Shown: positions 1 through 64,000, counted from the stretch's first letter. The stretch is 64,000 nucleotides of DNA from Haloplanus sp. HW8-1 (GCF_023703795.1 NZ_CP098518.1:1488001-1552000); one strand, 5' to 3'. Numbers and translations: made by a program. Notes: generated by a model not told the origin, from the letters alone.

Positions 1-716
1 AGGCCCTCGACGAGGCTGCCGAGGCGATTCACGTCGACCGACTCCGCGACGCCGCGCGGACGCCGCCGCGCCCCGAGGAGCGCGTGGTCGACGACCCGAC
101 CGACGCCCGTGTCGCCGTCGCCCGCGACGCGGCGTTCCGTTTCACCTACCCGGCCACGCTCGAACGCCTCCGGGAGCGGGCGGCCGTCGCCACGTTCTCG
201 CCGCTCGCCGGCGACGCCCTGCCCGACTGCGACGGCATCTACCTGCCGGGAGGCTATCCGGAACTGCACGCGGAGACGCTCGAAGCCAGTCCGACGATGG
301 ACGCCATCGCGACCGCCGCCGTCGACGGGACGGCCGTCCTGGGCGAGTGCGGGGGACTGATGGCGCTTTCGGAGTCGCTGACGACGACCGACGGGGAGAC
401 CCACGGGATGGCCGGCGTGCTGCCCGCCACCGTCCGAATGCACGACCGGTATCAGGCGCTCGATCACGTCGAACTGCGGGCGAGGCGGGGGTCGCCCACC
501 GCCGCGACCCACGACCGACGGCGTGGTCACGAGTTCCACTACTCCAGTGTGGACGTCGACGGCGACGCTCGGTTCGCGTTCGAGGTGCTGCGGGGCGACG
601 GCATCGACGACGAACGGGACGGCCTCTACGAGTACCGGACGCTCGGAACGTACTGCCACCTCCACCCCGAGAGCGGGGCCTTCGACGCGTTCGTCGAGTC
701 CGCGGCCGAGCGATGA
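1..716 (+). CDS. cbiA: Cobyrinic acid a,c-diamide synthase, C-terminal part (5' end outside window)
   Basis: The reading frame is already open at the window edge, so only the C-terminal ~238 residues are present. This is the class I glutamine amidotransferase part of a CbiA/CobB enzyme, which amidates the a and c side chains of the corrin ring using glutamine and ATP in the cytoplasm. The glutaminase nucleophile is the Cys of [12 protein letters not shown], and GHEFHYS and TYCHLHPES carry the conserved histidines of the fold. The N-terminal ATP-binding half lies upstream of the window. The stop codon overlaps the start of the next gene by four bases, which supports an operon with cobyric acid synthase. 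Confidence 0.93.
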
Positions 717-2200
717 CCCGAACGCTGCTCGTCGCCGGCACCGCGAGCCACGTCGGGAAGAGCACGGTGGCAGCCGGGATCTGCCGAGTGCTGTCGGACC
801 GCGGCGTCGACGTCGCTCCGTTCAAGGCACAGAACATGAGCAACAACGCCCGTGCCGTCCTCGCAGCCGGAGATGTGGACGTCGACTGGGGCGAAATCGG
901 CGTCTCGCAGTACGTGCAGGCGCGGGCCGCACGCGCGACGCCGACGACGGACTGTAACCCGGTCCTGCTCAAACCCCGCGGCGACGGCGAGAGCCAACTC
1001 GTCGTCCAGGGGGAGGCGGTGGGCCACTTCGAAGCCGGCGAGTACTACAGGGACCACTGGGACCGCGTCCGCGACGCCGCCGAGGAATCGTACCGCCGAC
1101 TCGCCACGTCACACGACGTCGTCGTCGCGGAGGGGGCGGGGAGCGTCGCGGAACCGAACCTTCGCCACCGGGATCTGGCGAACGTGGAGACGGCGCGCGT
1201 TGCCGACGCCGACGTCCTCCTCGTCGCGGACATCGAACGCGGCGGCGCGTTCGCCAGCATCGTCGGCACGCTCGAACTCGCGCCGGAGGACGTCGCCGAC
1301 CGCGTCGTCGGGGTCGTCATCACGAAGTTCCGCGGCGACCGGTCGATCCTCGATCCGGCCATCGAGGAGGTCCACGACCGGACCGGCGTGCCCGTCCTGG
1401 GCGTCCTCCCGCACGACGACCCCGGCTTGCCCGCGGAGGACAGCGTCTCGCTCCCCGACGGCGAGGGCGTCCGCGGCGACGACGACGTCCCACCGGACCG
1501 GACCGTCACCGTCGGCGTCCCGCGCCTCCCCCGCGTGTCGAATTTTACCGACCTCGAACCGCTGGCCCGCGTGCCCGGCGTCCGCGTCGCGTACCGTCCC
1601 CTCTCGGCCTCGCTCGCCGACGTCGACGCCGTCGTCGTTCCCGGGACCAAAAACACCGTCGACGACCTGCTCGCGCTCCGCGAGGCGGGATTCGACGCGG
1701 AACTCGCGGCGTTCGACGGACCGATGATCGGCGTCTGCGGCGGCTACCAGTTGCTCGGCGACCGCATCGCCAACGCACACGTCGAGGGAACCGGCGACCG
1801 TCGGACCGTCGCGGGAATCGGGCGACTGCCCGTGGCGACGACCTTCACGACCGACAAGCGCGTCGAAGCGGTCACCGTGGACGCGTCGGGCGCGGGGCCG
1901 CTGGCCGGCCTCGACGGCGAGGTCTCCGGCTACGAGATCCACATGGGCGACACACGCGCGCTCCGCGCCGTCGACCGGCCGGTCGGTCCCCAGAGCGCCG
2001 CCGTCGGCTCCGTCGCCGGAACCTACCTCCACGGCCTCTTCGAGAACCGGACCGTCCGCGAGGCGTTCGTCGACGCCGTCTACGAGTCGGCCGACAAGGC
2101 ACGTCCCGAACGGGGACGCGACCGGCGGACGCCCTACGACGCCGCGGCGGCACTCGTTCGGGATCACGTGGACACGTCCGCCTTGCTCCCGGGAGCGTAG
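713..2200 (+). CDS. cbiP: Cobyric acid synthase (CbiP/CobQ)
   Basis: This 495-residue protein catalyses four successive amidations of adenosylcobyrinic acid a,c-diamide. The N-terminus has the dethiobiotin-synthetase-like P-loop [10 protein letters not shown] at residues 9-18, followed by [10 protein letters not shown], a CobQ signature. The C-terminal glutaminase has its nucleophile in [10 protein letters not shown] near residue 341 and its histidine in [10 protein letters not shown] near residue 440. The frame is open further upstream, but the ATG at 713 overlaps the preceding stop (ATGA) and gives the normal family N-terminus and length. With the upstream CbiA it forms the end of a cobamide biosynthesis operon. 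Confidence 0.96.
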
Positions 2201-2275
2201 CGGTCGGCAGTGGGAGGCTCCCCTCGTCCCGCCACATCGGAAGCGCATTTACAAGCGGGGTGTCTAACTCCACCC

Positions 2276-3121
2276 ATGACCGACGACTCTGCCGACGCCG
2301 GTTGGTTCCGGGGACTGGATCCGGGCGACCTGGACGCGGCCCGGGACGCCGTCGACCACGGCGGCACGGACACGCCCGCAGACTGGCCGTCCCGCGCCGT
2401 GACCGCCGGCTTCGCGGCCGACGAGGACGACTACTACGACGCGCTCCACGACGCGACGGTGAACGCGACCCGGGAAGCGGTCCGTGAGCGCGAACGGGCG
2501 GACGACCAGCAGTTGAAATACGGCGTTCGCGCCATGGACGACGCCGAACGCACGGCGAACGAACTCGCCGAACGTGTCTCGGAGTGGGCGGGTGCGGTGT
2601 TCGACGACGCCCCGACGGGCGTCGACGGCGCCCGGGACGTCGCCGCACGCGACCCCGGGACGCCCGCCGAACGCCGCGCGGTCTCGCTCGCCGAACGGGT
2701 CGTCGACCTCGCGGACGAGGCCGACGATCTCCGAGCCTACATCGAGCGGACGGCGCCGGCGGTCGCGCCGAACCTGAGCCGGATGGCCGGCGCGGTGTTG
2801 GCCGCTCGGCTGATCGCCTTGGCCGGCGGCCTCGGCGACCTCGCGAAGAAACCCTCCGGAACGGTCCAGGTCCTCGGCGCCGAGGACGCCCTCTTCGCGC
2901 ATCTCTCGGGCCGGGCACCGTCGCCGAAACACGGCGTCATCTACACCCACGACTACGTCCGAAACACCCGTCCCGAGGACCGCGGTTCGGCGGCCCGAGC
3001 GCTGGCGGGAAAGCTCACCATCGCCGCACGGATCGACCACTACGCCGGCGACCTGCGGCCGTCGCTACACGAGGAACTCGACGAACGCATCGCGACCATC
3101 CGCGCGAGGGCCGACTCGTGA
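2276..3121 (+). CDS. Nop5/Nop56-type box C/D RNP core protein
   Basis: This 281-residue protein is the archaeal Nop5 homologue. It bridges L7Ae-bound box C/D guide RNA to fibrillarin in the 2'-O-methylation complex. The Nop domain spans about residues 163-270, with PNLSRMAGAVLAARLIALAGG, VLGAEDALFAHL and SPKHGVIY motifs. The region between about residues 60 and 160 corresponds to the charged coiled-coil domain. The ATG at 2276 was preferred over a longer frame opening at 2210, because the extra residues look like translated leader. The stop overlaps the GTG start of fibrillarin, the pairing expected for two subunits of one RNP. Confidence 0.93.
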   Translation: MTDDSADAGWFRGLDPGDLDAARDAVDHGGTDTPADWPSRAVTAGFAADEDDYYDALHDATVNATREAVRERERADDQQLKYGVRAMDDAERTANELAERVSEWAGAVFDDAPTGVDGARDVAARDPGTPAERRAVSLAERVVDLADEADDLRAYIERTAPAVAPNLSRMAGAVLAARLIALAGGLGDLAKKPSGTVQVLGAEDALFAHLSGRAPSPKHGVIYTHDYVRNTRPEDRGSAARALAGKLTIAARIDHYAGDLRPSLHEELDERIATIRARADS

Positions 3122-3753
3122 GCCTCCCCGACGGCGTCGAACGACGCCGCTTCGACGGGCGCGAGCGCCTCGCCACCCGCGGCGACCCGGTGTACGGCGA
3201 GCCGACCGACGGCTCGTGGCGTCTCTGGGACGCCGGCCGATCGAAACTCGGTGCGATGCTCGAACTCGGTCTCGACACCGGACTCGCGGGCGGCGACGCC
3301 GTCCTCTATCTCGGCGCCGCCAGTGGCACGACGGTCAGTCACGTCGCGGACTTCGCGGGACCGACCTACGCCGTCGAGTTCGCCCCCCGGCCTGCCCGTG
3401 ACCTCGTGGACGTGGCGGCTACCCGCCCGCGTCTCTTCCCACTCCTGAAGGATGCCCGACGGCCCGAGACGTACGCCCACGTCGTCGAGTCCGACCTCGA
3501 CGTGTTGGTACAGGACGTGGCGACCCGGGGGCAGGCCCGCGTCGCGGCGCGCAACCGGCGGTTCCTCCGGCCGGACGGGCGCCTCCTCGCGAGCATCAAA
3601 GCTCGGAGCGAGGACGTCACCGAAACACCGGAGGACGTCTTCGAGGCCGTCCTCGACGACCTGCGCGAGGGATACGAGATCCTAGAGACGACCGGGCTGG
3701 ATCGCTACCACGACGACCACCTCGCCGTCGTCGCCCGTCCGCGCGACGAGTGA
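3118..3753 (+). CDS. flpA: Fibrillarin-like rRNA/tRNA 2'-O-methyltransferase
   Basis: This 211-residue SAM-dependent methyltransferase is the catalytic subunit of the box C/D RNP. Motif I is LYLGAASGTTVSHVAD at about residues 62-77, followed by the acidic motif II (YAVEFAPRPARD). DVLVQDVA and SIKARSEDV supply the Asp and Lys expected of the fibrillarin K-D-K-H catalytic set. The GTG start at 3118 overlaps the Nop5 stop (GTGA) and gives a normal archaeal N-terminus; the frame is open much further upstream but only as an antisense-like shadow of Nop5. Co-translation with Nop5 would favour stoichiometric assembly. Confidence 0.95.
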   Translation: MSLPDGVERRRFDGRERLATRGDPVYGEPTDGSWRLWDAGRSKLGAMLELGLDTGLAGGDAVLYLGAASGTTVSHVADFAGPTYAVEFAPRPARDLVDVAATRPRLFPLLKDARRPETYAHVVESDLDVLVQDVATRGQARVAARNRRFLRPDGRLLASIKARSEDVTETPEDVFEAVLDDLREGYEILETTGLDRYHDDHLAVVARPRDE

Positions 3754-3829
3754 GGCGGAGCGAGGTGGGGCGATCACCGACTGATACAACCCGGAAAACT
3801 TCTTGCGTCCGGCCTCCCGAGTACCACCC

Positions 3830-4504
3830 ATGGCCTTCACCGACGACCTGCGACCCTTGGCGGACGACCTCTGGGACGAAATCGTCGATCACCCCATGGT
3901 CTCCCGTCTCGGCGACGGAAGCCTCGACGTGGAGCCCTTCGAATACTGGGTGCGTCAGGATTACGTCTACCTGATCGACTACGCCCGGGTGTTTGCCCAC
4001 GGCGCCGCGAGCGCGCCGACCGTAGCGCGGATGAGCACGTTCGCGGAGTTGCTGTACGAGACCATCGACACCGAGATGGACCTCCACCGGACGTACGCCG
4101 CGGAGTTCGGAATCGACGAGGCCGAACTCGAAGCCACCGAGCCGTCACCGACGACCCGAGCCTACACCGACTTCCTCGTGCGGACGGCCGCCACCGGGAG
4201 TTTCGGCGACCTGATCGCAGCGCTGTTGCCCTGCATGTGGGGATTCAACGAGACGGCGATACGGCTCGAAGCCGACGGACTGCCGGACGACGACCGTTAC
4301 GCCGAGTGGATTCGCACCTACGCCGGCGAAGACTTCTCGGAACTCACCGCGTGGTGTAAGGATCTGATGGACCAGGTGGCGGCGGACGCGTCAGGCGCCC
4401 GTCGTGACCGCTACCGCGACCTGTTCGTCACGTCCGCACGCTACGAGTATCGGTTCTGGGACGCCGCCTGGCGGCGGGAGACGTGGACGGTGGGACCCGA
4501 ATGA
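3830..4504 (+). CDS. tenA: TenA family protein (thiaminase II / aminopyrimidine hydrolase-like)
   Basis: This 224-residue all-helical protein belongs to the TenA/PqqC family, which salvages the pyrimidine moiety of thiamine by hydrolysing amino-hydroxymethyl-pyrimidine precursors. The motif LPCMWGFNE near residue 134 contains the Cys expected as the active-site nucleophile, and WVRQDYVYL near residue 45 is the substrate-pocket segment. The ATG at 3830 begins MAFTDDLR, the family N-terminus. The stop overlaps the next small gene (ATGA). Some TenA members act on other substrates, so the exact reaction is inferred. Confidence 0.87.
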   Translation: MAFTDDLRPLADDLWDEIVDHPMVSRLGDGSLDVEPFEYWVRQDYVYLIDYARVFAHGAASAPTVARMSTFAELLYETIDTEMDLHRTYAAEFGIDEAELEATEPSPTTRAYTDFLVRTAATGSFGDLIAALLPCMWGFNETAIRLEADGLPDDDRYAEWIRTYAGEDFSELTAWCKDLMDQVAADASGARRDRYRDLFVTSARYEYRFWDAAWRRETWTVGPE

Positions 4505-4782
4505 CGGTCGACGACGAGGACCTCCGGACGCTTCACGAACACCTCGTGGCCACCGAGGAACTCCCGGTTCGACCCGACGCGAGTCCGTGGCTCGGTGAGG
4601 CAACAGCCATCACGGCGGATCTCGTCGACGCCGATCTCCCCGCCTCCGTCGTCGTCGGGCGGATCGAGCGGGTGGCGGACCTGCTGGACGAGGTGGAGAC
4701 GACGGGTAATCCGGCGGCCGACGACCACGTCACGGCCGCCGGCCGCGCCGCGTGTCGAATCCTCGACGCCGACGACGGGTGA
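4501..4782 (+). CDS. Small acidic protein of unknown function downstream of TenA
   Basis: This is a 93-residue, very acidic, predicted alpha-helical protein that I cannot assign to a named family. It has no cysteine cluster, signal peptide or membrane segment; the single Cys is near the C-terminus (AACRILDADDG). It starts at an ATG overlapping the TenA stop by four bases, so the two are probably co-translated. The tight coupling suggests a helper role for TenA or a shared pathway, but that is inference only. Codon use matches the neighbours. Confidence 0.7.
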   Translation: MTVDDEDLRTLHEHLVATEELPVRPDASPWLGEATAITADLVDADLPASVVVGRIERVADLLDEVETTGNPAADDHVTAAGRAACRILDADDG

Positions 4783-4896
4783 GAGGGCTGAGAGCGGACG
4801 TCAGCGACGTCGAACGTCGAGGCGAGTCGGATGCCTGTGGGCTCGCCGCGGCGGAACGGGCGTGGGCGGGACGGGGACCTCGCCGTCGCGTCAGCG

Positions 4897-5196
4897 TTAT
4901 GCCGCCGTCGCTTCCTCGATCAGGTCGTCGACGTACTGGTTCTCCCACTCCCGGCGTGCTTCGAGTTCCCGTCGCCCGCGGCGAGTCAGCGTGTAGTAGT
5001 TGGTCCGGCGGTCCCGCTGGCCCTTGTCGATGAGCCCCTTCTCGACGAGCGTGTCGAGATTCGGATACAGTCGCCCGTGGTGAATTTCACTCTCGTAGTA
5101 ATTTTCGAGTTCCTCTTTGATCGCGAGGCCGTGTGGCTCGTCGAGGCCGGCGATCACGTACAGGAGATCTCGCTGGAATCCGGTCAAGTCGTGCAT
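4897..5196 (-). CDS. PadR family winged-helix transcriptional regulator
   Basis: This 99-residue single-domain PadR protein begins with MHDLTGFQRDLLYVIAG, the usual haloarchaeal PadR start. The winged helix covers residues ~8-75, with HHGRLYPNLDTLVEKGLI as the recognition helix and wing, and the C-terminal helix is RRELEARREWENQYV. A GTG two codons upstream (5202) is an alternative start. It is divergent from the D-aminoacylase operon across a ~590-bp gap. It could regulate that operon or itself, but no effector can be read from the sequence. Confidence 0.93.
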   Translation of the reverse strand: MHDLTGFQRDLLYVIAGLDEPHGLAIKEELENYYESEIHHGRLYPNLDTLVEKGLIDKGQRDRRTNYYTLTRRGRRELEARREWENQYVDDLIEEATAA

Positions 5197-5210
5197 CGTC
5201 ACGCTCCACT

Positions 5211-5230
5211 TATATCTCGATGTTTATATG
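5211..5230 (-). promoter_or_regulatory. AT-rich TATA promoter region for the PadR gene
   Basis: This is the only strongly AT-rich patch in the surrounding GC-rich DNA. Read on the minus strand it contains CATATAAACA and then ATATAAG. The first is centred about 30 bases upstream of the chosen ATG at 5196, the spacing expected for a leaderless haloarchaeal transcript. The direct half-sites ATGT-TTAT-ATGT could be an autoregulatory site, but they do not form the inverted ATGT-N8-ACAT arrangement typical of PadR operators. Confidence 0.5.
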
Positions 5231-5785
5231 TCTTCCGTGGAGGGACACGATGGTGGACGATCGGTCCGGTATCCGCCGAGCGGCCCCGAACACCTCGGCT
5301 CGCCGGACTTTGTCCGACCAGAGGAGTACGCCGTGTGCCAGGGGATTCGGACAACGTCACCGTCCGCTGATACTGGATCGTGAGTCGTTTCTCAGCGTCG
5401 ATGGCGAGAGACACACCCGATCGCCGGCCGAACGTCGCGCCGACCGTGACCGCGCGGTGTCGACGGCCGATCCGCCCGCCGGCCAAGGGGGAGACCGGCC
5501 GTCGACGTCTCGATAGTCTTACAGGAGAGTGTCCCGGTGTCGTCCCGTCGGTACCGGGACGGGGACGTCGCGTCCCGGTGTGGCCGCCCCTCGGTGGAGT
5601 CCCCATCGACCCCCACTCGCCGCCAGGTGATCCGTGAATCCCTGCTCCCAGCGACCACCCTGTTCGGCCCGCTCGGGGGCGTGTTTCAGCCGATCCGAGG
5701 GGACCGACGCTCGTCTGGCCGGTCCGTCCGACCCCCGTCTATTCTCGGGGGCGTGTTTTTGTCCGGACGGGGAGAAGACGGCGCC
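5231..5785. other. Long non-coding gap between the PadR gene and the D-aminoacylase operon
   Basis: I find no convincing gene in these ~555 bases. Open frames here are arginine/proline-rich and start inside nothing recognisable. The stretch holds a 15-bp direct repeat (listed separately) and ends in the GTG start of the aminoacylase. It is unusually long for an intergenic region in this window and may contain the operon's leader or operator sites. Confidence 0.6.
5672..5758. repeat. 15-bp direct repeat upstream of the D-aminoacylase operon
   Basis: CTCGGGGGCGTGTTT occurs at 5672-5686 and again, identically, at 5744-5758, 72 bases apart. The second copy lies 27 bases before the GTG start. It may be a duplicated regulator site or a chance product of GC-rich sequence. 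Confidence 0.5.
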
Positions 5786-7381
5786 GTGAGCGACGTACTC
5801 ATCGAGAACGCCCGGATCGTCGACGGGACCGGAGCACCGTGGTTCCGAGGCGCGGTAGCCGTCGCCGGTGGGACAGTCGACACCGTCTATCGCGGCCCCG
5901 CTCCCGATACCGACGCGGCGACGACGATCGACGTCGACGACTCGATCATCTGCCCAGGCTTCGTCGATACCCACTCTCACTCCGATATGGAGTTGTTCGA
6001 CGACCCGACGCTCTCACCGAAGATACGACAGGGAATCACGACCGAAATCCTCGGACAGGACGGGTTTTCGATGGCTCCGATGTACCGCGACGGAGGCGCC
6101 GAGGAGTGGTCGAAACAGCTGGGTGCCCTCGCGGGACGGGTGGACACGGAGTGGACCTGGGGAAGCGTCGGCGAGTATCTCGATGCGGTCGAGGAGAACG
6201 GGATCGGTCCGAACGTGGGAATCCTCGTCGGTCACGGGACGGTCCGATTCAACGTTCTCGGGATGTCAGACGACGCGCCGAGCGAGGCCGAACTCGCGGA
6301 GATGGCGGATCTCGTCACGGAGGGACTCGATGACGGAGCGGTCGGCTTCTCGACTGGACTCATCTATACCCCTTGTACGTACGCCGAAACGGAGGAAGTC
6401 CGGGAACTGGCGTCGAGACTCGGCCCGTACGGCCGGCCGTTCGTCGCTCACGTTCGGAGCGAGGGACGCTGGATCTGGGACGCTCTCGACGAGTTCGTCG
6501 ATATCGGCGACGAGGAGGGAATCCCACTTCACCTGTCACATTTCAAGGTCGCCGGCCGGATGCAACGGGGCAAGGCCGACCGGGCGATCGCACTCGTCGA
6601 AGCCGCGCGGGAACGCGGGGTAGACTTCACGGCCGAACAGTACCCCTACACCGCGGGGAGTACGATACTTTCGGCCGTCCTCCCGCCGTGGGTTCACGCC
6701 GACGGACCCGATCGGACGCTCGAATACCTCCAGGACGAGGATGCACGCGAGCGCATCGTCCGCGACGTCGAGGAGTGGCGGATCGACGGCTGGGAGAACA
6801 TCGGCGCCCTCGCGGGGTGGGAGAACGTCGTCATCGCGAACGTCGAGTCGGCGGCAAACGCCCACCGCGAGGGGATGAGTGTTCGGGAGATCGCCACCGA
6901 GCGCGGCGTGGAACCGGTCGCGGCGATCTGTGACCTCTTGGTCGAAGAGGAACTCAGCGTCAGCATCTCGCTGCACATGATGGACGAGGACGACGTCCGA
7001 GAGATCCTCGGGTACGAGCGAGTCTGTGTCGGGACCGACGGGCTGTTCGGTGGGAAACCCCACCCGCGGGTGTACGGTACGTACCCCCGTATTCTCGGTC
7101 ACTACGTCCGCGGGGAGAACCTCCTGACGGTCGAGGAGGCGGTCAGAAAGATGACCTCGCTTCCGGCCCGTGCGATGGGACTCGACCGAAAAGGCGTCGT
7201 TCGGGCGGGGATGGACGCGGACCTTGTCGTCTTCGACCCCGTGACCGTCGACACGCAGGCCACCTTCGAGAACCCGCGCCGGTATCCGAAGGGGATCGAA
7301 CACGTGATGGTCAACGGGGAGTTCGTGGTGCGTGGCGGCGAGACGACGGGGGAACTGCCGGGACGAGCGGTGAGGCAGTGA
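5786..7381 (+). CDS. N-acyl-D-amino-acid deacylase (D-aminoacylase) family amidohydrolase
   Basis: This 531-residue cytoplasmic amidohydrolase has the urease/dihydroorotase TIM-barrel fold. It has the metal-binding FVDTHSHSD near residue 60, the LGQDGFSMAPM segment typical of D-aminoacylases, and later histidines in VAHVRSEG and HLSHFK. VGTDGLFGGKPHPR and the C-terminal beta-sandwich segment ADLVVFDP complete the family pattern. The expected reaction is hydrolysis of N-acyl-D-amino acids. The GTG at 5786 gives MSDVLIENARIVDGTG, the normal family start; the frame is open ~250 bases further upstream without homologous sequence. It leads an operon with DUF1611 and epimerase genes. Confidence 0.88.
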   Translation: MSDVLIENARIVDGTGAPWFRGAVAVAGGTVDTVYRGPAPDTDAATTIDVDDSIICPGFVDTHSHSDMELFDDPTLSPKIRQGITTEILGQDGFSMAPMYRDGGAEEWSKQLGALAGRVDTEWTWGSVGEYLDAVEENGIGPNVGILVGHGTVRFNVLGMSDDAPSEAELAEMADLVTEGLDDGAVGFSTGLIYTPCTYAETEEVRELASRLGPYGRPFVAHVRSEGRWIWDALDEFVDIGDEEGIPLHLSHFKVAGRMQRGKADRAIALVEAARERGVDFTAEQYPYTAGSTILSAVLPPWVHADGPDRTLEYLQDEDARERIVRDVEEWRIDGWENIGALAGWENVVIANVESAANAHREGMSVREIATERGVEPVAAICDLLVEEELSVSISLHMMDEDDVREILGYERVCVGTDGLFGGKPHPRVYGTYPRILGHYVRGENLLTVEEAVRKMTSLPARAMGLDRKGVVRAGMDADLVVFDPVTVDTQATFENPRRYPKGIEHVMVNGEFVVRGGETTGELPGRAVRQ

Positions 7382-7493
7382 GCGGCCGCGACACGGTCTG
7401 GCCGTTCGGTGTCCTGGCGAGGCGGACGTCGCCCGATCACCGTCCATGGAAGGCCGTAGGACTTTGAACGTGAGGGAGGAACTCCGAACCAAG

Positions 7494-8585
7494 ATGAACC
7501 TACGAGAGAGATTCGACGTGCCCGTACCGGCCATCGTCCTGGCCGAAGGGGAGTTCGGTACGACCGGCGGCAAGACCGCGAACGGCGTCGTCACACATAG
7601 CGAGGTCTTCGACGCGAAAGCCATCGTGGATTCGGAGACCGCCGGGCGACAGCCGAGCGAGGTTCTGGGTACTCCGGACGCACCCGACGTGCCGATCGCC
7701 GACTCGGTCGCCGCGGCGCTCGAGGCGGCCCCCGAGGTCGAAGCCCTCGTCATCGGCGTCGCACCGGCAGGCGGTCAGCTTCCGGATCCGTGGGTCGAGG
7801 AGATCGAAGCCGCGATCGAGGCGGGCTGTGACGTCGTCTCGGGACTGCACGTCTTCTTGAGCGAGGACGAGCACTGGACGGCGCTCGCGGACGAATACGA
7901 CGTCAGTCTCGTCGACGTCCGAAAGCCGCCGGGGGGCGACGAACTGCGTGTCGGGGATGGCTCCGTCGACGACGTCGACGCCGACCTCGTGCTCACCCTC
8001 GGAACCGACTGTGCAGTCGGCAAACGGACGGCGACGTTCGAACTCTACAGGGCCGCCGTCGAGGCGGGTCTCGACGCGGGGTGGGTCGCGACGGGCCAGA
8101 CGGGAATCATGGTCGGCGCCCACGAGGGCGTGGTCGTCGACCGCGTCCCAGCCGACTTCGTAGCCGGCGTCGTCGAGGATATGGTGAAAGCCGTCGCCGC
8201 CGATCACGACCTCGTGTTCGTCGAAGGGCAGGCATGCCTCACCCACAGAGCGTACTCGAGTGTCACGCTCGGAGTTCTCCACGGGACCTGGCCGGATGCC
8301 GTCGTGATCGCCGACGAGCCGTCCCGAGAGAAACGAACCCACTTCGAGCGGTTCGACGTCGACGGCGTCGAAAAAGAGCGATCACTGATCGAAGACCTCT
8401 CCGAGGCCACCGTCGCGGGCCTCTCGACATGGGGGGATCCGGAGGCCCAAGAAGAGACGCACGGATTACCGGCGGCGAACGTCTATCACGAGGGTGGGGC
8501 GGCCGAACTTCTCGGTATCGTCCGGGACAGTCTCGACGAAGCCCCAACCGCGTCGGCGGGGGACGGAACGGACGGTGAAGCATGA
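7494..8585 (+). CDS. dgcN: DUF1611 protein, DgcN-type (candidate D-glutamate N-acetyltransferase)
   Basis: This 363-residue protein has a Rossmann-like N-terminal domain (AIVLAEGEFGTTGGKTANG near residue 13) and a C-terminal P-loop domain with LGTDCAVGKRTAT near residues 169-181. VEGQACLTHRAYSS is a conserved downstream motif. From memory, DUF1611 proteins paired with an enolase-superfamily racemase were described as DgcN-DgcA of a D-glutamate catabolic route in marine bacteria and haloarchaea, with DgcN acetylating D-Glu. The start at 7494 was preferred over an ATG at 7446 because it matches the shorter bacterial N-terminus. The stop overlaps the epimerase start by four bases. Confidence 0.82.
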   Translation: MNLRERFDVPVPAIVLAEGEFGTTGGKTANGVVTHSEVFDAKAIVDSETAGRQPSEVLGTPDAPDVPIADSVAAALEAAPEVEALVIGVAPAGGQLPDPWVEEIEAAIEAGCDVVSGLHVFLSEDEHWTALADEYDVSLVDVRKPPGGDELRVGDGSVDDVDADLVLTLGTDCAVGKRTATFELYRAAVEAGLDAGWVATGQTGIMVGAHEGVVVDRVPADFVAGVVEDMVKAVAADHDLVFVEGQACLTHRAYSSVTLGVLHGTWPDAVVIADEPSREKRTHFERFDVDGVEKERSLIEDLSEATVAGLSTWGDPEAQEETHGLPAANVYHEGGAAELLGIVRDSLDEAPTASAGDGTDGEA

Positions 8586-9637
8586 GCGAGATCGTCGATC
8601 TGTCCGTGGAGACACTCGACCTGCCGCTGTCCGAGCCGTTCGAAATCTCGCTGGGTGTCCAGCACGAGGCACGAAACGTCCTGGTGACCGTCGAAACCGA
8701 GGACGGGACGACGGGCTACGGCGAGGGCGCACCGATCCCCCCAGTGACGGGCGAAACCAGAGAGGCCGCCCTCGCGACTGTCCGGGCCGCCGCAGAAGTC
8801 GTCGAGGGGCGACCGGTGGGGAACTACCGCCGGATCGTCTCGGAGCTCCGGTCCACGTTCCCGGGAATGGTATCGGCGACGTTCGCGGTCGAAACGGCGG
8901 TCCTCGACGCGTTCTGCCGCGAGCGCGAGATCGCACTGTCGGAGCTGTTCGGCGCCACGCCGTCCCCGGTCGAGACGGACATGACCATCCCCATCGTCCC
9001 CGCGGGCACGGCGCGGGAGCGCGCCGCTCGGGCCGTGGAGCAGGGGTACGAGCACCTGAAGATCAAGACCGGGAACGACCTCGACGAGGACGTCGACCGG
9101 GTCCTCGCAGTCCGCGAAGCAGCCCCGGAAGCGGCGCTGAAAGTCGACGCCAACCAGGGGTGGACGCCGAAGGAGACGGCACGCTTCGCCGAGCGAGTGG
9201 CCGATCAGGGCATCCATCTCGACCTCATCGAACAGCCGGTGGCCGCGAGCGACGTCGTCGGCCTGGCCGAGGCACGCCGGCGTGTCGACGTGCCCATCAC
9301 CGCCGACGAGACGGTGTTCACGCCCGAGGATGCCATCAGGGTCGTTCGTGAGGGGGCTGCAGACATCGTCAACGTCAAACTCGGGAAGTCCGGGCCGCTG
9401 GCCGCCGCCGACATCGCGTCGATCGCGAAAGGCGCCGACCTCGACCTCATGATCGGCTGTATGCTCGAAAGCGCGGTCGGCATCCACGCGAGCGCTCATC
9501 TGGTCGCCGGCATCGGGGCGTTCTCCTTCGTCGACCTCGACGGAAACCGGTTGCTCGCCGAGGACGTCGTCGAGACGGCTGAGGGCCCGGTCCACGACAT
9601 CTCCGGTCCCGGACACGGTGTGGTCCCCGAGCGGTGA
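8582..9637 (+). CDS. dgcA: Enolase-superfamily epimerase, DgcA/dipeptide-epimerase type
   Basis: This 351-residue protein belongs to the muconate-lactonizing-enzyme subgroup. The catalytic pattern is complete: KIKTG (KxK) near residue 160, metal ligands in DANQGW (~188), IEQP (~215) and ADET (~240), and the second lysine in VKLGKSG (~265). Such enzymes racemise or epimerise the alpha carbon of dipeptides or N-acyl amino acids. Beside DUF1611, the likeliest reaction is N-acetyl-D-glutamate to N-acetyl-L-glutamate. Dipeptide epimerisation is the alternative. It is the last gene of the three-gene operon. Confidence 0.86.
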   Translation: MSEIVDLSVETLDLPLSEPFEISLGVQHEARNVLVTVETEDGTTGYGEGAPIPPVTGETREAALATVRAAAEVVEGRPVGNYRRIVSELRSTFPGMVSATFAVETAVLDAFCREREIALSELFGATPSPVETDMTIPIVPAGTARERAARAVEQGYEHLKIKTGNDLDEDVDRVLAVREAAPEAALKVDANQGWTPKETARFAERVADQGIHLDLIEQPVAASDVVGLAEARRRVDVPITADETVFTPEDAIRVVREGAADIVNVKLGKSGPLAAADIASIAKGADLDLMIGCMLESAVGIHASAHLVAGIGAFSFVDLDGNRLLAEDVVETAEGPVHDISGPGHGVVPER

Positions 9638-9639
9638 TC

Positions 9640-9752
9640 CAACAGTCGACGGCGACGGTCGTCCGGAGCGTCCAGCAGTTCGGATGCCAGACGTTGAGGG
9701 TCAGGGAGGTCGTTGCGTGTTCGGTCGAGTCCGTACTCGCGGCCCCGTCCAT
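9640..9752 (-). pseudogene. Probable truncated fragment of a haloarchaeal regulator-like gene
   Basis: On the minus strand an ATG at 9752 opens a frame reading SLTLNVWHPNCWTLRTT. That pattern resembles, from memory, the start of a haloarchaeal protein family with an N-terminal WHPxCWT motif and a C-terminal helix-turn-helix. After about 37 residues the frame runs antisense into the 3' end of the epimerase gene and loses resemblance. I read it as a remnant truncated when the neighbouring operon arrived or rearranged. Confidence 0.35.
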
Positions 9753-9838
9753 GTCGTGTGTTCGCACCCCTGTTGCGCTCACCAGTCGTGCCGGCGATCA
9801 GACACAACCGCTAAGGCCACCGTAGCGCTACAACCCGT

Positions 9839-10162
9839 ATGGCAGACAAGAAGTACACCCTCCTCGAACTCAACCTCGGCGACGGCACGATCCAGATCGG
9901 TCCCGCGACGCTCGGCGGGGACGACGGCCTCGCCGAAGTCGACCTGGACGACGACCTCGACGAGGTCGATCTCGACCTCGACCTCGATTCGGAGGACGAC
10001 GGCGACGGAAGCGACGACGGGTCCTGTCTCGGTCGCACCGTCGGCAAACTGTTTCTGGCCGTCCTCGCCTTGGTCGTGGTCACGCTCGTCGTGAAGAAGC
10101 TTCGCGGCGGGAGCGAGGACCTCGACGAACTCGAGGATCTCGCCGACCTCGACGAGGAGTGA
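9839..10162 (+). CDS. Small acidic single-pass membrane protein, unknown function
   Basis: This 107-residue protein has a beta-rich N-terminus (YTLLELNLGDGTIQIGP), an Asp/Glu/Leu repeat region at residues ~35-60, one hydrophobic segment (LFLAVLALVVVTLVV, ~residues 70-85) and an acidic C-terminal tail. The Asp-Leu repeats (DLDLDLD) are low complexity. Topology is likely type II or III single-pass, with the lysines after the segment favouring a cytoplasmic tail. I do not recognise a family with known function. It lies upstream of, and in the same direction as, the mevalonate kinase gene. Confidence 0.78.
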   Translation: MADKKYTLLELNLGDGTIQIGPATLGGDDGLAEVDLDDDLDEVDLDLDLDSEDDGDGSDDGSCLGRTVGKLFLAVLALVVVTLVVKKLRGGSEDLDELEDLADLDEE

Positions 10163-10205
10163 CCATCCGGACTTCTTAAGCGACGGCCGGTCCGTATGGT
10201 TGCGT

Positions 10206-11213
10206 ATGACGGTATCGAGTGCGCCGGGCAAAGTGTATCTCTTCGGCGAACACGCCGTCGTCTACGGCGAACCCGCCGTCCCCTGTGCCATCGAGCGCCG
10301 AGCGACGGTGAGCGTCGAGGCCCGCGACGACGACCACGTGCGGGTCGAGGCGTCGGATCTGAGCCTCGACGGGTTCACCGTCGAGTACGCGGGATCGACC
10401 GGCGACCGACCGGACGTCGACGTGCCGGCGCCGCTGGTCGAGGCGGCGATGGGGTACGTCGACGCCGCGGTCGAACAGGCACGCGAAGCCGTCGGCTCGC
10501 CGGACGCGGGCTTCGACATCACCGTCGAGAGCGCCATCCCGCTCGGGGCGGGGCTCGGCTCGTCGGCGGCGGTGACGGTGGCGGGGATCGACGCCGCGAC
10601 ACGCGAACTCGGCCGAGAGCTGTCGCCTCGCGAACTCGCGGACCGCGCGTACCGTGCCGAGGCCGCGGTCCAGGACGGCCAAGCGTCGCGGGCGGACACC
10701 TTCTGTTCGGCCGTCGGCGGCGCCGTGCGCGTCGAGGGCGACGACTGTCGGGCCATCGAGACGCCGAACCTTCCCTTCGTCGTCGGCTTCGACGGCGGCG
10801 CCGGCGACACGGGCGAACTCGTCGCCGGCGTCCGAACGCTCAAAGAGGAGTACGACTTCGCGGCCGACACCGTCGCGACCATCGGCGACCTGGTCCGGAC
10901 GGGCGAGCGCGTGCTCGACCCCGCCGCCGGGACGGAGGCGACGGATCGTCTCGCGGAACTCGGTCGGCTCATGAACTTCAACCACGGCCTGCTGGAGTCG
11001 CTCGGCGTCTCCTCACGCTCGCTCGACAGCATGGTGTGGGCAGCTCGCGAGGCCGGCGCCCACGGCGCGAAGCTCACCGGCGCCGGGGGCGGCGGCTGTA
11101 TCGTCGCGCTCGATCCCACGCCCGAGACGCTGACGGCGCTGCAGTTCACCCCGGGCTGTGAGGAAGCGTTCCGCGCCGAACTCGCGACCGACGGCGTCCG
11201 GAGGGTCGCATGA
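10206..11213 (+). CDS. mvk: Mevalonate kinase
   Basis: This 335-residue GHMP kinase phosphorylates mevalonate, the entry step to isoprenoids and hence archaeal ether lipids and carotenoids. It has the N-terminal SAPGKVYLFGEHAVVYG, the ATP-binding IPLGAGLGSSAAV near residue 112 and the C-terminal GAKLTGAGGGGC motif. The ATG at 10206 was chosen over a TTG two codons upstream. The sequence TTCTTAAG about 30 bases before the start is a plausible promoter. The stop overlaps the isopentenyl phosphate kinase start (ATGA), so the two pathway kinases are co-translated. Confidence 0.96.
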   Translation: MTVSSAPGKVYLFGEHAVVYGEPAVPCAIERRATVSVEARDDDHVRVEASDLSLDGFTVEYAGSTGDRPDVDVPAPLVEAAMGYVDAAVEQAREAVGSPDAGFDITVESAIPLGAGLGSSAAVTVAGIDAATRELGRELSPRELADRAYRAEAAVQDGQASRADTFCSAVGGAVRVEGDDCRAIETPNLPFVVGFDGGAGDTGELVAGVRTLKEEYDFAADTVATIGDLVRTGERVLDPAAGTEATDRLAELGRLMNFNHGLLESLGVSSRSLDSMVWAAREAGAHGAKLTGAGGGGCIVALDPTPETLTALQFTPGCEEAFRAELATDGVRRVA

Positions 11214-11944
11214 CGACCGTCCTCAAGCTCGGCGGGAGCGTCATCACCGACAAGGACCGTCGGGAGACGCTCGACGACGACGCGCTCTCGGTGGCGGCCG
11301 ACGCAGTCGCCGAGGTGGGCGTAGACGACCTCGTGTTGGTCCACGGCGCCGGGAGCTTCGGCCACCACTACGCAGAGAAACACGGCGTGAGCGTGACCGA
11401 GGGGACGACCGACGCGGGGCCGGCTCTCGAGATTCACGGATCGATGACGACGCTCAACCGGTTCGTGCTCGCACGCCTGCACGACCGCGACGTGCCGGCG
11501 CTGCCCGTCCACCCGCTCTCGGCGGGCGCCCGCGACGAGGAATCGGCCCTCGACTTTCCGCTATCCACGGTGCGGACGATGGTCGGCGAGGGCTTCGTCC
11601 CCGTCTCGCACGGCGACGTGATCGCTCAGGAGGGGTCGGGCGCGACCATTATCTCGGGCGACGAACTGGTGGTGCGGTTCGCGACGGGGCTCGACGCCGA
11701 CCGGGTCGGCCTCTGTTCGACCGTCGACGGCGTCTACGACGCCGACGGGGACGTGATCGGCCGGATCGAGGCGTTCGACGACGTGGCCGACGCCCTCGGT
11801 GGGAGCGACGCCACCGACGTGACCGGCGGCATGGCGGGGAAAGTGCGCACCCTCCTCGATCCGGACGCGCCCGCGTTCGTCTTCGGCGCCGACGACCTCG
11901 CGGCGTTTCTGCGGGGCGAGGACGTGGGGACGCGGATCGAGTGA
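11210..11944 (+). CDS. ipk: Isopentenyl phosphate kinase
   Basis: This 244-residue amino-acid-kinase-fold enzyme converts isopentenyl phosphate to isopentenyl diphosphate, the last step of the alternative archaeal mevalonate pathway. VLKLGGSVITDK at the N-terminus binds phosphate, and HGAGSFGHHYAEKHG carries the His that distinguishes IPK from other kinases of the fold. ISGDELVVRFA and DVTGGMAGKV are further family motifs. It overlaps mevalonate kinase by four bases. The neighbouring sensor-kinase gene converges, with only nine bases between the stops. Confidence 0.95.
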   Translation: MTTVLKLGGSVITDKDRRETLDDDALSVAADAVAEVGVDDLVLVHGAGSFGHHYAEKHGVSVTEGTTDAGPALEIHGSMTTLNRFVLARLHDRDVPALPVHPLSAGARDEESALDFPLSTVRTMVGEGFVPVSHGDVIAQEGSGATIISGDELVVRFATGLDADRVGLCSTVDGVYDADGDVIGRIEAFDDVADALGGSDATDVTGGMAGKVRTLLDPDAPAFVFGADDLAAFLRGEDVGTRIE

Positions 11945-11953
11945 GCGGGCGGC

Positions 11954-14293
11954 TCAGCCGTCGGCCGAGGGCAGCGACACGACGACGACCGTCCCCTCGG
12001 GGTCGTTGTCCTCCATCCACACGTCGCCGCCGTACGTGTCGACGAGCGTCCGCACGAGATAGAGGCCGATCCCGGAGCCGCCGCTTCCCGCGCCCGTCTC
12101 CCCGCGGGCGAACAGGGCTTCCTTCCGTGGGTCGGGGACGCCCGGACCGTTGTCCGCGACCCGCGCGGTGACCGTTCCGTCTCGCTCGACCGCCGAGACG
12201 GTCACCTCCGGGACCGACCGATCGTTGTGTTTGATCGCGTTCGTCAGCAGGTTGCGAAACACCGACCCCAGCATCTCCGTCGCCAGAACCGTCGTCTCCG
12301 GGAGGTCGCCCTCGACCGAGACGACCGCGTCGGGGTACGCCGCCCGCACCTCGTCGAGTTCGCCGAGGAGCGTCTCCCGCAGATCGACGCGGACGTGTTC
12401 GTCGTCGGCCGTCAGCGTCACGTCCGCTATCTCGCCGGCCGTCTCCGTGAGTTCGACCGCGCTGTCGACCGTTTCGAGGATCGTCTCGACGTACTCGCGT
12501 GCCTCGTCGCCGTCCACCAACTCGGCGAGCAAGGTGGCGGCGGCGCTCACGACGTGGAGGTCGTTCCGGATGTCGTGCCGGAGCATCTGGTTCAACAGAT
12601 CGAGATCGTCGCGTTGCCCCTTGAGCCGTCGCTCGTGACGTTTCTGCTGAGTGATGTCGGTCTGAATCCCGAGCATCCTGAGCGGATCGCCCTCCTTGAC
12701 GACGCCGCGGGCCCGGATCCAGCGCCGGTCGCCACACGCGGAGTCGGCACGGAAGTCGGTTCGGTACTCCTCGCCCGGTTCGGGGTCGTCGCCGAGACAG
12801 TCCCTGACGGCGGCGACGTCGTCGTCGTGGACGCGGTCGAGAAACGCCTCGAACGTGGTCGGGACGTCGTCGCCGACGCCGAGCAACCGCTCGCAGGTCT
12901 CGTCGAGGCGGAGTTCGTCCGATTCGACGAACCACTCCCAGACGCCGGTGTCGGTCTCGGCCAGCGCGAGTTCGAGACGTGCGGTGAGTTCCTCCAGTTG
13001 CCGCTCGCGTTCCCGGCGCTCGGTGATGTCGGTCCCGACGACGTAGACGCGGGAGTAGTCGTCGGCGTACGCCTCGGGGACGTACACGTCGAGGATCTCG
13101 TCCCGTCGCTCGCCGTCGAGGGTCCGCGACACCGTCTCGGCTCTGTACCGGGTGTCGCCGGCCGCGACGCTGGCCCACACACCCGCGAGCGCCGCGTTGC
13201 TCTCCTCGGGCATCACCGCGTCGAGGTTGGCCATCAACTCCGCCTTCGAGTCGGCACCGTAGTAGTCGACCGCGTTCTCGTTCACGTCCCTGATCTCGAC
13301 GTGGGACATGAGTCGCTCCAGTTCGTCGGGGTTGTCGCGGAGATACGCCGCGACGTCGTCGACCGACTCGGCCAGCGAGTCGCCGCGGGGCTTCGCCGCC
13401 GACAGATCCTCCTCCCAGATGGCACACGGGTTGTTCTCGAACAGCGACCGATACCGCGTCTCTGCGGCCTCTCGTCGCTCCAGTTCCCGTTCGAGCGCCC
13501 GTTCGCGCTCCCTGCGCTCGGTCACGTCCCGTCCGATGGCGATCGATCCGCTTATCTCCCCGTCGTCGTCCGTGAGTCCGTACGAGAACCACGAGATGAC
13601 CCGTTGCTCGCCCGACCGAGTTCGGATCGTCGTCTCGAACCCCTCCAGCCGACGCTCGCCGTTCAGGACCTCCTCCGTGACCGCCCGCATCTCGGCGCGG
13701 TAGTCCTCGTCGGGGTACAACCACTCCCAGACCGCGTCGTTACCGACGATCTCGTCGATCGGATAACCGAGGATATCCGCGGCGGCCTCGTTCGTCTCGA
13801 CGGCCGTCCCCTCGGCGTCGAAGACGCTGACCCAGAGGTCGCTCTCGAAGACGGCCTGCTTGAACTCCCGGAGTTCCCGGAGTTCCGCCCCGCGTACCGT
13901 GTCCGGCGCGTCCGACCCGACGACCTTCCCGACCCGACGGACGAGTTCCGCGTGATTCCCGTCGGCACCGTCGCCAGTCACGTAGTCGCTGACGTCACGC
14001 CGGACCGCCTCGCCGGCAAGTGACTCGCTTCCCGACGCGGGATAGAGGACGACCGGGAGGGTGGGGTCTACCCCGCGTACGGCATCGAGAACGGGCAGTC
14101 CGTCGTGCGACGGGGAGGCGTGGCCGCTGACGACACAGTCCACGGCGCGTTCGGCGAGCGCCGAGCGCGCGTCGTCGAGGGACCGACCCACGACCGCCTC
14201 GAACCCCGACGCGTCGAGGGCGGCGGCGGCCGCGTCGGCACGCTCCGTCTCCCCGGCGACGAACAGCACCGTCGACGAACCGTTGTGCGTCAT
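11954..14293 (-). CDS. Multi-PAS sensor histidine kinase with degenerate receiver domain
   Basis: This 779-residue kinase has no membrane segment. Residues 1-120 have a receiver-like fold, but the acidic pair is absent and the phosphorylatable Asp position reads VVSGHASPS, so it is probably a pseudo-receiver. Three PAS/PAC units follow (~130-260, ~270-420, ~430-550), each ending in GRDVTERR, GTDITERR or GIQTDITQQ. The H-box is QMLRHDIRNDLHV (~571), with N-box NLLTNAIKHND and G-boxes VADNGPG and GGSGIGLYLV. The ATG at 14293 is preferred over an open frame extending to 14452. No partner response regulator is adjacent. Confidence 0.9.
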   Translation of the reverse strand: MTHNGSSTVLFVAGETERADAAAAALDASGFEAVVGRSLDDARSALAERAVDCVVSGHASPSHDGLPVLDAVRGVDPTLPVVLYPASGSESLAGEAVRRDVSDYVTGDGADGNHAELVRRVGKVVGSDAPDTVRGAELRELREFKQAVFESDLWVSVFDAEGTAVETNEAAADILGYPIDEIVGNDAVWEWLYPDEDYRAEMRAVTEEVLNGERRLEGFETTIRTRSGEQRVISWFSYGLTDDDGEISGSIAIGRDVTERRERERALERELERREAAETRYRSLFENNPCAIWEEDLSAAKPRGDSLAESVDDVAAYLRDNPDELERLMSHVEIRDVNENAVDYYGADSKAELMANLDAVMPEESNAALAGVWASVAAGDTRYRAETVSRTLDGERRDEILDVYVPEAYADDYSRVYVVGTDITERRERERQLEELTARLELALAETDTGVWEWFVESDELRLDETCERLLGVGDDVPTTFEAFLDRVHDDDVAAVRDCLGDDPEPGEEYRTDFRADSACGDRRWIRARGVVKEGDPLRMLGIQTDITQQKRHERRLKGQRDDLDLLNQMLRHDIRNDLHVVSAAATLLAELVDGDEAREYVETILETVDSAVELTETAGEIADVTLTADDEHVRVDLRETLLGELDEVRAAYPDAVVSVEGDLPETTVLATEMLGSVFRNLLTNAIKHNDRSVPEVTVSAVERDGTVTARVADNGPGVPDPRKEALFARGETGAGSGGSGIGLYLVRTLVDTYGGDVWMEDNDPEGTVVVVSLPSADG

Positions 14294-14484
14294 TATCTCA
14301 CACGATGGCCGTCGAACCGGGTATAGGTTGGCCCGTGTGGGGCCGGTGGTGCCGAGCGCTACCGGCGAGGCGGACCACCCGGGGGTCGGGAGCCGCCGAA
14401 GGCCCCTCGATCCGGGGTCCACCGTCCGGACGGGATCGATCGCCGGACACAACCCACTTGGTCGTCCACGCCAAGGGGTACTCG

Positions 14485-17223
14485 ATGGACCGGCCGGAGG
14501 AAGAGGCCGTCGACCGGCTGGCGGATCGGGCCGCCGACACCGACGTCCTCAAACTGCTCGACCCCGCGGTGCGCGACTGGTGGGTCGACCGATTCGGGGA
14601 GTACGTCCCCGAGAACGGCGGCTTCTTCACGCCGCCACAGCGGGAGGCCATCCCATTGGTCCACGAGGGGACACACGCGCTCGTCTGTGCGCCCACAGGC
14701 AGCGGGAAGACCCTCGCCTCGTTCACCGCGATCATCAACGAACTGTTCCGTCGGGAGCGGGCCGATGGGCTGGAGAACGCGGTGTACTGTCTCTACGTCT
14801 CGCCGCTGAAGGCGCTCGCCAACGACGTCCACCGGAACCTGGCGGCACCGCTCGACGGGATTCGCGAGCGTCTGGCCGAGCGCGGCGAGTCGACGGCGGT
14901 GCGACAGGCCACCCGCCACGGCGACACCGCCGACGCCGACCGTCGCCGGATGCTCGCGGAGACGCCCCACATCCTCAACACGACGCCGGAGACGCTCGCG
15001 ATCCTGCTCAACTCGCCGAAGTTCCGCGAGAAACTGCGGCGAGTGGAGTACGTGGTCGTCGACGAGGTTCACGCCCTGGCGGCGAACAAGCGGGGCACTC
15101 ACCTCTCGGTCTCGCTGGAACGTCTGTCCGCGCTGACCGACGGCGAACCGACCCGGATCGGCTGTTCGGCGACGGTCGAACCGCTGGAGACGATGGCCGA
15201 CTTTCTCGTCGGCCGTGCCGAGCCCGGGGGTCCCACACGGGACTGTGAGATCGTCGACGCCCGCTTCGCCCGCGAGTTCGATCTGGCGGTCGACTGCCCG
15301 GTCGACGACCTGGTGGAGACGCCCGGCGACGTCGTCCGCGACCGCTTCTACGACCGACTGCACGACCTCGTCGCGTCCCACACCAACACGCTCGTCTTCA
15401 CGAACACCCGATCCGGCGCCGAACGTGTCCTGCAGGCGCTCCGCGAGCGCTACGGCTACGACGAGTCGGATTCGGGGTGTCACCACGGCAGCCTCTCCGC
15501 CGAGCGACGGCAGGCCGTGGAATCGGCGCTCAAGTGCGGCGACCTCGACGTGGTGACCACCTCGACCAGCCTCGAACTCGGCATCGACATGCCACACGTC
15601 GACCTGGTGGTGCAGGTGGGCTCCCCGAAGTCGGTCGCGGCCCTCCTCCAGCGGGTCGGCCGGGCGGGCCACCAGGTCGGAGAGGTCGTCGAGGGGCGGG
15701 TGGTGGCGCTGGACCGCGACGATTTGGTCGAGTGTGCCGTGATGGTCCGCAAGGCCGAGTCGGGATTCGTCGACCGAGTGTTCGTCCCCGAGAACGCCTA
15801 CGACGTGGCCGCCCAACACGTCTACGGGATGGCGATCAACGCCGTCCGTCCCGAAGCGGAGGTGCGGGCGGTCCTCCGCCGGGCCTACCCCTATCGGGAC
15901 TTCGGCGACGACGATTTCGAGACGCTCTTTCGCTACCTCACCGCCGACTACGAGGGACTGGAAGAACGTAACGTGTACGCGAAGATCTGGCGGGACCGGA
16001 ACGACCCGCCCAACGGCGACCACCACCACCCCGAGTTCGACGTCGGCGAGCGTCTGATCGGCAAGCGGGGGCGCCTCGCGCGGATGATCTACCTGACGAA
16101 CGTCGGCACCATCCCCGACTCCTTCTCGTGTGACGTGGTCGTCCGCGGGGGCGAGGAGTGGGTCGGCGAACTCGACGAGGATTACCTCGACACCCTGGAG
16201 GCGGGCGACGTGTTCGTCATCGGCGGCGAGCGCTTCGAGTTCCGCTACCGACGGGGGTCGAAGGTGTACGTCGATCGGACGACCGCCCGGCCGACGGTCC
16301 CCTCGTGGTACTCCGAACGCCTGCCGCTCTCGGCGGATCTCGCTCACGAGATGCTGGCGTTCCAGCGTGACCTGCTCGACCGCCTGGCGGCCGGCGGACC
16401 GCCGGCGGTCCGGGACTGGCTCCGTGCGGACGCCCTCTCGGAGCGGGCGGTGCGCGCGCTGACCCGCCTCTACGACCAGCAGGTGGCGTTCGCCGGGGCG
16501 GAGAGCGTCTCGACCCCGACCCGTATCGCGGTCGAGGAGGAACGGGACCGGGAGGCATACCGGCGACGCTACTACGTCCACAGCGTCTACGGCCGGCGGT
16601 TCAACGACGGCCTCTCGCGCCTGCTGGCGGCGAAGTGTGCCGACGAGACGACCGCGAGCGTCACGGTCGCCGTCGCCGACAACGGGTTCGTCCTCTCGAT
16701 GCCGCTGAACCGCCGGATCGACGTAACGGGGCTGCTTCGCGATTTCGATCCCGACGCGGTCCGCGCGGACCTCCGGGCGGCCCTGCGTGGGACCGATCTC
16801 CGAAAGCGGTATTTCCGTATCGACGCCACGCGCTCGCTCATGATCCTGAAGCGGTACAAGGGGACGGAGAAATCCGCGGCCCGCCAGCAGGTCGAAAGCG
16901 AGACGCTGCTATCGCTCGCCGACGACCTCGAGGACTTCGCGGTGATCGAAGAGACCGACCGTGAACTGCTGGAGGACAAACTCCACGTCGAGAGCATCGA
17001 GTCGGTCGTCGAACGTCTCCGCGACGAGGAAATCGAGGTTGCCGAACGGACGGTGGAGACACCGACGCCGCGGGCGTTCGGCCTGGCGACGCTCGCCGCC
17101 ACCGACACCGTCCTCGCGGAGGACGAAGACGCCGTCCTGCGGGAGTTCCACGAGCGGGTGATCGCGGACATCGAGGACGGAGACGGGACCGACGGTCGAC
17201 CCGACTCGGCCCCGGACGGATAG
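14485..17223 (+). CDS. lhr: Lhr-type ATP-dependent helicase (large helicase-related)
   Basis: This 912-residue superfamily 2 helicase acts on DNA or RNA-DNA substrates. It has the Q-motif-like TPPQREAIP, Walker A APTGSGKTLAS (~69-79), DEVH box VVVDEVHALAANKRG (~190), motif III GCSATVEP and motif VI LLQRVGRAGHQVG (~388). Motif IV-V elements (TNTRSGAERVL, TTSTSLELGIDM) and the C-terminal Lhr region complete a full-length archaeal Lhr (~900 residues). The ATG at 14485 follows the divergently oriented kinase gene and gives a normal start. A role in DNA repair or recombination is known for the family and inferred here. Confidence 0.93.
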   Translation: MDRPEEEAVDRLADRAADTDVLKLLDPAVRDWWVDRFGEYVPENGGFFTPPQREAIPLVHEGTHALVCAPTGSGKTLASFTAIINELFRRERADGLENAVYCLYVSPLKALANDVHRNLAAPLDGIRERLAERGESTAVRQATRHGDTADADRRRMLAETPHILNTTPETLAILLNSPKFREKLRRVEYVVVDEVHALAANKRGTHLSVSLERLSALTDGEPTRIGCSATVEPLETMADFLVGRAEPGGPTRDCEIVDARFAREFDLAVDCPVDDLVETPGDVVRDRFYDRLHDLVASHTNTLVFTNTRSGAERVLQALRERYGYDESDSGCHHGSLSAERRQAVESALKCGDLDVVTTSTSLELGIDMPHVDLVVQVGSPKSVAALLQRVGRAGHQVGEVVEGRVVALDRDDLVECAVMVRKAESGFVDRVFVPENAYDVAAQHVYGMAINAVRPEAEVRAVLRRAYPYRDFGDDDFETLFRYLTADYEGLEERNVYAKIWRDRNDPPNGDHHHPEFDVGERLIGKRGRLARMIYLTNVGTIPDSFSCDVVVRGGEEWVGELDEDYLDTLEAGDVFVIGGERFEFRYRRGSKVYVDRTTARPTVPSWYSERLPLSADLAHEMLAFQRDLLDRLAAGGPPAVRDWLRADALSERAVRALTRLYDQQVAFAGAESVSTPTRIAVEEERDREAYRRRYYVHSVYGRRFNDGLSRLLAAKCADETTASVTVAVADNGFVLSMPLNRRIDVTGLLRDFDPDAVRADLRAALRGTDLRKRYFRIDATRSLMILKRYKGTEKSAARQQVESETLLSLADDLEDFAVIEETDRELLEDKLHVESIESVVERLRDEEIEVAERTVETPTPRAFGLATLAATDTVLAEDEDAVLREFHERVIADIEDGDGTDGRPDSAPDG

Positions 17224-17550
17224 CGCGTTCAGGACGTCGGGAACGACCGGCACCCGACTCTCGGGGACCGCGCCCTCCTCGACGCGGTCGGCGGCGTACA
17301 CGAGACACCCTCCTCGACGACGTCGGACCGTCCGGGATCGTATCACGCGTGTGCCACGATCTGGCCCGACGGGGCCCGCCTACGGGGTGAGAGGACGGGG
17401 AGCGCGGCGGCGGTCGACGACTACGAGCGGATTCGGACGAAGGCGGGAGTAGAGACGACGACGAAACCGGGACCGAGGGGTGGGTTACGGACGCGGACGA
17501 GTGGTCGGTCACGGGCCGGTGACGTGGTCCCGAGGCGACGATCCGTCGCC
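17224..17550. other. Gap between the convergent helicase genes
   Basis: These 327 bases lie between the stops of Lhr and the Dna2-like gene. I see no gene. A minus-strand frame reading VYAADRVEEGAVPESRVPVV near 17240-17310 looks mildly protein-like, but it has no recognisable family and runs into the Lhr 3' end. No clear terminator hairpin or T-tract is visible. Confidence 0.5.
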
Positions 17551-20268
17551 TCATCGCCGCGCCCAGTCCAGCATCCGGGCGTAGAACGGCTCCGATGCCA
17601 GTGCGTCCGCGTCGCCGACGAGGACGAGCGCCTTCTTTGCGCGCGTCAGCGCAACGTTCACACGGCGCGTGTCCTCGAAGATGGGCCCGTCCAGGTCGCC
17701 GGTGGCGACGAAAGAGACGACGACGACCTCTGCGCTCGATCCCTGGAAACGGTCGACGGTGTCGACGGCCACGTCGACCCGGCGGGCGATCTCGGCCACC
17801 TGCGCGCGGAAGGGGGCGATCACCACGACGTCGTCGGGGTCGACCCCGGCATCGAGGTACTCCTCGACCACCGCGGCCACCCGGTCGGCCTCGACGGGGT
17901 TGGCGTTGCCCTCGCGCCGCCCGCCGGGATCGACGAAGCGGACACCCTGCCGGAGGTGTGCGGGGAGGGTCCCGGCGGCTTCGCCGCCTTCCGGAGGCGT
18001 CTCCGACGCCTCCCTGCCGACCCCCGGGAGGTCCGCGAGCGTTCCACCGGCCACCTCGGGGGTCGCCGGCCGGAGCGCGCCGTCGTAGAACTCCGTCGAG
18101 GCGAAGGCCTGGATGCGCTGGCTCATGCGGTACTGGCGGTCGAGCATGACCGCCGCCTCGGGATGCTCGTCGTGGAGGCGTTCGAACAGCGACCTCGCGA
18201 GCCGTTCGTCGCCGGACTGGACCACGGGCGGGAGTTGCTGGTGGTCGCCGACGAGGACGAACCGGTCCGCGAGGTTGATCGCCGCGAGCGTTCCCGGTTC
18301 CGTCAGCTGTGACGCCTCGTCGACCACCGCGACGTCGAACGCCGCCTCCCGAAGGACCCGGGAGCCACAGGTCGCGGTGGTGGCGGCGACGACGGGTGCA
18401 TCGCGGAGCGCGGCCGCACGGTCGTTGGGCTCCCCCCGACGGTCCAGTCGCACGTCGAGCATATCCTCGCGGACGCCGGTCGTCGTCCCGACGCGCGCCA
18501 CGTCCTCGAACCCCTGGTCACGGAGGGCGTCGAGGGCGTTGTCAACCGCACGGTTGGTGAACGCCGAGAGGAGAACGCGCTCGTCCCGGTCGACCAGCGC
18601 CCGGACGAGGCGGGCGATGGTGTAGGTCTTGCCCGTTCCCGGCGGTCCGTGGACCAGGGTGAAGTCCTCGGCGCCGACGGCCCGCCGGACGGCCTCGTTC
18701 TGGGCGTCGTTGTTGTCGATGAACGTCTCCCGCACCTCGTCGAAGCGGGGCGCTCGCCGACCGAACAACACGTCCTTCCGGTCGGGGTCACCCTTCAGGA
18801 GGGCGTCGTGGAGCGCCGTCAACTGCCGCGAGACCGAGAGTTCCGACGGGTAGACATCGAGGCGCCGCAGGTCGAGCGGTTCGTCCACCGTGGCGACGAC
18901 TTCGTCGCCGAGCGACCGGATCCGCCCGAGTTCGGCGTCGCCGCCGATGGGGTCGCCCGCACTGGCCAGCGCCACGTCGCCCTCCCGGAGTTTCGAGACG
19001 GCACCGTCCGGGACGCGAGCCCGGAGTTCCCAGTCGCCGCCGGGGAGTTCCCGCCGCTCGATCGGGTCGAGGTCGATCAGCGCGCGGTCCGCGTCGGCCC
19101 GTTCCTCGGCGGTTTGCTCCCACAACTTCCGGTACTCAGCGTGGACCGCCCGTCGCTCGTCCTCGATGGCGCGGTAGAACGCCTCGAAGTACTCGCGCTC
19201 CTCGGCGGGGATGGCGGTGCCGACCTGCCCGGCCTTGGACTCCTGATCGAGGCGCCCCGAGACGACCATGCAGGTGTCCTGTTCGAAACACCACTCGCAT
19301 TTGGCGTCGGCTTCGTAACCCGTCGGGACACGCCGTTCGGCCTCGGCGGCCGCGATCTCGTTGCGCGTGCGGACGACGAACTCTAGCAGACCGCGGCCGA
19401 CGGAGAACTCCTTGGCCGGCGAGAGGTCACCGCTCGCCTCGCTCCGGTCGAGGACCGCGTTTTTCGTATAGAGGAGGGTTCCGGTGTCCGGCGGGTCGCC
19501 GGACTCCCCGAGGAGGAGGGCGTACGTCGCCGCCTGAATCTTGTCGTGAAAGCGTGGGTCCCGGTTCGTGTTCTTCCCCGTCTTGAGTTCGACCGGCATG
19601 CCCCGGCGGAGCGCGTCCGCGCGTCCCTTGATCCCGAACGTCGGGCTGATGAGCGTGTACTCCGAGCGCCACGCGTCCTCGTCGGTGAGCGTCCCCTGTG
19701 CCAGCCACCCCTCGATGGCGGCGGCGTTCCGGCGAACCTCGTCGCGCACCTCGTCGGCCTCGCGGCCGAGCAGGCCGAGTTCCAGTCCCGCGGCCTCGAC
19801 GTGGTCCGTGACGGCCTCCTCGAGGTCCCGGCCCCGCAACAGGTCGCCGAACACCTCGTGGACGATGGTTCCCTTGACGACGGGGTAGGCCAGCGGGACG
19901 CCCGAGAGCTTGTTCAGGTAGTACATCCGCGGACACTGCACCCACGACCGCACGTCGGTCACGTCGACGAGGAAGTCGGGTTCGAGGACGACGAAGGAGT
20001 CACCCGTGGTGGCGTAGCCTCGGTCCCGCTCCTCGACGTCGGTCACGAGGAGGTCCATCCCCTCGGCAGCGTGGTCGGCGGTGTGGGTCCACTTGCCCCA
20101 GAGCGTCACCGTCACCGATCGGCCGTCGGCGACGGCTGAGGGCCCTGCTCCCCCGGCGCCGTCGTCGTCGTCGGGACACACCGTCGTCTCGACGAGGTCG
20201 CGCTCGCCGTACTGCGTCGAGACGGTCCGCACTTCGCCGACGTCCAGAATCGTCCCGCGGAGGTTCAC
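17551..20268 (-). CDS. Dna2-like nuclease-helicase (Cas4/RecB nuclease fused to UPF1-type SF1 helicase)
   Basis: This 905-residue protein joins a PD-(D/E)XK nuclease to a superfamily 1B helicase. The nuclease shows CPRMYYLNK (~112), KGRADALRRG (~216) and PVELKTGKN (~226). The cluster CEWCFEQDTC (~322-331), with the earlier Cys, suggests an Fe-S cluster as in Cas4/Dna2. The helicase has Walker A GPPGTGKTYT (~540), Walker B VVDEASQL (~644), LVGDHQQLPPVV and QYRMSQRI. GTG at 20268 gives an N-terminal beta-strand start; a GTG at 20349 would overlap the upstream gene. It probably processes DNA ends or Okazaki flaps. Confidence 0.9.
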   Translation of the reverse strand: MNLRGTILDVGEVRTVSTQYGERDLVETTVCPDDDDGAGGAGPSAVADGRSVTVTLWGKWTHTADHAAEGMDLLVTDVEERDRGYATTGDSFVVLEPDFLVDVTDVRSWVQCPRMYYLNKLSGVPLAYPVVKGTIVHEVFGDLLRGRDLEEAVTDHVEAAGLELGLLGREADEVRDEVRRNAAAIEGWLAQGTLTDEDAWRSEYTLISPTFGIKGRADALRRGMPVELKTGKNTNRDPRFHDKIQAATYALLLGESGDPPDTGTLLYTKNAVLDRSEASGDLSPAKEFSVGRGLLEFVVRTRNEIAAAEAERRVPTGYEADAKCEWCFEQDTCMVVSGRLDQESKAGQVGTAIPAEEREYFEAFYRAIEDERRAVHAEYRKLWEQTAEERADADRALIDLDPIERRELPGGDWELRARVPDGAVSKLREGDVALASAGDPIGGDAELGRIRSLGDEVVATVDEPLDLRRLDVYPSELSVSRQLTALHDALLKGDPDRKDVLFGRRAPRFDEVRETFIDNNDAQNEAVRRAVGAEDFTLVHGPPGTGKTYTIARLVRALVDRDERVLLSAFTNRAVDNALDALRDQGFEDVARVGTTTGVREDMLDVRLDRRGEPNDRAAALRDAPVVAATTATCGSRVLREAAFDVAVVDEASQLTEPGTLAAINLADRFVLVGDHQQLPPVVQSGDERLARSLFERLHDEHPEAAVMLDRQYRMSQRIQAFASTEFYDGALRPATPEVAGGTLADLPGVGREASETPPEGGEAAGTLPAHLRQGVRFVDPGGRREGNANPVEADRVAAVVEEYLDAGVDPDDVVVIAPFRAQVAEIARRVDVAVDTVDRFQGSSAEVVVVSFVATGDLDGPIFEDTRRVNVALTRAKKALVLVGDADALASEPFYARMLDWARR

Positions 20269-20323
20269 GCCCGAGGGTGGGTGGTCGGCGGCGAAAAACC
20301 CTGCGGGAACGGGTGTGTGTGGA

Positions 20324-20968
20324 TCACTGCTTTCGGTCTCGAAGGTCACGGAGGCGGTCGACCGCCCGGTCGTCGTCCGAACCCGACACCGTGGACCGCC
20401 CCCGAGGCGATCCGACCGCCTCGTTGCTCGACGACGCGCCGGGCTGTACGTCCGTCGATCCACAGAGCGGACAGCGCTCGGCCGTGCCGTCGACGGTCGT
20501 TCCGCATACCGGGCACGCGAACGCGCCGGCTTCGTCGTCCACCGCCTCCCGGTCCGTCGTGTCCTCGCTTCCGTCTTCCGGCGCGTCGGCATCGGGGACG
20601 GCCACTCCGTCCACCGGTTCGGGGTGCTCGGGTCCCTCGGCGCCGGTCACCGACGCCGCGTCGGGGTCGACGCCCCCTTCGGCGTCCGGAATGTCGACGC
20701 GCTCCGGACCGTCCGAATCGCCCCCGGTCGCGGGAGCCTCGGGCGTCGGGGACACCCGACCCGTGTCCGTCGGCGGCGACGGATCGAGGGCGGCCGGCGT
20801 CTCTAGCGGTCGGTCGTCCCGATGGGCAACGGCCGTCTCACGTCCCTCGATCGGGGCGGCCGGACCGGACGGGTCGGCGACCGCAGACCCGTCCTCCTCG
20901 GTCGATACTTCGTCGGTTCCGACGAGCGAGCCGAGCCAGGAGCGCAGTCCGTCGAGGACGCCCGTCAT
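20324..20968 (-). CDS. Acidic protein with C-terminal zinc ribbon, unknown function
   Basis: This 214-residue protein begins MTGVLDGLRSWLGSLVG, an amphipathic helix. A long, disordered Asp/Pro/Glu-rich linker (residues ~20-140) follows, then a CPVC-N10-CPLC zinc ribbon near residue 160 and a basic tail DRLRDLRDRK. The start at 20968 overlaps the upstream gene's stop by four bases, and the Dna2-like gene follows 55 bases downstream, so the three genes look like one operon. The zinc ribbon could bind nucleic acid or a partner. No function is assigned. Confidence 0.78.
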   Translation of the reverse strand: MTGVLDGLRSWLGSLVGTDEVSTEEDGSAVADPSGPAAPIEGRETAVAHRDDRPLETPAALDPSPPTDTGRVSPTPEAPATGGDSDGPERVDIPDAEGGVDPDAASVTGAEGPEHPEPVDGVAVPDADAPEDGSEDTTDREAVDDEAGAFACPVCGTTVDGTAERCPLCGSTDVQPGASSSNEAVGSPRGRSTVSGSDDDRAVDRLRDLRDRKQ

Positions 20969-21534
20969 CGGTAGTGCTTGAACAGGAGGGCCTTCACGTC
21001 GTCCTTGGTCCGAACCTGCTCGGCCGTCCCGTCGGGTAGTTCGACCTCGTACCGCTCGTCGCCACCGGACTCGCCCCACTTGTCGTCGTGGGTGTCGAGC
21101 AGGCTCATCATCTCGTTCAGCATGGCGTCGTCGCCGCCGGTCGTCGCCGCGCCGTCGGTACCGTCGCCGCCCTCGTCGACGACGTGGGCCGTGTCCCCTC
21201 CGTCGTCGTCCGTCTCGGTCGCCGAATCTCCGTCGTCCGTCTCGGTCGCCGAATCTCCGTCGTCCGTCTCGGTCGCCGAATCTTCGTCGTCCGTCTCGGT
21301 CGCCGAATCTCCGTCGTCCGTCTCGGTCGCCGAATCTTCGTCGTCCGTCTCGGTCGTCTCGACCGTCGCGTCACCGGGGTCGGCGTCCTCGTCCTCCTCG
21401 TATCGGTCGAGGAGGTATTCGACGGCGTCGCGGGGGCGGACGTGGCCGTACTTGCCCACGACGTCGCGCGCGATGTCCTCCTGGAGCGCGCGCAGACGCT
21501 CCTCCTGTTCGGGCGTGATCTCGATTTCGGGCAT
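20965..21534 (-). CDS. Repeat-containing acidic protein with conserved ends, unknown function
   Basis: This 189-residue protein starts MPEIEITPEQEERLRALQ with a helical domain that resembles a DNA-binding or dimerising bundle (IARDVVGKYGHVRPRDAVEYLLDRY). The middle is five tandem copies of a nine-residue unit, DSATETDDG or its DDE variant. The C-terminal domain reads RYEVELPDGTAEQVRTKDDV. The globular ends separated by a variable acidic linker suggest a tethering or scaffold protein. It is the first gene of the operon leading to the Dna2-like enzyme. The ATG at 21534 excludes 19 residues of leader-like sequence. Confidence 0.78.
   Translation of the reverse strand: MPEIEITPEQEERLRALQEDIARDVVGKYGHVRPRDAVEYLLDRYEEDEDADPGDATVETTETDDEDSATETDDGDSATETDDEDSATETDDGDSATETDDGDSATETDDDGGDTAHVVDEGGDGTDGAATTGGDDAMLNEMMSLLDTHDDKWGESGGDERYEVELPDGTAEQVRTKDDVKALLFKHYR
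21212..21346 (-). repeat. Five tandem 27-bp repeats inside a coding region
   Basis: The 18-base core GTCTCGGTCGCCGAATCT recurs at 21212, 21239, 21266, 21293 and 21320, exactly 27 bases apart, with only one or two differences per unit. A partial sixth copy follows at 21347. The period is a multiple of three, so copy-number change preserves the reading frame. Near-identity at the DNA level suggests recent expansion. Confidence 0.9.
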
Positions 21535-21620
21535 TGACCGGTGGTTGCGTCCCGTGAACCATGAATGTGGGCGTCTCGTCGACCGACACACTCTCGTGAA
21601 TCGCGCTGCAACGGCGGCCC

Positions 21621-22172
21621 ATGCGGGTCAGAGACTGGGAGGACATCCTCGACGACGTGAGCGACGGGACGGCGGACCCGGACGGCTGGCGGGCCGTCGC
21701 CGGACAGCGCCGGGACGGCGTCGGCGAAGACCTCTATCTCGGCCACCCCGCCGTCGGTGTCTACCACCTGAAGACGTACGCGAAAAACCCCTACGACGTG
21801 CGCGGCGTCGGGACGAGAGTCGCGCGGAAAATCGACGACGACATCGACCCTCACCTCCCGTCCGAGGAGTTCGGCGGGCGTTTCGCGGTCCAGTCGCCCC
21901 CGGAGGACGAGGAGGCGGCCGAATCGGCGGCCAGACGGCTGGCGGAGACAGTGCGGGTCCACGCCGAGGCGCCGACGTCACCCGACGACTTCTTCGAGGA
22001 CGTGATGGACGCCATCGACAGTCCGGCCTACGGCCCGATGTCGTTCGAACTCTCGGATCGCCCCGACGGCCTCGATTCGCTCTCCGAGACGTTCGACGAG
22101 GCGGAGGAACTCCTCGACGCGGAACTGGAGGATCTCATCGAACGCGACGGCGTGGATCGGGGCTTCCAGTAA
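21621..22172 (+). CDS. Conserved-looking haloarchaeal protein of unknown function
   Basis: This 183-residue soluble protein starts MRVRDWEDILDDV. It has a mixed alpha/beta N-terminal domain (YLGHPAVGVYHLKTYAKNPYDVRGVG, quoted in part) and an acidic helical C-terminus (DEAEELLDAELEDLIER). There are no cysteines, signal or membrane segments. The start is divergent from the repeat protein operon, and its stop abuts the TFB stop with no gap. I do not recognise the family. Confidence 0.75.
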   Translation: MRVRDWEDILDDVSDGTADPDGWRAVAGQRRDGVGEDLYLGHPAVGVYHLKTYAKNPYDVRGVGTRVARKIDDDIDPHLPSEEFGGRFAVQSPPEDEEAAESAARRLAETVRVHAEAPTSPDDFFEDVMDAIDSPAYGPMSFELSDRPDGLDSLSETFDEAEELLDAELEDLIERDGVDRGFQ

Positions 22173-23144
22173 CTAGTTCGCGTCCGCGGCCCCTTTGGCT
22201 TCGAGGAGTTCCTTGTACCGGTTGCGGATGGTGACCTCGCTGATGTTGGCCACCTCGCTCACCTCGCTCTGAGTCACCGTCTCGTTGGTGAGGAGGGCGG
22301 CGGCGTAGACGGCCGCAGCCGCGAGGCCGACCGGGCTCTTGCCACTGTGGACGCCCCGGTCGCGCGACGAGCGGAGGAGTTCGCGGGCCTGCCGACTCGA
22401 CTCCTCGGAGAGGTCGAGTTCGGAGGCGAATCGCGGGACGTACTGCTCGGGGTCCGCGGGCTTGACCTCGAGTTTGAGTTCGCGGACGATATACCGGTAC
22501 GTTCGCGTCAACTCCATCTTGTCGACGCGGGAGACGGTGGCGATTTCGTCCAGCGACCGCGGAGTGCCGGCCTGGCGGGCGGCCGCGTACAGCGCGCTGG
22601 TCGCGACTCCCTCGATCGAGCGCCCGGGTAGGAGGTCGTCGGCGAGGGCGCGGCGGTAGATCACCGACGCCGTCTCGCGGACGTTCTCGGGCAGGCCCAG
22701 CGCCGAGGCCATCCGATCGATCTCGCCCAGCGCCTGCTTCAGGTTGCGCTCCTTCGAATCCCTGGTCCGGAATCGCTCGTTCCAGGTGCGTAGGCGCTGC
22801 ATCTTCTCGCGCTGGCGCGAGGAGAGAGTCTTCCCGTAGGCGTCCTTGTCCTGCCAGCCGATGTTGGTCGACAGCCCCTTGTCGTGCATCATCTGGGTCG
22901 TCGGTGCGCCAACCCGGGACTTGGAGTCGCGTTCGCTCGAATCGAAGGCGCGCCACTCGGGCCCGTGGTCGATCTCGTCTTCCTCGACCACGAGGCCACA
23001 GTCCGCACACACCGTCTCGCCGTGTTCTTCGTCGGTGACGAGGTTCCCGCTACACTCCGGACAGTCGGGTGTCGTCCGCTCGTCCGTTCGGTTCTGTTCC
23101 TCCTCGACCGCTTTCGTTGTACTGTATGTCGTTGTTTCGCTCAT
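22173..23144 (-). CDS. tfb: Transcription initiation factor IIB (TFB)
   Basis: This 323-residue general factor binds TBP-TATA and recruits RNA polymerase. The N-terminal zinc ribbon is CPEC...CADCGLVV at residues ~28-50. The B-finger/linker segment contains SRVGAPTTQMMHDKGLSTNI, and two cyclin-like repeats follow (~115-215 and ~220-315), the second with the recognition helix SEVSEVANISEVTIRNRY. Haloarchaea carry several TFBs, and this one has the full-length canonical layout. The upstream region is AT-rich compared with its surroundings, suggesting its own promoters. Confidence 0.96.
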   Translation of the reverse strand: MSETTTYSTTKAVEEEQNRTDERTTPDCPECSGNLVTDEEHGETVCADCGLVVEEDEIDHGPEWRAFDSSERDSKSRVGAPTTQMMHDKGLSTNIGWQDKDAYGKTLSSRQREKMQRLRTWNERFRTRDSKERNLKQALGEIDRMASALGLPENVRETASVIYRRALADDLLPGRSIEGVATSALYAAARQAGTPRSLDEIATVSRVDKMELTRTYRYIVRELKLEVKPADPEQYVPRFASELDLSEESSRQARELLRSSRDRGVHSGKSPVGLAAAAVYAAALLTNETVTQSEVSEVANISEVTIRNRYKELLEAKGAADAN

Positions 23145-23583
23145 TGTGACTGTCGGATACCCCCGTACCGAGAGAGAAACGAAGAGACGAACGGCGGTGG
23201 GTCCTTACCTAATGTGCGTTCGCAACGCTTAAAACAATTTCGGCCTCGAACGCTCGAAACCGGACTGTAACGGCCTCATTCGTGTGTTTTAGCGTGTCAC
23301 TGACACACACACGCCGACACCGCCACGTATATAAATAACTTCTGTCGATCGCCTCTATCGCGGGTGGGGGGACGGTACCCAACTCACGAGCGGGTACCGT
23401 CGGGGTCACTCTTCGGACCTCGCTGTCCGGAAGCGACAGATGACAACCGAACCCGGTCGAGTCGTGCGTTCGGGGTCGGGACCGGGACGGTCACGTTCAC
23501 CGGTCCATCCGGAATCGACCGACCGAACCGATCGCTTGTCAAACGACCAGCAGGGTTTTCGGCGATTCACCCGTTGCCCGGAT
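23145..23583. other. Divergent regulatory region between tfb and the cupin gene
   Basis: There is no gene in these ~440 bases. Two AT-rich patches stand out: CTTAAAACAATTT near 23226-23240, which read on the minus strand gives a TATA-like TTTTAAG ~85 bases before the tfb start, and GTATATAAATAACTT near 23326-23340, which could serve either strand. The remainder is GC-rich. A long tfb leader or tandem promoters are plausible. Confidence 0.5.
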
Positions 23584-24051
23584 ATGGACAAGATACGCAT
23601 CGATGATATCGAGGGCCGAATCGACTCGGCGACCGTCAAGCGGCCCCTGACCGACGCGATCAGCGCCGCCAACGTGGCGCTCAACTACTACGAACTGGCA
23701 CCGGGGGATAGTTTCGCGTACGGATATCATACACACGAGTCTCAGGAGGAACTCTTCGTCATCCGGGAGGGACGAGTGACCTTCGAAACGGAGGACGGGG
23801 AGGTCGCCGTCACCGCAGGGGAGATCATTCGGTTCGCGCCCGGTGAGTTCCAACAGGGGATCAACAAGGGTGACGAGCGAGTCGTCGCCCTGGCCATCGG
23901 TGCACCCCGGGAAACCGGCGGCTCGGAGCTCCGTCGCGAGTGTGAGGCCTGCGGCGAGCGTACGCCGCACACGGTCGAGCGGGTCCAAGATGGCCGGGCG
24001 AAGATCACACGGTGTCTGGAATGTGGAGACGAAACGGGCCGGTTCGAGTAG
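23584..24051 (+). CDS. Cupin-domain protein with C-terminal zinc ribbon
   Basis: This 155-residue protein has a single cupin barrel with metal ligands in YGYHTHESQEELFVI (residues ~48-62) and the second motif around PGEFQQGINKG. It ends in a CEACG...CLECG zinc ribbon (~119-150). The ATG at 23584 gives MDKIRIDDIEG, a usual start for this haloarchaeal type; the frame is open ~140 bases upstream without homologous sequence. The substrate is unknown. The ribbon could mediate protein or nucleic-acid contacts. Confidence 0.85.
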   Translation: MDKIRIDDIEGRIDSATVKRPLTDAISAANVALNYYELAPGDSFAYGYHTHESQEELFVIREGRVTFETEDGEVAVTAGEIIRFAPGEFQQGINKGDERVVALAIGAPRETGGSELRRECEACGERTPHTVERVQDGRAKITRCLECGDETGRFE

Positions 24052-24172
24052 GACTGCATCGACGTGGGACGTCTGGAGGGGCGTCGGCAGTGAGATGGCG
24101 TCGGGTGTGCGACCCCTCCCGGACGCCCCGCCGGCGGCGGTTGGGCCGGGACATCCGAAGCCCGGGGACGGG

Positions 24173-24913
24173 TCAGCACTCCACCCGTAGCCCGTCGCGG
24201 GCGAACCGTACGTCGCCGTCGAATCGCTCCGCGATCGAGGCCAGCATGTCGTCGTGGCGACCCTCGGTGTGCGGATAGAGGTGTGTCAGATAGACGCGAC
24301 CGTAGTCGTGGCCGGCGAGAGCGTCGCCGAGTCGCGACGGTGTCGGGTGGTTCGATACGTCCACGTCGTCGGGGAAGGAGCAGTCGTGGACGAACAGCGC
24401 CGATCCGTCGGCGAAGGCGGCCAGGCCCTCGAACGCTTCTGTGTCGCCGCCGATCGTTAGGTCGCCCGCGTCGCCGGTGAACCGGTAAGCGAGACCGTCG
24501 ACCGAGTGGCGCGTCTCGTGGGCGCGCACCTCGAAGCCGGCGACCGAGAACTCGTGGGCGCCCACCTCTCGAACCCGGAGGTCGATTCGGCCGTCGAGGT
24601 AGTCGAACGCGGCCAGAAGATCGTCCACGAGCGCCTTCGTCCCGTGGGGACCGACGACTTCGAGTGCCGTCTCGCCGGCCAGCCACCGCGCCTTCGCGAG
24701 CGCCAGGAGGTCGGAGACGTGATCCAAGTGGCGATGCGTCAGCAGGACGGTCGAGACGCCCTCGTAGCCCGCGTCGGTGCGGGCGAGGCGGTGGAGGACG
24801 CCGGCACCGCAGTCGACGAGGAGGCGTCGATCCCCCCGTTCGAGCAACAGTCCGGTCTGTACCCGGTCGGGGAGTGGCATCGCGCTCCCGGTGCCGAGGA
24901 AGGTGAGGTGCAT
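24173..24913 (-). CDS. Metallo-beta-lactamase fold hydrolase, RNase Z-like
   Basis: This 246-residue protein begins MHLTFLGTGSAMPLPDRVQTG and has the zinc-binding HRHLDHVSD (~60), VHDCSFPDD (~178) and a C-terminal LTHLYPHTEG. The layout is that of RNase Z-like or ribonuclease-related hydrolases lacking the long exosite. Nuclease or small-phosphodiester substrates are equally possible. It is separated by ~110 bases from the downstream TRAM gene on the other side. Confidence 0.87.
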   Translation of the reverse strand: MHLTFLGTGSAMPLPDRVQTGLLLERGDRRLLVDCGAGVLHRLARTDAGYEGVSTVLLTHRHLDHVSDLLALAKARWLAGETALEVVGPHGTKALVDDLLAAFDYLDGRIDLRVREVGAHEFSVAGFEVRAHETRHSVDGLAYRFTGDAGDLTIGGDTEAFEGLAAFADGSALFVHDCSFPDDVDVSNHPTPSRLGDALAGHDYGRVYLTHLYPHTEGRHDDMLASIAERFDGDVRFARDGLRVEC

Positions 24914-25020
24914 GCCCGGCCGTGGGGTGGCCGGTCGGAAAGTGACTTCGACGGGCGCCGACCCGCGAGCGCCGGTCCCGCCGTCACCCGCGCGAGCGGA
25001 TCGGAGAGAGTCAGGCCCCG

Positions 25021-25230
25021 TCAGGTGAAGCCGAATTCGGCGTCGACGACCTCCCCGCGAGCGAAGTTCGACCGGACGTCGGTGATCTCGACGCGGATCG
25101 TCTCGCCGAGCGACGCGTCGTCGACGAGGACGGCGAACTCCCCCACGTAGCCGACGCCGTCGCCCTCGGAGCCGAGTTCCTCGATGGCGACAACGTACGT
25201 CTCACCGGCCATGACCGGCTGGTCTGGCAT
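25021..25230 (-). CDS. TRAM domain RNA-binding protein
   Basis: This 69-residue protein is a single TRAM (OB-like) domain: GETYVVAIEELGSEGDGVGYV, FAVLVDDASLGETIRVEI and VRSNFARGEVV are the family signature. Single-domain TRAM proteins are abundant in archaea and act as RNA chaperones. The start at 25230 was chosen for the usual short N-terminal tail; the frame remains open ~40 codons upstream in the thyX intergenic region. It lies downstream of thyX on the same strand, 56 bases away. Confidence 0.92.
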   Translation of the reverse strand: MPDQPVMAGETYVVAIEELGSEGDGVGYVGEFAVLVDDASLGETIRVEITDVRSNFARGEVVDAEFGFT

Positions 25231-25286
25231 GTCACTTCGTACCACGTGGAGACGGAAATAAGTCGTGGCAGTGATACATCCGGCGG

Positions 25287-26030
25287 TCAGGGGGCGAGGC
25301 GGTTCTTTCGGCCCTTCAGATGTTCCTCGTAGTGTTCGAAGGTGATCGGACACCACTCGGCGGCCAGATCGAGGATGGCCTCGGTCATCTCACGGATCTC
25401 CCACTGGCTGTCGGCCGCGGCACGCATGTCCGCGACGTGCATCAGCATGCGAGCGTTCATCGACATGACGATGTTGACCTCGGTGCCGATGGGGAGTACG
25501 AAGCGGGCGTCTTCGGGCGGCATTCCCAGGTCGAGGAGTTCCTGATAGGACTCCACGGAGTCACGGACCGTCTCGCGGAAGATCCGCTCGCGTTCCGCGA
25601 CGGTCTCCTCGTCGACGGAGCCGGCGGACTGGTTGCGACCGATCCACTCGGGATCCGTCGCGGACGGCGGCGTCACCACCATCGCCCCCGCCTCCACCTC
25701 GGCGGGGTCGACGTCGTCGAAAGAGACGTATCGCATGCTCTGGATGTCGAAACTGACGTGCCGGTGACGCGTGATCTGCGCCATACACGAGCGGCTGACG
25801 CCCTTGATCGCGAAGGTGGCCTGCGGGTGTTCGAACGGCCCGAAGTGGCCGTGATCCAGCAGGTGACCGATCAGCGTCCGTCGCTTTTCCGCCTCGGTGT
25901 CGCCCTCGATGCTCTCCATCGCCTCCGCGAACGAGATGTCGCCGACGAACTCGGAGAGATAGTCGTTTCGCGCCGCCGTACAGATCACCCGCTCCGGATC
26001 CGGCGTGGCTTCGAGCAGTTGGACCTCCAT
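25287..26030 (-). CDS. thyX: FAD-dependent thymidylate synthase ThyX
   Basis: This 247-residue flavoenzyme makes dTMP from dUMP with methylenetetrahydrofolate and NADPH. The ThyX motif RHR-N7-S is present as RHRHVSFDIQS, followed by MRYVSF, and the C-terminal NARMLMHVADMRAAADSQWEIR binds substrate and FAD. The ATG at 26030 gives MEVQLLEATP, the normal start; a longer frame to 26084 has no family resemblance. No thyA is in the window, which fits ThyX-dependent thymidylate synthesis. Confidence 0.96.
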   Translation of the reverse strand: MEVQLLEATPDPERVICTAARNDYLSEFVGDISFAEAMESIEGDTEAEKRRTLIGHLLDHGHFGPFEHPQATFAIKGVSRSCMAQITRHRHVSFDIQSMRYVSFDDVDPAEVEAGAMVVTPPSATDPEWIGRNQSAGSVDEETVAERERIFRETVRDSVESYQELLDLGMPPEDARFVLPIGTEVNIVMSMNARMLMHVADMRAAADSQWEIREMTEAILDLAAEWCPITFEHYEEHLKGRKNRLAP

Positions 26031-26110
26031 GCTTCGGAGGCAGAACCCCCGCAACCTAAACGTATTCGTTGGGGCCAGGGTCAAGCCCCCGGAGCCGGTA
26101 GAGGCGGGCG

Positions 26111-26686
26111 ATGACCGACATCGAGAACCTCGCGGCCGACGTGCGAGCGTTCACCAGCAACGTCTTCCTCGTGACCGGCGACCGACGGATCCTCGTCGAC
26201 GCGGGCGCGAACTTCGACGTCGTGGGCGGGGTCGAGTCCCGGGTCGACGGGCTCGATGCCGTCGTCCTCACCCACACCCACCGAGACCACGTCGGCAACG
26301 TCGACGCCGTCCGGAGGGCGTTCGACGTCGAGACGTGGGGGTTCGACCCCGCCCAGTCGACCGTCGACAACGAACTCGGCGACTCGGTACGCCTCGGCGA
26401 CGACGACTATTCGGTCCTCCACACGCCGGGACACAAGGACGACCACGTCTGCCTGTATGCGGACGGACCGAAGGTGTGTTTCGCTGGCGATCTGGTGTTC
26501 GCGAACGGCGCCTTCGGCCGGACGGACTTGGAGGAGGGCGATCGAGAGACGCTAGTCCGAAGCATCGACCGCCTGCTGGACACCGTCGCCCCCGACCTCG
26601 CGGTCCTGCATACGGGCCACGGGCCGAGCGTCACGGCCGACGCCTACGCGACCGTCGAGCGCGCGGGGCAGGCCGCCCGGAGGTAG
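26111..26686 (+). CDS. Metallo-beta-lactamase fold hydrolase, glyoxalase II-like
   Basis: This 191-residue protein carries the zinc motif THTHRDHVGN (~55), HTPGHKDDHV (~110), FAGDLVFANGAFGR (~128) and HTGHGPS (~165). The arrangement fits the small glyoxalase II/YcbL-like group, which hydrolyse thioesters. The ATG at 26111 begins close to the family start. Its stop is directly adjacent to the stop of the convergent small gene. Confidence 0.86.
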   Translation: MTDIENLAADVRAFTSNVFLVTGDRRILVDAGANFDVVGGVESRVDGLDAVVLTHTHRDHVGNVDAVRRAFDVETWGFDPAQSTVDNELGDSVRLGDDDYSVLHTPGHKDDHVCLYADGPKVCFAGDLVFANGAFGRTDLEEGDRETLVRSIDRLLDTVAPDLAVLHTGHGPSVTADAYATVERAGQAARR

Positions 26687-26956
26687 CTAGTCGGTCCGCA
26701 GTCCGTAGTAGCCCGGATCGTCGTCCGTCGGCGGTTCGCCGATCACCAGGTCGTCCGCGTTGATCATCACCCACGGCACCGCCCAGTCGACGAGGACGGC
26801 CTCGGTGCCTTCGTCCACGTCGGCGTCGGGATCGAGCCCCTGTAGCAGACGCGCGATTTCCTGGATCGTGTACATCTGTTCCGGCTCCAGCAACTCCTCG
26901 GGCGTGTAGAACTCGCAGGGATAGACCCCGTCGAACGCGTCTTTCGGCCGTGGCAT
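26687..26956 (-). CDS. Small acidic protein, unknown function (DUF5827-like by memory)
   Basis: This 89-residue acidic protein starts MPRPKDAFDGVYPCEFYTPEELLEP (quoted in part). It has one Cys and a WAVPWVMINADDLV core, and no membrane segment. The pattern resembles a small haloarchaeal family I recall as DUF5827, but this is unverified. The stop abuts the stop of the opposite metallo-hydrolase gene. Function is unknown. Confidence 0.72.
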   Translation of the reverse strand: MPRPKDAFDGVYPCEFYTPEELLEPEQMYTIQEIARLLQGLDPDADVDEGTEAVLVDWAVPWVMINADDLVIGEPPTDDDPGYYGLRTD

Positions 26957-27015
26957 GGGTAACGGTAGACGGCCATCCCCGTAAACAATACCGGCCGCAG
27001 ATGCCCGATCGGCCG

Positions 27016-27609
27016 CTACTCGAAGAACCGGCCACGGTAGAACGTCGCCAGTTCCATGTCGAAGTCGTCCAGACGAAGGATGTCAGTCTCGGAGAGGTCG
27101 TCGTACTCGGCGACGTACGCCCTGGCGTCGGCCTCCGCAGCGAACGGAAGCGGGTTGCGCTGCATGGGGTCGTTCACGCGGTCGGCGTTCGTCTCCCTGA
27201 CGAACCACGCCGTCGTCGCGTCGATCAACTCCGTGGTCGTGTGATCGTGCGCCCAGACCCCCGCGAACGTCGCCCCGTCGTGAGCCGCCTCGAAGTTGCC
27301 GGGGTCGACGTGGTACGCACCCATACACCCCGACGAGCAAAAGAAGACGCGGTCGCCCGCCTCGACGGTCGACTGGGCGTTGTAGTCGGGAAACTTTCCC
27401 GATATCATGTTACAGACGGCACACGAGGCATCCTCGGGGACGGGGGCGGGATCAGTCAGGGCAGCCGTGGCCGACGTCCCCGTCGGGGTGGTCGTCGGCG
27501 TCACAGTCTCCTCGTCGCCGCTCAGACAGCCAGCGAGGCCAGTCGTCAGCGTCCCCGTGACGGCGACGAGCCGGCGCCGCGTGAGTGGCGATGTCGATCC
27601 ATTCGTCAT
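27016..27609 (-). CDS. NosL-like copper-binding Tat lipoprotein
   Basis: This 197-residue precursor has a twin-arginine signal (TRRRLVAVTG) and a lipobox LAGC with Cys28, so it is probably exported folded and lipid-anchored. A Thr/Pro-rich linker precedes the NosL core: CAVCNMISGKFPDYNAQ and FCSSGCMGAYH, which supply Cys and Met ligands for Cu(I). NosL delivers copper to nitrous oxide reductase, but no nos genes are in the window, so it may serve another copper enzyme. The ATG at 27609 excludes 57 residues of unrelated sequence. Confidence 0.85.
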   Translation of the reverse strand: MTNGSTSPLTRRRLVAVTGTLTTGLAGCLSGDEETVTPTTTPTGTSATAALTDPAPVPEDASCAVCNMISGKFPDYNAQSTVEAGDRVFFCSSGCMGAYHVDPGNFEAAHDGATFAGVWAHDHTTTELIDATTAWFVRETNADRVNDPMQRNPLPFAAEADARAYVAEYDDLSETDILRLDDFDMELATFYRGRFFE

Positions 27610-27728
27610 ACCGGTCACTACGCAATCGTCCATCTTGTACGGTCTGGTCGGCACGTCGAAACGGTCGGTCGCGGCGTCGTCACTGGCCGTGTGGGCACCA
27701 AAGAATGGCGGATCGACCGAGTCGTCGC

Positions 27729-28328
27729 TTACTCGAACAGCTCGACGGCCTGCTCGTAGCGCGCGCTCGGCTCCTCCCAATCGACGACCTCGAAGAAGTT
27801 GTCGACGAAGTCGCCGCGGGCCGGACCGTAGTCGTGGTAGTAGGAGTGCTCCCAGACGTCGAGCGCGAGGATGGGGTGAGAGCCCCAGAGCGCGCCCTCG
27901 TCGTGGTTGTCGACCACGACGTTGCGGAGCTGGTTCGAGAAGCTATCGTACACCAGCAGCGCCCAACCGCTCGCGTTGCCCGCGGCGGCCTCGAATTCGC
28001 CCTTCCAGGCCTCGTAGGAGCCGAAGTCCTCCGCGATCCGGTCGGCGAGGTCACCGCTCGGTTCGTCGCCACCCTCCGGCGACATGCTGTTCCAGAACAG
28101 GTCGTGGAGGATGTGACCGCTACCGTTGTGGGTCACGTTCCGGATCGCGCCCGGCGAGGAGCCGAAGTCGCCCGCCTCGCGGTTCTCCTCGAGCGTCTCC
28201 TCGGCGCTGTTCCAGCCGTTGACGTAGCCCTGATGGTGGGTGTCGTGATGCCACGTCAGCACCTGCTCGGAGATGTGCGGTTCCAGCGCGTCGTACTCGT
28301 ACGGAAGTGGGTCGAGTTCGTAGCTCAT
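27729..28328 (-). CDS. sod: Superoxide dismutase (Fe/Mn type)
   Basis: This 199-residue enzyme dismutates superoxide in the cytoplasm. The metal ligands sit in LTWHHDTHHQGYV (~26), NGSGHILHDLFW (~77), and LALDVWEHSYYHDYGPAR (~155-165). The start MSYELDPLPYEYDALEPHIS (quoted to 20 residues) is the haloarchaeal norm; an ATG five codons upstream is possible. The upstream 140 bases separate it from the DJ-1 family gene on the same strand. Confidence 0.97.
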   Translation of the reverse strand: MSYELDPLPYEYDALEPHISEQVLTWHHDTHHQGYVNGWNSAEETLEENREAGDFGSSPGAIRNVTHNGSGHILHDLFWNSMSPEGGDEPSGDLADRIAEDFGSYEAWKGEFEAAAGNASGWALLVYDSFSNQLRNVVVDNHDEGALWGSHPILALDVWEHSYYHDYGPARGDFVDNFFEVVDWEEPSARYEQAVELFE

Positions 28329-28469
28329 GGGTGTAGCCTCCATACTGAGGGTCGGCCGGGATGCTGTTAAGCTTTGAGGAAGCGTACGCTAACACGCCAC
28401 ACGGTGCGTACGCGGGTGGCTCGGCGCTCGGGGTGGTCCCGCCGGGCGGTCGACAGCGCGGTCACGTGC

Positions 28470-29108
28470 CTACCGAACGACGACGTCGCCCCGGCGGTCG
28501 TACTCCAGCACGTCGGCCACGCTCGCGGCCGTCTCCGCGTCCGCGAACCGCTCGATCAGGTGGAGCGCCAGATCCAGCCCCGAGGTGATCCCGCCGGCGG
28601 TCACCACGTCGCCGTCGTCGACGACGCGGGCGTCGACCACCGTCGCGTCCGTCGCCCGCAGGTCGTCGAGCGCCCCGCGGTGGGTGACCGCGGGGCGACC
28701 GTCGAGGAGTCCGGCGCGAGCGAGGAGCATCCCTCCGGTACACACGGCGGCGAGCGTCGTCCCGGCGTCGTGGACGCGAGCCAGCGCGTCGTGGACGACG
28801 CCACGTTCGGCCTCGGCCCACGCCCCCTCTGATCGACGGTCGTTCCACCCGCCCCCGGGGACGACGAGGAGGTCCGGCGGCTCGTCGATCCGGAGAATCC
28901 CGTCGGGGGCGATCCGGAGACCGTGGGCCGCCGTCACGCGTCCGGTCCCACGCTCCTCGAGCGTGACGAGCGAGGTTTCCAGGGGAGCCCCCTCGTCGGC
29001 GGCCATCTCGAAGGCCTCGAACGGGCCGACCGCGTCCAGTTCGTCGACCCCGTCGTAGACGAGTATCGCGATGGTCGTCACGTCCGGACCGAGGACCCGA
29101 GCGACCAT
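28470..29108 (-). CDS. DJ-1/PfpI family protein
   Basis: This 212-residue protein has the flavodoxin-like class I glutaminase-related fold. The nucleophile is Cys123 in LAAVCTGGMLLARAG, with LLVVPGGGWNDRR and the acidic VYDGVDELDAVGPFE upstream. This group includes isonitrile hydratase-like and GATase1-like regulators, so the activity is uncertain. The ATG at 29108 is close to the divergent HD-domain gene, leaving ~52 bases for both promoters. Confidence 0.88.
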   Translation of the reverse strand: MVARVLGPDVTTIAILVYDGVDELDAVGPFEAFEMAADEGAPLETSLVTLEERGTGRVTAAHGLRIAPDGILRIDEPPDLLVVPGGGWNDRRSEGAWAEAERGVVHDALARVHDAGTTLAAVCTGGMLLARAGLLDGRPAVTHRGALDDLRATDATVVDARVVDDGDVVTAGGITSGLDLALHLIERFADAETAASVADVLEYDRRGDVVVR

Positions 29109-29160
29109 AGACCTACGCCCCGGCCCGGAGTATATGTCCGCGGCCGCCGAAGACGACGCC

Positions 29161-30384
29161 ATGGCGACGATCAAGGACAGCGTCCACGACCACATCGAGG
29201 TGACGGGCGTCGCCGAGGCGCTCTTGGACACGCCGGCGATGCAGCGGCTCCGTCGGATCCGCCAGCTCGGGACCGTCTCGCTGGTCTACCCGTCCGCCAA
29301 CCACACGCGGTTCGAACACAGTCTCGGGGTCTATCACCTCGCCTCGGAGGCGCTCGACCACCTCGGCGTCGCGGGGCAGACGGCCGAACGGATCCGCGCC
29401 GCCGCCCTCCTGCACGACGTGGGGCACCCACCGTTCAGCCACAACGTCGAACGTCTGCTCTACCGGTACACGGGAAAGTACCACGACGACGTGACCGACC
29501 TCATCGCGAGCGGACAAGTGGGCGCGGTTCTCCGGGAGCACGACCTCGATCCGGCGGCCGTCGCGGCCCTCGTGGCCGGCGAGGGCCGATACGGCCAACT
29601 CGTCTCCGGCGAACTGGACGTGGATCGGATGGATTACCTGGTTCGCGACGCCCACCACACTGGCGTGCCGTACGGAACCATCGACCACGGTCGGCTGATC
29701 CGGGAACTCGCCTTTCGGGACGGCGAACTCGTCATCGGCGAGGGAAACGTCCAGACCGCCGAGAGCCTCCTACTCGCCCGGGCGCTGATGAACCCGACGG
29801 TCTACCAACACCACGTCGCGCGCATCGGCAAGGCGATGCTCCGGCGGGCGACCGAGCGACTCGTCGAGGACGCCGACTACGACCCCGGGACCGTGCGTCG
29901 CTGGGACGACGCCGACCTGTTGGTCGCGCTCCGGCGGACGGACGCCACCGCCGACCTGGCGGACCGTCTCTCGACGCGTGACCTCTACAAGCGGGCAGTG
30001 TGGGCCGAACTCGACGACGTCCCCGACTCGTTGCGCGAGGCAGACCACGAGCGAATCGGAGACCTCGAACGCGAGGTGGCGGCGGGAGCCGACCTGGATC
30101 CAGGATCGGTGATCGTCGACGTGCCGCCGCCGCCGGAGATTCGCGAGTCGTCGTCACGGGTCGTCGTCAACGGCGAGATCCGTCGGCTGGACCGGCAGTC
30201 ACCGCTGGTGTCCGCGCTCCGGACCGCCGGTCGCAACCAGTGGCGCCTCGGGGTCTACGCCCCGGCCGAGGCCGTCGACCGCGTAGGTCGGACGGCCGCC
30301 CGGACGCTCGGACTCGACGTCGACGGCGCACTCGTCTCGGAAGTCCGCCGTGGTCTCGACGCGACGCTCGACGAGTTCGGGTAG
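29161..30384 (+). CDS. HD-domain phosphohydrolase (SAMHD1/dGTPase-like)
   Basis: This 407-residue protein has the HD superfamily metal set: RFEHSLGVYHLA (~43), ALLHDVGHPPFSHN (~80) and VDRMDYLVRDAHHTG (~155). MATIKDSVHDHIEVTGVAEA (20 residues quoted) is the typical start, placing it at 29161; an ATG at 29134 is an alternative. These enzymes hydrolyse dNTPs or related nucleotides. A C-terminal beta-rich domain of ~100 residues may be regulatory. The downstream amidohydrolase follows 31 bases later on the same strand. Confidence 0.89.
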   Translation: MATIKDSVHDHIEVTGVAEALLDTPAMQRLRRIRQLGTVSLVYPSANHTRFEHSLGVYHLASEALDHLGVAGQTAERIRAAALLHDVGHPPFSHNVERLLYRYTGKYHDDVTDLIASGQVGAVLREHDLDPAAVAALVAGEGRYGQLVSGELDVDRMDYLVRDAHHTGVPYGTIDHGRLIRELAFRDGELVIGEGNVQTAESLLLARALMNPTVYQHHVARIGKAMLRRATERLVEDADYDPGTVRRWDDADLLVALRRTDATADLADRLSTRDLYKRAVWAELDDVPDSLREADHERIGDLEREVAAGADLDPGSVIVDVPPPPEIRESSSRVVVNGEIRRLDRQSPLVSALRTAGRNQWRLGVYAPAEAVDRVGRTAARTLGLDVDGALVSEVRRGLDATLDEFG

Positions 30385-30415
30385 TTTCAAGACCCGCGCA
30401 CGCCCCACTGGACGT

Positions 30416-31429
30416 ATGCAAATCGAGGGTATCGTCCTCCGGGGTCGCGGGTTCGACCCGGTCGAGGGCCGGGTCGTCGTCGAGGACGGCGAGATCGTCG
30501 CCGTCGAGGAGACGACCACCGACAGCGACGACATCGTCTGTCCGGCGTTCGTCAACGCCCACACGCACCTCGGCGACTCCATCGCCAAGGAGGCCGGTAG
30601 CGGCCTCTCGCTCGACGAACTCGTGGCGCCCCCGGACGGCCTCAAACACCGCCTCCTCCGGGCGGCCACCGACGCCGAAAAGATCACCGCCATGCGTCGG
30701 TCGCTCCGCTTCATGCAGCGGTCCGGCACGACCGCGACCGTCGAGTTCCGGGAAGGTGGCGCCGACGGCGTCCGGGCCATCCGGCGCGCGCTCGACGGCC
30801 TCGACGTCGACGCGGTCGTCCTCGGTCGCGAGACGGTGGCGGCGATGCACGAGTCCGACGGCTTCGGCGCAAGCGGCGCCCGCGACGCCGACTTCACGAG
30901 CGAACGCGCCGCGACCCGCGAGGCCGGCAAACCGTTCGGCATCCACGCCGGCGAGCGAGATCCGACCGACCTCACCCCGGCGCTCGACCTCGATCCCACC
31001 TTCCTCGTTCACGTCGTCCACCCCGAACCGGACCACCTCGACCGGATCGAACGCGAGGGCGTCCCCGTGGTCGTCTGCCCGCGGTCGAACCTCGTCACCG
31101 GCGTGGGAACCCCGCCCATCGCCGACCTGCTCGACCGGACGAGCGTCGCGCTGGGGACGGACAACGTCATGCTCAACAGCCCCTCGATGTTTCGCGAGAT
31201 GGAGTTCGCCGCGAAGGTCGGCGGCGTCGACGCCCGCGACGTCCTGCGGATGGCGACGGTCGCCGGCGCCGACCTCGTCGGCCTCGACTGCGGGGTGATC
31301 GAACCCGGCCGCCCGGCGAAACTGCTCGTCCTCGACGGCGACTCCGACAACCTCGCCGGCGTCCGCGACCCCGTCCGAGCGGTCGTCCGTCGGGCAGGGG
31401 TCGACGACGTCCAGCGGGTCGTCCTGTAG
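30416..31429 (+). CDS. Amidohydrolase family protein (deaminase-like)
   Basis: This 337-residue TIM-barrel metal hydrolase has the metal motif FVNAHTHLGDS (~45), a His in PFGIHAGERDPT (~182), VHVVHPEPD (~203) and the Asp in LGTDNVMLN (~245). The pattern is that of the chlorohydrolase/guanine-cytosine deaminase branch. Substrate is not identifiable. It converges with the DUF1028 gene with only seven bases between the stops and may belong to the same catabolic island. Confidence 0.84.
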   Translation: MQIEGIVLRGRGFDPVEGRVVVEDGEIVAVEETTTDSDDIVCPAFVNAHTHLGDSIAKEAGSGLSLDELVAPPDGLKHRLLRAATDAEKITAMRRSLRFMQRSGTTATVEFREGGADGVRAIRRALDGLDVDAVVLGRETVAAMHESDGFGASGARDADFTSERAATREAGKPFGIHAGERDPTDLTPALDLDPTFLVHVVHPEPDHLDRIEREGVPVVVCPRSNLVTGVGTPPIADLLDRTSVALGTDNVMLNSPSMFREMEFAAKVGGVDARDVLRMATVAGADLVGLDCGVIEPGRPAKLLVLDGDSDNLAGVRDPVRAVVRRAGVDDVQRVVL

Positions 31430-31436
31430 TCGCCGC

Positions 31437-32099
31437 TCAGTCGGGGGTGCGCCGCAACACCGCTTCGGGGAACTCAGCCTGCCACTCCTCGTTGTCGGCC
31501 GCCGCGACCTCGTAGATCCGTTCGAGTTCCGACACCGGGTCCTCGTGATCGTCGACCCTGAGGTCGTTCTGCAGGGCCGGCGTGTCGGGGTGGTAGACCT
31601 TGAGCGCCGCGCTCTGGGCGGTCTCGGCGCGCTTGTCGCCGCCGGCCTCCTCCCCGGCGCGGAGCGCCGAGAGCAACTGCTCGGCGAGGGACACCTCGGA
31701 ATCGGCCGCCTCGAACGCCGTCGCGACGGCGTCGACGACCCGCTCGCCGACCAACATGTTGCCCGCGACGGTGAAGTCGTCACGTTCGAGGGCGCCGTAC
31801 CAATCGACGCAGTCGTCGCCGGAGAACGCGACCGTGTTCCCCCAGCGGTCGACGCCGTGGACCTGTCGCACCGCGGCGTCGTCGTCCTTGTCCAGCAGGG
31901 TCTCGACCGCGTCGTCGACGCTCGCACCCTCGTCCATGAGGCGGGTCGCCTTCACGCCCAGCGGGACGCTGACGAGCGACTGCGTGCTCACGACGCCGTT
32001 CGTCGAGAGGAAGGGGGCCAGCGAGCCGACGGCCGGGGCCTTGGTCGCGATCGCGACGCCGTGGACGCCGTTCCGTGTCGCACAGATCGAGTACGTCAT
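31437..32099 (-). CDS. DUF1028 family protein (Ntn-hydrolase-like)
   Basis: This 220-residue protein starts MTYSICATRNGVHGVAIATK and contains VSTQSLVSVPLGVKATRLM, the hallmark of the DUF1028 family, which has an Ntn-hydrolase-like fold. Elsewhere, DUF1028 genes sit beside amidase, peptidase or transporter genes for amide catabolism. Here it is the last gene of the symporter operon, three bases after the small membrane protein stop. The catalytic residue is not established. Confidence 0.85.
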   Translation of the reverse strand: MTYSICATRNGVHGVAIATKAPAVGSLAPFLSTNGVVSTQSLVSVPLGVKATRLMDEGASVDDAVETLLDKDDDAAVRQVHGVDRWGNTVAFSGDDCVDWYGALERDDFTVAGNMLVGERVVDAVATAFEAADSEVSLAEQLLSALRAGEEAGGDKRAETAQSAALKVYHPDTPALQNDLRVDDHEDPVSELERIYEVAAADNEEWQAEFPEAVLRRTPD

Positions 32100-32102
32100 C
32101 GG

Positions 32103-32252
32103 TTACCAGATCTCCTTGGCTCTGAACTCGCGGATCGTGTACGCGATGATGATGATGCTCACGACGACGGCCCCGGCGATGCCGAGGCCGACGACGGCGA
32201 CGAAGAACTGCTGGCTCACCGTCAGCGGGAGGGGGAGCGGGAGCACGCTCAC
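32103..32252 (-). CDS. Small single-pass membrane protein of the symporter operon
   Basis: This 49-residue peptide starts with GTG overlapping the symporter stop (GTGA). After a short Pro/Leu-rich start it has one hydrophobic helix (FFVAVVGLGIAGAVVVSIII) and a basic tail YTIREFRAKEIW. It is too short for routine ORF calling, but the overlap, clean TAA stop and position support it. Similar short membrane peptides next to haloarchaeal sodium:solute symporters suggest an accessory subunit; function is inferred. Confidence 0.7.
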   Translation of the reverse strand: MSVLPLPLPLTVSQQFFVAVVGLGIAGAVVVSIIIIAYTIREFRAKEIW

Positions 32253-33062
32253 TCACCCCCCTCGGGCGCCGAGCGCCCGGCCCGCTGGAGCTTTCGCCAG
32301 TCGAACTCGCTCGGCCAGACGACCGTGCTGCCGGCGGTGATGAGAAACGACAGCCACCCGCTGGCGATGATCCCCTGGAGGTTGCCGACGGTGAAGTACA
32401 CCGCGTAGCCGCCGACGATGGCGACGAGTGCGGCGACGAACGCGCCGGTCGGGTTCGTCTTCTCCGACCAGAGGCCGAGCACGATCGGGAAGATGAACGC
32501 CGCGTTGATCACGCCGAGGAAGATCAGCATCTGGAGCATCGTCAGGATCCGCGGCAGACTCAACAGGAGGCCGAGGACCCCGACGACGACGGTGAGGTAC
32601 TTGCCGTACTGCAGGCTCTCGTCGTCGGTGACGCCCTCCTTGACGCGGGGGAGGAGGTCGTGCATCAGGAGCGTGGCGAGCGCGTTGATGCTCGCCGCCG
32701 TCGTCGAGGCGAGCGCGCTCCAGACGGCGACCAGGAACAGCCAGCCGGCGAACTGGCCGCCGTACACCTGCGCGACCAGCGGAGCGACCTGGTTGATCTG
32801 CTCCGGTTCCCGCCCGAAGGCGAGCGCGACGAACGCGAGGCTCGCGACGGCCAGGGGGACCAGCGCCCACCCGATGCCGCTCAGCATGAACATCTTGAGG
32901 ACGTCCTCCTGGCGGATCGCGTACGCGCGCTGCCAGAAGGTGTTGTCCATGAACACCTCGCCGATGCCGAAGAAGGCGCCGCCGAACATGAACAGGAGCG
33001 CCGCCTGGTTGGTGAGGTTCAGGCTCGACGGGGCGTTTTCGAGCATGCCGTTCTGACATCCT

Positions 33063-33103
33063 CCCACGACTGAAGTCGTGGGGTTCCACGGTCACAGACC
33101 GTG
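33063..33103 (-). repeat. Two adjacent hairpins at the right end of the element
   Basis: 33063-33082 is an 8-bp stem with a TGAA loop. 33087-33103 is CACGGTC-ACA-GACCGTG, a perfect 7-bp stem with a 3-base loop. A third possible stem, CCCCAC/GTGGGG, lies at 33121-33144. A hairpin series at this end resembles the RNA-forming 3' ends of TnpB-type elements. Confidence 0.8.
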
Positions 33104-33287
33104 CCCACGACGGAGAGGTTCCCCACTCGCGTCGTTCGGTGGGGTTGTGGGCCGTGCCAGTCCGGCCCCCGACTCGGATAGCGGGCTTCATCTACCGCCG
33201 CGCTGGCGTGCATATCCTTACCCGAGACTCGGTAGCACAACCGACGATACGAACCGTGGTAGTTGTTTCGGCTGTTGTCGGATTCAT

Positions 33288-33307
33288 CCCACGGCTGAAG
33301 CCGTGGG
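33288..33307 (-). repeat. Left-end palindrome of the element
   Basis: CCCACGGC-TGAA-GCCGTGGG is a perfect 8-bp stem with the same loop as the opposite-end palindrome, differing from it by one base pair in the stem. On the minus strand it lies 18 bases inside the element from the TTTAC target. Confidence 0.85.
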
Positions 33308-33955
33308 CTTTCTCCTTGAACCGCTGTAAACCGGCGTGAAGCCCACCTGGAAGTAGACGAGCGGCGGGACCACGATGGCCACGACCAGGATCAACAGCAC
33401 CTGGAAGTAGGCGACGCCGGCGACGCTTCGGAAGCCGCCGAAATACGAGTAGGTGATCACGACGGCGAAGGTGAGGACGACCGAGACCATGTACGGAATC
33501 TCGAAGATCTGTTCGAGGAGGACGCCCCCACCGATGCCCTGTGTCACGATGAGTCCGAGGACGTAGACGATCAACAGGGCGATGAACAGGTAGTAGTTCT
33601 TGCCGTCGTAGCGGGTCCCGTAGTAGTCCCCGACCGACTTGCCGTGGGGGATCACCTGGTGGATGCGCTTCGAGAGGAAGCCGAACAGGACCACCCCGCT
33701 GCCGCCGATGAGCGCGTAACCCAGGGCGCCCGTGATCCCGAAGTTGTACGCGCTCTCCGGGGCCGCGAGCATCGTGTTCCCCGTGATCCAGAACGCGAGC
33801 AGCGACGTCATTCCGAAGGCGACGCCCAACTTGCCGCTGCCGACGATGTACTCGTCGGCGCCCTCCACGCGACGTGAGAAGTACCAGCCGGCACCGATGA
33901 ACACCAGCCCCAAGACGAGGACGATGCCGACGTTGATCCAGGGTAGTGCCATGAG

Positions 33956-34132
33956 TCAGTTCGAGGTGGATTGGTCGTCCGCGAGGCCGGTATCCCCGGT
34001 GCTTTCGTCCTCGATACTCGGCGGATGTCTCGTGCCGTAGACGCCGAAGTACGGCGCGACCAGCAACCCAGTCAACACCAGCAACAGCCCGATCGCGAGG
34101 TAGACCCAGGTCATGGTCGATACCAGTGCCAT
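33956..34132 (-). CDS. Small membrane protein, first gene of the symporter operon
   Basis: This 58-residue protein starts MALVSTMTWVYLAIGLLLVL with one hydrophobic helix (~9-28) followed by APYFGVYGTRHPP and an acidic tail. The stop lies three bases before the symporter ATG. An internal ATG at 34114 is an alternative start. Its strict placement before the transporter, mirrored by the small peptide after it, suggests an assembly or accessory subunit. Confidence 0.78.
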   Translation of the reverse strand: MALVSTMTWVYLAIGLLLVLTGLLVAPYFGVYGTRHPPSIEDESTGDTGLADDQSTSN

Positions 34133-34158
34133 AGTACAGGACCTCGTGGCGTGTCTCG

Positions 34159-34172
34159 ACGTATATAGCTTA
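34159..34172 (-). promoter_or_regulatory. TATA promoter of the symporter operon
   Basis: Read on the minus strand, AGCTATATAC lies ~33 bases upstream of the ATG at 34132, giving a transcript with almost no leader. The adjoining region up to 34380 has no gene and is strikingly AT-rich (long A/T runs near 34225-34270), unlike the rest of the window. It may be an acquired segment or a curved regulatory region. Confidence 0.55.
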
Positions 34173-34380
34173 TTAATGTTTGATATGAAAAACGACGGGT
34201 AGAGCAACTAAATCCCAGATATACTTGTATTTCAAAAATTATTTTTCTCTTAGAGTTATATAGAAAACTACGCTGGAGTTAGAAAAATGAAACGCAAATG
34301 ACGGCCAGTCGGAATTCGAGTCGATAAATGACAATACGGAAATTTCGTTTTACATAATCCGGAACAGCGATCCGGCGCCC

Positions 34381-35640
34381 TCACGACGGCTCGGCGGTAG
34401 CGAGGCGTGCGAGCGCGGCCGCGAGAACCCGGGTCGCGCGGGCGCAGTCCGTCCAGTCGGTCCACTCCCGAGGGTTGTGGGAGATGCCGTCCCGCGACGG
34501 CGCAAAGAGGAGTCCGGCGTCGGTCACCCGCGCGACTTCCATGGTGTCGTGACCGGCGCCCGAGTGGAGGTCCATCGTCTCGACGCCGCTTCGGTCCCCG
34601 CCGGCGTGGATCGCCGCCCGGCAGCGGTCGGACATGTCGACCGGTCGGATGTCGACGTACCGATCCAGCCGCGTCTCGACGCCGCGCTGGCGTTCGATGC
34701 GGGCGAGGCTCTCCCGGGCCCGCCGGACGAGATACGCCATCGACGACGCCTCCACGTCGCGGATGTCGAGGCCGAGTCGGACGTGCCCGGGGACGACGTT
34801 GGGGCCGTTGGGCGAGAGGTCGACCCTGCCGACGGTGGCGACGGCCGTGTCGCTCGCCGTCTCGACCACCTCGTTGGCGGCGTCCTCGACGTCGAGTGCG
34901 AACTCGGCGGCGCCGAGGAAGGCGTCCCGTCGACGGTCCATCGGCGTCGTTCCGGCGTGGTTCGCCTCGCCGTCGATGTCGATCCGACAGTGGGTGATGC
35001 CGGTGACCGAGGTGACGACGCCGACGGGGACGTTTCGCTCCTCGAGGCGGGTCCCCTGTTCGACGTGGAGTTCGAGCCACGCGTCCCACGCCGCCGCGTC
35101 GAGTCGGTCCGTCCCGCGGTAGCCGATGGCCGAGAGCACGTCGGCCAGTCGCTCCCCCCGGTCGTCGGTCAGGTCGAGCGCCTCGTCGACCGACAGCGCG
35201 CCGGTCGCGACCTTCGAGCCGAGGAGTGGCGTGTCGAACCGGTGGCCCTCCTCCTCGGTGAACGACACCACGTCGACGGGACGGGCCGGTTCGACGTCCG
35301 CCTCCTGCATCGCTCGAACCGCCTCGAGGGCGGCGTAGACGCCAAGCGGTCCGTCGAAGATGCCGCCCTCGGGAACGGAATCGAGGTGGCTCCCCGCGGC
35401 GACGGGCGGGGCGTCCGGGTCGGCGCTCGCCGGGTGCCAGCGGCCGACGACGTTCCCCACCGCGTCGACGCTCACGGAGAGGCCCGCCGATTCGAGTCGC
35501 GCGACGAGATACTCCCGCGCCCGCTCGTCGGCCTCGCTCCCGGTTGGTACCGTCCGGCCGTGGCCCCGGTCGACGTCGATGGCACCGAACTCCCCGGTCG
35601 ATTCGATGTCGTCACGGAGACGGTCGACACTGACCTCCAT
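34381..35640 (-). CDS. M20 family Zn-dependent hydrolase (N-carbamoyl-amino-acid / allantoate amidohydrolase type)
   Basis: This 419-residue protein has the binuclear-metal pattern GSHLDSVPEGGIFDGPLGV (~83-101), TEEEGHRFD (~128), ELHVEQGTRLEE (~190) and the C-terminal DLHSGAGHDTMEVAR (~365). It matches the hydantoinase/carbamoylase (AmaB/AllC) branch, which hydrolyses N-carbamoyl-L-amino acids, ureidoglycolate-type compounds or allantoate. The ATG at 35640 gives the usual start. It faces the IclR regulator divergently, which suggests local control of ureide or carbamoyl compound use together with the symporter. Confidence 0.89.
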   Translation of the reverse strand: MEVSVDRLRDDIESTGEFGAIDVDRGHGRTVPTGSEADERAREYLVARLESAGLSVSVDAVGNVVGRWHPASADPDAPPVAAGSHLDSVPEGGIFDGPLGVYAALEAVRAMQEADVEPARPVDVVSFTEEEGHRFDTPLLGSKVATGALSVDEALDLTDDRGERLADVLSAIGYRGTDRLDAAAWDAWLELHVEQGTRLEERNVPVGVVTSVTGITHCRIDIDGEANHAGTTPMDRRRDAFLGAAEFALDVEDAANEVVETASDTAVATVGRVDLSPNGPNVVPGHVRLGLDIRDVEASSMAYLVRRARESLARIERQRGVETRLDRYVDIRPVDMSDRCRAAIHAGGDRSGVETMDLHSGAGHDTMEVARVTDAGLLFAPSRDGISHNPREWTDWTDCARATRVLAAALARLATAEPS

Positions 35641-35911
35641 ACCTCGTGGTTCATTTCCAAAATTATCAATCTGTGGCCTCTTACCCGCCGATTTCGGGGT
35701 TCCCGATTGTCAGCATCTCGGGCCGCGGAGGCCGGCCGTACGGTCCGGATTCGCCCGCCCTCGGCGCGGCGACCCGCCGCCGTCGGGTGACGCCGTGGGC
35801 GACGGCGGCGTGACATATCTCGACAGCGGGATCGGTGATCCGGGGGCGTCGTAACGGCGTCTCGGCCACGGCATGCAAACGTCTAACACGGAGTGTGCAC
35901 CTAGAGGCGGT

Positions 35912-36718
35912 ATGTCCACCCCGCTCGACGGCGACGAGCCGTCTCGCCTGTTGAAGACGGCCGCGACCACCCTCGACGTGCTCGACGCGCTCAAGGAGAC
36001 CGGCGGCACGACCGCCGCCGAACTCGCGGAGCGGCTCGACCTCTCGGAGACGACGACGTACAACCAGCTCACCACCCTCCGCGAACACGAGTTCGTCGTC
36101 AAGGACGGCACGGAGTACCGGTTGAGCGGGAAACACCTCCTCTTCGGCGAGCAGGTCCGCCAGGGGAACGCCCTCTACCAGCACGGCCGGGAGGAACTTG
36201 AGGAAATCGCGGCCCAGACCGGGGAGTACGCCCAACTGGTCATCGAACAGTTCGGCCGGGGGATCATCGTCTACGAGACGCGGGGCGACGACGCCATCGG
36301 CGAGGCCTTCCAGGCCCGGCTCCAGCAGGAGGCGTTCGACCTCCACTACACCGCGGCCGGGAAGGCCATCCTCGCACACCTCCCGGACGCCCGGGTCGGG
36401 GAGATCATCGCCGATCACGGCCTGACGGGACGGACCGCCCAGACGATCACCGACCGGGACCGTCTCCGGGAGGAGTTGGCCGAGATCCGGGAGCGGGGCT
36501 ACGCGTTCAACGACGAGGAACAGGTGGAGGGGCTCCGCGTCGTCGGCGCCCCGATCCGCGGCCCCGAGGGGGAGGTGCTGGGTGCCCTGAGCGTCTCCGG
36601 GCCGACGAGCCGGATGCAGGACGAGCGGTACCACGAGGAGCTCCCGCGGCTGGTGACCAAGACGGCGAACCTGATCGAGGTCAACATCAACATGGCCCGG
36701 CGGAGCGAGCCGGCGTGA
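35912..36718 (+). CDS. IclR family transcriptional regulator
   Basis: This 268-residue protein has an N-terminal winged helix (TTLDVLDALKETGGTTAAELAERLDLSETTTYNQL, quoted here only as a location, residues ~17-50) and a C-terminal IclR effector domain with YTAAGKAILAHLP and VGAPIRGPEGEVLGALSVSGP. The ATG at 35912 is preferred to one 13 codons upstream. It is divergent from the M20 hydrolase gene and probably senses a metabolite of the same pathway. The effector and operator cannot be read from sequence. Confidence 0.9.
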   Translation: MSTPLDGDEPSRLLKTAATTLDVLDALKETGGTTAAELAERLDLSETTTYNQLTTLREHEFVVKDGTEYRLSGKHLLFGEQVRQGNALYQHGREELEEIAAQTGEYAQLVIEQFGRGIIVYETRGDDAIGEAFQARLQQEAFDLHYTAAGKAILAHLPDARVGEIIADHGLTGRTAQTITDRDRLREELAEIRERGYAFNDEEQVEGLRVVGAPIRGPEGEVLGALSVSGPTSRMQDERYHEELPRLVTKTANLIEVNINMARRSEPA

Positions 36719-36757
36719 GCGGGGGCGGCCGACGGGGCGGTCGCGAGCGACGACGAA

Positions 36758-36765
36758 GCGCCACA
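36758..36765. repeat. Target-site duplication, left copy (GCGCCACA)
   Basis: These eight bases are identical to 37465-37472 on the other side of the insertion sequence. Confidence 0.88.
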
Positions 36766-37464
36766 GGTCGCGTTAACTTTGGCATCGATTCCACCAGACA
36801 GCGAGGGCTTGGAGCCACGATTCTGCTGTCGTCGGCTCCACGTGGCTGAACGTATTTGAAAACGAAGAGGTTCGTCGTTTTATCTCACGAAAGAGACGTT
36901 CGACGGCATTCCGATTGCCATGGCGTTCGTATCTGCAATCGAGGCCGTGTCGATCGAGGGCAGTTTGGAGCCATTGAGCATCGTCGACGAGAAACACGGC
37001 GGTTTCGACGTCGTGTTTCTCGCGCAATTCGCTCAGGAAGATTTCGGTTAAACCAGTCGTATACGTGCTAAAAAGCCGTATGTGAAGGAATGTGTTTGTT
37101 TCAGGATCGATGGCGGCGTACAGCCAGTATTGCTGATCGTTGATTCGAATCACGGTTTCGTCGAGCGCAACGTGATTCGGGCTCGCACCGCCTTCGGGCT
37201 GTAGATCGGCCTTCTGTACCCAGTTGTGGACGGCCGTTCGAGAGCGTTCGACACCCAACCTCTCAAGAATCGAGATGGTATTCGAAAGTGATAGTCCTGC
37301 CACGTGCATCTGAATACCGAGTCGCATCGCGAACTCGGGTGTCCGCTGACGCTCCACAAAATCTAATTCGATCCAGTCGCTACCGTCGCTGAGGCGTGTG
37401 ATTTCGGGCATAGAGCACTACGAAATCACCACGCCTCACTCTTCACGCTTAACTTGACACGACT
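36766..37464 (-). mobile_element. Complete IS6-family insertion sequence
   Basis: This 699-bp element has imperfect terminal inverted repeats. The left end reads GGTCGCGTTAACTTTGGC and the right end, inverted, AGTCGTGTCAAGTTAAGC (12 of 18 match). It is flanked by an exact 8-bp duplication, GCGCCACA, the size typical of IS6. Its one gene, the transposase, nearly fills it, with the TAA stop inside the left repeat. The intact duplication and gene suggest a fairly recent insertion. Confidence 0.9.
36773..37411 (-). CDS. IS6-family DDE transposase
   Basis: This 212-residue transposase starts MPEITRLSDGSDWIELDFVE. The DDE triad is Asp84 (VALDETVI), Asp143 or 144 (LVDDAQW) and Glu171 (NAVERLFREIKRR). 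FAMRLGIQMHVAGLSLSN and AVHNWVQKAD form the N-terminal DNA-binding region. IS6 elements move by replicative cointegrate formation. The frame is intact with no stops or shifts, so the element could be active. Base composition is lower in GC than the neighbours, fitting a mobile origin. Confidence 0.95.
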   Translation of the reverse strand: MPEITRLSDGSDWIELDFVERQRTPEFAMRLGIQMHVAGLSLSNTISILERLGVERSRTAVHNWVQKADLQPEGGASPNHVALDETVIRINDQQYWLYAAIDPETNTFLHIRLFSTYTTGLTEIFLSELREKHDVETAVFLVDDAQWLQTALDRHGLDCRYERHGNRNAVERLFREIKRRTSSFSNTFSHVEPTTAESWLQALAVWWNRCQS

Positions 37465-37472
37465 GCGCCACA
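37465..37472. repeat. Target-site duplication, right copy (GCGCCACA)
   Basis: This copy matches the left one at 36758-36765 and ends 40 bases before the universal stress protein ATG, so the IS sits just upstream of that gene's promoter. Confidence 0.88.
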
Positions 37473-37512
37473 CGGGTCAAGAGTTATGTACTGAGCTGTG
37501 GTACCATTGAAC

Positions 37513-37971
37513 ATGGTCGCGTACGATCGCATTCTCGTCCCGACCGACGGCTCCGACGGCGTCGAGCGGGCCATCGAACACGCCGTCGAGGTGGCGACGA
37601 TTCACGGCGCGACCGTCCACGGACTCTACGTCCTCAACTCCGACGCCTACGCGGGGCTGGCGATGGAGTCGTCCTGGGAGAGCGTCGACAGCCTGCTCCG
37701 GGAGGACGCGGAGACGGCCGTCGCCCGGGTTCGGGAGATCGCGACCGAACGCTCGGAGACGGACGGGACCGCCGTCCCCGTACAGACGGCGGTGGTGGAG
37801 GGGAAGCCGAGCCGCGAGATCGTCCGCTACGCCGAGAACCAGGACTGCGACCTCGTCGTGATGGGAACGCACGGCCGCGGCGGCCTCGACCGACTCCTCC
37901 TCGGGAGCGTCGCCGAATCCGTCATCCGCGCCTCGTCGATCCCGGTGACGACCGTCCCCGTCGAGGCATAG
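37513..37971 (+). CDS. Universal stress protein (UspA family)
   Basis: This 152-residue protein has the UspA fold, starting MVAYDRILVPTDGSDGVERA. The ATP-binding signature is VMGTHGRGGLDRLLLGSVAESVI at ~116-138 (G-2X-G-9X-G(S/T)), so it is probably an ATP-binding member. The ATG at 37513 is chosen over a GTG five codons upstream. A weak TATA-like GTTATGTA lies ~25 bases upstream, only ten bases from the IS6 duplication, so the insertion may alter its expression. Confidence 0.93.
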   Translation: MVAYDRILVPTDGSDGVERAIEHAVEVATIHGATVHGLYVLNSDAYAGLAMESSWESVDSLLREDAETAVARVREIATERSETDGTAVPVQTAVVEGKPSREIVRYAENQDCDLVVMGTHGRGGLDRLLLGSVAESVIRASSIPVTTVPVEA

Positions 37972-37996
37972 CGCGACGGTCGGCTGTGCGACGACG

Positions 37997-38932
37997 TCAA
38001 TTACCATCGGCGGGCCGCAGGTGCTCGCAGTCGCCCGCGTGGACGGTCCGCTCGCCGTCGTCGGTCCGGACGACGAGCGCGCCCGGAGACTCGACGTCGA
38101 CGGCCTTCCCCTCGACGGTCCCGCCGGGCGTCTCGACGCGGACTGCACGGCCCAGTGTGACGGCGTGGTCGCGCCACGCGGGAAGAACCTCGTCCGGGTC
38201 GAGACCGTGGAACGTCTCGACCACCCGCTGACAGAAGCGCCGGCGGTCGGCAACGCCCCCCTCGGCGCGCACGCTCGTCGCCGTCCCGGGGAGGTCGGAC
38301 GCGGCGACGTCGACGTTCGCACCCACGCCGACGATCAGCCAGGACACCCGATCGGCCTCCCCTTCCATCTCCGTCAGGACCCCCGCGAGCTTTCGCTCCG
38401 ACCCGGCGACCAACACGTCGTTGGGCCACTTGATGACCGCATCGACCTCCGCTTCCCGACAGGCGCGGGTCACGGCTACCGCGGCCGCGAGGGTAAAAAT
38501 CGGGACGTGTGCTGGCGGGCGATCCGGCCGGACGAGGAGGCTCGCGTAGACGCCGCCCGGCGGAGAGGCCCAGGCGCGGTCGAGTCGTCCCCGGCCGCCG
38601 GTCTGTTCGCCCGCGACGACCAGTCGGTCGGTCGCCCCCTCGACGGCGCGTTCGCGCGCCCGGTCGTTCGTGCTCGGGAGTCGGTCGTGGTACTCGACGG
38701 CGTAGGGGGCGTCGAGCCCGTAGGCGATGGCGTCGCCGCCGTAGTCGGGGACCGACCGAACGGCGTAGCCGTCGGCGCCGCTCTCGACGTCGAACCCCGC
38801 CGCCCGGAGCGCCTCGACCTGTTTCCAGACCGCCGCCCGCGAGACGCCGAGGCGGTCCGCGAGCGTCGGCCCCGACACCGGCCCGTCGGCGCCGGCGAGG
38901 GCGTCGAGCAGGCGACGCCGGGTGTCGGTCAT
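37997..38932 (-). CDS. birA: Biotin--[acetyl-CoA-carboxylase] ligase, BirA type with HTH
   Basis: This 311-residue bifunctional-type ligase has an N-terminal winged helix ([20 protein letters not shown], ~16-35), then the catalytic domain with the [15 protein letters not shown] biotin/AMP loop (~112) and KWPNDVLV (~167). The SH3-like C-terminal domain ends [14 protein letters not shown]. It biotinylates the BCCP domain encoded just upstream; its ATG overlaps that gene's stop by four bases. Whether the HTH acts as a repressor here is unknown. Confidence 0.95.
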
Positions 38933-40725
38933 TCCAGCACGACGAGCGGGTCACCCATGTCGACGCTCTCGCCCTCGCTCACCAGCACCTCGGCGACGGT
39001 GCCGCCGCTCTCGGCGACGACGTCGTTTTCCATCTTCATCGCTTCGAGGACGAGCACCACGTCGCCGGCCGCCACCTCGTCGCCGGCCACGACTTCGACC
39101 GAGAGGATGGTTCCCTGCATCTCGGCGTCGATACGTTCGCCCTCGCCCGCCGTGACCGCGCCATCGGCGTCGTCGTCGGTGGCGACGTCGGGGCGTCCCA
39201 TCCCGCTATCGTCGTTCGCGCCGCCCCCCGTAGGGATGGCGGGGGCTCCCCGTTCTTCGAGGTTCACCTCGAAGCGCTTGCCGTTGACCTCGACGGTGAA
39301 CTCGCGTTCGCTCACCTCCTCGTCGTCCCCGTCGGCGTCCGTGTCGTCGGCCGGCCCCCACCGCTCGACCGCGCGGTCGATCCGCTCGGGATCGAGTTCC
39401 TCGTCCAGATAGTTCGTCGTGTGGGTGCCCGCGGTGAACCGTTCGTCCGTCACCATCAGCCGGTGGAAGGGGATGATGGTGTGGAAGCCCTCGACGTCGA
39501 ACTCCCGGAGGGCGCGTTCGGCCCGCGCGAGACACTCCTCGCGGTCGCTCGCGTCGACGATCAGTTTCGCGATCATGGAGTCGTAATCACCGCCGATATC
39601 GTCGCCTTGGCGCACGGCGTCGTCGACACGGACGCCGATCCCGCCCGCGGGGTCGTACGTCGTCAGGCGTCCGGTGGCGGGCGCGAAGTCGTTGGCGGCG
39701 TTCTCGGCGTTGATGCGGAACTCCATCGCGTGGCCCTCGATCTCCACGTCCTCCTGAGCGAAGCCGATCTCGGTGCCCGCGGCGACACGGAGTTGCTCCT
39801 TGACGATGTCGATCCCCGTGATCTCTTCGGTGACCGGGTGTTCGACCTGAATGCGGGTGTTCACTTCGAGGAAGTAGAACTCGCCGTCCTCGACCAGGAA
39901 CTCCACGGTGCCGGCGTTCGTGTAGTCCGTGTCGGCGATTCCCTGCCGGGCCGCGTCGCCGATCCGTTCGCGCAGGTCGTCGGTCAGCGCCGGACTCGGC
40001 CCCTCCTCGATTACCTTCTGGTGGCGGCGCTGGAGCGAACAGTCCCGTTCGCCGAGGTGACGGACGTTGCCGTGGTGGTCGGCGATGATCTGCACCTCGA
40101 TGTGTCGCGGGGCGTCGAGATACCGCTCCAAGTAGATGGAGTCGTTGTCGAAGTAGGCCTCGCCCTCGCGTTTGGCCGCCTCGAACTGCTCTTCGATCTC
40201 GTCTTCGTGTTCGACGATCTTCATGCCCCGGCCGCCGCCACCCCCCTCCGCCTTGATCGCGATCGGATAGCCGTGTTCCTCGGCGAACTGCGCGACCTCC
40301 GTAGGCTCTTCGATGGGGTCGGTCGTCCCCGGGACGACGGGGACGCCCGCAGCGTCCATCACGCGCCGGGCCTTCGTCTTCTCGCCGAGACGCTCCATCG
40401 CCTCGGGCGGGGGACCGATCCACGTGATCTCGCTCTCCGCGACGCGTGCCGCGAAGTCGGCGTTCTCCGCCATGAACCCGTAGCCCGGGTGGATCGCGTC
40501 CGCGTCGGCCTTCCGGGCCGCGTCCAGGACGGCCTCCTGGTCGAGATACGAGTCCGCCGCGCGGGCCGGACCGACGTTGTACGCCTCGTCGGCGTATCGG
40601 ACGTGGCCGGCGTGTTTGTCGGCCTCGCTGTACACCGCCACGGTCCGAACGCCCAACTCCTCACAGGCACGCATCACTCGCACCGCGATCTCGCCGCGGT
40701 TGGCGACGAGAACTTTGCGGAACAT
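38929..40725 (-). CDS. Biotin carboxylase / biotin carboxyl carrier subunit of acyl-CoA carboxylase
   Basis: This 598-residue protein starts [20 protein letters not shown]. The ATP-grasp biotin carboxylase covers ~1-450, with [27 protein letters not shown] and [16 protein letters not shown]. An acidic linker leads to the C-terminal biotinyl domain with AMKMEN, whose Lys near 563 accepts biotin. With a separate carboxyltransferase it forms acetyl/propionyl-CoA carboxylase. That subunit is not adjacent. The start at 40725 removes 72 leader residues. BirA follows in the same operon. Confidence 0.95.
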
Positions 40726-40949
40726 ATCCCCCCTTACAGGCGATTCCCCCGTTAGTGTATCGGTGGACCGACCGGCCCGCGACGCCGCGACGACTGTTCC
40801 GGTTCGGAACTGATAGCTACTATTGTCTGACGAACGATGAATTGTTCGACCATTTTGGGGTAAAAAGTGACCGATTCGACGGGTCGATCCGATCCCGGGA
40901 GCGGCGGCGAATCCAAACCGCCTTATGTGAGTGAGCCGCACGGAGACCC

Positions 40950-41984
40950 ATGACAGTACGAGTCGGTATCCTCGGTGCGACCGGCGCAGTCGGACAGCGT
41001 TTCATCCAGCTCCTCGACGATCACCCGACGTTCGAACTCGCGGCGCTCACCGCCAGCGAGGACAGCGCCGGCGAGCCGTACCGCGAGGCCGCGAAGTGGC
41101 GGGTCGACTCTCCCATACCGGTCGACGTGGCCGAGATGACGGTCCGACGGACCGAACCGGACGCCGTGCCGGACGACGTCGACCTGCTGTTCTCGTCGCT
41201 CCCGTCGAGCGTCGCCGTCGACGTCGAGGAGGACTTCGCCCGCGAGGGCTACGTCATCTCCTCGAACTCCTCGAACGACCGCCTCGCGGAGGACGTGCCG
41301 TTGACGATTCCGGAGATCAACCCGGGTCACCTCGACTTGCTCGAAGTCCAGCGCGACGAACGCGGCTGGGACGGGGCCCTCGTGAAGAACCCGAACTGTT
41401 CGACCATCACCATGATTCCGCCGCTAGCCGCCATCGACGAGTTCGGGCTCGAACGCGTCGACGTGTCGACGCTGCAAGCCGTCTCGGGGGCCGGCTACTC
41501 CGGGGTCACCTCCATGGAGATCATCGACAACGTCCTCCCCCACATCGGCGGCGAGGAAGACAAGATGGAAACAGAGAGTCGGAAGCTCCTCGGCGACTTC
41601 GACGGGGCGGAACTCTCGTGGCACGACGTGGACGTCTCGGCCTCGTGTAACCGCGTTCCGACCCTCGACGGCCACCTGGAGAACCTCTTCGTTGACCTCG
41701 CGGACGACCCCGATCCGGGCGAGGTGGCGGACGCGATGCGGGAGTTCCCGGGCATCGACCTCCCGAGTGCGCCCAACCAACTCATCCACGTCTTCGACGA
41801 CCCCGAACGCCCCCAGCCCCGTCTGGACCGGATGCGCGGCCAGGGCATGCAGATCTGTGTCGGCGGCGTGCAGTCGATCACCCACGGCGTGAAGTTCGAC
41901 TGCCTCGCTCACAACACCGTCCGCGGCGCCGCGGGAGCGAGCCTCCTGAACGGCGAACTCCTCGTCGAGAACGGCTACCTCTGA
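40950..41984 (+). CDS. asd: Aspartate-semialdehyde dehydrogenase
   Basis: This 344-residue enzyme reduces beta-aspartyl phosphate to the semialdehyde on the way to threonine, methionine and lysine. The NADP-binding [17 protein letters not shown] begins at residue 6. The catalytic Cys150 is in [11 protein letters not shown], and [10 protein letters not shown] and the later His in ITHGVKFD are conserved. It belongs to the archaeal/fungal type. It is divergent from the carboxylase operon across ~225 bases containing an AT-rich patch (40815-40870). Confidence 0.96.
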
Positions 41985-42021
41985 GCCCGCTCCTCCGACC
42001 GGCTCGCTCGCCAACACTGTA

Positions 42022-42331
42022 TTGACCGTTCCGGAGACGGGCCGAGACGAAATGCCGCCCCTCCTCGTCAAGCATCTCGACGACGTCGCGCCGAAGGGGA
42101 GGATCATCCGCCGTATCCACGACGAACTGGTGTTGCAGGAACTCGGACGCGAGTATCTGGAGGGCCCGTTTCGGGGAGGCCGGGTGGTACTGCACGATAC
42201 ACCAGTTCGAGAAGGCGATCTGTGTCCACTACGCACGCGGCGAGTTCTCGGGAGCTTTCGTCTCCATCGACAGCGGTGCGGGCGTCGACCTCGATGCGAT
42301 CGCGGAAACCTGCCACGACCACGTGTCGTGA
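42022..42331 (+). pseudogene. Frameshifted small haloarchaeal gene (DUF7522-like by memory)
   Basis: Frame one reads IHDELVLQELGREYLEG up to about 42180. The continuing protein-like sequence is in another frame: WYCTIHQFEKAICVHYARGE...GAFVSIDSG to a TGA at 42331. Joining them at CCGGG-TGG near 42183 needs removal of one base and gives a typical small-family pattern. The 5' part and start are uncertain. It is either a pseudogene or a sequencing error. Confidence 0.5.
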
Positions 42332-42348
42332 GTCCGGGGGACGGCCGC

Positions 42349-42528
42349 TCACTCCAGCAACCGCGCCTCGGTGAACGACAGGTAGGCGAAAACGGAGATC
42401 GCGAGCAACAACATCCCCGCCATCATGAACACGCCTTCGTAGATGAACTTCAGGACGAGTACCACGGCGGCGACGATGACCGTCCGAAAGAGCAGGGAAC
42501 TGAGCAGGACGGTGAGCGACCCCGTCAC
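42349..42528 (-). CDS. Small two-helix membrane protein, unknown function
   Basis: From a GTG at 42528 this gene encodes 59 residues (MTGSLTVLLSSLLFRTVIVA at the start) with two predicted membrane helices (~12-28 and ~33-52) and a short acidic tail EARLLE. The frame is open 16 codons further upstream, but that extension is polar and Cys/Arg-rich. I do not recognise the family. Confidence 0.65.
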   Translation of the reverse strand: MTGSLTVLLSSLLFRTVIVAAVVLVLKFIYEGVFMMAGMLLLAISVFAYLSFTEARLLE

Positions 42529-42644
42529 AGCACCGCTTGGTGCCCGACAGTCAAAAAATCGCCGCTCACACCCCACGAATAGCCGATCGTAGTAGTTCCA
42601 CGATCACACACAATTATTTATTCTCAGGACGCCTATGGGTGGGT

Positions 42645-42863
42645 ATGGAACGAAACGTCGGTGGAGTCGACCGTCTCGCACGACTCGTCGGTGGACCGAT
42701 CGTGGCTCTGCTCGGGATCGGCGCCCTCGTCGGCGTGCTTCCGGCGAGCCAGGTCGTCGGCGTCGGCCTGTTCGTCGTCGGGATCGTGTTGCTGGCCACG
42801 GGCGTCACCCGGCGGTGTCTCGTCCACCGGCTGCTCGGGATCGACACGTGTTCACGCCGCTGA
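42645..42863 (+). CDS. DUF2892-like small membrane protein
   Basis: This 72-residue protein starts MERNVGGVDRLARLVGGPIV, with two membrane helices (~18-33 and ~38-55) and the C-terminal Cys pair CLVHRLLGIDTCSRR. The layout matches DUF2892/YgaP-type small membrane proteins, MxxNVGxxDRxxR...TGxCP-like. The upstream AATTATTTATTCT at ~42611 gives a plausible promoter ~32 bases before the ATG. Confidence 0.8.
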   Translation: MERNVGGVDRLARLVGGPIVALLGIGALVGVLPASQVVGVGLFVVGIVLLATGVTRRCLVHRLLGIDTCSRR

Positions 42864-42952
42864 ACGTCGGGTGGTCGGAAACCCGACGTCGAGAGGCCTC
42901 TACGTTCTAGGGGTCTGAAAACGCTCATAACCCTGCCCACTCGTCTGACAGT

Positions 42953-43606
42953 ATGGGTACGGACGACGGATCGGAGACGGAGGGGGGCAGCGGCGACGAG
43001 AGTGAAGGTAACGACGACCGTTCCCCATCGGAGATCGGCGTCGGCGACGGCCGGGAGAAACACCTCCGCGTCGTGACGAAGTCGGGCAAGGAGATCGACC
43101 ACGACGAGGTGTATCTCCGGCACACGGAGACGGAGTATCTCGTCTCGTCGGATCCCGAGTTCCCGGCCGCCGAGACGACTCGTTACCGAAAGGAGGATCT
43201 CCTCCTCGCGACGGTCACCCAGCACCACTCGAACTGCTTCATCACCACCGCGACCGCCGGAGAGGGGCCGACGCTCGACTCTCTGCGGGACTTTCGCGCC
43301 GACGTGATGGCACCGACGCCCGTGGGGTGTGCCCTCCTCCGGGCCTACGAGGCGATCAGCCCCCCCATCGCGGCGACGCTCGGTCGCCATCCCGACGCCA
43401 CGTCGACTGCCGTGGTCCGCGGCCTGGTCGACCGGTGTGGATCGCTCGCCGACCGGCGGCGGACGACCGAACTGGTGATCACGCGGACGGGGCTGTCGGT
43501 GCTCCTTGTCGCCCTCTACGTCGTGGGCGTGGGACTCGCGGCGCTCGCCCACGGATGGCTGCGTGGCAACGAACTCGTCCGGTCGAACGCCGGCGGGATC
43601 AACTGA
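42953..43606 (+). CDS. CFI-box-CTERM domain membrane-anchored protein
   Basis: This 217-residue protein has an acidic, disordered N-terminus and a middle domain with YLRHTETEYLV and TTRYRKEDL. The CFI box follows, NCFITTATAGEGPTLDSLRDFR (shown in part), near residue 97, with the downstream LLRAYEAISPPIAATL. A single hydrophobic helix lies near the C-terminus (~182-200). The CFI box is a known haloarchaeal/bacterial motif of unclear role, sometimes linked to processing or anchoring. It overlaps the convergent gene by eight bases. Confidence 0.85.
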   Translation: MGTDDGSETEGGSGDESEGNDDRSPSEIGVGDGREKHLRVVTKSGKEIDHDEVYLRHTETEYLVSSDPEFPAAETTRYRKEDLLLATVTQHHSNCFITTATAGEGPTLDSLRDFRADVMAPTPVGCALLRAYEAISPPIAATLGRHPDATSTAVVRGLVDRCGSLADRRRTTELVITRTGLSVLLVALYVVGVGLAALAHGWLRGNELVRSNAGGIN

Positions 43607-44132
43607 AAAAGCGTGTGACGTTCTCGCGGGGATCGAAGCCGGAGCCGGACTCGACGACCACGTCGAGCGGACGGCCCGCCCCCACGTCCCGGAGGTCCGC
43701 TGCGAGGCCGTCGGGGTCGTCGTCCTCGTGGAGGCGGAACGCGTGCGACCGGGCCGTCTCGTCGGCCGGATAGACGGTGAGCTTCGGCCGGCCGAAGTAG
43801 CCACCACGATGGAGGACGACCCGATCGATCGCCTCGTAGTTCAACCAGTAGACGGTGTCGGCCTGTAACAACACCTCGTCGAGGCCGTGGACGTCGTACA
43901 CCTCCTGCATCGCCCCCGCCTCGCGTCGGTGTTTCTTCGTTCCTAGCCCGAACATCGGGGTGATGTAGCTGTACTCGGCGATGTGGAGGCCGTCGCTCGC
44001 GAAGAATAGATCGGCGAGACGCAAGGGGAAGGAGCCGGCCATCCCGAAGTGGACGTGGAGTTCGGTCTCGATGTCGGTCGACGGCAGGTCCTCGAACTCC
44101 TCGACGTCGACCGTCTCGGCGTCAGACGCCAT
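43599..44132 (-). CDS. Conserved-looking soluble protein, unknown function
   Basis: This 177-residue acidic protein starts MASDAETVDVEEFEDLPSTD and has a beta-rich core (HVHFGMAGSFPLRLADLFFA, ITPMFGLGTKKHRREAG). I do not recognise a family. The ATG at 44132 overlaps the upstream membrane-protein stop by 11 bases, suggesting co-translation. It converges with and overlaps the CFI-box gene by eight bases. A PH-like or antitoxin-like fold is possible but unsupported. Confidence 0.72.
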   Translation of the reverse strand: MASDAETVDVEEFEDLPSTDIETELHVHFGMAGSFPLRLADLFFASDGLHIAEYSYITPMFGLGTKKHRREAGAMQEVYDVHGLDEVLLQADTVYWLNYEAIDRVVLHRGGYFGRPKLTVYPADETARSHAFRLHEDDDPDGLAADLRDVGAGRPLDVVVESGSGFDPRENVTRFFS

Positions 44133-44559
44133 TGGCACCCCCACCTTCCGTGCGGTACCCCATGTAGGCAAACAGGAACGCGCCCAGGACGAAGAGTCCC
44201 CCGGTGATACCGTCTATCTCCATGATCGCGTAGATGCCGACGGCGAGACCGACGACGGCGGTGGCGACGGAGGCGCGCAGGCGGAGGGAGTACGACTCAG
44301 TCGGCTCTCCGGTGTGGTCGTCGATGTGGTCCTGTCCGACCCGCCGTTCGGCGACGTACGTGACGATCATCACGGCGAGGCTCACGACCACGATGGCGGT
44401 GCGTGCGCCCGGGGAGAGTTCCGTCCCGTAGGCCCGCTGTAACAGGAGCGGGATGCCGATGGCGATCAGGCCACCGAGATAGACCAAGAGTCGATAAGTG
44501 ACCAAGAACCGCATGAGGGTCCCGAAAGGACGGCCCCGAGACTCCGTTTGGGATGTCAT
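44122..44559 (-). CDS. Four-helix integral membrane protein, unknown function
   Basis: This 145-residue protein has predicted helices at ~24-41, ~53-69, ~92-109 and ~117-135. The polar loop RRVGQDHIDDHTGEPTESYS probably lies on one side of the membrane. There are no catalytic motifs. It overlaps the downstream soluble gene. The unit is 52 bases downstream of the Nramp-like gene's stop, so a transcriptional unit of transporter plus helpers is possible. Confidence 0.72.
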   Translation of the reverse strand: MTSQTESRGRPFGTLMRFLVTYRLLVYLGGLIAIGIPLLLQRAYGTELSPGARTAIVVVSLAVMIVTYVAERRVGQDHIDDHTGEPTESYSLRLRASVATAVVGLAVGIYAIMEIDGITGGLFVLGAFLFAYMGYRTEGGGANGV

Positions 44560-44611
44560 ACCGTCCCGTTGACGACGCCAACAAATAAAAACGGTTGCTC
44601 GGTGGTCGGCG

Positions 44612-46345
44612 TTACGACAGGAAGCCTCTGGCGGTGTCCGCCCCGTCGACGGTGCCCGAGGCGTTCATCTTGGCGGTCGCCGAGCGGTACATCGTGTAGA
44701 TCTGTACGACGAGTGCGAAGACCCACAGTGCGTAGCCGGCCGGTCCGCTCCCGACGACGCCGACCGTGGTCGAGAACGCCGGGAAGTTGAGCCCGTAGGC
44801 TTCCGGCGAGGTGAGTACACCACCGATCAGTAACACGGTGAAGTACCCGAAGAAGCCGGTCGCCCACCACATCGCGATGATGCGACCCCACCCGGGCTGG
44901 GTGTGTTCGGGCAGTCGAGTCGTGTTCAGAATGGTGACGAGCGCGTTGTACGGCCACATCATCGCACCGGCGATGGCGGCACCGATGACCAGTAGGATCC
45001 ACGGTTGTTGGAACTGGGCGAGGATGATGAGAATGCCCCACAGGGTAAACAGGGTGAGCAGACCGAGGAAGACCCGCGAGAGGTCCCAGCCGGCCGAACG
45101 CCCGTATCCCTCGAAGATGATGTCCACGCTGTTGCGGACGAAGGCCTCGAGGATGGCGTACTGCGTGCTAAACAGGGCGATGAAGATCACCACGTACATC
45201 AGCTGCTGCTGGACTGCACCGAGTTGCGGGATAATCACGTCGAGCCACATGTTGATGGCGCCCTGATCCGTGCCGCTGGCGTACTCGGCGGAGATCGTCA
45301 TCGCGACCGTCGCGACGACGAGCAGGCCGATGACGAACGTCAGGAAATGCTCCTGCTGGGTGACCTTCCACCACTGCTTCCACCGGAGGAGGTTCTTCTC
45401 GGTCGGTTCGAACGTGAAGCCGCCGTGAACCTCTTCGGGTTCGGCACCGCGAAGTGGGTTCTTGATGCGGCCCTGGTAGGTGCCCATCCCATATCCCTTC
45501 TCGCGTGCCCAGATGCCCTGTGCGAGGTTGATGTATCCGCCGGCACCCGCGTAGGCGAGGCCGCCGAGGAACGTCGCGATGTCCATGTCCGCCGGGAGCG
45601 CGCCGAAGTTGACCGCACCGCCGGGCACGCTCGCGAACTGGCCGACCGACCCGGCGATGAAGGCCAGGATCACCGCGCCGAAGATGGCGGCGAACATCAT
45701 GGCGAGTTGGGCCTTCTCGATGGCGTTGTAGAGGATGGGGCCGGCCTGGTAGCTCAGCCAGATGATGATCATCGTCGCGACGCCGATGACCGCCCAGTTC
45801 TCGCGGGGGACGATCCCGGTCCAGACGGCGAACACCTCGGATGCGCCGGCCGCCCAGCCGGGCCAGCCGACGTGGAAGAAGCCGGCTACGAGGAAAAACC
45901 ACGGCCAGAAGCTGTTCATCCGGTCGAACGCCCGGAAGATGCTCTCCCCGGTGGCGATCGTCCACCGCTGAATCTCGGTGTTGATGAAAAACTGGGTGAT
46001 AACGCCGACCCAGAACGCCCAGTACAGGCCCCAGCCGTTCTGGGCGACCAGGGTCGGCCAGAACATCGTCTCGCCGCTCCCGAGGGACGCGCCGAGCATG
46101 ATGGCGCTCGGCCCGACGAGGTGGGATACCTTCGGGACCTTGGGCATGTCGTACTTCCGGAAGCCCCACTTGCCGTCGGTCTCCGGATACTCGCTCGTCT
46201 CGGGCGCGACGTCGAGCGCTTCGTAGTCGACGTCACGATACACCGTTGCACGATACTGCTCACCGACCTCCGCGGTCGTGTGGATGTCGTCTTTCGTCAG
46301 ACCACCGTCGGTTTCGACTCGTATTTCGTCGTGGTTGTCTGTCAT
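44612..46345 (-). CDS. Nramp-like membrane transporter
   Basis: This 577-residue protein has a ~75-residue polar N-terminus and about 11 membrane helices with the Nramp/APC fold layout (for example LVGPSAIMLGASLGSGETMF and GGLAYAGAGGYINLAQGIWA). The canonical metal motifs DPGN and MPH are not visible at the equivalent helices; SLGSGE stands where DPGN is expected. It may therefore transport something other than divalent metals. A minus-strand AT-rich TATA candidate lies ~90 bases upstream (46424-46440). No pathway enzyme is adjacent. Confidence 0.8.
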   Translation of the reverse strand: MTDNHDEIRVETDGGLTKDDIHTTAEVGEQYRATVYRDVDYEALDVAPETSEYPETDGKWGFRKYDMPKVPKVSHLVGPSAIMLGASLGSGETMFWPTLVAQNGWGLYWAFWVGVITQFFINTEIQRWTIATGESIFRAFDRMNSFWPWFFLVAGFFHVGWPGWAAGASEVFAVWTGIVPRENWAVIGVATMIIIWLSYQAGPILYNAIEKAQLAMMFAAIFGAVILAFIAGSVGQFASVPGGAVNFGALPADMDIATFLGGLAYAGAGGYINLAQGIWAREKGYGMGTYQGRIKNPLRGAEPEEVHGGFTFEPTEKNLLRWKQWWKVTQQEHFLTFVIGLLVVATVAMTISAEYASGTDQGAINMWLDVIIPQLGAVQQQLMYVVIFIALFSTQYAILEAFVRNSVDIIFEGYGRSAGWDLSRVFLGLLTLFTLWGILIILAQFQQPWILLVIGAAIAGAMMWPYNALVTILNTTRLPEHTQPGWGRIIAMWWATGFFGYFTVLLIGGVLTSPEAYGLNFPAFSTTVGVVGSGPAGYALWVFALVVQIYTMYRSATAKMNASGTVDGADTARGFLS

Positions 46346-46557
46346 TGTCTCCCCTGGTTGGTTGGGATCATACTTCGTGGGTCATGCTACCATCGTCCGT
46401 CCGATCCACGTTATCCAGGTTTGTCATATCATAAATAATCATCGGTGAATGATTGTTGGAGTGTCCTTCACGTCGAAAACTGCACGGAGACGCAGCTACA
46501 CGGTCCGTGGTGGGCACTCGGGGCGATCGAGATTCCGTGGAAAGAACGGACGAGCTA

Positions 46558-46941
46558 TCAGTCGTCAGTGATTCGAACCGTCGCGCCGGCACCGCTCGGG
46601 AGGGCCGACAGGGGGGCGACGTCGGCGAGGCGAGCGACCACGTTCACGGGTGAGGCTGCCCGGGGCGTGGCGTCGGTGCTCGCCGGCGTCGGACCCCAGA
46701 ACAGACACAGGGCCGAGCCCTGTGGCCAGTAGGCGATGGTTCCGGGGTCGACCGCCACACGGGGGTCCTCCGCGTCCACGTCGACGGGAACGCGAAAGTA
46801 GAGTTCGTCGCCCCAACGTGTGGCCTCCCCCTCGACGGGAAGGGCATCCGCGAGAGCCCGCCGGGTCTCGGGGCTTTCCTCGGCCCACGTGGCATCGATC
46901 TCGGTCCCGTTGACGGTGACGACGAAATCGGCTTCCGACAT
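46558..46941 (-). CDS. Cyclophilin-like fold protein
   Basis: This 127-residue protein starts MSEADFVVTVNGTEIDATWA and has an eight-strand barrel pattern with GDELYFRVPVDVD and IAYWPQGSALCLFWGPTP. It resembles the DUF3830/TM1367-type cyclophilin-like proteins, which lack proven isomerase activity. The start at 46941 removes 14 upstream residues that do not match the fold. Its position, with the same strand as but 212 bases from the transporter, gives no clear partner. Confidence 0.82.
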   Translation of the reverse strand: MSEADFVVTVNGTEIDATWAEESPETRRALADALPVEGEATRWGDELYFRVPVDVDAEDPRVAVDPGTIAYWPQGSALCLFWGPTPASTDATPRAASPVNVVARLADVAPLSALPSGAGATVRITDD

Positions 46942-47018
46942 GGTGTCGAGGGTCGTCACGGGGAAATATATATCCTCGGGCAACCGGAGGGGAGCCGAAG
47001 CGTCGACCCGGTACGCCG

Positions 47019-50000
47019 TCAGTCCACCGCGGCCGCGAGTTTCTCGACCGGATGTGGGGGGTGGTCGTCGTACTCGTCGCCCAACTGTGACCGACAGGAG
47101 GCGCCCGGGGCGGTCACCTCCTCGCCCGGGCTCTCTTCGACCGCCTCGAACAGGAGGCTGCCGATGGCCTGGGAGATGTCGTAATGCTCCTCGTGGTACC
47201 CGAACGAACCGGCCATCCCACAGCAGGTCGTATCGAGCGGGTCGACCTCGTAGCCCGCACCCTGCAACACGCCGAGTGCGTGGTGGTCCTTGTTCGTCGC
47301 CTTCTGGTTGCAGTGGCCGTGGTAGGATAGGGAGGTCCGCGGGGTTTCGAACTCGACCGTGCCGGTCAGCCCGGTCACGTCGGCGTACTCCATGACGCCG
47401 TAGGCGGCGTCGGCCACCGTCTCGACGGCCGGTCCCGAGAGAAGGTCGCGGTACTCGTCCTGGAACATGACCGCGTCCGAGGGCTCGACGAACACGACCG
47501 ACCAGCCGTCCTCGACGGTCTCGTGGAGCGCCGCGACGTTCTTTTCCGCGCGGTCACGACAGAGGTCGAGCATTCCCGAGGAGAAAGCCGCACGTCCCGA
47601 GGGCGCCACGTCGTCCGGGATTCGGACGAACACGTTCGCGGCCTCGAGCACCTCGACCGCCGCCTTCCCCGCGTCGGGATAGATGTAGTTGGTGTAGGTA
47701 TCGGGGAAGAGCAACACCTGATCCTCGGCGTCGCTGGGGGCGACCCGACAGCGACCGCGGCGCTCGAACCACGCTTCCAGGCTCTCGCTCGCGAAGGTCG
47801 GGAGTTCCCGCTCGCGGGAGATTCCGATGGCCGCCTCCATCACGGCACGCGCACCGGGGATCTTCGGCGCGAGGTTCGAGACCGGAGACAACATCGACCC
47901 GAGCTTCGAGAGCGTGTCGATGTTGGCGAAGACGCGCTCACGGAGGCTGACGCCCTCCTCCTGGTGGTACTGGTGTTTGACCTCCGTCTTCAACTTCGCC
48001 ATGTCGACGCCGGTCGGACAGTCGCTCTTACAGCCCTTGCAGCCGACACAGAGGTCCATGACTTCCTCCTGGAAACGCTCCGAGTAGATCTCGTCCTCGT
48101 CGAGTTCGCCGCTGATCGCCGCCCGGAGCAGGTTCGCGCGGCCGCGGGTGGTCTGGATCTCCTCCTCGGACGCGCGGTAGGTCGGACACATCACCTCGGA
48201 GTCCGTCTGGCGGCAGGTCCCACAGCCGTTACAGAGTTCGACGAGGTGTGAGAAGCCGCCCTCGTTCTCGAAGTCGAGGGCGGTCTGGGGTTCGACCGAC
48301 TGATAGTCGGCGCCGTAGCGGAGGTTCTCCCGCATATCGGCGCCGACGCCGCGTTCGGAGTCGGGACCGACGTCCTCTGGCCCCGCCCGGTAGACGACGT
48401 TGCCCGGATGCATCTGCCAGTCGGGATCGAACGCCGTCTTCAGTTCCTTGAACGCCGTCCAGAGCTCTTCGCCGTACATCTTGGGGGTGAACTCCGTGCG
48501 CGCCATCCCGTCGCCGTGTTCGCCCGAGAACGACCCGTGGTGTTCGAGCACCAGATCGGTCACGTCCTCCGTGATCGAGTGCATCTTCTGGATCCCTTCG
48601 TCCTCTTTGAGGTTGAGGATCGGGCGGATGTGGAGCGTCCCGCTCCCGGCGTGGGCGAAGTAGGCCGCGGAGGTGCCGTGGTCCTCGAGCACCTCCTCGA
48701 ACTCGAAGACGTACTCGGCCAGTTCCTCGGGGGGTACCGTCGCGTCCTCGATGAACGGGTACGGCTTGGGGTCGCCTTCCATCCCCATCAGCAGGGGGAT
48801 GGCGGCCTTGCGGAGCTTCCAGATGTCGGCCTGATCCGCCTCGGTGTAGGCCTCGACGGCGTGGAAGGCGTCGCCGTTCTCGACGAAGTAGTCGTTGGTC
48901 TCGGCGATGGCCGCCTCGAAGTCGTCGACGAGTTCCGAGTCGAACTCCAACATCAGCGCGGCCGTCGTCCCCTCGGGGATCACGTCGACGTACTGGGCGT
49001 ACTCCGTCGAGTCGGCGGCGAGTTGGAACACTTCGTCGTCCATCAACTCCACCGCGCCCACGTCGAACTGGAGCGCCTCGGGTACCGCCTCCATCGTCTC
49101 GACGAGGTCGTCGAAACAGTAGAGCACCAACGCCGTCTCCTCGGGCAGGGTGACGAGCGACACCTCTGCCTCGACGATGACGCCGAGGGTCCCCTCGGCG
49201 CCGACAAGGAGTTTGGAGAGGTTGATGACCTCCTCGCCCGCGTCGTTCTCGTAGATGACCTTCTGGAGGTTGTAGCCCGACACCGACCGCTTGAGGTCGG
49301 GATACTTCTCTTCGATCTCCGCCTCGTGATCTTCGACGAGTCGGCGAACCGTCTCGTAGATGTCCGCTTCCAGGCCGTCGCCGGCGACCTTCTCGTCCCA
49401 CTCGTCGCTGTCGAGGACGATCTCCTCGGTGTGGATCAGCGACCCGTCCGCGAGTACCACGTCCAGTTCCTCGGTGTAGGCGTCGGTGATGCCGTAGCGA
49501 ACCGAGTGGGCACCCGTGGAGTTGTTACCGATACCGCCCACGACCGTCGACCGGTTCGAGGACGCCGGATCCGGCGCGAACTTCAGGCCGTACTGCTCGA
49601 GGTGAGTGTCGAGGTGGTCCTGCACGACGCCGGGCTGGACCACCGCCCGCTGGCCGTCCGGATCGACGTCGACGATGTCGTCCATGTAGCGCGTGAAGTC
49701 GATGACGACACAGCCCGGGCCGACCGTCTGGCCGCCGAGTGAGGACCCCGTCCCACGGGGTAGAATCGGGACGCCGTGTTCGGCCGCTGTCTCGACGGTA
49801 TGCTGAACGTCGTCGACCGTCTTCGGCAACACGACGCCCGCCGGCTTCGCCTGGTAGATGCTGCCGTCGGTCGCGTAGAGCACCTGTGCGTACTCGTCGA
49901 AGGAAACGTCCCCTTGGACCCCCGAGCGTAAGTCCTCGGCCAACGCCCGGTACTCCTCGGCGTCCGGGTGTTCGTGCCCCAACGAACCCGCCGAAGTCTC

Positions 50001-50030
50001 TAATCCCGTTGATCGTTCATCAATGGCCAT
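47019..50030 (-). CDS. Fused FAD-binding dehydrogenase and Fe-S oxidoreductase (GlcD-GlcF / D-lactate dehydrogenase type)
   Basis: This 1003-residue protein joins a PCMH-type FAD domain (PILPRGTGSSLGGQTVG, ~96; ~50-470) to a GlcF-like domain. The two 4Fe-4S motifs are CNGCGTCRQTDSEVMCPTY (~597) and CVGCKGCKSDCPTG (~660). The CCG-domain motif CCGMAGSFGYHEEHYD is near ~940. Such proteins oxidise D-2-hydroxyacids and pass electrons to quinone. The ATG at 50030 begins MAIDERSTGLE. D-lactate or glycolate is likely, but the substrate is not settled by sequence. Confidence 0.93.
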   Translation of the reverse strand: MAIDERSTGLETSAGSLGHEHPDAEEYRALAEDLRSGVQGDVSFDEYAQVLYATDGSIYQAKPAGVVLPKTVDDVQHTVETAAEHGVPILPRGTGSSLGGQTVGPGCVVIDFTRYMDDIVDVDPDGQRAVVQPGVVQDHLDTHLEQYGLKFAPDPASSNRSTVVGGIGNNSTGAHSVRYGITDAYTEELDVVLADGSLIHTEEIVLDSDEWDEKVAGDGLEADIYETVRRLVEDHEAEIEEKYPDLKRSVSGYNLQKVIYENDAGEEVINLSKLLVGAEGTLGVIVEAEVSLVTLPEETALVLYCFDDLVETMEAVPEALQFDVGAVELMDDEVFQLAADSTEYAQYVDVIPEGTTAALMLEFDSELVDDFEAAIAETNDYFVENGDAFHAVEAYTEADQADIWKLRKAAIPLLMGMEGDPKPYPFIEDATVPPEELAEYVFEFEEVLEDHGTSAAYFAHAGSGTLHIRPILNLKEDEGIQKMHSITEDVTDLVLEHHGSFSGEHGDGMARTEFTPKMYGEELWTAFKELKTAFDPDWQMHPGNVVYRAGPEDVGPDSERGVGADMRENLRYGADYQSVEPQTALDFENEGGFSHLVELCNGCGTCRQTDSEVMCPTYRASEEEIQTTRGRANLLRAAISGELDEDEIYSERFQEEVMDLCVGCKGCKSDCPTGVDMAKLKTEVKHQYHQEEGVSLRERVFANIDTLSKLGSMLSPVSNLAPKIPGARAVMEAAIGISRERELPTFASESLEAWFERRGRCRVAPSDAEDQVLLFPDTYTNYIYPDAGKAAVEVLEAANVFVRIPDDVAPSGRAAFSSGMLDLCRDRAEKNVAALHETVEDGWSVVFVEPSDAVMFQDEYRDLLSGPAVETVADAAYGVMEYADVTGLTGTVEFETPRTSLSYHGHCNQKATNKDHHALGVLQGAGYEVDPLDTTCCGMAGSFGYHEEHYDISQAIGSLLFEAVEESPGEEVTAPGASCRSQLGDEYDDHPPHPVEKLAAAVD

Positions 50031-50232
50031 GCCTCTCACACCGGACTGACCCGATTTAACTCCTGCGCTGCCGTATCGGCGGCTACGTGTCGCTATCCGG
50101 CGTTTAACACGAACGTTCGGCGCAAACGCGGTATCCGTAACGTGCCACACGACCGATCACGCGAGCCGACCCGGACCGAGTGCAACCCGTGTCGGCAGCG
50201 GGGCCGCCCGCGGTCCATGGCTCGGCGGACGC

Positions 50233-51156
50233 CTACAGATACGATTTGTCGATGCCCGCACCGACCGTGTAGTTCGGGTCGACCATGTTGCCGAGGCGGA
50301 CCTGTCCGACCTGCGTCAGGAGCATGTACGCCTCCATCTCGTCGAAGCCGTAGTCGTCGGCCAGCCACGCCACCAGATCGGCGTAGGCGGTGCGCGCGGC
50401 GTCCTCCATCGGGCGGGCGCTCCCGACGCTCATCACGAAGTCCTCGGACTCCAGGCGTGGCCACTCCAGGTCCCAGTCCTCGACGACGTCGACCGTGATC
50501 GTGGTCGTGGTCGGAATCTCGATGGCGACCCCACAGAGTTCGCCGTCCCCTTGGGCCGCGTGACAGTCGCCGAGGTAGAGATACCCACCCTCTACCTCGA
50601 CCGGGAGGTAGATCGTGTTCCCGGGACGCACGTCGGGGAGGTCCATGTTGCCGCCGTGTTTGAACGGCGTCAGCGCGTTCACCGAGTCGATCCGGGGCGA
50701 CGTGCCGATGGTGCCGACGAACGGTTCGTAAGGGATGGTAATGTCGTCGTCCCAGACCGTCCCCTCGGTCGTGACGCGCAGTTTCTTCACGATTTCGGGC
50801 AGCGGATCGTGGAGCATCGCGGTCCGGTCCGTCGCCGAGAGCCCGCCGAAGTACGGAACCGTACAGGTCGTGCCGCGGGGCTGTGGCCCCCGCGGTTCGA
50901 TGCGCTCGATGGTGACCGCCAGCGCGTCGCCGGGCGTCGCCCCCGCGACGGTGATGGGACCGTTCTGTGGGTTGTGGCCCTCCCCGAGGACTTCGCTCGG
51001 CAGGTCGTCCTCCGTCTCGATGGCTCCCTCGAAGGCGTCCTCGGTCTCCACTGCGACGGTGTCGCCAGGCTCGATCTCCAACACCGGCTCGGCGTACGGG
51101 CCGACGGTGTAGTGGTACTCACCCTGCTTCGCCGCCGTGAGTTCGTGTGCAGTCAC
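50233..51156 (-). CDS. Acetamidase/formamidase family protein
   Basis: This 307-residue enzyme matches the FmdA_AmdA family: TIYLPVEVEGGYLYLGDCHA, AAQGDGELCGVAIE and VGSARPMEDAARTAYADLV are its signatures. It hydrolyses short amides to ammonia and acid, a nitrogen-acquisition role. The start MTAHELTAAKQGEYHYTVGP is normal. It lies alone, flanked by ~200-base gaps. No transporter or regulator is adjacent. Confidence 0.92.
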   Translation of the reverse strand: MTAHELTAAKQGEYHYTVGPYAEPVLEIEPGDTVAVETEDAFEGAIETEDDLPSEVLGEGHNPQNGPITVAGATPGDALAVTIERIEPRGPQPRGTTCTVPYFGGLSATDRTAMLHDPLPEIVKKLRVTTEGTVWDDDITIPYEPFVGTIGTSPRIDSVNALTPFKHGGNMDLPDVRPGNTIYLPVEVEGGYLYLGDCHAAQGDGELCGVAIEIPTTTTITVDVVEDWDLEWPRLESEDFVMSVGSARPMEDAARTAYADLVAWLADDYGFDEMEAYMLLTQVGQVRLGNMVDPNYTVGAGIDKSYL

Positions 51157-51351
51157 GTCCGCTCTCTCTTCTCCAGCGGAACTTAAAATGATATCACGGT
51201 GACGCGAGGGAGACGGTACCGCCCGGATCGTCGCCCACGTGGGCGGTTCCGGCGAGTGGCTCCGTCACGGCCGACTCCGTTGCTCCCGCGGCGGTGGGTC
51301 GCGGGGCGACTGCGAATCTTTTTGTCGGCGGGGGGCCCTCCCTTGGACGGA

Positions 51352-51720
51352 ATGAGCCTGCTTCACGTCTGTCTGAACGTCGCCGACGCGGCGGAATCGA
51401 TCGCGTTCTACGAGCAGTTCGGCTTCGAGGAATCGTGGTCGTTCGTGACGCCCGACGGCGAGACGGAAAACCGCTACGTCGCCGACGAGAACGGCATGGA
51501 GATCCAGCTCTCCGAAACCGCCGGTGAAACCGAGTTCGACGAGGGCACCGCCTGGGACCACCTCGCCGTCGTCGTCGACGACGTCGACGCCGTCTTCGAG
51601 GGGATCGACCACTACGGCGTCGTCGAGGAACCCGGCGATCAGCCCGCGGCCGGGGCACGCACCGCGTTCGTCGAGGACCCGGACGGTCACGTCGTCGAAC
51701 TCGTCGAGCCGCTGGAGTAG
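51352..51720 (+). CDS. VOC family (glyoxalase/bleomycin resistance-like) protein
   Basis: This 122-residue protein has two beta-alpha-beta-beta-beta units with metal-binding residues in LLHVCLNVADAAES (~3) and WDHLAVVVDDVD (~70), plus the C-terminal FVEDPDGHVVELVEP. The expected length and glutamate suggest a glyoxalase I or dioxygenase-type fold. The ATG at 51352 is clear. Substrate unknown. Confidence 0.9.
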   Translation: MSLLHVCLNVADAAESIAFYEQFGFEESWSFVTPDGETENRYVADENGMEIQLSETAGETEFDEGTAWDHLAVVVDDVDAVFEGIDHYGVVEEPGDQPAAGARTAFVEDPDGHVVELVEPLE

Positions 51721-51948
51721 GGCGCGCCCGAGCGGTCGTCGCGGAAGGGGCGTCGCGAGGCCGTCTCCTGTACGCGGTGTGTCTACACGGCGTTCTACAG
51801 GGGACGCCGGCCGAACGAGGTGGTCGACCTGTTCGTCGGCTGACCGCGCGTGGCTCGCGTACCGCAGACTCATGCCGTCGACGGAACGACGAGAGCGGTG
51901 GCTGTCCGGTCGAGCCGAACCAATAACGGGAGTCGAGGGAACGCCGAT

Positions 51949-52863
51949 CTAGAGGACGCCGGCGGCCCGTGCCTTGTCGACGATGTCCTGAGCCATCTTG
52001 TTGGTGGCCTCGTCGACCATCTGGCCGTCGACGGAGACGGCGCCTTTGCCCTCTTCCATCGCCTCGGCGTAGGCTTCGACGATGCGCTCGGCGCGTTCGG
52101 CGACCTCCGGATCGGGCGCGAACACTTCGTTGCCGAGTTCGATCTGACTCGGGTGGATGGCCCACTTGCCGTCACAGCCGATCATGTTGGCGCGCTCCGC
52201 GGACGTACGGAAGCCCTCGGGGTCGTCGATGTCGGCGTACGGGCCGTCCAGACAGGGCAGGCCGGCGCTTTTCGCCGCGGCGTTACACTCCGAGAGCGCG
52301 TGGTGCCAGTAGTGGCCGGGGTACTCCGGGAACTGGCCGATGTCCAGTCCGGGCGTCCCCATCGCGGCGGAGTAGTCGCCGGGGCCGAAGATGATCGAGG
52401 AGAGTCGATCCGAGGAGTGGGCGATCTCGTGGACGTTGTGCATCCCCTCGCCGTCCTCGATCTGGGGTTCGAGACCGATGCGCCCGACCTCCAGGCCGTT
52501 GTTCTCCTCGACCTGCGTGAGGAGGTTCGCGACCGTGTGGACGTCGCTCGGCCCCGCGACCTTCGGGATGATGATGTCGTCGATATACTCGCCCGCCTGA
52601 CCGACGACCTCGATGATGTCGTCGTACCACCACTTGGTGTCGATGCCGTTCATCCGGAACGACAGGATCTTCTCGGACCAGTCGTGTGTTTTGGCTGCCT
52701 CGACGAGCGGTTCGCGGGCGTCGGCTTTCGCGTTCGGCGCCACGGAGTCCTCTAGGTCGAGGAAGACCTCGTCGGCGTCACTCCGCGACGCGCTCTCCAT
52801 GAAGTCGGGATCGCTGGCCGGCGTCGCGAGTTGCGTCCGCCGGAGTTCTACGTCTTCAGACAT
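51949..52863 (-). CDS. HpcH/HpaI aldolase (CitE-like acyl-CoA lyase)
   Basis: This 304-residue lyase has the CitE-family TIM barrel: DEVFLDLEDSVAPN (~30), LSFRMNGIDTKW (~68), GLEPQIEDGEGM (~125; Mg2+ Glu) and DGKWAIHPSQIELGNEVFAP (~230). Related haloarchaeal enzymes cleave malyl-CoA or citramalyl-CoA. The ATG at 52863 gives MSEDVELRRTQLATPASD. It is divergent from IMP dehydrogenase. Whether it takes part in the methylaspartate cycle or methylmalyl-CoA breakdown cannot be told here. Confidence 0.87.
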   Translation of the reverse strand: MSEDVELRRTQLATPASDPDFMESASRSDADEVFLDLEDSVAPNAKADAREPLVEAAKTHDWSEKILSFRMNGIDTKWWYDDIIEVVGQAGEYIDDIIIPKVAGPSDVHTVANLLTQVEENNGLEVGRIGLEPQIEDGEGMHNVHEIAHSSDRLSSIIFGPGDYSAAMGTPGLDIGQFPEYPGHYWHHALSECNAAAKSAGLPCLDGPYADIDDPEGFRTSAERANMIGCDGKWAIHPSQIELGNEVFAPDPEVAERAERIVEAYAEAMEEGKGAVSVDGQMVDEATNKMAQDIVDKARAAGVL

Positions 52864-53040
52864 TGTTTCCACCACACATAGTGGCCGGTCGCCACCAAAT
52901 AAAGATTCCTCAGTCAGCGTGTTTTCGACAATCGACGAACACTGTCGGTGTTGTCTCCCCGATGACCGTCCCTGGAGGCGTCGAGTGACCGCCACACCGC
53001 GACTCGCAACGCTTTTCCGGTCGGCGGGACGACCGATTAC

Positions 53041-54537
53041 ATGGCAAACGACGTTCCCGAGACGGATCCCTTTTCGTCGAAACTGCAGGTACCGGAGGCA
53101 CTGACGTTCGACGACGTGCTCCTCCGCCCGATGGAGAGTCACGTCGAACCCGACGAGGCCGACGTGTCGACGCGAGTGTCCACGAACGTCACCCTCAACA
53201 TCCCCATCCTATCGGCCGCGATGGACACGGTGACCGAGAGTGACCTCGCGATCGCGATGGCTCGCAAGGGGGGGTTGGGCGTGCTCCACCGCAACATGAC
53301 CGTCGAGGAGATGGACGTCGAGATCGAGCGGGTCAAACGCGCCGACGAACTGGTGATCCGCCGGGACGACGTGGTGACGGCCGACCCGGACCAGACGGTC
53401 CAGGAGGTCGACGAGATGATGGAAGGGGAGGGCGTCAGCGGCGCGCCGGTCGTCGACGACGACGACGTGGTGTTGGGGATCATCTCCGGCACCGACATCC
53501 GGCCGTACCTCGAAGTCGGCGAGTCCGACGAGGTACGCAAGGCGATGACCGACGAGGTCATCACCGCCACGGAGGACGTGACCGCTCGCGACGCACTCGA
53601 ACTCATGTACGATCACAAGATCGAGCGGGTGCCGATCGTCGACGGGGAGGACCGCCTCGTCGGCCTCGTCACGATGCAGGGGATCCTCCATCGGCGGGAA
53701 CACGAGAACGCCGCGCGCGACGACGACGGCGCCCTCCGGATCGGCGTCGCCGTCGGTCCCTTCGAGGACGACCGGGCAGTCGCCGCCGACGACGCCGGTG
53801 CGGACGTGCTCTTCATCGACTGTGCACACGCCCACAACCGGAACGTGATCGACAGCGCGCGTGCGATCGGCGAGACGGTCGACGCCGACGTGGTCGTCGG
53901 CAACATCGGCACCCGCGAGGCCGCGGAAGCGGTCGTCGACTTCGCCGACGGCGTGAAGGTCGGCATCGGTCCGGGGTCGATCTGTACGACGCGGGTCGTC
54001 ACCGGCGCGGGGATGCCACAGATCACCGCCGTCTCCGAGGTGGCGGACGTCGCCAGCCGACACGACGTGCCGGTCATCGCCGACGGCGGCATCCGCTACT
54101 CCGGCGACGCGATCAAGGCCGTCGCGGCGGGTGCCGACGCGGTCATGCTCGGGTCGTACTTCGCGGGCACGAAGGAAGCGCCGGGCCGGGTCATCACCAT
54201 GAACGGCAAGAAGTACAAGCAGTACCGCGGTATGGGATCGGTCGGCGCGATGCGATCGGGTGGCGGCGACCGATATCTGAAGGAGGAAGACGACGAAGAG
54301 GGGTTCGTCCCGGAGGGCGTCGAGGCGGCCACCCCCTACAAGGGGACGCTCGCGTCGGAGCTCCACCAACTGGTCGGCGGCATGAAGTCGGGGATGGGAT
54401 ACGTGGGCGCGGCCACGCTTCCCGAGTTCAAGCAGCGCTCCCGGTTCGTCCGCGTCTCCGCCGCGGGACAGACCGAGGGTCACCCACACGACGTGATGAT
54501 CACCGACGAGGCACCGAACTACAGCCCACAGGAGTGA
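53041..54537 (+). CDS. guaB: Inosine-5'-monophosphate dehydrogenase
   Basis: This 498-residue enzyme converts IMP to XMP, the first committed step to GMP. The TIM barrel is interrupted by two CBS domains (~100-215). The catalytic Cys315 is in [13 protein letters not shown], with the flap around [15 protein letters not shown] (~395). The ATG at 53041 gives [20 protein letters not shown], typical of haloarchaea. A ~177-bp divergent region separates it from the lyase gene. Confidence 0.97.
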
Positions 54538-54660
54538 GGTCGGGACCCGGCATGTCGGGTCGCGTATTCGGGGAAACGTTCGTTCCACAAGGGGTATTTT
54601 GATATAGTCCGGCGATACATGGACAGTCGTGAGTGGTCGCACTCCCCCCCGGGAGGACAT

Positions 54661-55245
54661 ATGAGCGACGATACCCCCCTCGTCCTCGTCGTCGAGGACG
54701 AACGTGACCTAGCCGAACTCTACACGACGTGGCTCGCCAAGTCCTACCGCGTGCGAACGGTGAACGACGGTCGAGCGGCGCTCGACGAACTCGACGACGA
54801 AGTCAGCGTCGTACTACTGGATCGACGGATGCCGGACCTCTCCGGCGACGAAGTCCTCGACGCGCTCCACGAACGGGGACTCGACTGCCGTGTCGCGATG
54901 GTGACGGCCGTCGAACCCGACACGGACGTGATCGACATGGGCTTCGACGATTACCTCGTCAAGCCGGTGTCCAAAGAGAAACTGACCCGCACGGTGGCGA
55001 ACTTGCTCGTCCGCGACGAGTACGGCGAGGGTGTCCGCAGGCTCTTCTCGCTCGCCTCGAAGAAAGCCCTGCTCGAATCGGAGACGAAGACGAACGCGCT
55101 CGAGGAGTCCGAGAAGTACCAGGGACTGCTCGACGATATCGAGAGTCTCCGGGCGGAACTCGACGACAAGCTCGCCCAGCTCAGCGAGGACGGAGACCTG
55201 ACAAGAATATATCAGGATCTCGGCGAAGACGGCAGCAAAGACTAG
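54661..55245 (+). CDS. Response regulator with HalX domain
   Basis: This 194-residue protein has a receiver domain with acidic pair VVEDERD, phospho-acceptor Asp54 (VVLLDRRMPD) and Lys near 102 (YLVKPVSKE). A HalX domain follows (~118-185), a helical module found only in haloarchaea. The ATG at 54661 is chosen over one 14 codons upstream because of the TATATAG-like box ~60 bases before and the usual N-terminus. No sensor kinase is adjacent. Its placement near the CHAT genes may be functional. Confidence 0.92.
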   Translation: MSDDTPLVLVVEDERDLAELYTTWLAKSYRVRTVNDGRAALDELDDEVSVVLLDRRMPDLSGDEVLDALHERGLDCRVAMVTAVEPDTDVIDMGFDDYLVKPVSKEKLTRTVANLLVRDEYGEGVRRLFSLASKKALLESETKTNALEESEKYQGLLDDIESLRAELDDKLAQLSEDGDLTRIYQDLGEDGSKD

Positions 55246-55384
55246 TTAGTTAGACGACACTATTGCGGTGCGATTCGTTTTTCGATCCCCGTAGAGCCGT
55301 TGAGTCGGGGTGATCTTCGGCATCCGAAGTTTATGTCAGCCATCATCCGATTTAATTGATTATATTTACTATCAGATATTCTCG

Positions 55385-55397
55385 AAAAATTATATTT
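55385..55397 (+). promoter_or_regulatory. TATA promoter of the 47-residue peptide gene
   Basis: AAAAATTATATTT is centred ~32 bases upstream of the ATG at 55424, the spacing of a leaderless haloarchaeal promoter. The surrounding 55330-55400 is unusually AT-rich. Confidence 0.6.
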
Positions 55398-55423
55398 CTC
55401 TGCCGGCGGACAGGTCAGTTGCA

Positions 55424-55567
55424 ATGTCCGAAAGTGACAGCGGCACGGTGGCAGCGTACCTGAACGACAACCCGCGGATGATGGGCGTCCTGTTCACGAT
55501 GCTCCTGCTCCTCTCGCAGGCCGGCACCGTGGCAGCGAGCAACGGTGGCGGGATCTCGGGTCCCTAA
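55424..55567 (+). CDS. DUF7503-like 47-residue hydrophobic peptide
   Basis: This is a very short protein starting MSESDSGTVAAYLNDNPRMM with one hydrophobic helix (~19-37, GVLFTMLLLLSQAGTVAAS in part) and a Gly-rich end. I recall similar peptides, called DUF7503, in multiple copies in haloarchaeal genomes, often near CHAT or DUF7504 genes; this is unverified. Its own TATA promoter and clean stop support it. The stop overlaps the CHAT gene's stop by four bases, convergent. Function unknown. Confidence 0.72.
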   Translation: MSESDSGTVAAYLNDNPRMMGVLFTMLLLLSQAGTVAASNGGGISGP

Positions 55568-57684
55568 AGGTCGGAGACGTCGAGTTCGTCGCTCCAGACG
55601 AGCGAGCCATCGATTTTCACCGGCACCGCTTCCAGCGAGAGAAACTGCTCCAGTTCGGTACGGTCGACCTCGAACGTCTTCGAGGTGCCCGACCAGAGGT
55701 GATACTCGTCGACGTCGTTGAGCCACGGCATCACCAGACTTCCCATCCCGTACGACGTCGAGGGGTACGTCTCCCACTCCAGTTCGTAGCCGTCGCCACA
55801 CCGACGGAGCGAACAGACGTTGGGTGGACTCCCGTCGGTCCGGGCAAGCGAGAGACTACTGTCGCCGATGATGGTGTACTGATCGCCGATGATCGAGTCG
55901 CTGCGAGCGACGTCGAGGGCGCTTCCGACGGTGAATCCCCGGTTGAACAGACGGGCCAACATTCGGCCCATGCGGATGGCGCCGCTGTTGATCACGTCCG
56001 AGAGCGTGACGATGCCCGCGATGGCCCCCGCGTCGATGAGCGCCGACCCCTGTTCGTAGGACTGGCAGGCGTTGAGCAGAAAGGCATCGAGCCCCGCCGT
56101 CTCGAGCGTGGTGGCGTCGAGTCGACCGTCCGCACACTCGAACCCCGCCGCGTCGATGTGGCCGATGTAATGCAGGAGGTCCGACTCGGCCGAGAGGACC
56201 TCCCGTAGTTCCGACCGCCGGAGGTCGTGGTGGACACGCACGTCGAAGGGGAGTTTCTCACGGGAGCCGTACACCTCGTCGACCACGTCCCGTTCGTCGG
56301 CCATCCGGGGGTCGTTGCAGACGACCGTGATCCCGATGTCGCCGTCGGCGGGCGACCGGTCGAGGCGGTTGTAGAAGGCGTCGGTGGTGGCCTTGCTGGC
56401 GCCGATGGGCGCTCCCTCACCGACCCAGGACTGCTCTAGGGAGTCGGTCGTCTCCGGCTGAACGTACGACCGTGCGGTCCCGTCGGTCGACGCGCTCCGG
56501 GTGAACGTCGGGTCGCGGAAGAACTCGTCCGCGGCGGTCGTCTGGACCGCCGAACTCGGCTCGGGTTGGTCCTGTGGCGTCCGGACCACCGCCAGGTCGT
56601 TCGTCACGAACGGCAGCAGTTCGACGTTCTCGGGTGTGGGGGCGACGTGTGACGTGAGCCGCCACTCCGGGAGAGCGTCCTCGACGGCGCCGAAGGGAAT
56701 CGAGAGGTACTCCTCCAGTTGGGTCGCGAGCGACTGATCGTACAACCACCCGAAGTCGAGGTCGAGATCCGTCTCGACGGCCGTACGCTCGTGGAGGTCG
56801 ACGGAGTAGTACCCCTCCGTCCGCGTCACGCAGTCGAGGAAAAAGGTCTGCTTGAGGACGCGTTCGACCTCCGTTTCGAACCCGCGTACCGTGTTCAGGT
56901 CGTGTTCGAACCCCACGTCGGTCACGAGGCGGGGGCGGTCGCCCGGAACCACGTCGGCGGCCAGGTAGTACGCGAGCGGGGCTGCCACGTAGATCGACCG
57001 ATACTCCGGCGGGAGTTCGAGTCGGACGCCGGTGTCGGGGGAGACCACTCCCTCCGGAACCTCGAGACGGTCGCCGAGTTCGACCAACGGCGGATGTCCC
57101 CGGAGCGTCGGATACGACCGCTCCGGCGAGACGGTCTTGAGCGCCGAGGGGAACTCGGAGACGGCGGCCATCACGTCCACGGGATCGTCCGTAGTCGTGA
57201 GGGTGGCGGCCGGACCTTCGTGGTGGGAGCGGGCCCCGACGCGGACCGCCCGCTCCCCGTCGAACTCGACGCGCGTCCGGGTGAGATCCGAGGCGACCGT
57301 CACGGCCCCCTCGACACGGAGGTAGATCTTGATCGGGCCACAGAGCTCCAGGCTGTAGCTTCCCGGCGGGAACTCCTCGTGGGCGAAATGTTCGGTTTCC
57401 GCGAGCATCTCGCCGGCGTCGTCACGGACACAGACCGAGACGACCGTCGGGAGTTCGATCGCCTCGGCGTCGACGGCCACGGCCGCGTCGACGGGGAACC
57501 GATGGCCGTCCGGATCGACCGGGGTCGGCGACGCCGGCCGGTCGGTGAACAGTCGGAACTGGTTGCGTTCGATCAGGTCGGTGACGATCAGTCCCGACTC
57601 GTCGTCGAGCGTCGTGAACGAGACTTCGAGGGACTCACCGTCCGCCTCGAAGGTCGAGTCGTTCGAACGCTCGGATCGACTCAT
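55564..57684 (-). CDS. CHAT domain protein (caspase-like peptidase candidate)
   Basis: This 706-residue protein has an N-terminal half of no recognised family and a C-terminal CHAT domain of the caspase-related clan. The catalytic pair is visible: His509 in LLHYIGHIDAAGF and Cys540 in LLNACQSYEQG, with DVINSGAIRMGRMLARLF following. It is probably a cysteine protease or regulator. The ATG at 57684 (MSRSERSND) is preferred to a GTG 10 codons upstream. The next gene upstream, a DUF7504-like gene, is on the same strand 60 bases away. Confidence 0.84.
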   Translation of the reverse strand: MSRSERSNDSTFEADGESLEVSFTTLDDESGLIVTDLIERNQFRLFTDRPASPTPVDPDGHRFPVDAAVAVDAEAIELPTVVSVCVRDDAGEMLAETEHFAHEEFPPGSYSLELCGPIKIYLRVEGAVTVASDLTRTRVEFDGERAVRVGARSHHEGPAATLTTTDDPVDVMAAVSEFPSALKTVSPERSYPTLRGHPPLVELGDRLEVPEGVVSPDTGVRLELPPEYRSIYVAAPLAYYLAADVVPGDRPRLVTDVGFEHDLNTVRGFETEVERVLKQTFFLDCVTRTEGYYSVDLHERTAVETDLDLDFGWLYDQSLATQLEEYLSIPFGAVEDALPEWRLTSHVAPTPENVELLPFVTNDLAVVRTPQDQPEPSSAVQTTAADEFFRDPTFTRSASTDGTARSYVQPETTDSLEQSWVGEGAPIGASKATTDAFYNRLDRSPADGDIGITVVCNDPRMADERDVVDEVYGSREKLPFDVRVHHDLRRSELREVLSAESDLLHYIGHIDAAGFECADGRLDATTLETAGLDAFLLNACQSYEQGSALIDAGAIAGIVTLSDVINSGAIRMGRMLARLFNRGFTVGSALDVARSDSIIGDQYTIIGDSSLSLARTDGSPPNVCSLRRCGDGYELEWETYPSTSYGMGSLVMPWLNDVDEYHLWSGTSKTFEVDRTELEQFLSLEAVPVKIDGSLVWSDELDVSDL

Positions 57685-57744
57685 CTCGTATAGTTCCTTC
57701 GGCGTCGCGCACAAAAGCGTATTGTCATCCCGTTGTCTAGTGTG

Positions 57745-58458
57745 TCACGGTCGATCACCGACCGGGAGCCAGTCCGACGTGATGTCCCGATCCCGGAAGT
57801 GCCACCGTTGGTGCAGGTCGTCCCCGTCGACCTGGAGTTCGACGGTGGCGTCGAACAGCGGTTCGAACAGTCCGACGGCCTCCGAATCCACGGCCCGTGG
57901 GAGCCGGAAATGCACCAGCCCGGACACCGATCTGGCCTGCGCGATGACCACGTGCAGGAACCGAAACGCGACCTCGCGACCGTGTGTGGCGAGCACCGTC
58001 GGGAGACAGTCGAAGGCCATCCGGAACTCCGCCGGTTCGAGGCCGCCCGCGAACAGGTCGAACTCTTCGATCACGTCGGCGATCGTCGTCCCGAGGCCGC
58101 GAATCGAGTCGTCGACGACGTGGGTTCGCGGCGTCATCTCGTCGAACGAGTCGGCCACTGCGGCGCTGCGTGCCCGCTCGCCACGGGAGATCACGCGTGC
58201 GTACTCCGCGGAGAGCGGACCGGTCTCGCGAAGCCGACGGACCGCGCTCTCCGGGTTCGGCTCCGGCGTCACGACGAGTCGACGCCGCGGCGGATCGGCG
58301 TCCGGATCGCCGAGCATCGTCCTCGACGCCTTCGCGAACAGTTCTTCCGGCACTGACCCGACGACGAGAAGCGCGCTTCCCTGCTCTTTCAGCGTTGCTA
58401 GGGCGTGGGCGAAACTGATCCCCTCGTCGTCGGGGCCCATCCCACCACCCGCGACCAT
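57745..58458 (-). CDS. DUF7504-like protein (RecA/KaiC-like fold without P-loop)
   Basis: This 237-residue protein has alternating strands and helices, including ALATLKEQGSALLVVGSVPEE and VTPEPNPESAVRRL, that resemble a KaiC/RecA-type fold. No Walker A (GxxxxGKT) is present, so it likely does not hydrolyse ATP. DUF7504-type proteins are my recollection of halobacterial signalling partners; unverified. It is upstream of the CHAT gene on the same strand and could be its partner or regulator. It starts with ATG at 58458. Confidence 0.66.
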   Translation of the reverse strand: MVAGGGMGPDDEGISFAHALATLKEQGSALLVVGSVPEELFAKASRTMLGDPDADPPRRRLVVTPEPNPESAVRRLRETGPLSAEYARVISRGERARSAAVADSFDEMTPRTHVVDDSIRGLGTTIADVIEEFDLFAGGLEPAEFRMAFDCLPTVLATHGREVAFRFLHVVIAQARSVSGLVHFRLPRAVDSEAVGLFEPLFDATVELQVDGDDLHQRWHFRDRDITSDWLPVGDRP

Positions 58459-58517
58459 CGAGTTTAGCCAGGGAACGAGCGCAAATAATTCTTCTTATGT
58501 CTTGGCTGCGGACGGCT

Positions 58518-59657
58518 TCACCGGTCGTCGAGGAACCGCTCGATGCGGTTCATCGCCTCCTTCAGTTCCGACAGACCCGTCGCATAGGAGACACGGAGGT
58601 GTCCGTATCCTTCATCGCCGAAGACGCGGCCGGGCACCACCGCGACACTCTCGGCCTGGAGCAGATCCTCCGCGAACTCCTCGTCGTCGTAGGGCGCCTC
58701 GGGAAAGACGTAGAACGCCCCTGTCGCCTCGAAACAGTCCAGCCCCATGTCCCGGAAGCGAGAGACGACGAACCGCCGCCGCCGGTCGTACTGCGTGCGC
58801 ATCTCGGCGACGTCGTCGTCGCAAGACTCCAGTGCCTCCAGAGCGGCGTGTTGGGCCGTCGTCGGCGCCGAAAGCATCGTATACTGGTGGATGCGGTTCA
58901 TCGCGTCGATGGCCTCGGATGGTCCGAGCGCGTACCCGAGTCGAAGCCCCGTCATGGCGTAGGCCTTCGAGAACCCGTTGATCACGACGGTCCGCTCGCG
59001 CATCCCGGGCAGGGTCGCGATGGAGGTGTGCTCACCCTCGTAGGTCAGCGCAGCGTAGATCTCGTCCGAGAGGACCGTCAGGTCGTGTTCGCGCGCGAAG
59101 GCCGCGATCTCGCCGAGTTCGTCCCCGCTCGCCGTCGCTCCCGTCGGATTGTTCGGATAACAGATCAGCAGTACCTCGGCGTCCGCGGCGCCGGCACGGT
59201 CGAGATCGTCGTAGGTGAGGACGAAGTCGTTCTCCGGACGCGTCGACACCGGGAGAGGGTCCCCGCCGGAGAAGCGCACACCTGGGCCGTAGGAGATGTA
59301 CGCCGGTGACTGGATCGCGACGGCGTCGCCAGGGTCGACGAGGGCACGAAGCGCCAGATCGACCGCTTCGCTCGCCCCCGTCGTCACCAGAATCTCCTCG
59401 TCGGGGTCGTAGTCGAGACCGTACCGCGCGACGTGTTCGGCGATGGCCTCACGCAGTTCGTAGAGCCCCCGATTGGTGGTGTAGGAGGTGCGCCCACGTT
59501 CGAGAGAGTGGATGGCGGCCGCCCGCGCCTTCCACGGCGCGCTGAAATCCGGCTCTCCGACGCCGAGCGAGATGACGTCGTCCATCTCCTCGGCGAGTTC
59601 GAAGAAACGTCGGATCCCCGACGGCGGCGTCGATCTGGCGCGCTCCGATAGCTTCAT
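58518..59657 (-). CDS. PLP-dependent class I/II aminotransferase
   Basis: This 379-residue enzyme has the aminotransferase fold: TSYTTNRGLYELREAIAEHV (~58), TGASEAVDLA (~93), YPNNPTGA (~167), SDEIYAALTY (~197) and the PLP Lys231 in NGFSKAYAMTGLRLGY. It probably transfers amino groups among aspartate, glutamate or aromatic amino acids. The ATG overlaps the upstream Lrp stop by four bases, a common haloarchaeal arrangement that suggests regulation by amino-acid availability. Confidence 0.94.
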   Translation of the reverse strand: MKLSERARSTPPSGIRRFFELAEEMDDVISLGVGEPDFSAPWKARAAAIHSLERGRTSYTTNRGLYELREAIAEHVARYGLDYDPDEEILVTTGASEAVDLALRALVDPGDAVAIQSPAYISYGPGVRFSGGDPLPVSTRPENDFVLTYDDLDRAGAADAEVLLICYPNNPTGATASGDELGEIAAFAREHDLTVLSDEIYAALTYEGEHTSIATLPGMRERTVVINGFSKAYAMTGLRLGYALGPSEAIDAMNRIHQYTMLSAPTTAQHAALEALESCDDDVAEMRTQYDRRRRFVVSRFRDMGLDCFEATGAFYVFPEAPYDDEEFAEDLLQAESVAVVPGRVFGDEGYGHLRVSYATGLSELKEAMNRIERFLDDR

Positions 59658-60142
59658 GGCGAGATCGAGAGCCGGTCGTCCTCGTCGGTGTCGGTGAACT
59701 CCAGGCCCCGGTTCTTGTACGTGTCCATGACGAAATGCGTCACCGTCTGAGTCACCTCCGGGATCGGCGCGATCTGTTCGGCGACGAACATTGACACGTC
59801 GCGCATGGAGTCTCCCTCGACGGTCACGTCGAAGTCGTAATCGCCCGAGACGAGGCGAAGCGCCGTCACCTCGTCGAACTTCGCGATCCGACTCGCCACG
59901 TCCGCGTACTTCGTCTCCCGGTCGAGTTCCAAGTTGAGTTCCACCTCGGCCGCGACGTGGTCCGTTTCGACACGGCTCCAGTCGACGACCGCCTGATAGC
60001 CGAGTACCGCGCCCTCGCCTTCGAGTTCCGCGATCAGTTCCTCGACCGTAGCCTCGTCACAGCCCAGTTGCCGCGAAATCGTCTCCGTGCTTTCACGGGC
60101 GTCCTCGAGGAGGATATCGAGTAGCGCAAGCTTGTCGGCCAT
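59654..60142 (-). CDS. Lrp/AsnC family transcriptional regulator
   Basis: This 162-residue protein starts MADKLALLDILLEDARESTE. A winged helix covers residues ~5-55 (TISRQLGCDEATVEELIAEL), followed by the RAM effector domain (~65-150) with VSGDYDFDVTVEG and QTVTHFVMDTY. Such proteins sense amino acids. Its start is near the divergent membrane-protein gene. It is first in the operon with the aminotransferase, which is probably its main target. Confidence 0.93.
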   Translation of the reverse strand: MADKLALLDILLEDARESTETISRQLGCDEATVEELIAELEGEGAVLGYQAVVDWSRVETDHVAAEVELNLELDRETKYADVASRIAKFDEVTALRLVSGDYDFDVTVEGDSMRDVSMFVAEQIAPIPEVTQTVTHFVMDTYKNRGLEFTDTDEDDRLSISP

Positions 60143-60248
60143 ACGCCCCCCTCGGTGTCCCCCGTTGAAAGAGTTTGCTTACGTGTCAGTATCCGTCCCG
60201 ACCGGGCCTCGGCGAAAGACCGATAGGCGGCGGCGACACAGTAGCGCC

Positions 60249-62048
60249 ATGGCCCTCTCCGACGTGTTCCTCACGCCGCTGGGGCTGGTCGCCCTCCTGA
60301 CGGTAATCCCCGTCGTCCTCCTCTATCTCGTCCAGCCCGACCCCCGCCGCGTCGAACTGCCGACCGTCGAGTTCCTGTTCGACGACGATCAGCGCGACGC
60401 GACCAACCCGCTGCTCGAACGCCTCAAGCGCAACCTCCTCCTGTTGCTCCAGTTGCTCGTTCTCATCGGGCTCGCGGTGTCACTCGCCGGGCCGTACGTC
60501 TCCGTCTCCGAGAGCCAGACCGTCGAGGAGACGGTGGTCGTCCTCGACGGCAGCGCGAGCATGGGCGTCGAAACCGACGGCGGAACCCGCTTTGCCGCCG
60601 CCGTCGCCGCCGCCCGCGAGGAGACCACCGGAACCAACGCCGTCGTCTTCGCGGGCGCCGAGAGTCGGATCGTCCTCCGATCCGGCGGCGACACCGAAGT
60701 GCAGACCGCACTCGACGGCCTCGCGGTGACCGACGCGTCGGCCGATCTGGGCGCCGCCATCTCGCAGGCGGCCTCCATCGCGGGCGAGAACGCCCGGATC
60801 GTCGTGTTCAGCGACTTCGCCGACGAGGACGGCTGGACCGGCGCCGTCCGATCGGCCCGCGCCCGCGACCTGCAGGTCGACCTCCGGCAGTTCGCCGGCG
60901 GTGGCGACGCCAACGTCGGCATCATCGGTCGGTCGTTCACCGGCCACAACGTCACCCTCGCGGTCAAGAACTTCGGCGACGAGTCGGTCACTCGGACGGT
61001 GTCGCTCGGCGACGGCAGTCGGTCGGTCCGGCTCGGCCCGGGCGGCGTCGAACGGGTGAGCCTTCCCGTCCCGGCCGGCGGGGGACGGGCACGGCTGACC
61101 CCCGGCGACGGCTTCCCCACCGACGACGTGGCCTACGTATCGGCCCCCGCCGATCCGACCGTCGACGTCCTCCTCCTGACGAACGACCGGAACCGGTATC
61201 TCACGACCGCGCTGTCGGTCGTCGACGAGGTGTCGTTGACGGTCGATAACCCGCCGACGACCGTCGAGGACGGCTACGACGTGATCCTCTACAGCGACCT
61301 GGAGTCGGAACGGCTCCTCCGGGGGAACGTCGAGGCGGGACGGGACGTGATCGAGGCGGGCGGCGGTGTCGGCGTCCTGGCCCAGTCGGACCCGCCGGAC
61401 ATCTACGGTGACCTCCTCCTGGTCACCCCGAACGGGACCGCCAGGAACCCGTCGATCGGGCGGGTGGCGACGGCCGAACTCACCCGGGGCATCGACTTCC
61501 CGCCGCCGAGCACGTATCTCAGGGGGTCGGTCCGGGAGGGCACGGCGCTGGTCGAGACGGCCGACGGGACGCCGCTCGTGGCGACGGGGACGCGGGGGGC
61601 GGGGCGCGTGCTCTACTACGGTTACGTGGGGGCCGACGATCCCTTCCGGTTCAACTACCAGTACCCCGTCTTCTGGAAGCGGGCCGTGTTCTACCTGGCC
61701 GGTCGGGAGTCGCTCCAGACGCTCAACCGCGAGTCCGGGAAGCGACTCCAGTTCGGTAACGAGACGCGGGTCGAGACACCGGACGGCCCCGTCTCGGCAC
61801 GGAGGGTCTCACTTGATACGGTCGGATTCTACGCCGTCGGCGAGCGCCGGATCGGCGTCTCGCTGTACAGCGAATCCGAATCCGACGTCGACGCCGTCCC
61901 CCTCGCCGAGCGGTCGGACGAACCCGGCGTCACGACCCGCGAGGAGGAACGCCAGGTCCCGCGCCCGCTGACGTGGCTGGTCGGGCTGGCGGCGCTGCTC
62001 GTCGCCGTGGGTGAGGTCGCCTACCTCCGCCGGCGGGGTGATCTCTGA
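60249..62048 (+). CDS. BatA-like membrane protein with von Willebrand A domain
   Basis: This 599-residue protein begins MALSDVFLTPLGLVALLTVI, a hydrophobic BatA-type segment, with a second helix near 65-85. A VWA-like domain (~95-260) carries the MIDAS signature VVLDGSASMG. A beta-rich region and a glutaminase-like VNAxG segment (AGGGVGVLAQS) follow, and a C-terminal helix (~572-590) ends it. Such proteins usually work with MoxR ATPases at the membrane; none is in view. The start overlaps nothing; the stop overlaps the next gene (TGATG). Confidence 0.86.
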   Translation: MALSDVFLTPLGLVALLTVIPVVLLYLVQPDPRRVELPTVEFLFDDDQRDATNPLLERLKRNLLLLLQLLVLIGLAVSLAGPYVSVSESQTVEETVVVLDGSASMGVETDGGTRFAAAVAAAREETTGTNAVVFAGAESRIVLRSGGDTEVQTALDGLAVTDASADLGAAISQAASIAGENARIVVFSDFADEDGWTGAVRSARARDLQVDLRQFAGGGDANVGIIGRSFTGHNVTLAVKNFGDESVTRTVSLGDGSRSVRLGPGGVERVSLPVPAGGGRARLTPGDGFPTDDVAYVSAPADPTVDVLLLTNDRNRYLTTALSVVDEVSLTVDNPPTTVEDGYDVILYSDLESERLLRGNVEAGRDVIEAGGGVGVLAQSDPPDIYGDLLLVTPNGTARNPSIGRVATAELTRGIDFPPPSTYLRGSVREGTALVETADGTPLVATGTRGAGRVLYYGYVGADDPFRFNYQYPVFWKRAVFYLAGRESLQTLNRESGKRLQFGNETRVETPDGPVSARRVSLDTVGFYAVGERRIGVSLYSESESDVDAVPLAERSDEPGVTTREEERQVPRPLTWLVGLAALLVAVGEVAYLRRRGDL

Positions 62049-64000
62049 TGTGGCTCCTCGCCGTCCGGACGGCGCTGTCCGACGGGACCGTCGTCGGCCT
62101 CGAACGACCGCTGGTCCTCGTCGCGCTCCCGCTTGCCGTCGTCGCCTTCGCCCTGTTGATCCGCTATCGGGCGTCGGGCACCGCTTCGGCGCGGAGTCGG
62201 CGTCTCCTGCTCGCCTCGCGGCTCGTCGTCGCGACCCTGATCGTCGTCGCGGCCGCCGGTCCCTTCACCGTCGTCACGATGGAGACGCGGGGTGACCCCT
62301 CGGTGTCGTTGCTGGTCGACCGCTCGAACAGTACGACCGTCTCCCCCGACGTCGCCGATGACCTCGCGGCCGACATCGAGGCGGCGGGCGTCCCGGCGAC
62401 GGTCTCGACCATCGCTCAGGGGACCGACTCCCGCGTCGGGGACGGCATCGCCGCCAACCTCCGCGAGAACGCCTCGGTGGTCGTCGTCTCCGACGGACAG
62501 GTGACCGGCGGGACGAGCATCACCGAGACGGCGGAGTTGGCTCGGTCGCTCAACGCGACGATCAGCACCGTCGCCACGGAGCCGACCCGCACCGAGCGAT
62601 ACGTCAGCGTCGCGGGACCGAGCAAGGCGAGCGTCGGCGTCGAGAGCCGGTTTCTGGTGCAGGTCGCGGGCGTGCAGGCGGACTCCCCGGTCACCGTCCG
62701 CATCGCGGTCGACGGCCAGCCGGTCGCCACCGAACGGATCGACGAGGGGACCGGGAGCGTTCCCGTCACCCACACGTTCGAGGAGACGGGGAGTCACCGG
62801 ATCACCGCCGAAATCGACGGCCAGGACGTCTTCGCGATCAACGACGTGGCCCGGAAAACCGTCCGGGTCGTCGAGCAGCCACGTGTCCTCTACGTCTCGC
62901 GAGGGAACTACTCCCTGCAGGGGTATCTCGACCAACTGTACGACGTGGAGACGGCGGAGTCGGTCCCCGAGAGCTTGGACCCGTACTACGCGGTGGTGGT
63001 CCAGAACGTCGCCGCCGGTGACCTGGGGAACGTCGACGAACTCCAGCGGTTCGTCATCGACGGCGGCGGCCTGCTGATGACCGGCGGGCCCCAGAGCTTC
63101 GAGAACGGCGGCTACGCCAACTCCTCGGTGGGGTCGATGCTCCCGGTCACCTTCGGGCCGTCGGCGCCCGGCAGCGCCCGCATCGTCATGCTGATCGACG
63201 TCTCCGGGAGCGCGGGCAGCGGGATGCGCATCCAGAAGGCCATCGCGCTCGACGCGCTCTCACAACTCGACGACGACAACGTCGTCGGCGTCGTCGGGTT
63301 CAACCACCAGGCGTACAGCATCGCCCAGCCTGCGCCGCTGAGCGAGAACCGCGGCACGGTAGAAGACCGGATCAGGCGTCTACAGGCGGGCGGGGCGACG
63401 AACATCGCCAACGGTCTCCGAGGCGCCGAGGAGATGCTCGGCGGCGAGCGCGGGACGGTCATCCTCGTCAGCGACGGCGGCGACACCGCGAGTCGGTCGG
63501 CGGTCGTGGCCGGCACCCTCAGCGGTCAGGGCATCCGCGTCATCGCCGTCGGCGCCGGACGGAACGTCAACGAGGGCGTCCTCAGGCGGATCGCCGAGGA
63601 GTCCGGGGGCAACTACTTCCGGGCCGACGAAACCGACCGCCTGCGCCTGCTCTTCGGCGGCGGAACCCGCCAGTTCCAGGGCGAGGGACTCACCGTCGTC
63701 GATTCGGGCCACTTCATCACGAGCGGGGTGACCCTGGAGTCGAACCCCGGGAACCGCAACGACGTGTCGATGCGGCCGGGGGCGGACTTCCTCGTCGCCG
63801 GCCCGGACGGCACGCCGGCGGTCGCCTCGTGGCGATACGGGCTCGGCCGGGTCGCCACCATCACGACCTACGGTCCGAACGGCGGACTGGACGGCCTGCT
63901 CACCCGGCCGGACTCCCTGCTCGTCACCAAGTCGGTCAACTACGCCATCGGCGACCCCGAGCGGAAGGCGTCGGGCGTGACCGACATCGCGGACACGCGG
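62048..64000 (+). CDS. Von Willebrand A domain membrane protein, N-terminal part (3' end outside window)
   Basis: The gene overlaps the preceding stop by one base (TGATG) and continues past the window edge; 651 residues are visible. Two N-terminal helices (~25-45, ~58-78) precede a beta-rich segment with DPSVSLLVDRSNSTT. A classic VWA domain follows with the MIDAS motif IVMLIDVSGSAGSGM (~380), SDGGDT (~478) and the strand VTLESNPGNRND. It is probably a membrane complex partner of the upstream BatA-like protein. Confidence 0.87.
   Translation, partial: MWLLAVRTALSDGTVVGLERPLVLVALPLAVVAFALLIRYRASGTASARSRRLLLASRLVVATLIVVAAAGPFTVVTMETRGDPSVSLLVDRSNSTTVSPDVADDLAADIEAAGVPATVSTIAQGTDSRVGDGIAANLRENASVVVVSDGQVTGGTSITETAELARSLNATISTVATEPTRTERYVSVAGPSKASVGVESRFLVQVAGVQADSPVTVRIAVDGQPVATERIDEGTGSVPVTHTFEETGSHRITAEIDGQDVFAINDVARKTVRVVEQPRVLYVSRGNYSLQGYLDQLYDVETAESVPESLDPYYAVVVQNVAAGDLGNVDELQRFVIDGGGLLMTGGPQSFENGGYANSSVGSMLPVTFGPSAPGSARIVMLIDVSGSAGSGMRIQKAIALDALSQLDDDNVVGVVGFNHQAYSIAQPAPLSENRGTVEDRIRRLQAGGATNIANGLRGAEEMLGGERGTVILVSDGGDTASRSAVVAGTLSGQGIRVIAVGAGRNVNEGVLRRIAEESGGNYFRADETDRLRLLFGGGTRQFQGEGLTVVDSGHFITSGVTLESNPGNRNDVSMRPGADFLVAGPDGTPAVASWRYGLGRVATITTYGPNGGLDGLLTRPDSLLVTKSVNYAIGDPERKASGVTDIADTR

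Follow-up and report, generated by a model that had tools for sequence, protein, structure and literature searches.

A predicted CHAT-type protease and a small convergent DUF7503 peptide form a coevolving pair in haloarchaea

What might a response regulator, a 47-residue peptide, a CHAT-type protein and a KaiC-like protein be doing side by side in a haloarchaeal genome? The four genes lie in a 64,000-nucleotide stretch of Haloplanus sp. HW8-1 (the window), between a guaB-like IMP dehydrogenase gene ending at 54537 and an aminotransferase gene at 58518-59657. An original prediction had described them as a compact block in which the CHAT protein might act on the nearby small protein in a stress or defence response. 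Using Pfam profiles, we recovered all four exactly where they had been placed. They are a regulator with receiver and HalX domains (RR-HalX; 54661..55245, plus strand; 3e-19 and 6e-18) upstream of the peptide; the peptide gene itself (55424..55567, plus strand; 47 aa, MSESDSGTVAAYLNDNPRMMGVLFTMLLLLSQAGTVAASNGGGISGP), a member of DUF7503 (PF24335, 4.8e-22; 77.7 bits against a cut-off of 27); a homologue of CHAT (clan CD) cysteine peptidases (55564..57684, minus strand; 706 aa); and, directly upstream of CHAT, a DUF7504 protein (57745..58458, minus strand; PF24336, 5.2e-52, 177 bits). All four genes are real, but their arrangement is that of two convergent pairs rather than one compact block, with RR-HalX and the peptide on the plus strand facing DUF7504 and CHAT on the minus strand. 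The two units meet at overlapping stop codons, the TAA of the peptide (55565-55567, plus strand) and the TAG of CHAT (55564-55566, minus strand). A TATA-like TTATAT (55390..55395, plus strand) is found 29-34 nt 5' of the peptide ATG, and the 232 peptide genes show an AT-rich peak at about -36 to -26. This element suggests that the peptide gene is transcribed from a promoter of its own, with no leader or only a short one.

The CHAT-type protein scored below the curated cut-off of the Pfam CHAT profile (17.3 versus 24 bits). Its profile matched no solved structure by sequence, even at E 10, and a fold search was therefore needed. An AF2 model built with 49 homologues (pLDDT 87, pTM 0.89) adopted the caspase-haemoglobinase fold, and Foldseek matched it to gingipain R, SAVED-CHAT, separase, the anti-sigma factor DdvA, TPR-CHAT (Craspase) and caspase-3. 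The catalytic pair named in the original prediction proved correct if translation starts at ATG 57684 (a TTG at 57714 is also open): His509 (56158..56160, minus strand) and Cys540 (56065..56067, minus strand) are both invariant in 102/102 aligned homologues. Judged by its modelled fold and these residues, the window CHAT is a divergent clan CD member and a predicted peptidase. Its closest named relatives are those of other Haloplanus (80-83% identity). CHAT copies also occur on 25 plasmid records, and nearly all are annotated as 'hypothetical protein'.

Of 146 genomes of the order, 122 contained DUF7503, 129 the CHAT protein and 141 DUF7504. Among the matches listed, 96 of 97 CHAT matches with a DUF7503 peptide within 2 kb were oriented tail to tail, and 39 of 40 further DUF7503 peptides had a convergent CHAT, the remaining one lying at a contig end. 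When all fetched loci were considered, a convergent small ORF was present at the 3' end of about 247 of 254 non-redundant CHATs with intact His and Cys; 233 of these ORFs were of the helix type, nine of a repeat type and four soluble with the ending -SGP, and one was masked by N. Such an ORF was absent in 5/254, and at two loci (L112 and L131) the only GP-ended ORF near an intact CHAT looks like chance, so that about seven intact CHATs in all have no convincing peptide. None was found beside the eight CHAT paralogues that lack His and Cys (0/8); these retain the N-terminal domain and all come from one large sister genus (g2), and do not represent eight independent events. The pairing spans 50 genera and is also kept between paralogues. 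The expectation that CHAT and peptide stay together is clearly borne out, the two being almost inseparable where CHAT is intact. It might be argued that the four genes are independent neighbours, brought together by chance or held by a DNA-level constraint at the overlapping 3' ends, as the convergent overlap is only a few bases and HalX and DUF7504 are frequent elsewhere in these genomes. However, this reading is already contradicted by the breadth of the pairing, by protein-level purifying selection on the repeats and by position-specific coevolution (both described below), and we consider it highly improbable.

The hydrophobic helix reported for the 47-aa peptide is indeed present. Our alignment revealed a common plan, consisting of a leader, an [NH]P[RK] motif (retained in 224/230 peptides), a hydrophobic helix with an Ala-rich end, and a short tail that closes with GP in 208 of the 233 helix-type peptides. 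In the window the tail is SNGGGISGP (55538..55564, plus strand). Among 26 orthologues of one genus, pN/pS was 0.11 in the leader, 0.68 at four tail positions and 0.13 in the last four residues; as 0.68 remains below 1, we make no claim of positive selection on the tail. Tails also differ between peptide paralogues of one genome. In Haloplanus, a convergent ORF occupies the same place in 12/12 genomes, but the helix form is restricted to three of them, one being the genome of the window. In the nine other genomes the helix is missing and its place is taken by a tandem array of tail units, 2 to at least 14 in number, each about 13 aa long, with the consensus [YFMS][TN]ADGN[GS][GS][GA][IV]SGP, and the Haloplanus tree requires at least two switches between helix and repeat. 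Within a genome the core units are protein-identical in most species (pN 0 at pS 0.20-0.58), and three species show a small unit pN of 0.009-0.049. A DNA-level origin of this sameness was rejected, since synonymous differences have accumulated among the units and the protein has been retained. In Halococcus, the ORFs are likewise helix-less and end in -CTYSGP, giving a single soluble tail. These helix-less forms show that what stays constant is the tail rather than the helix; the membrane helix of the original prediction holds for the window peptide but is dispensable in Haloplanus and Halococcus.

The tandem units, identical and under purifying selection, are reminiscent of yeast precursors of the alpha-factor type, the likeness lying in identical short units present 2-14 times with synonymous differences only. 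Accordingly, the peptide might be a substrate or precursor, on which CHAT would dock, cut and free a Gly-Pro-ended signal, with the Haloplanus arrays as polyprotein precursors. The conserved leader beside a hypervariable tail, the retained [NH]P[RK], an AxA-like end of the helix and the different tails of paralogues in one genome would all fit such a role. In contrast to alpha-factor-type precursors, however, the Haloplanus repeat form has no secretion signal, and it also lacks the helix and any basic residue between units; the absence of basic residues from the units rules out Arg/Lys-specific cleavage between them. We noticed no conserved transporter or receptor nearby, the tail pN/pS does not exceed 1, and the coevolution described next maps to the C-terminal domain, away from the active site. 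A signal role is hypothetical, and we regard the precursor explanation as unlikely.

Coevolution was measured as mutual information with APC correction over 205 CHAT-peptide pairs (effective 151). The alignment begins at CHAT residue 2, and residue numbers given here count from M1 (alignment +1). The pair formed by CHAT 654 (Trp654 in the window; 55723..55725, minus strand) and tail position -6 ranked second of all column pairs, within-CHAT pairs included, and was followed among CHAT/tail pairs by 681/-8, 622/-8, 622/-7, 687/-8, 645/-3, 650/-4, 620/-5 and 652/-6. Nearly all coevolving CHAT columns lie past the catalytic domain, in the C-terminal domain (residues ~616-691; 55612..55839, minus strand). 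When tails were shuffled only within CHAT clades, 0/300 shuffles reached the value of 654/-6 (8.12, against a largest null of 6.65); the other pairs are individually weaker and fall under the family-wise threshold. After a split by clades, the 654/-6 signal was strong in one half only (9.9 versus 1.1). We further compared 91 disjoint close pairs, in which residue 654 differed in 38 of 53 with a change at tail -6 as against 4 of 38 without (p=3e-9, the best of 673 columns; next 3.9e-5). Large aromatics at 654 go with Gly at -6, and smaller residues with Ser, Thr or Ala. This rule was obeyed in 13/13 Haloplanus sequences of both peptide forms, with G and W654 together in 9/9 and S or A with F or H in 4/4, which amounts to at least two independent joint changes; the repeat-type loci lay outside the mutual-information training set. 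Linkage of the nearby convergent 3' ends could add to the signal, but is unlikely to be its sole cause, since leader positions at a similar DNA distance form no such coevolving cluster and the CHAT columns beside 654 are far weaker. Taken at the level of sequence covariation, these results indicate that each CHAT very probably binds the tail of its own peptide as a cognate ligand. The proposal that CHAT acts on the nearby small protein is supported as far as a functional relation goes; its cleavage part is not, as the signal points to the C-terminal domain and not to the catalytic site.

As a judgement, we favour a module built around two genes, one for a caspase-like protease of the CHAT type and one for a small ligand dedicated to it, the peptide serving as a docking tether or scaffold that controls the protease, and we put the probability of this at roughly one half. 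The tail would adopt an extended shape and dock on its CHAT through the C-terminal domain of the latter, so that each paralogous pair would recognise its own partner. By holding and concentrating the protease, the peptide would set when it is active, either at the membrane, through its helix, or in the cytosol, where several tails on one string would make it multivalent. Activation through proximity is common among caspase-type enzymes. For this reason, and because the helix and the tail string offer two ways to localise or cluster a protease, we prefer a tether or scaffold to an inhibitor or a substrate. The single soluble tail of Halococcus and the intact CHATs that have no peptide speak against it. 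The main problem for docking is one of topology. The basic residues of the peptide sit N-terminal to its helix, so that by the positive-inside rule the tail would lie outside the cell, away from CHAT, and such an outside tail in the helix form argues against a meeting with a cytosolic protease. As 0/262 CHAT proteins carry an N-terminal signal, tails without a helix would be in the same compartment as CHAT, the cytosol.

The tail could instead be a dedicated inhibitor, securin- or antitoxin-like, that restrains a harmful protease, tandem copies raising the dose. Its presence with active CHAT and absence with dead CHAT would agree with this, as would the inhibitor partner of separase, a Foldseek relative. 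In addition, Gly514 of CHAT, beside the catalytic His, is invariant with GP-ended tails (217/217) and found in 64% otherwise, a correlation hinting that the GP end could extend as far as the active site; it is a weak lead, confounded by phylogeny. The intact CHATs lacking a peptide count against inhibition too, however, and separate promoters with convergent genes are unlike a toxin-antitoxin operon. We therefore think inhibition quite unlikely and retain the tether or scaffold as our preferred reading.

The pair can be compared with several known systems. Craspase, the type III-E CRISPR TPR-CHAT protease with the substrate Csx30 (Foldseek 8d9g, 2.8e-4), likewise combines a CHAT-fold protease with a dedicated adjacent partner, but the haloarchaeal module has no CRISPR or TPR part, its partner is a 40-50 aa peptide or a tail array, contact is predicted at the C-terminal domain, and cleavage is hypothetical here. 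One of the closest solved structures is the CHAT domain of SAVED-CHAT/CalpL proteases (8tl0, 5e-7), whereas the haloarchaeal CHAT has no SAVED domain and we saw no CRISPR or cyclic nucleotide context. Separase and securin share with our pair the clan CD fold (5fby, 1e-6) and a small, fast-evolving partner; a sequence relation between the peptide and securin was neither found nor expected, and inhibition is here the rival reading. In bacterial CHAT-gasdermin pairs, too, the CHAT gene adjoins a putative target, but a gasdermin-like protein is absent here and the partner offers one short, losable helix.

In order to place the other two genes, 72 named loci with enough flank were considered, 67 of which have a helix-type peptide by HMM. 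In 34/72, DUF7504 immediately precedes CHAT on the same strand, and in 20/72, including 12/12 Haloferax loci, a HalX regulator lies upstream of the peptide. The complete gene order was seen in Haloferax, Halobellus, Halogeometricum, Salinigranum and Haloplanus, and the full four-gene locus in 12 Haloferax species. The RecA-like gene therefore keeps company with CHAT and peptide at about half of these loci but is facultative elsewhere, and with HalX facultative as well, a four-gene operon as the unit is ruled out. DUF7504 is predicted to have a KaiC/RecA fold (AF2 pLDDT 91.5; Foldseek match to the KaiC C1 domain, 1.6e-8), and the reported lack of a Walker A motif extends to the CHAT-adjacent copies (motif in 0/34). 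DUF7504 is also common elsewhere, with 11 matches in this genome. Speculatively, where present, the HalX regulator and KaiC-like DUF7504 would pass a stress signal on to the module. A defence response gained no support: PADLOC gave no match for CHAT, DUF7504 or the repeat peptide and only weak receiver-domain matches for the regulator, and no relatives were found in viral contigs. We rejected a defence island or phage origin on these results. A CRISPR type III-E context is likewise absent from the locus, whose neighbours are RR-HalX, DUF7504 and housekeeping genes.

In a literature search of incomplete coverage, we found neither a paper naming DUF7503 nor a publication linking CHAT domains with haloarchaea, and Pfam, whose DUF7503 and DUF7504 include the peptide and the KaiC-like protein, gives neither function nor a CHAT link; the CHAT-peptide pair appears to be undescribed. 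No unicellular microbe has been reported with a higher caspase-like activity than that in extracts of Haloferax volcanii, and according to the authors the protein behind it is still to be identified (PMC3615174). With the full locus in 12 Haloferax species and DUF7503 in H. volcanii itself, the CHAT protease is a candidate source of this activity. Caspase-like activity has also been reported in archaea outside the order, where we did not find the CHAT family, so that the family would at best explain the haloarchaeal part. In a wider and more tentative picture, the short variable Gly-Pro tail would act as an address label, recognised by its own protease through the C-terminal domain and displayed on a one-helix membrane microprotein or as a soluble string of 2 to at least 14 identical tags, with many distinct pairs in parallel in each cell, one of which would account for the Haloferax activity.

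In summary, the pair would provide a clear example of coevolution between a protease and a microprotein at single residues, in which nature alternates between a helix in the membrane and multivalency through tandem tails. It would also supply a working context for two functionally uncharacterised Pfam families, in a module that would be easily tested in a genetically tractable archaeon.

Within the window, the stretch between the gene of the receiver-HalX regulator (54661..55245, forward strand) and the gene of the 47-residue DUF7503 peptide (55424..55567, forward strand), at 55320-55423, is AT-rich and strongly conserved across Haloplanus, and is probably a promoter or a regulator site. Its in-frame reading is LIDYI.YQIFSKNY. 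As for the peptide gene itself, synonymous diversity (pS) among 26 orthologues of the large sister genus g2 was low in the leader, at 0.25, versus about 0.8 in the tail, which may reflect RNA-level or codon constraint at the gene start.

Tails lacking the usual GP end (-GTIR, -TTG, -TID and similar) were found at loci L201, L202, L205, L209, L297 and L303, of a Haladaptatus-type clade and others; in part of these, Gly514 of CHAT, beside the catalytic His, is altered. In Halococcus and relatives (L098-L102, L182, L183), the convergent ORFs have no helix and end in -ACTYSGP or -NSCTYSGP, apparently an independent helix loss.

Megaplasmids carry many CHAT/peptide pairs, the evidence being 25 plasmid records in PLSDB from Halorussus, Haladaptatus and other genera. 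In some genomes the number of matches reaches 8 for the peptide and 12 for CHAT. At L067, L086 and L091, frameshifts split some CHAT genes and the peptide is intact. Genus g2 also has a second CHAT paralogue (L263-L272), with the N-terminal domain of intact CHAT (PTLRG[YH]PP, RTEG) and a CHAT domain devoid of His/Cys; this paralogue is a pseudo-peptidase and has no peptide beside it.
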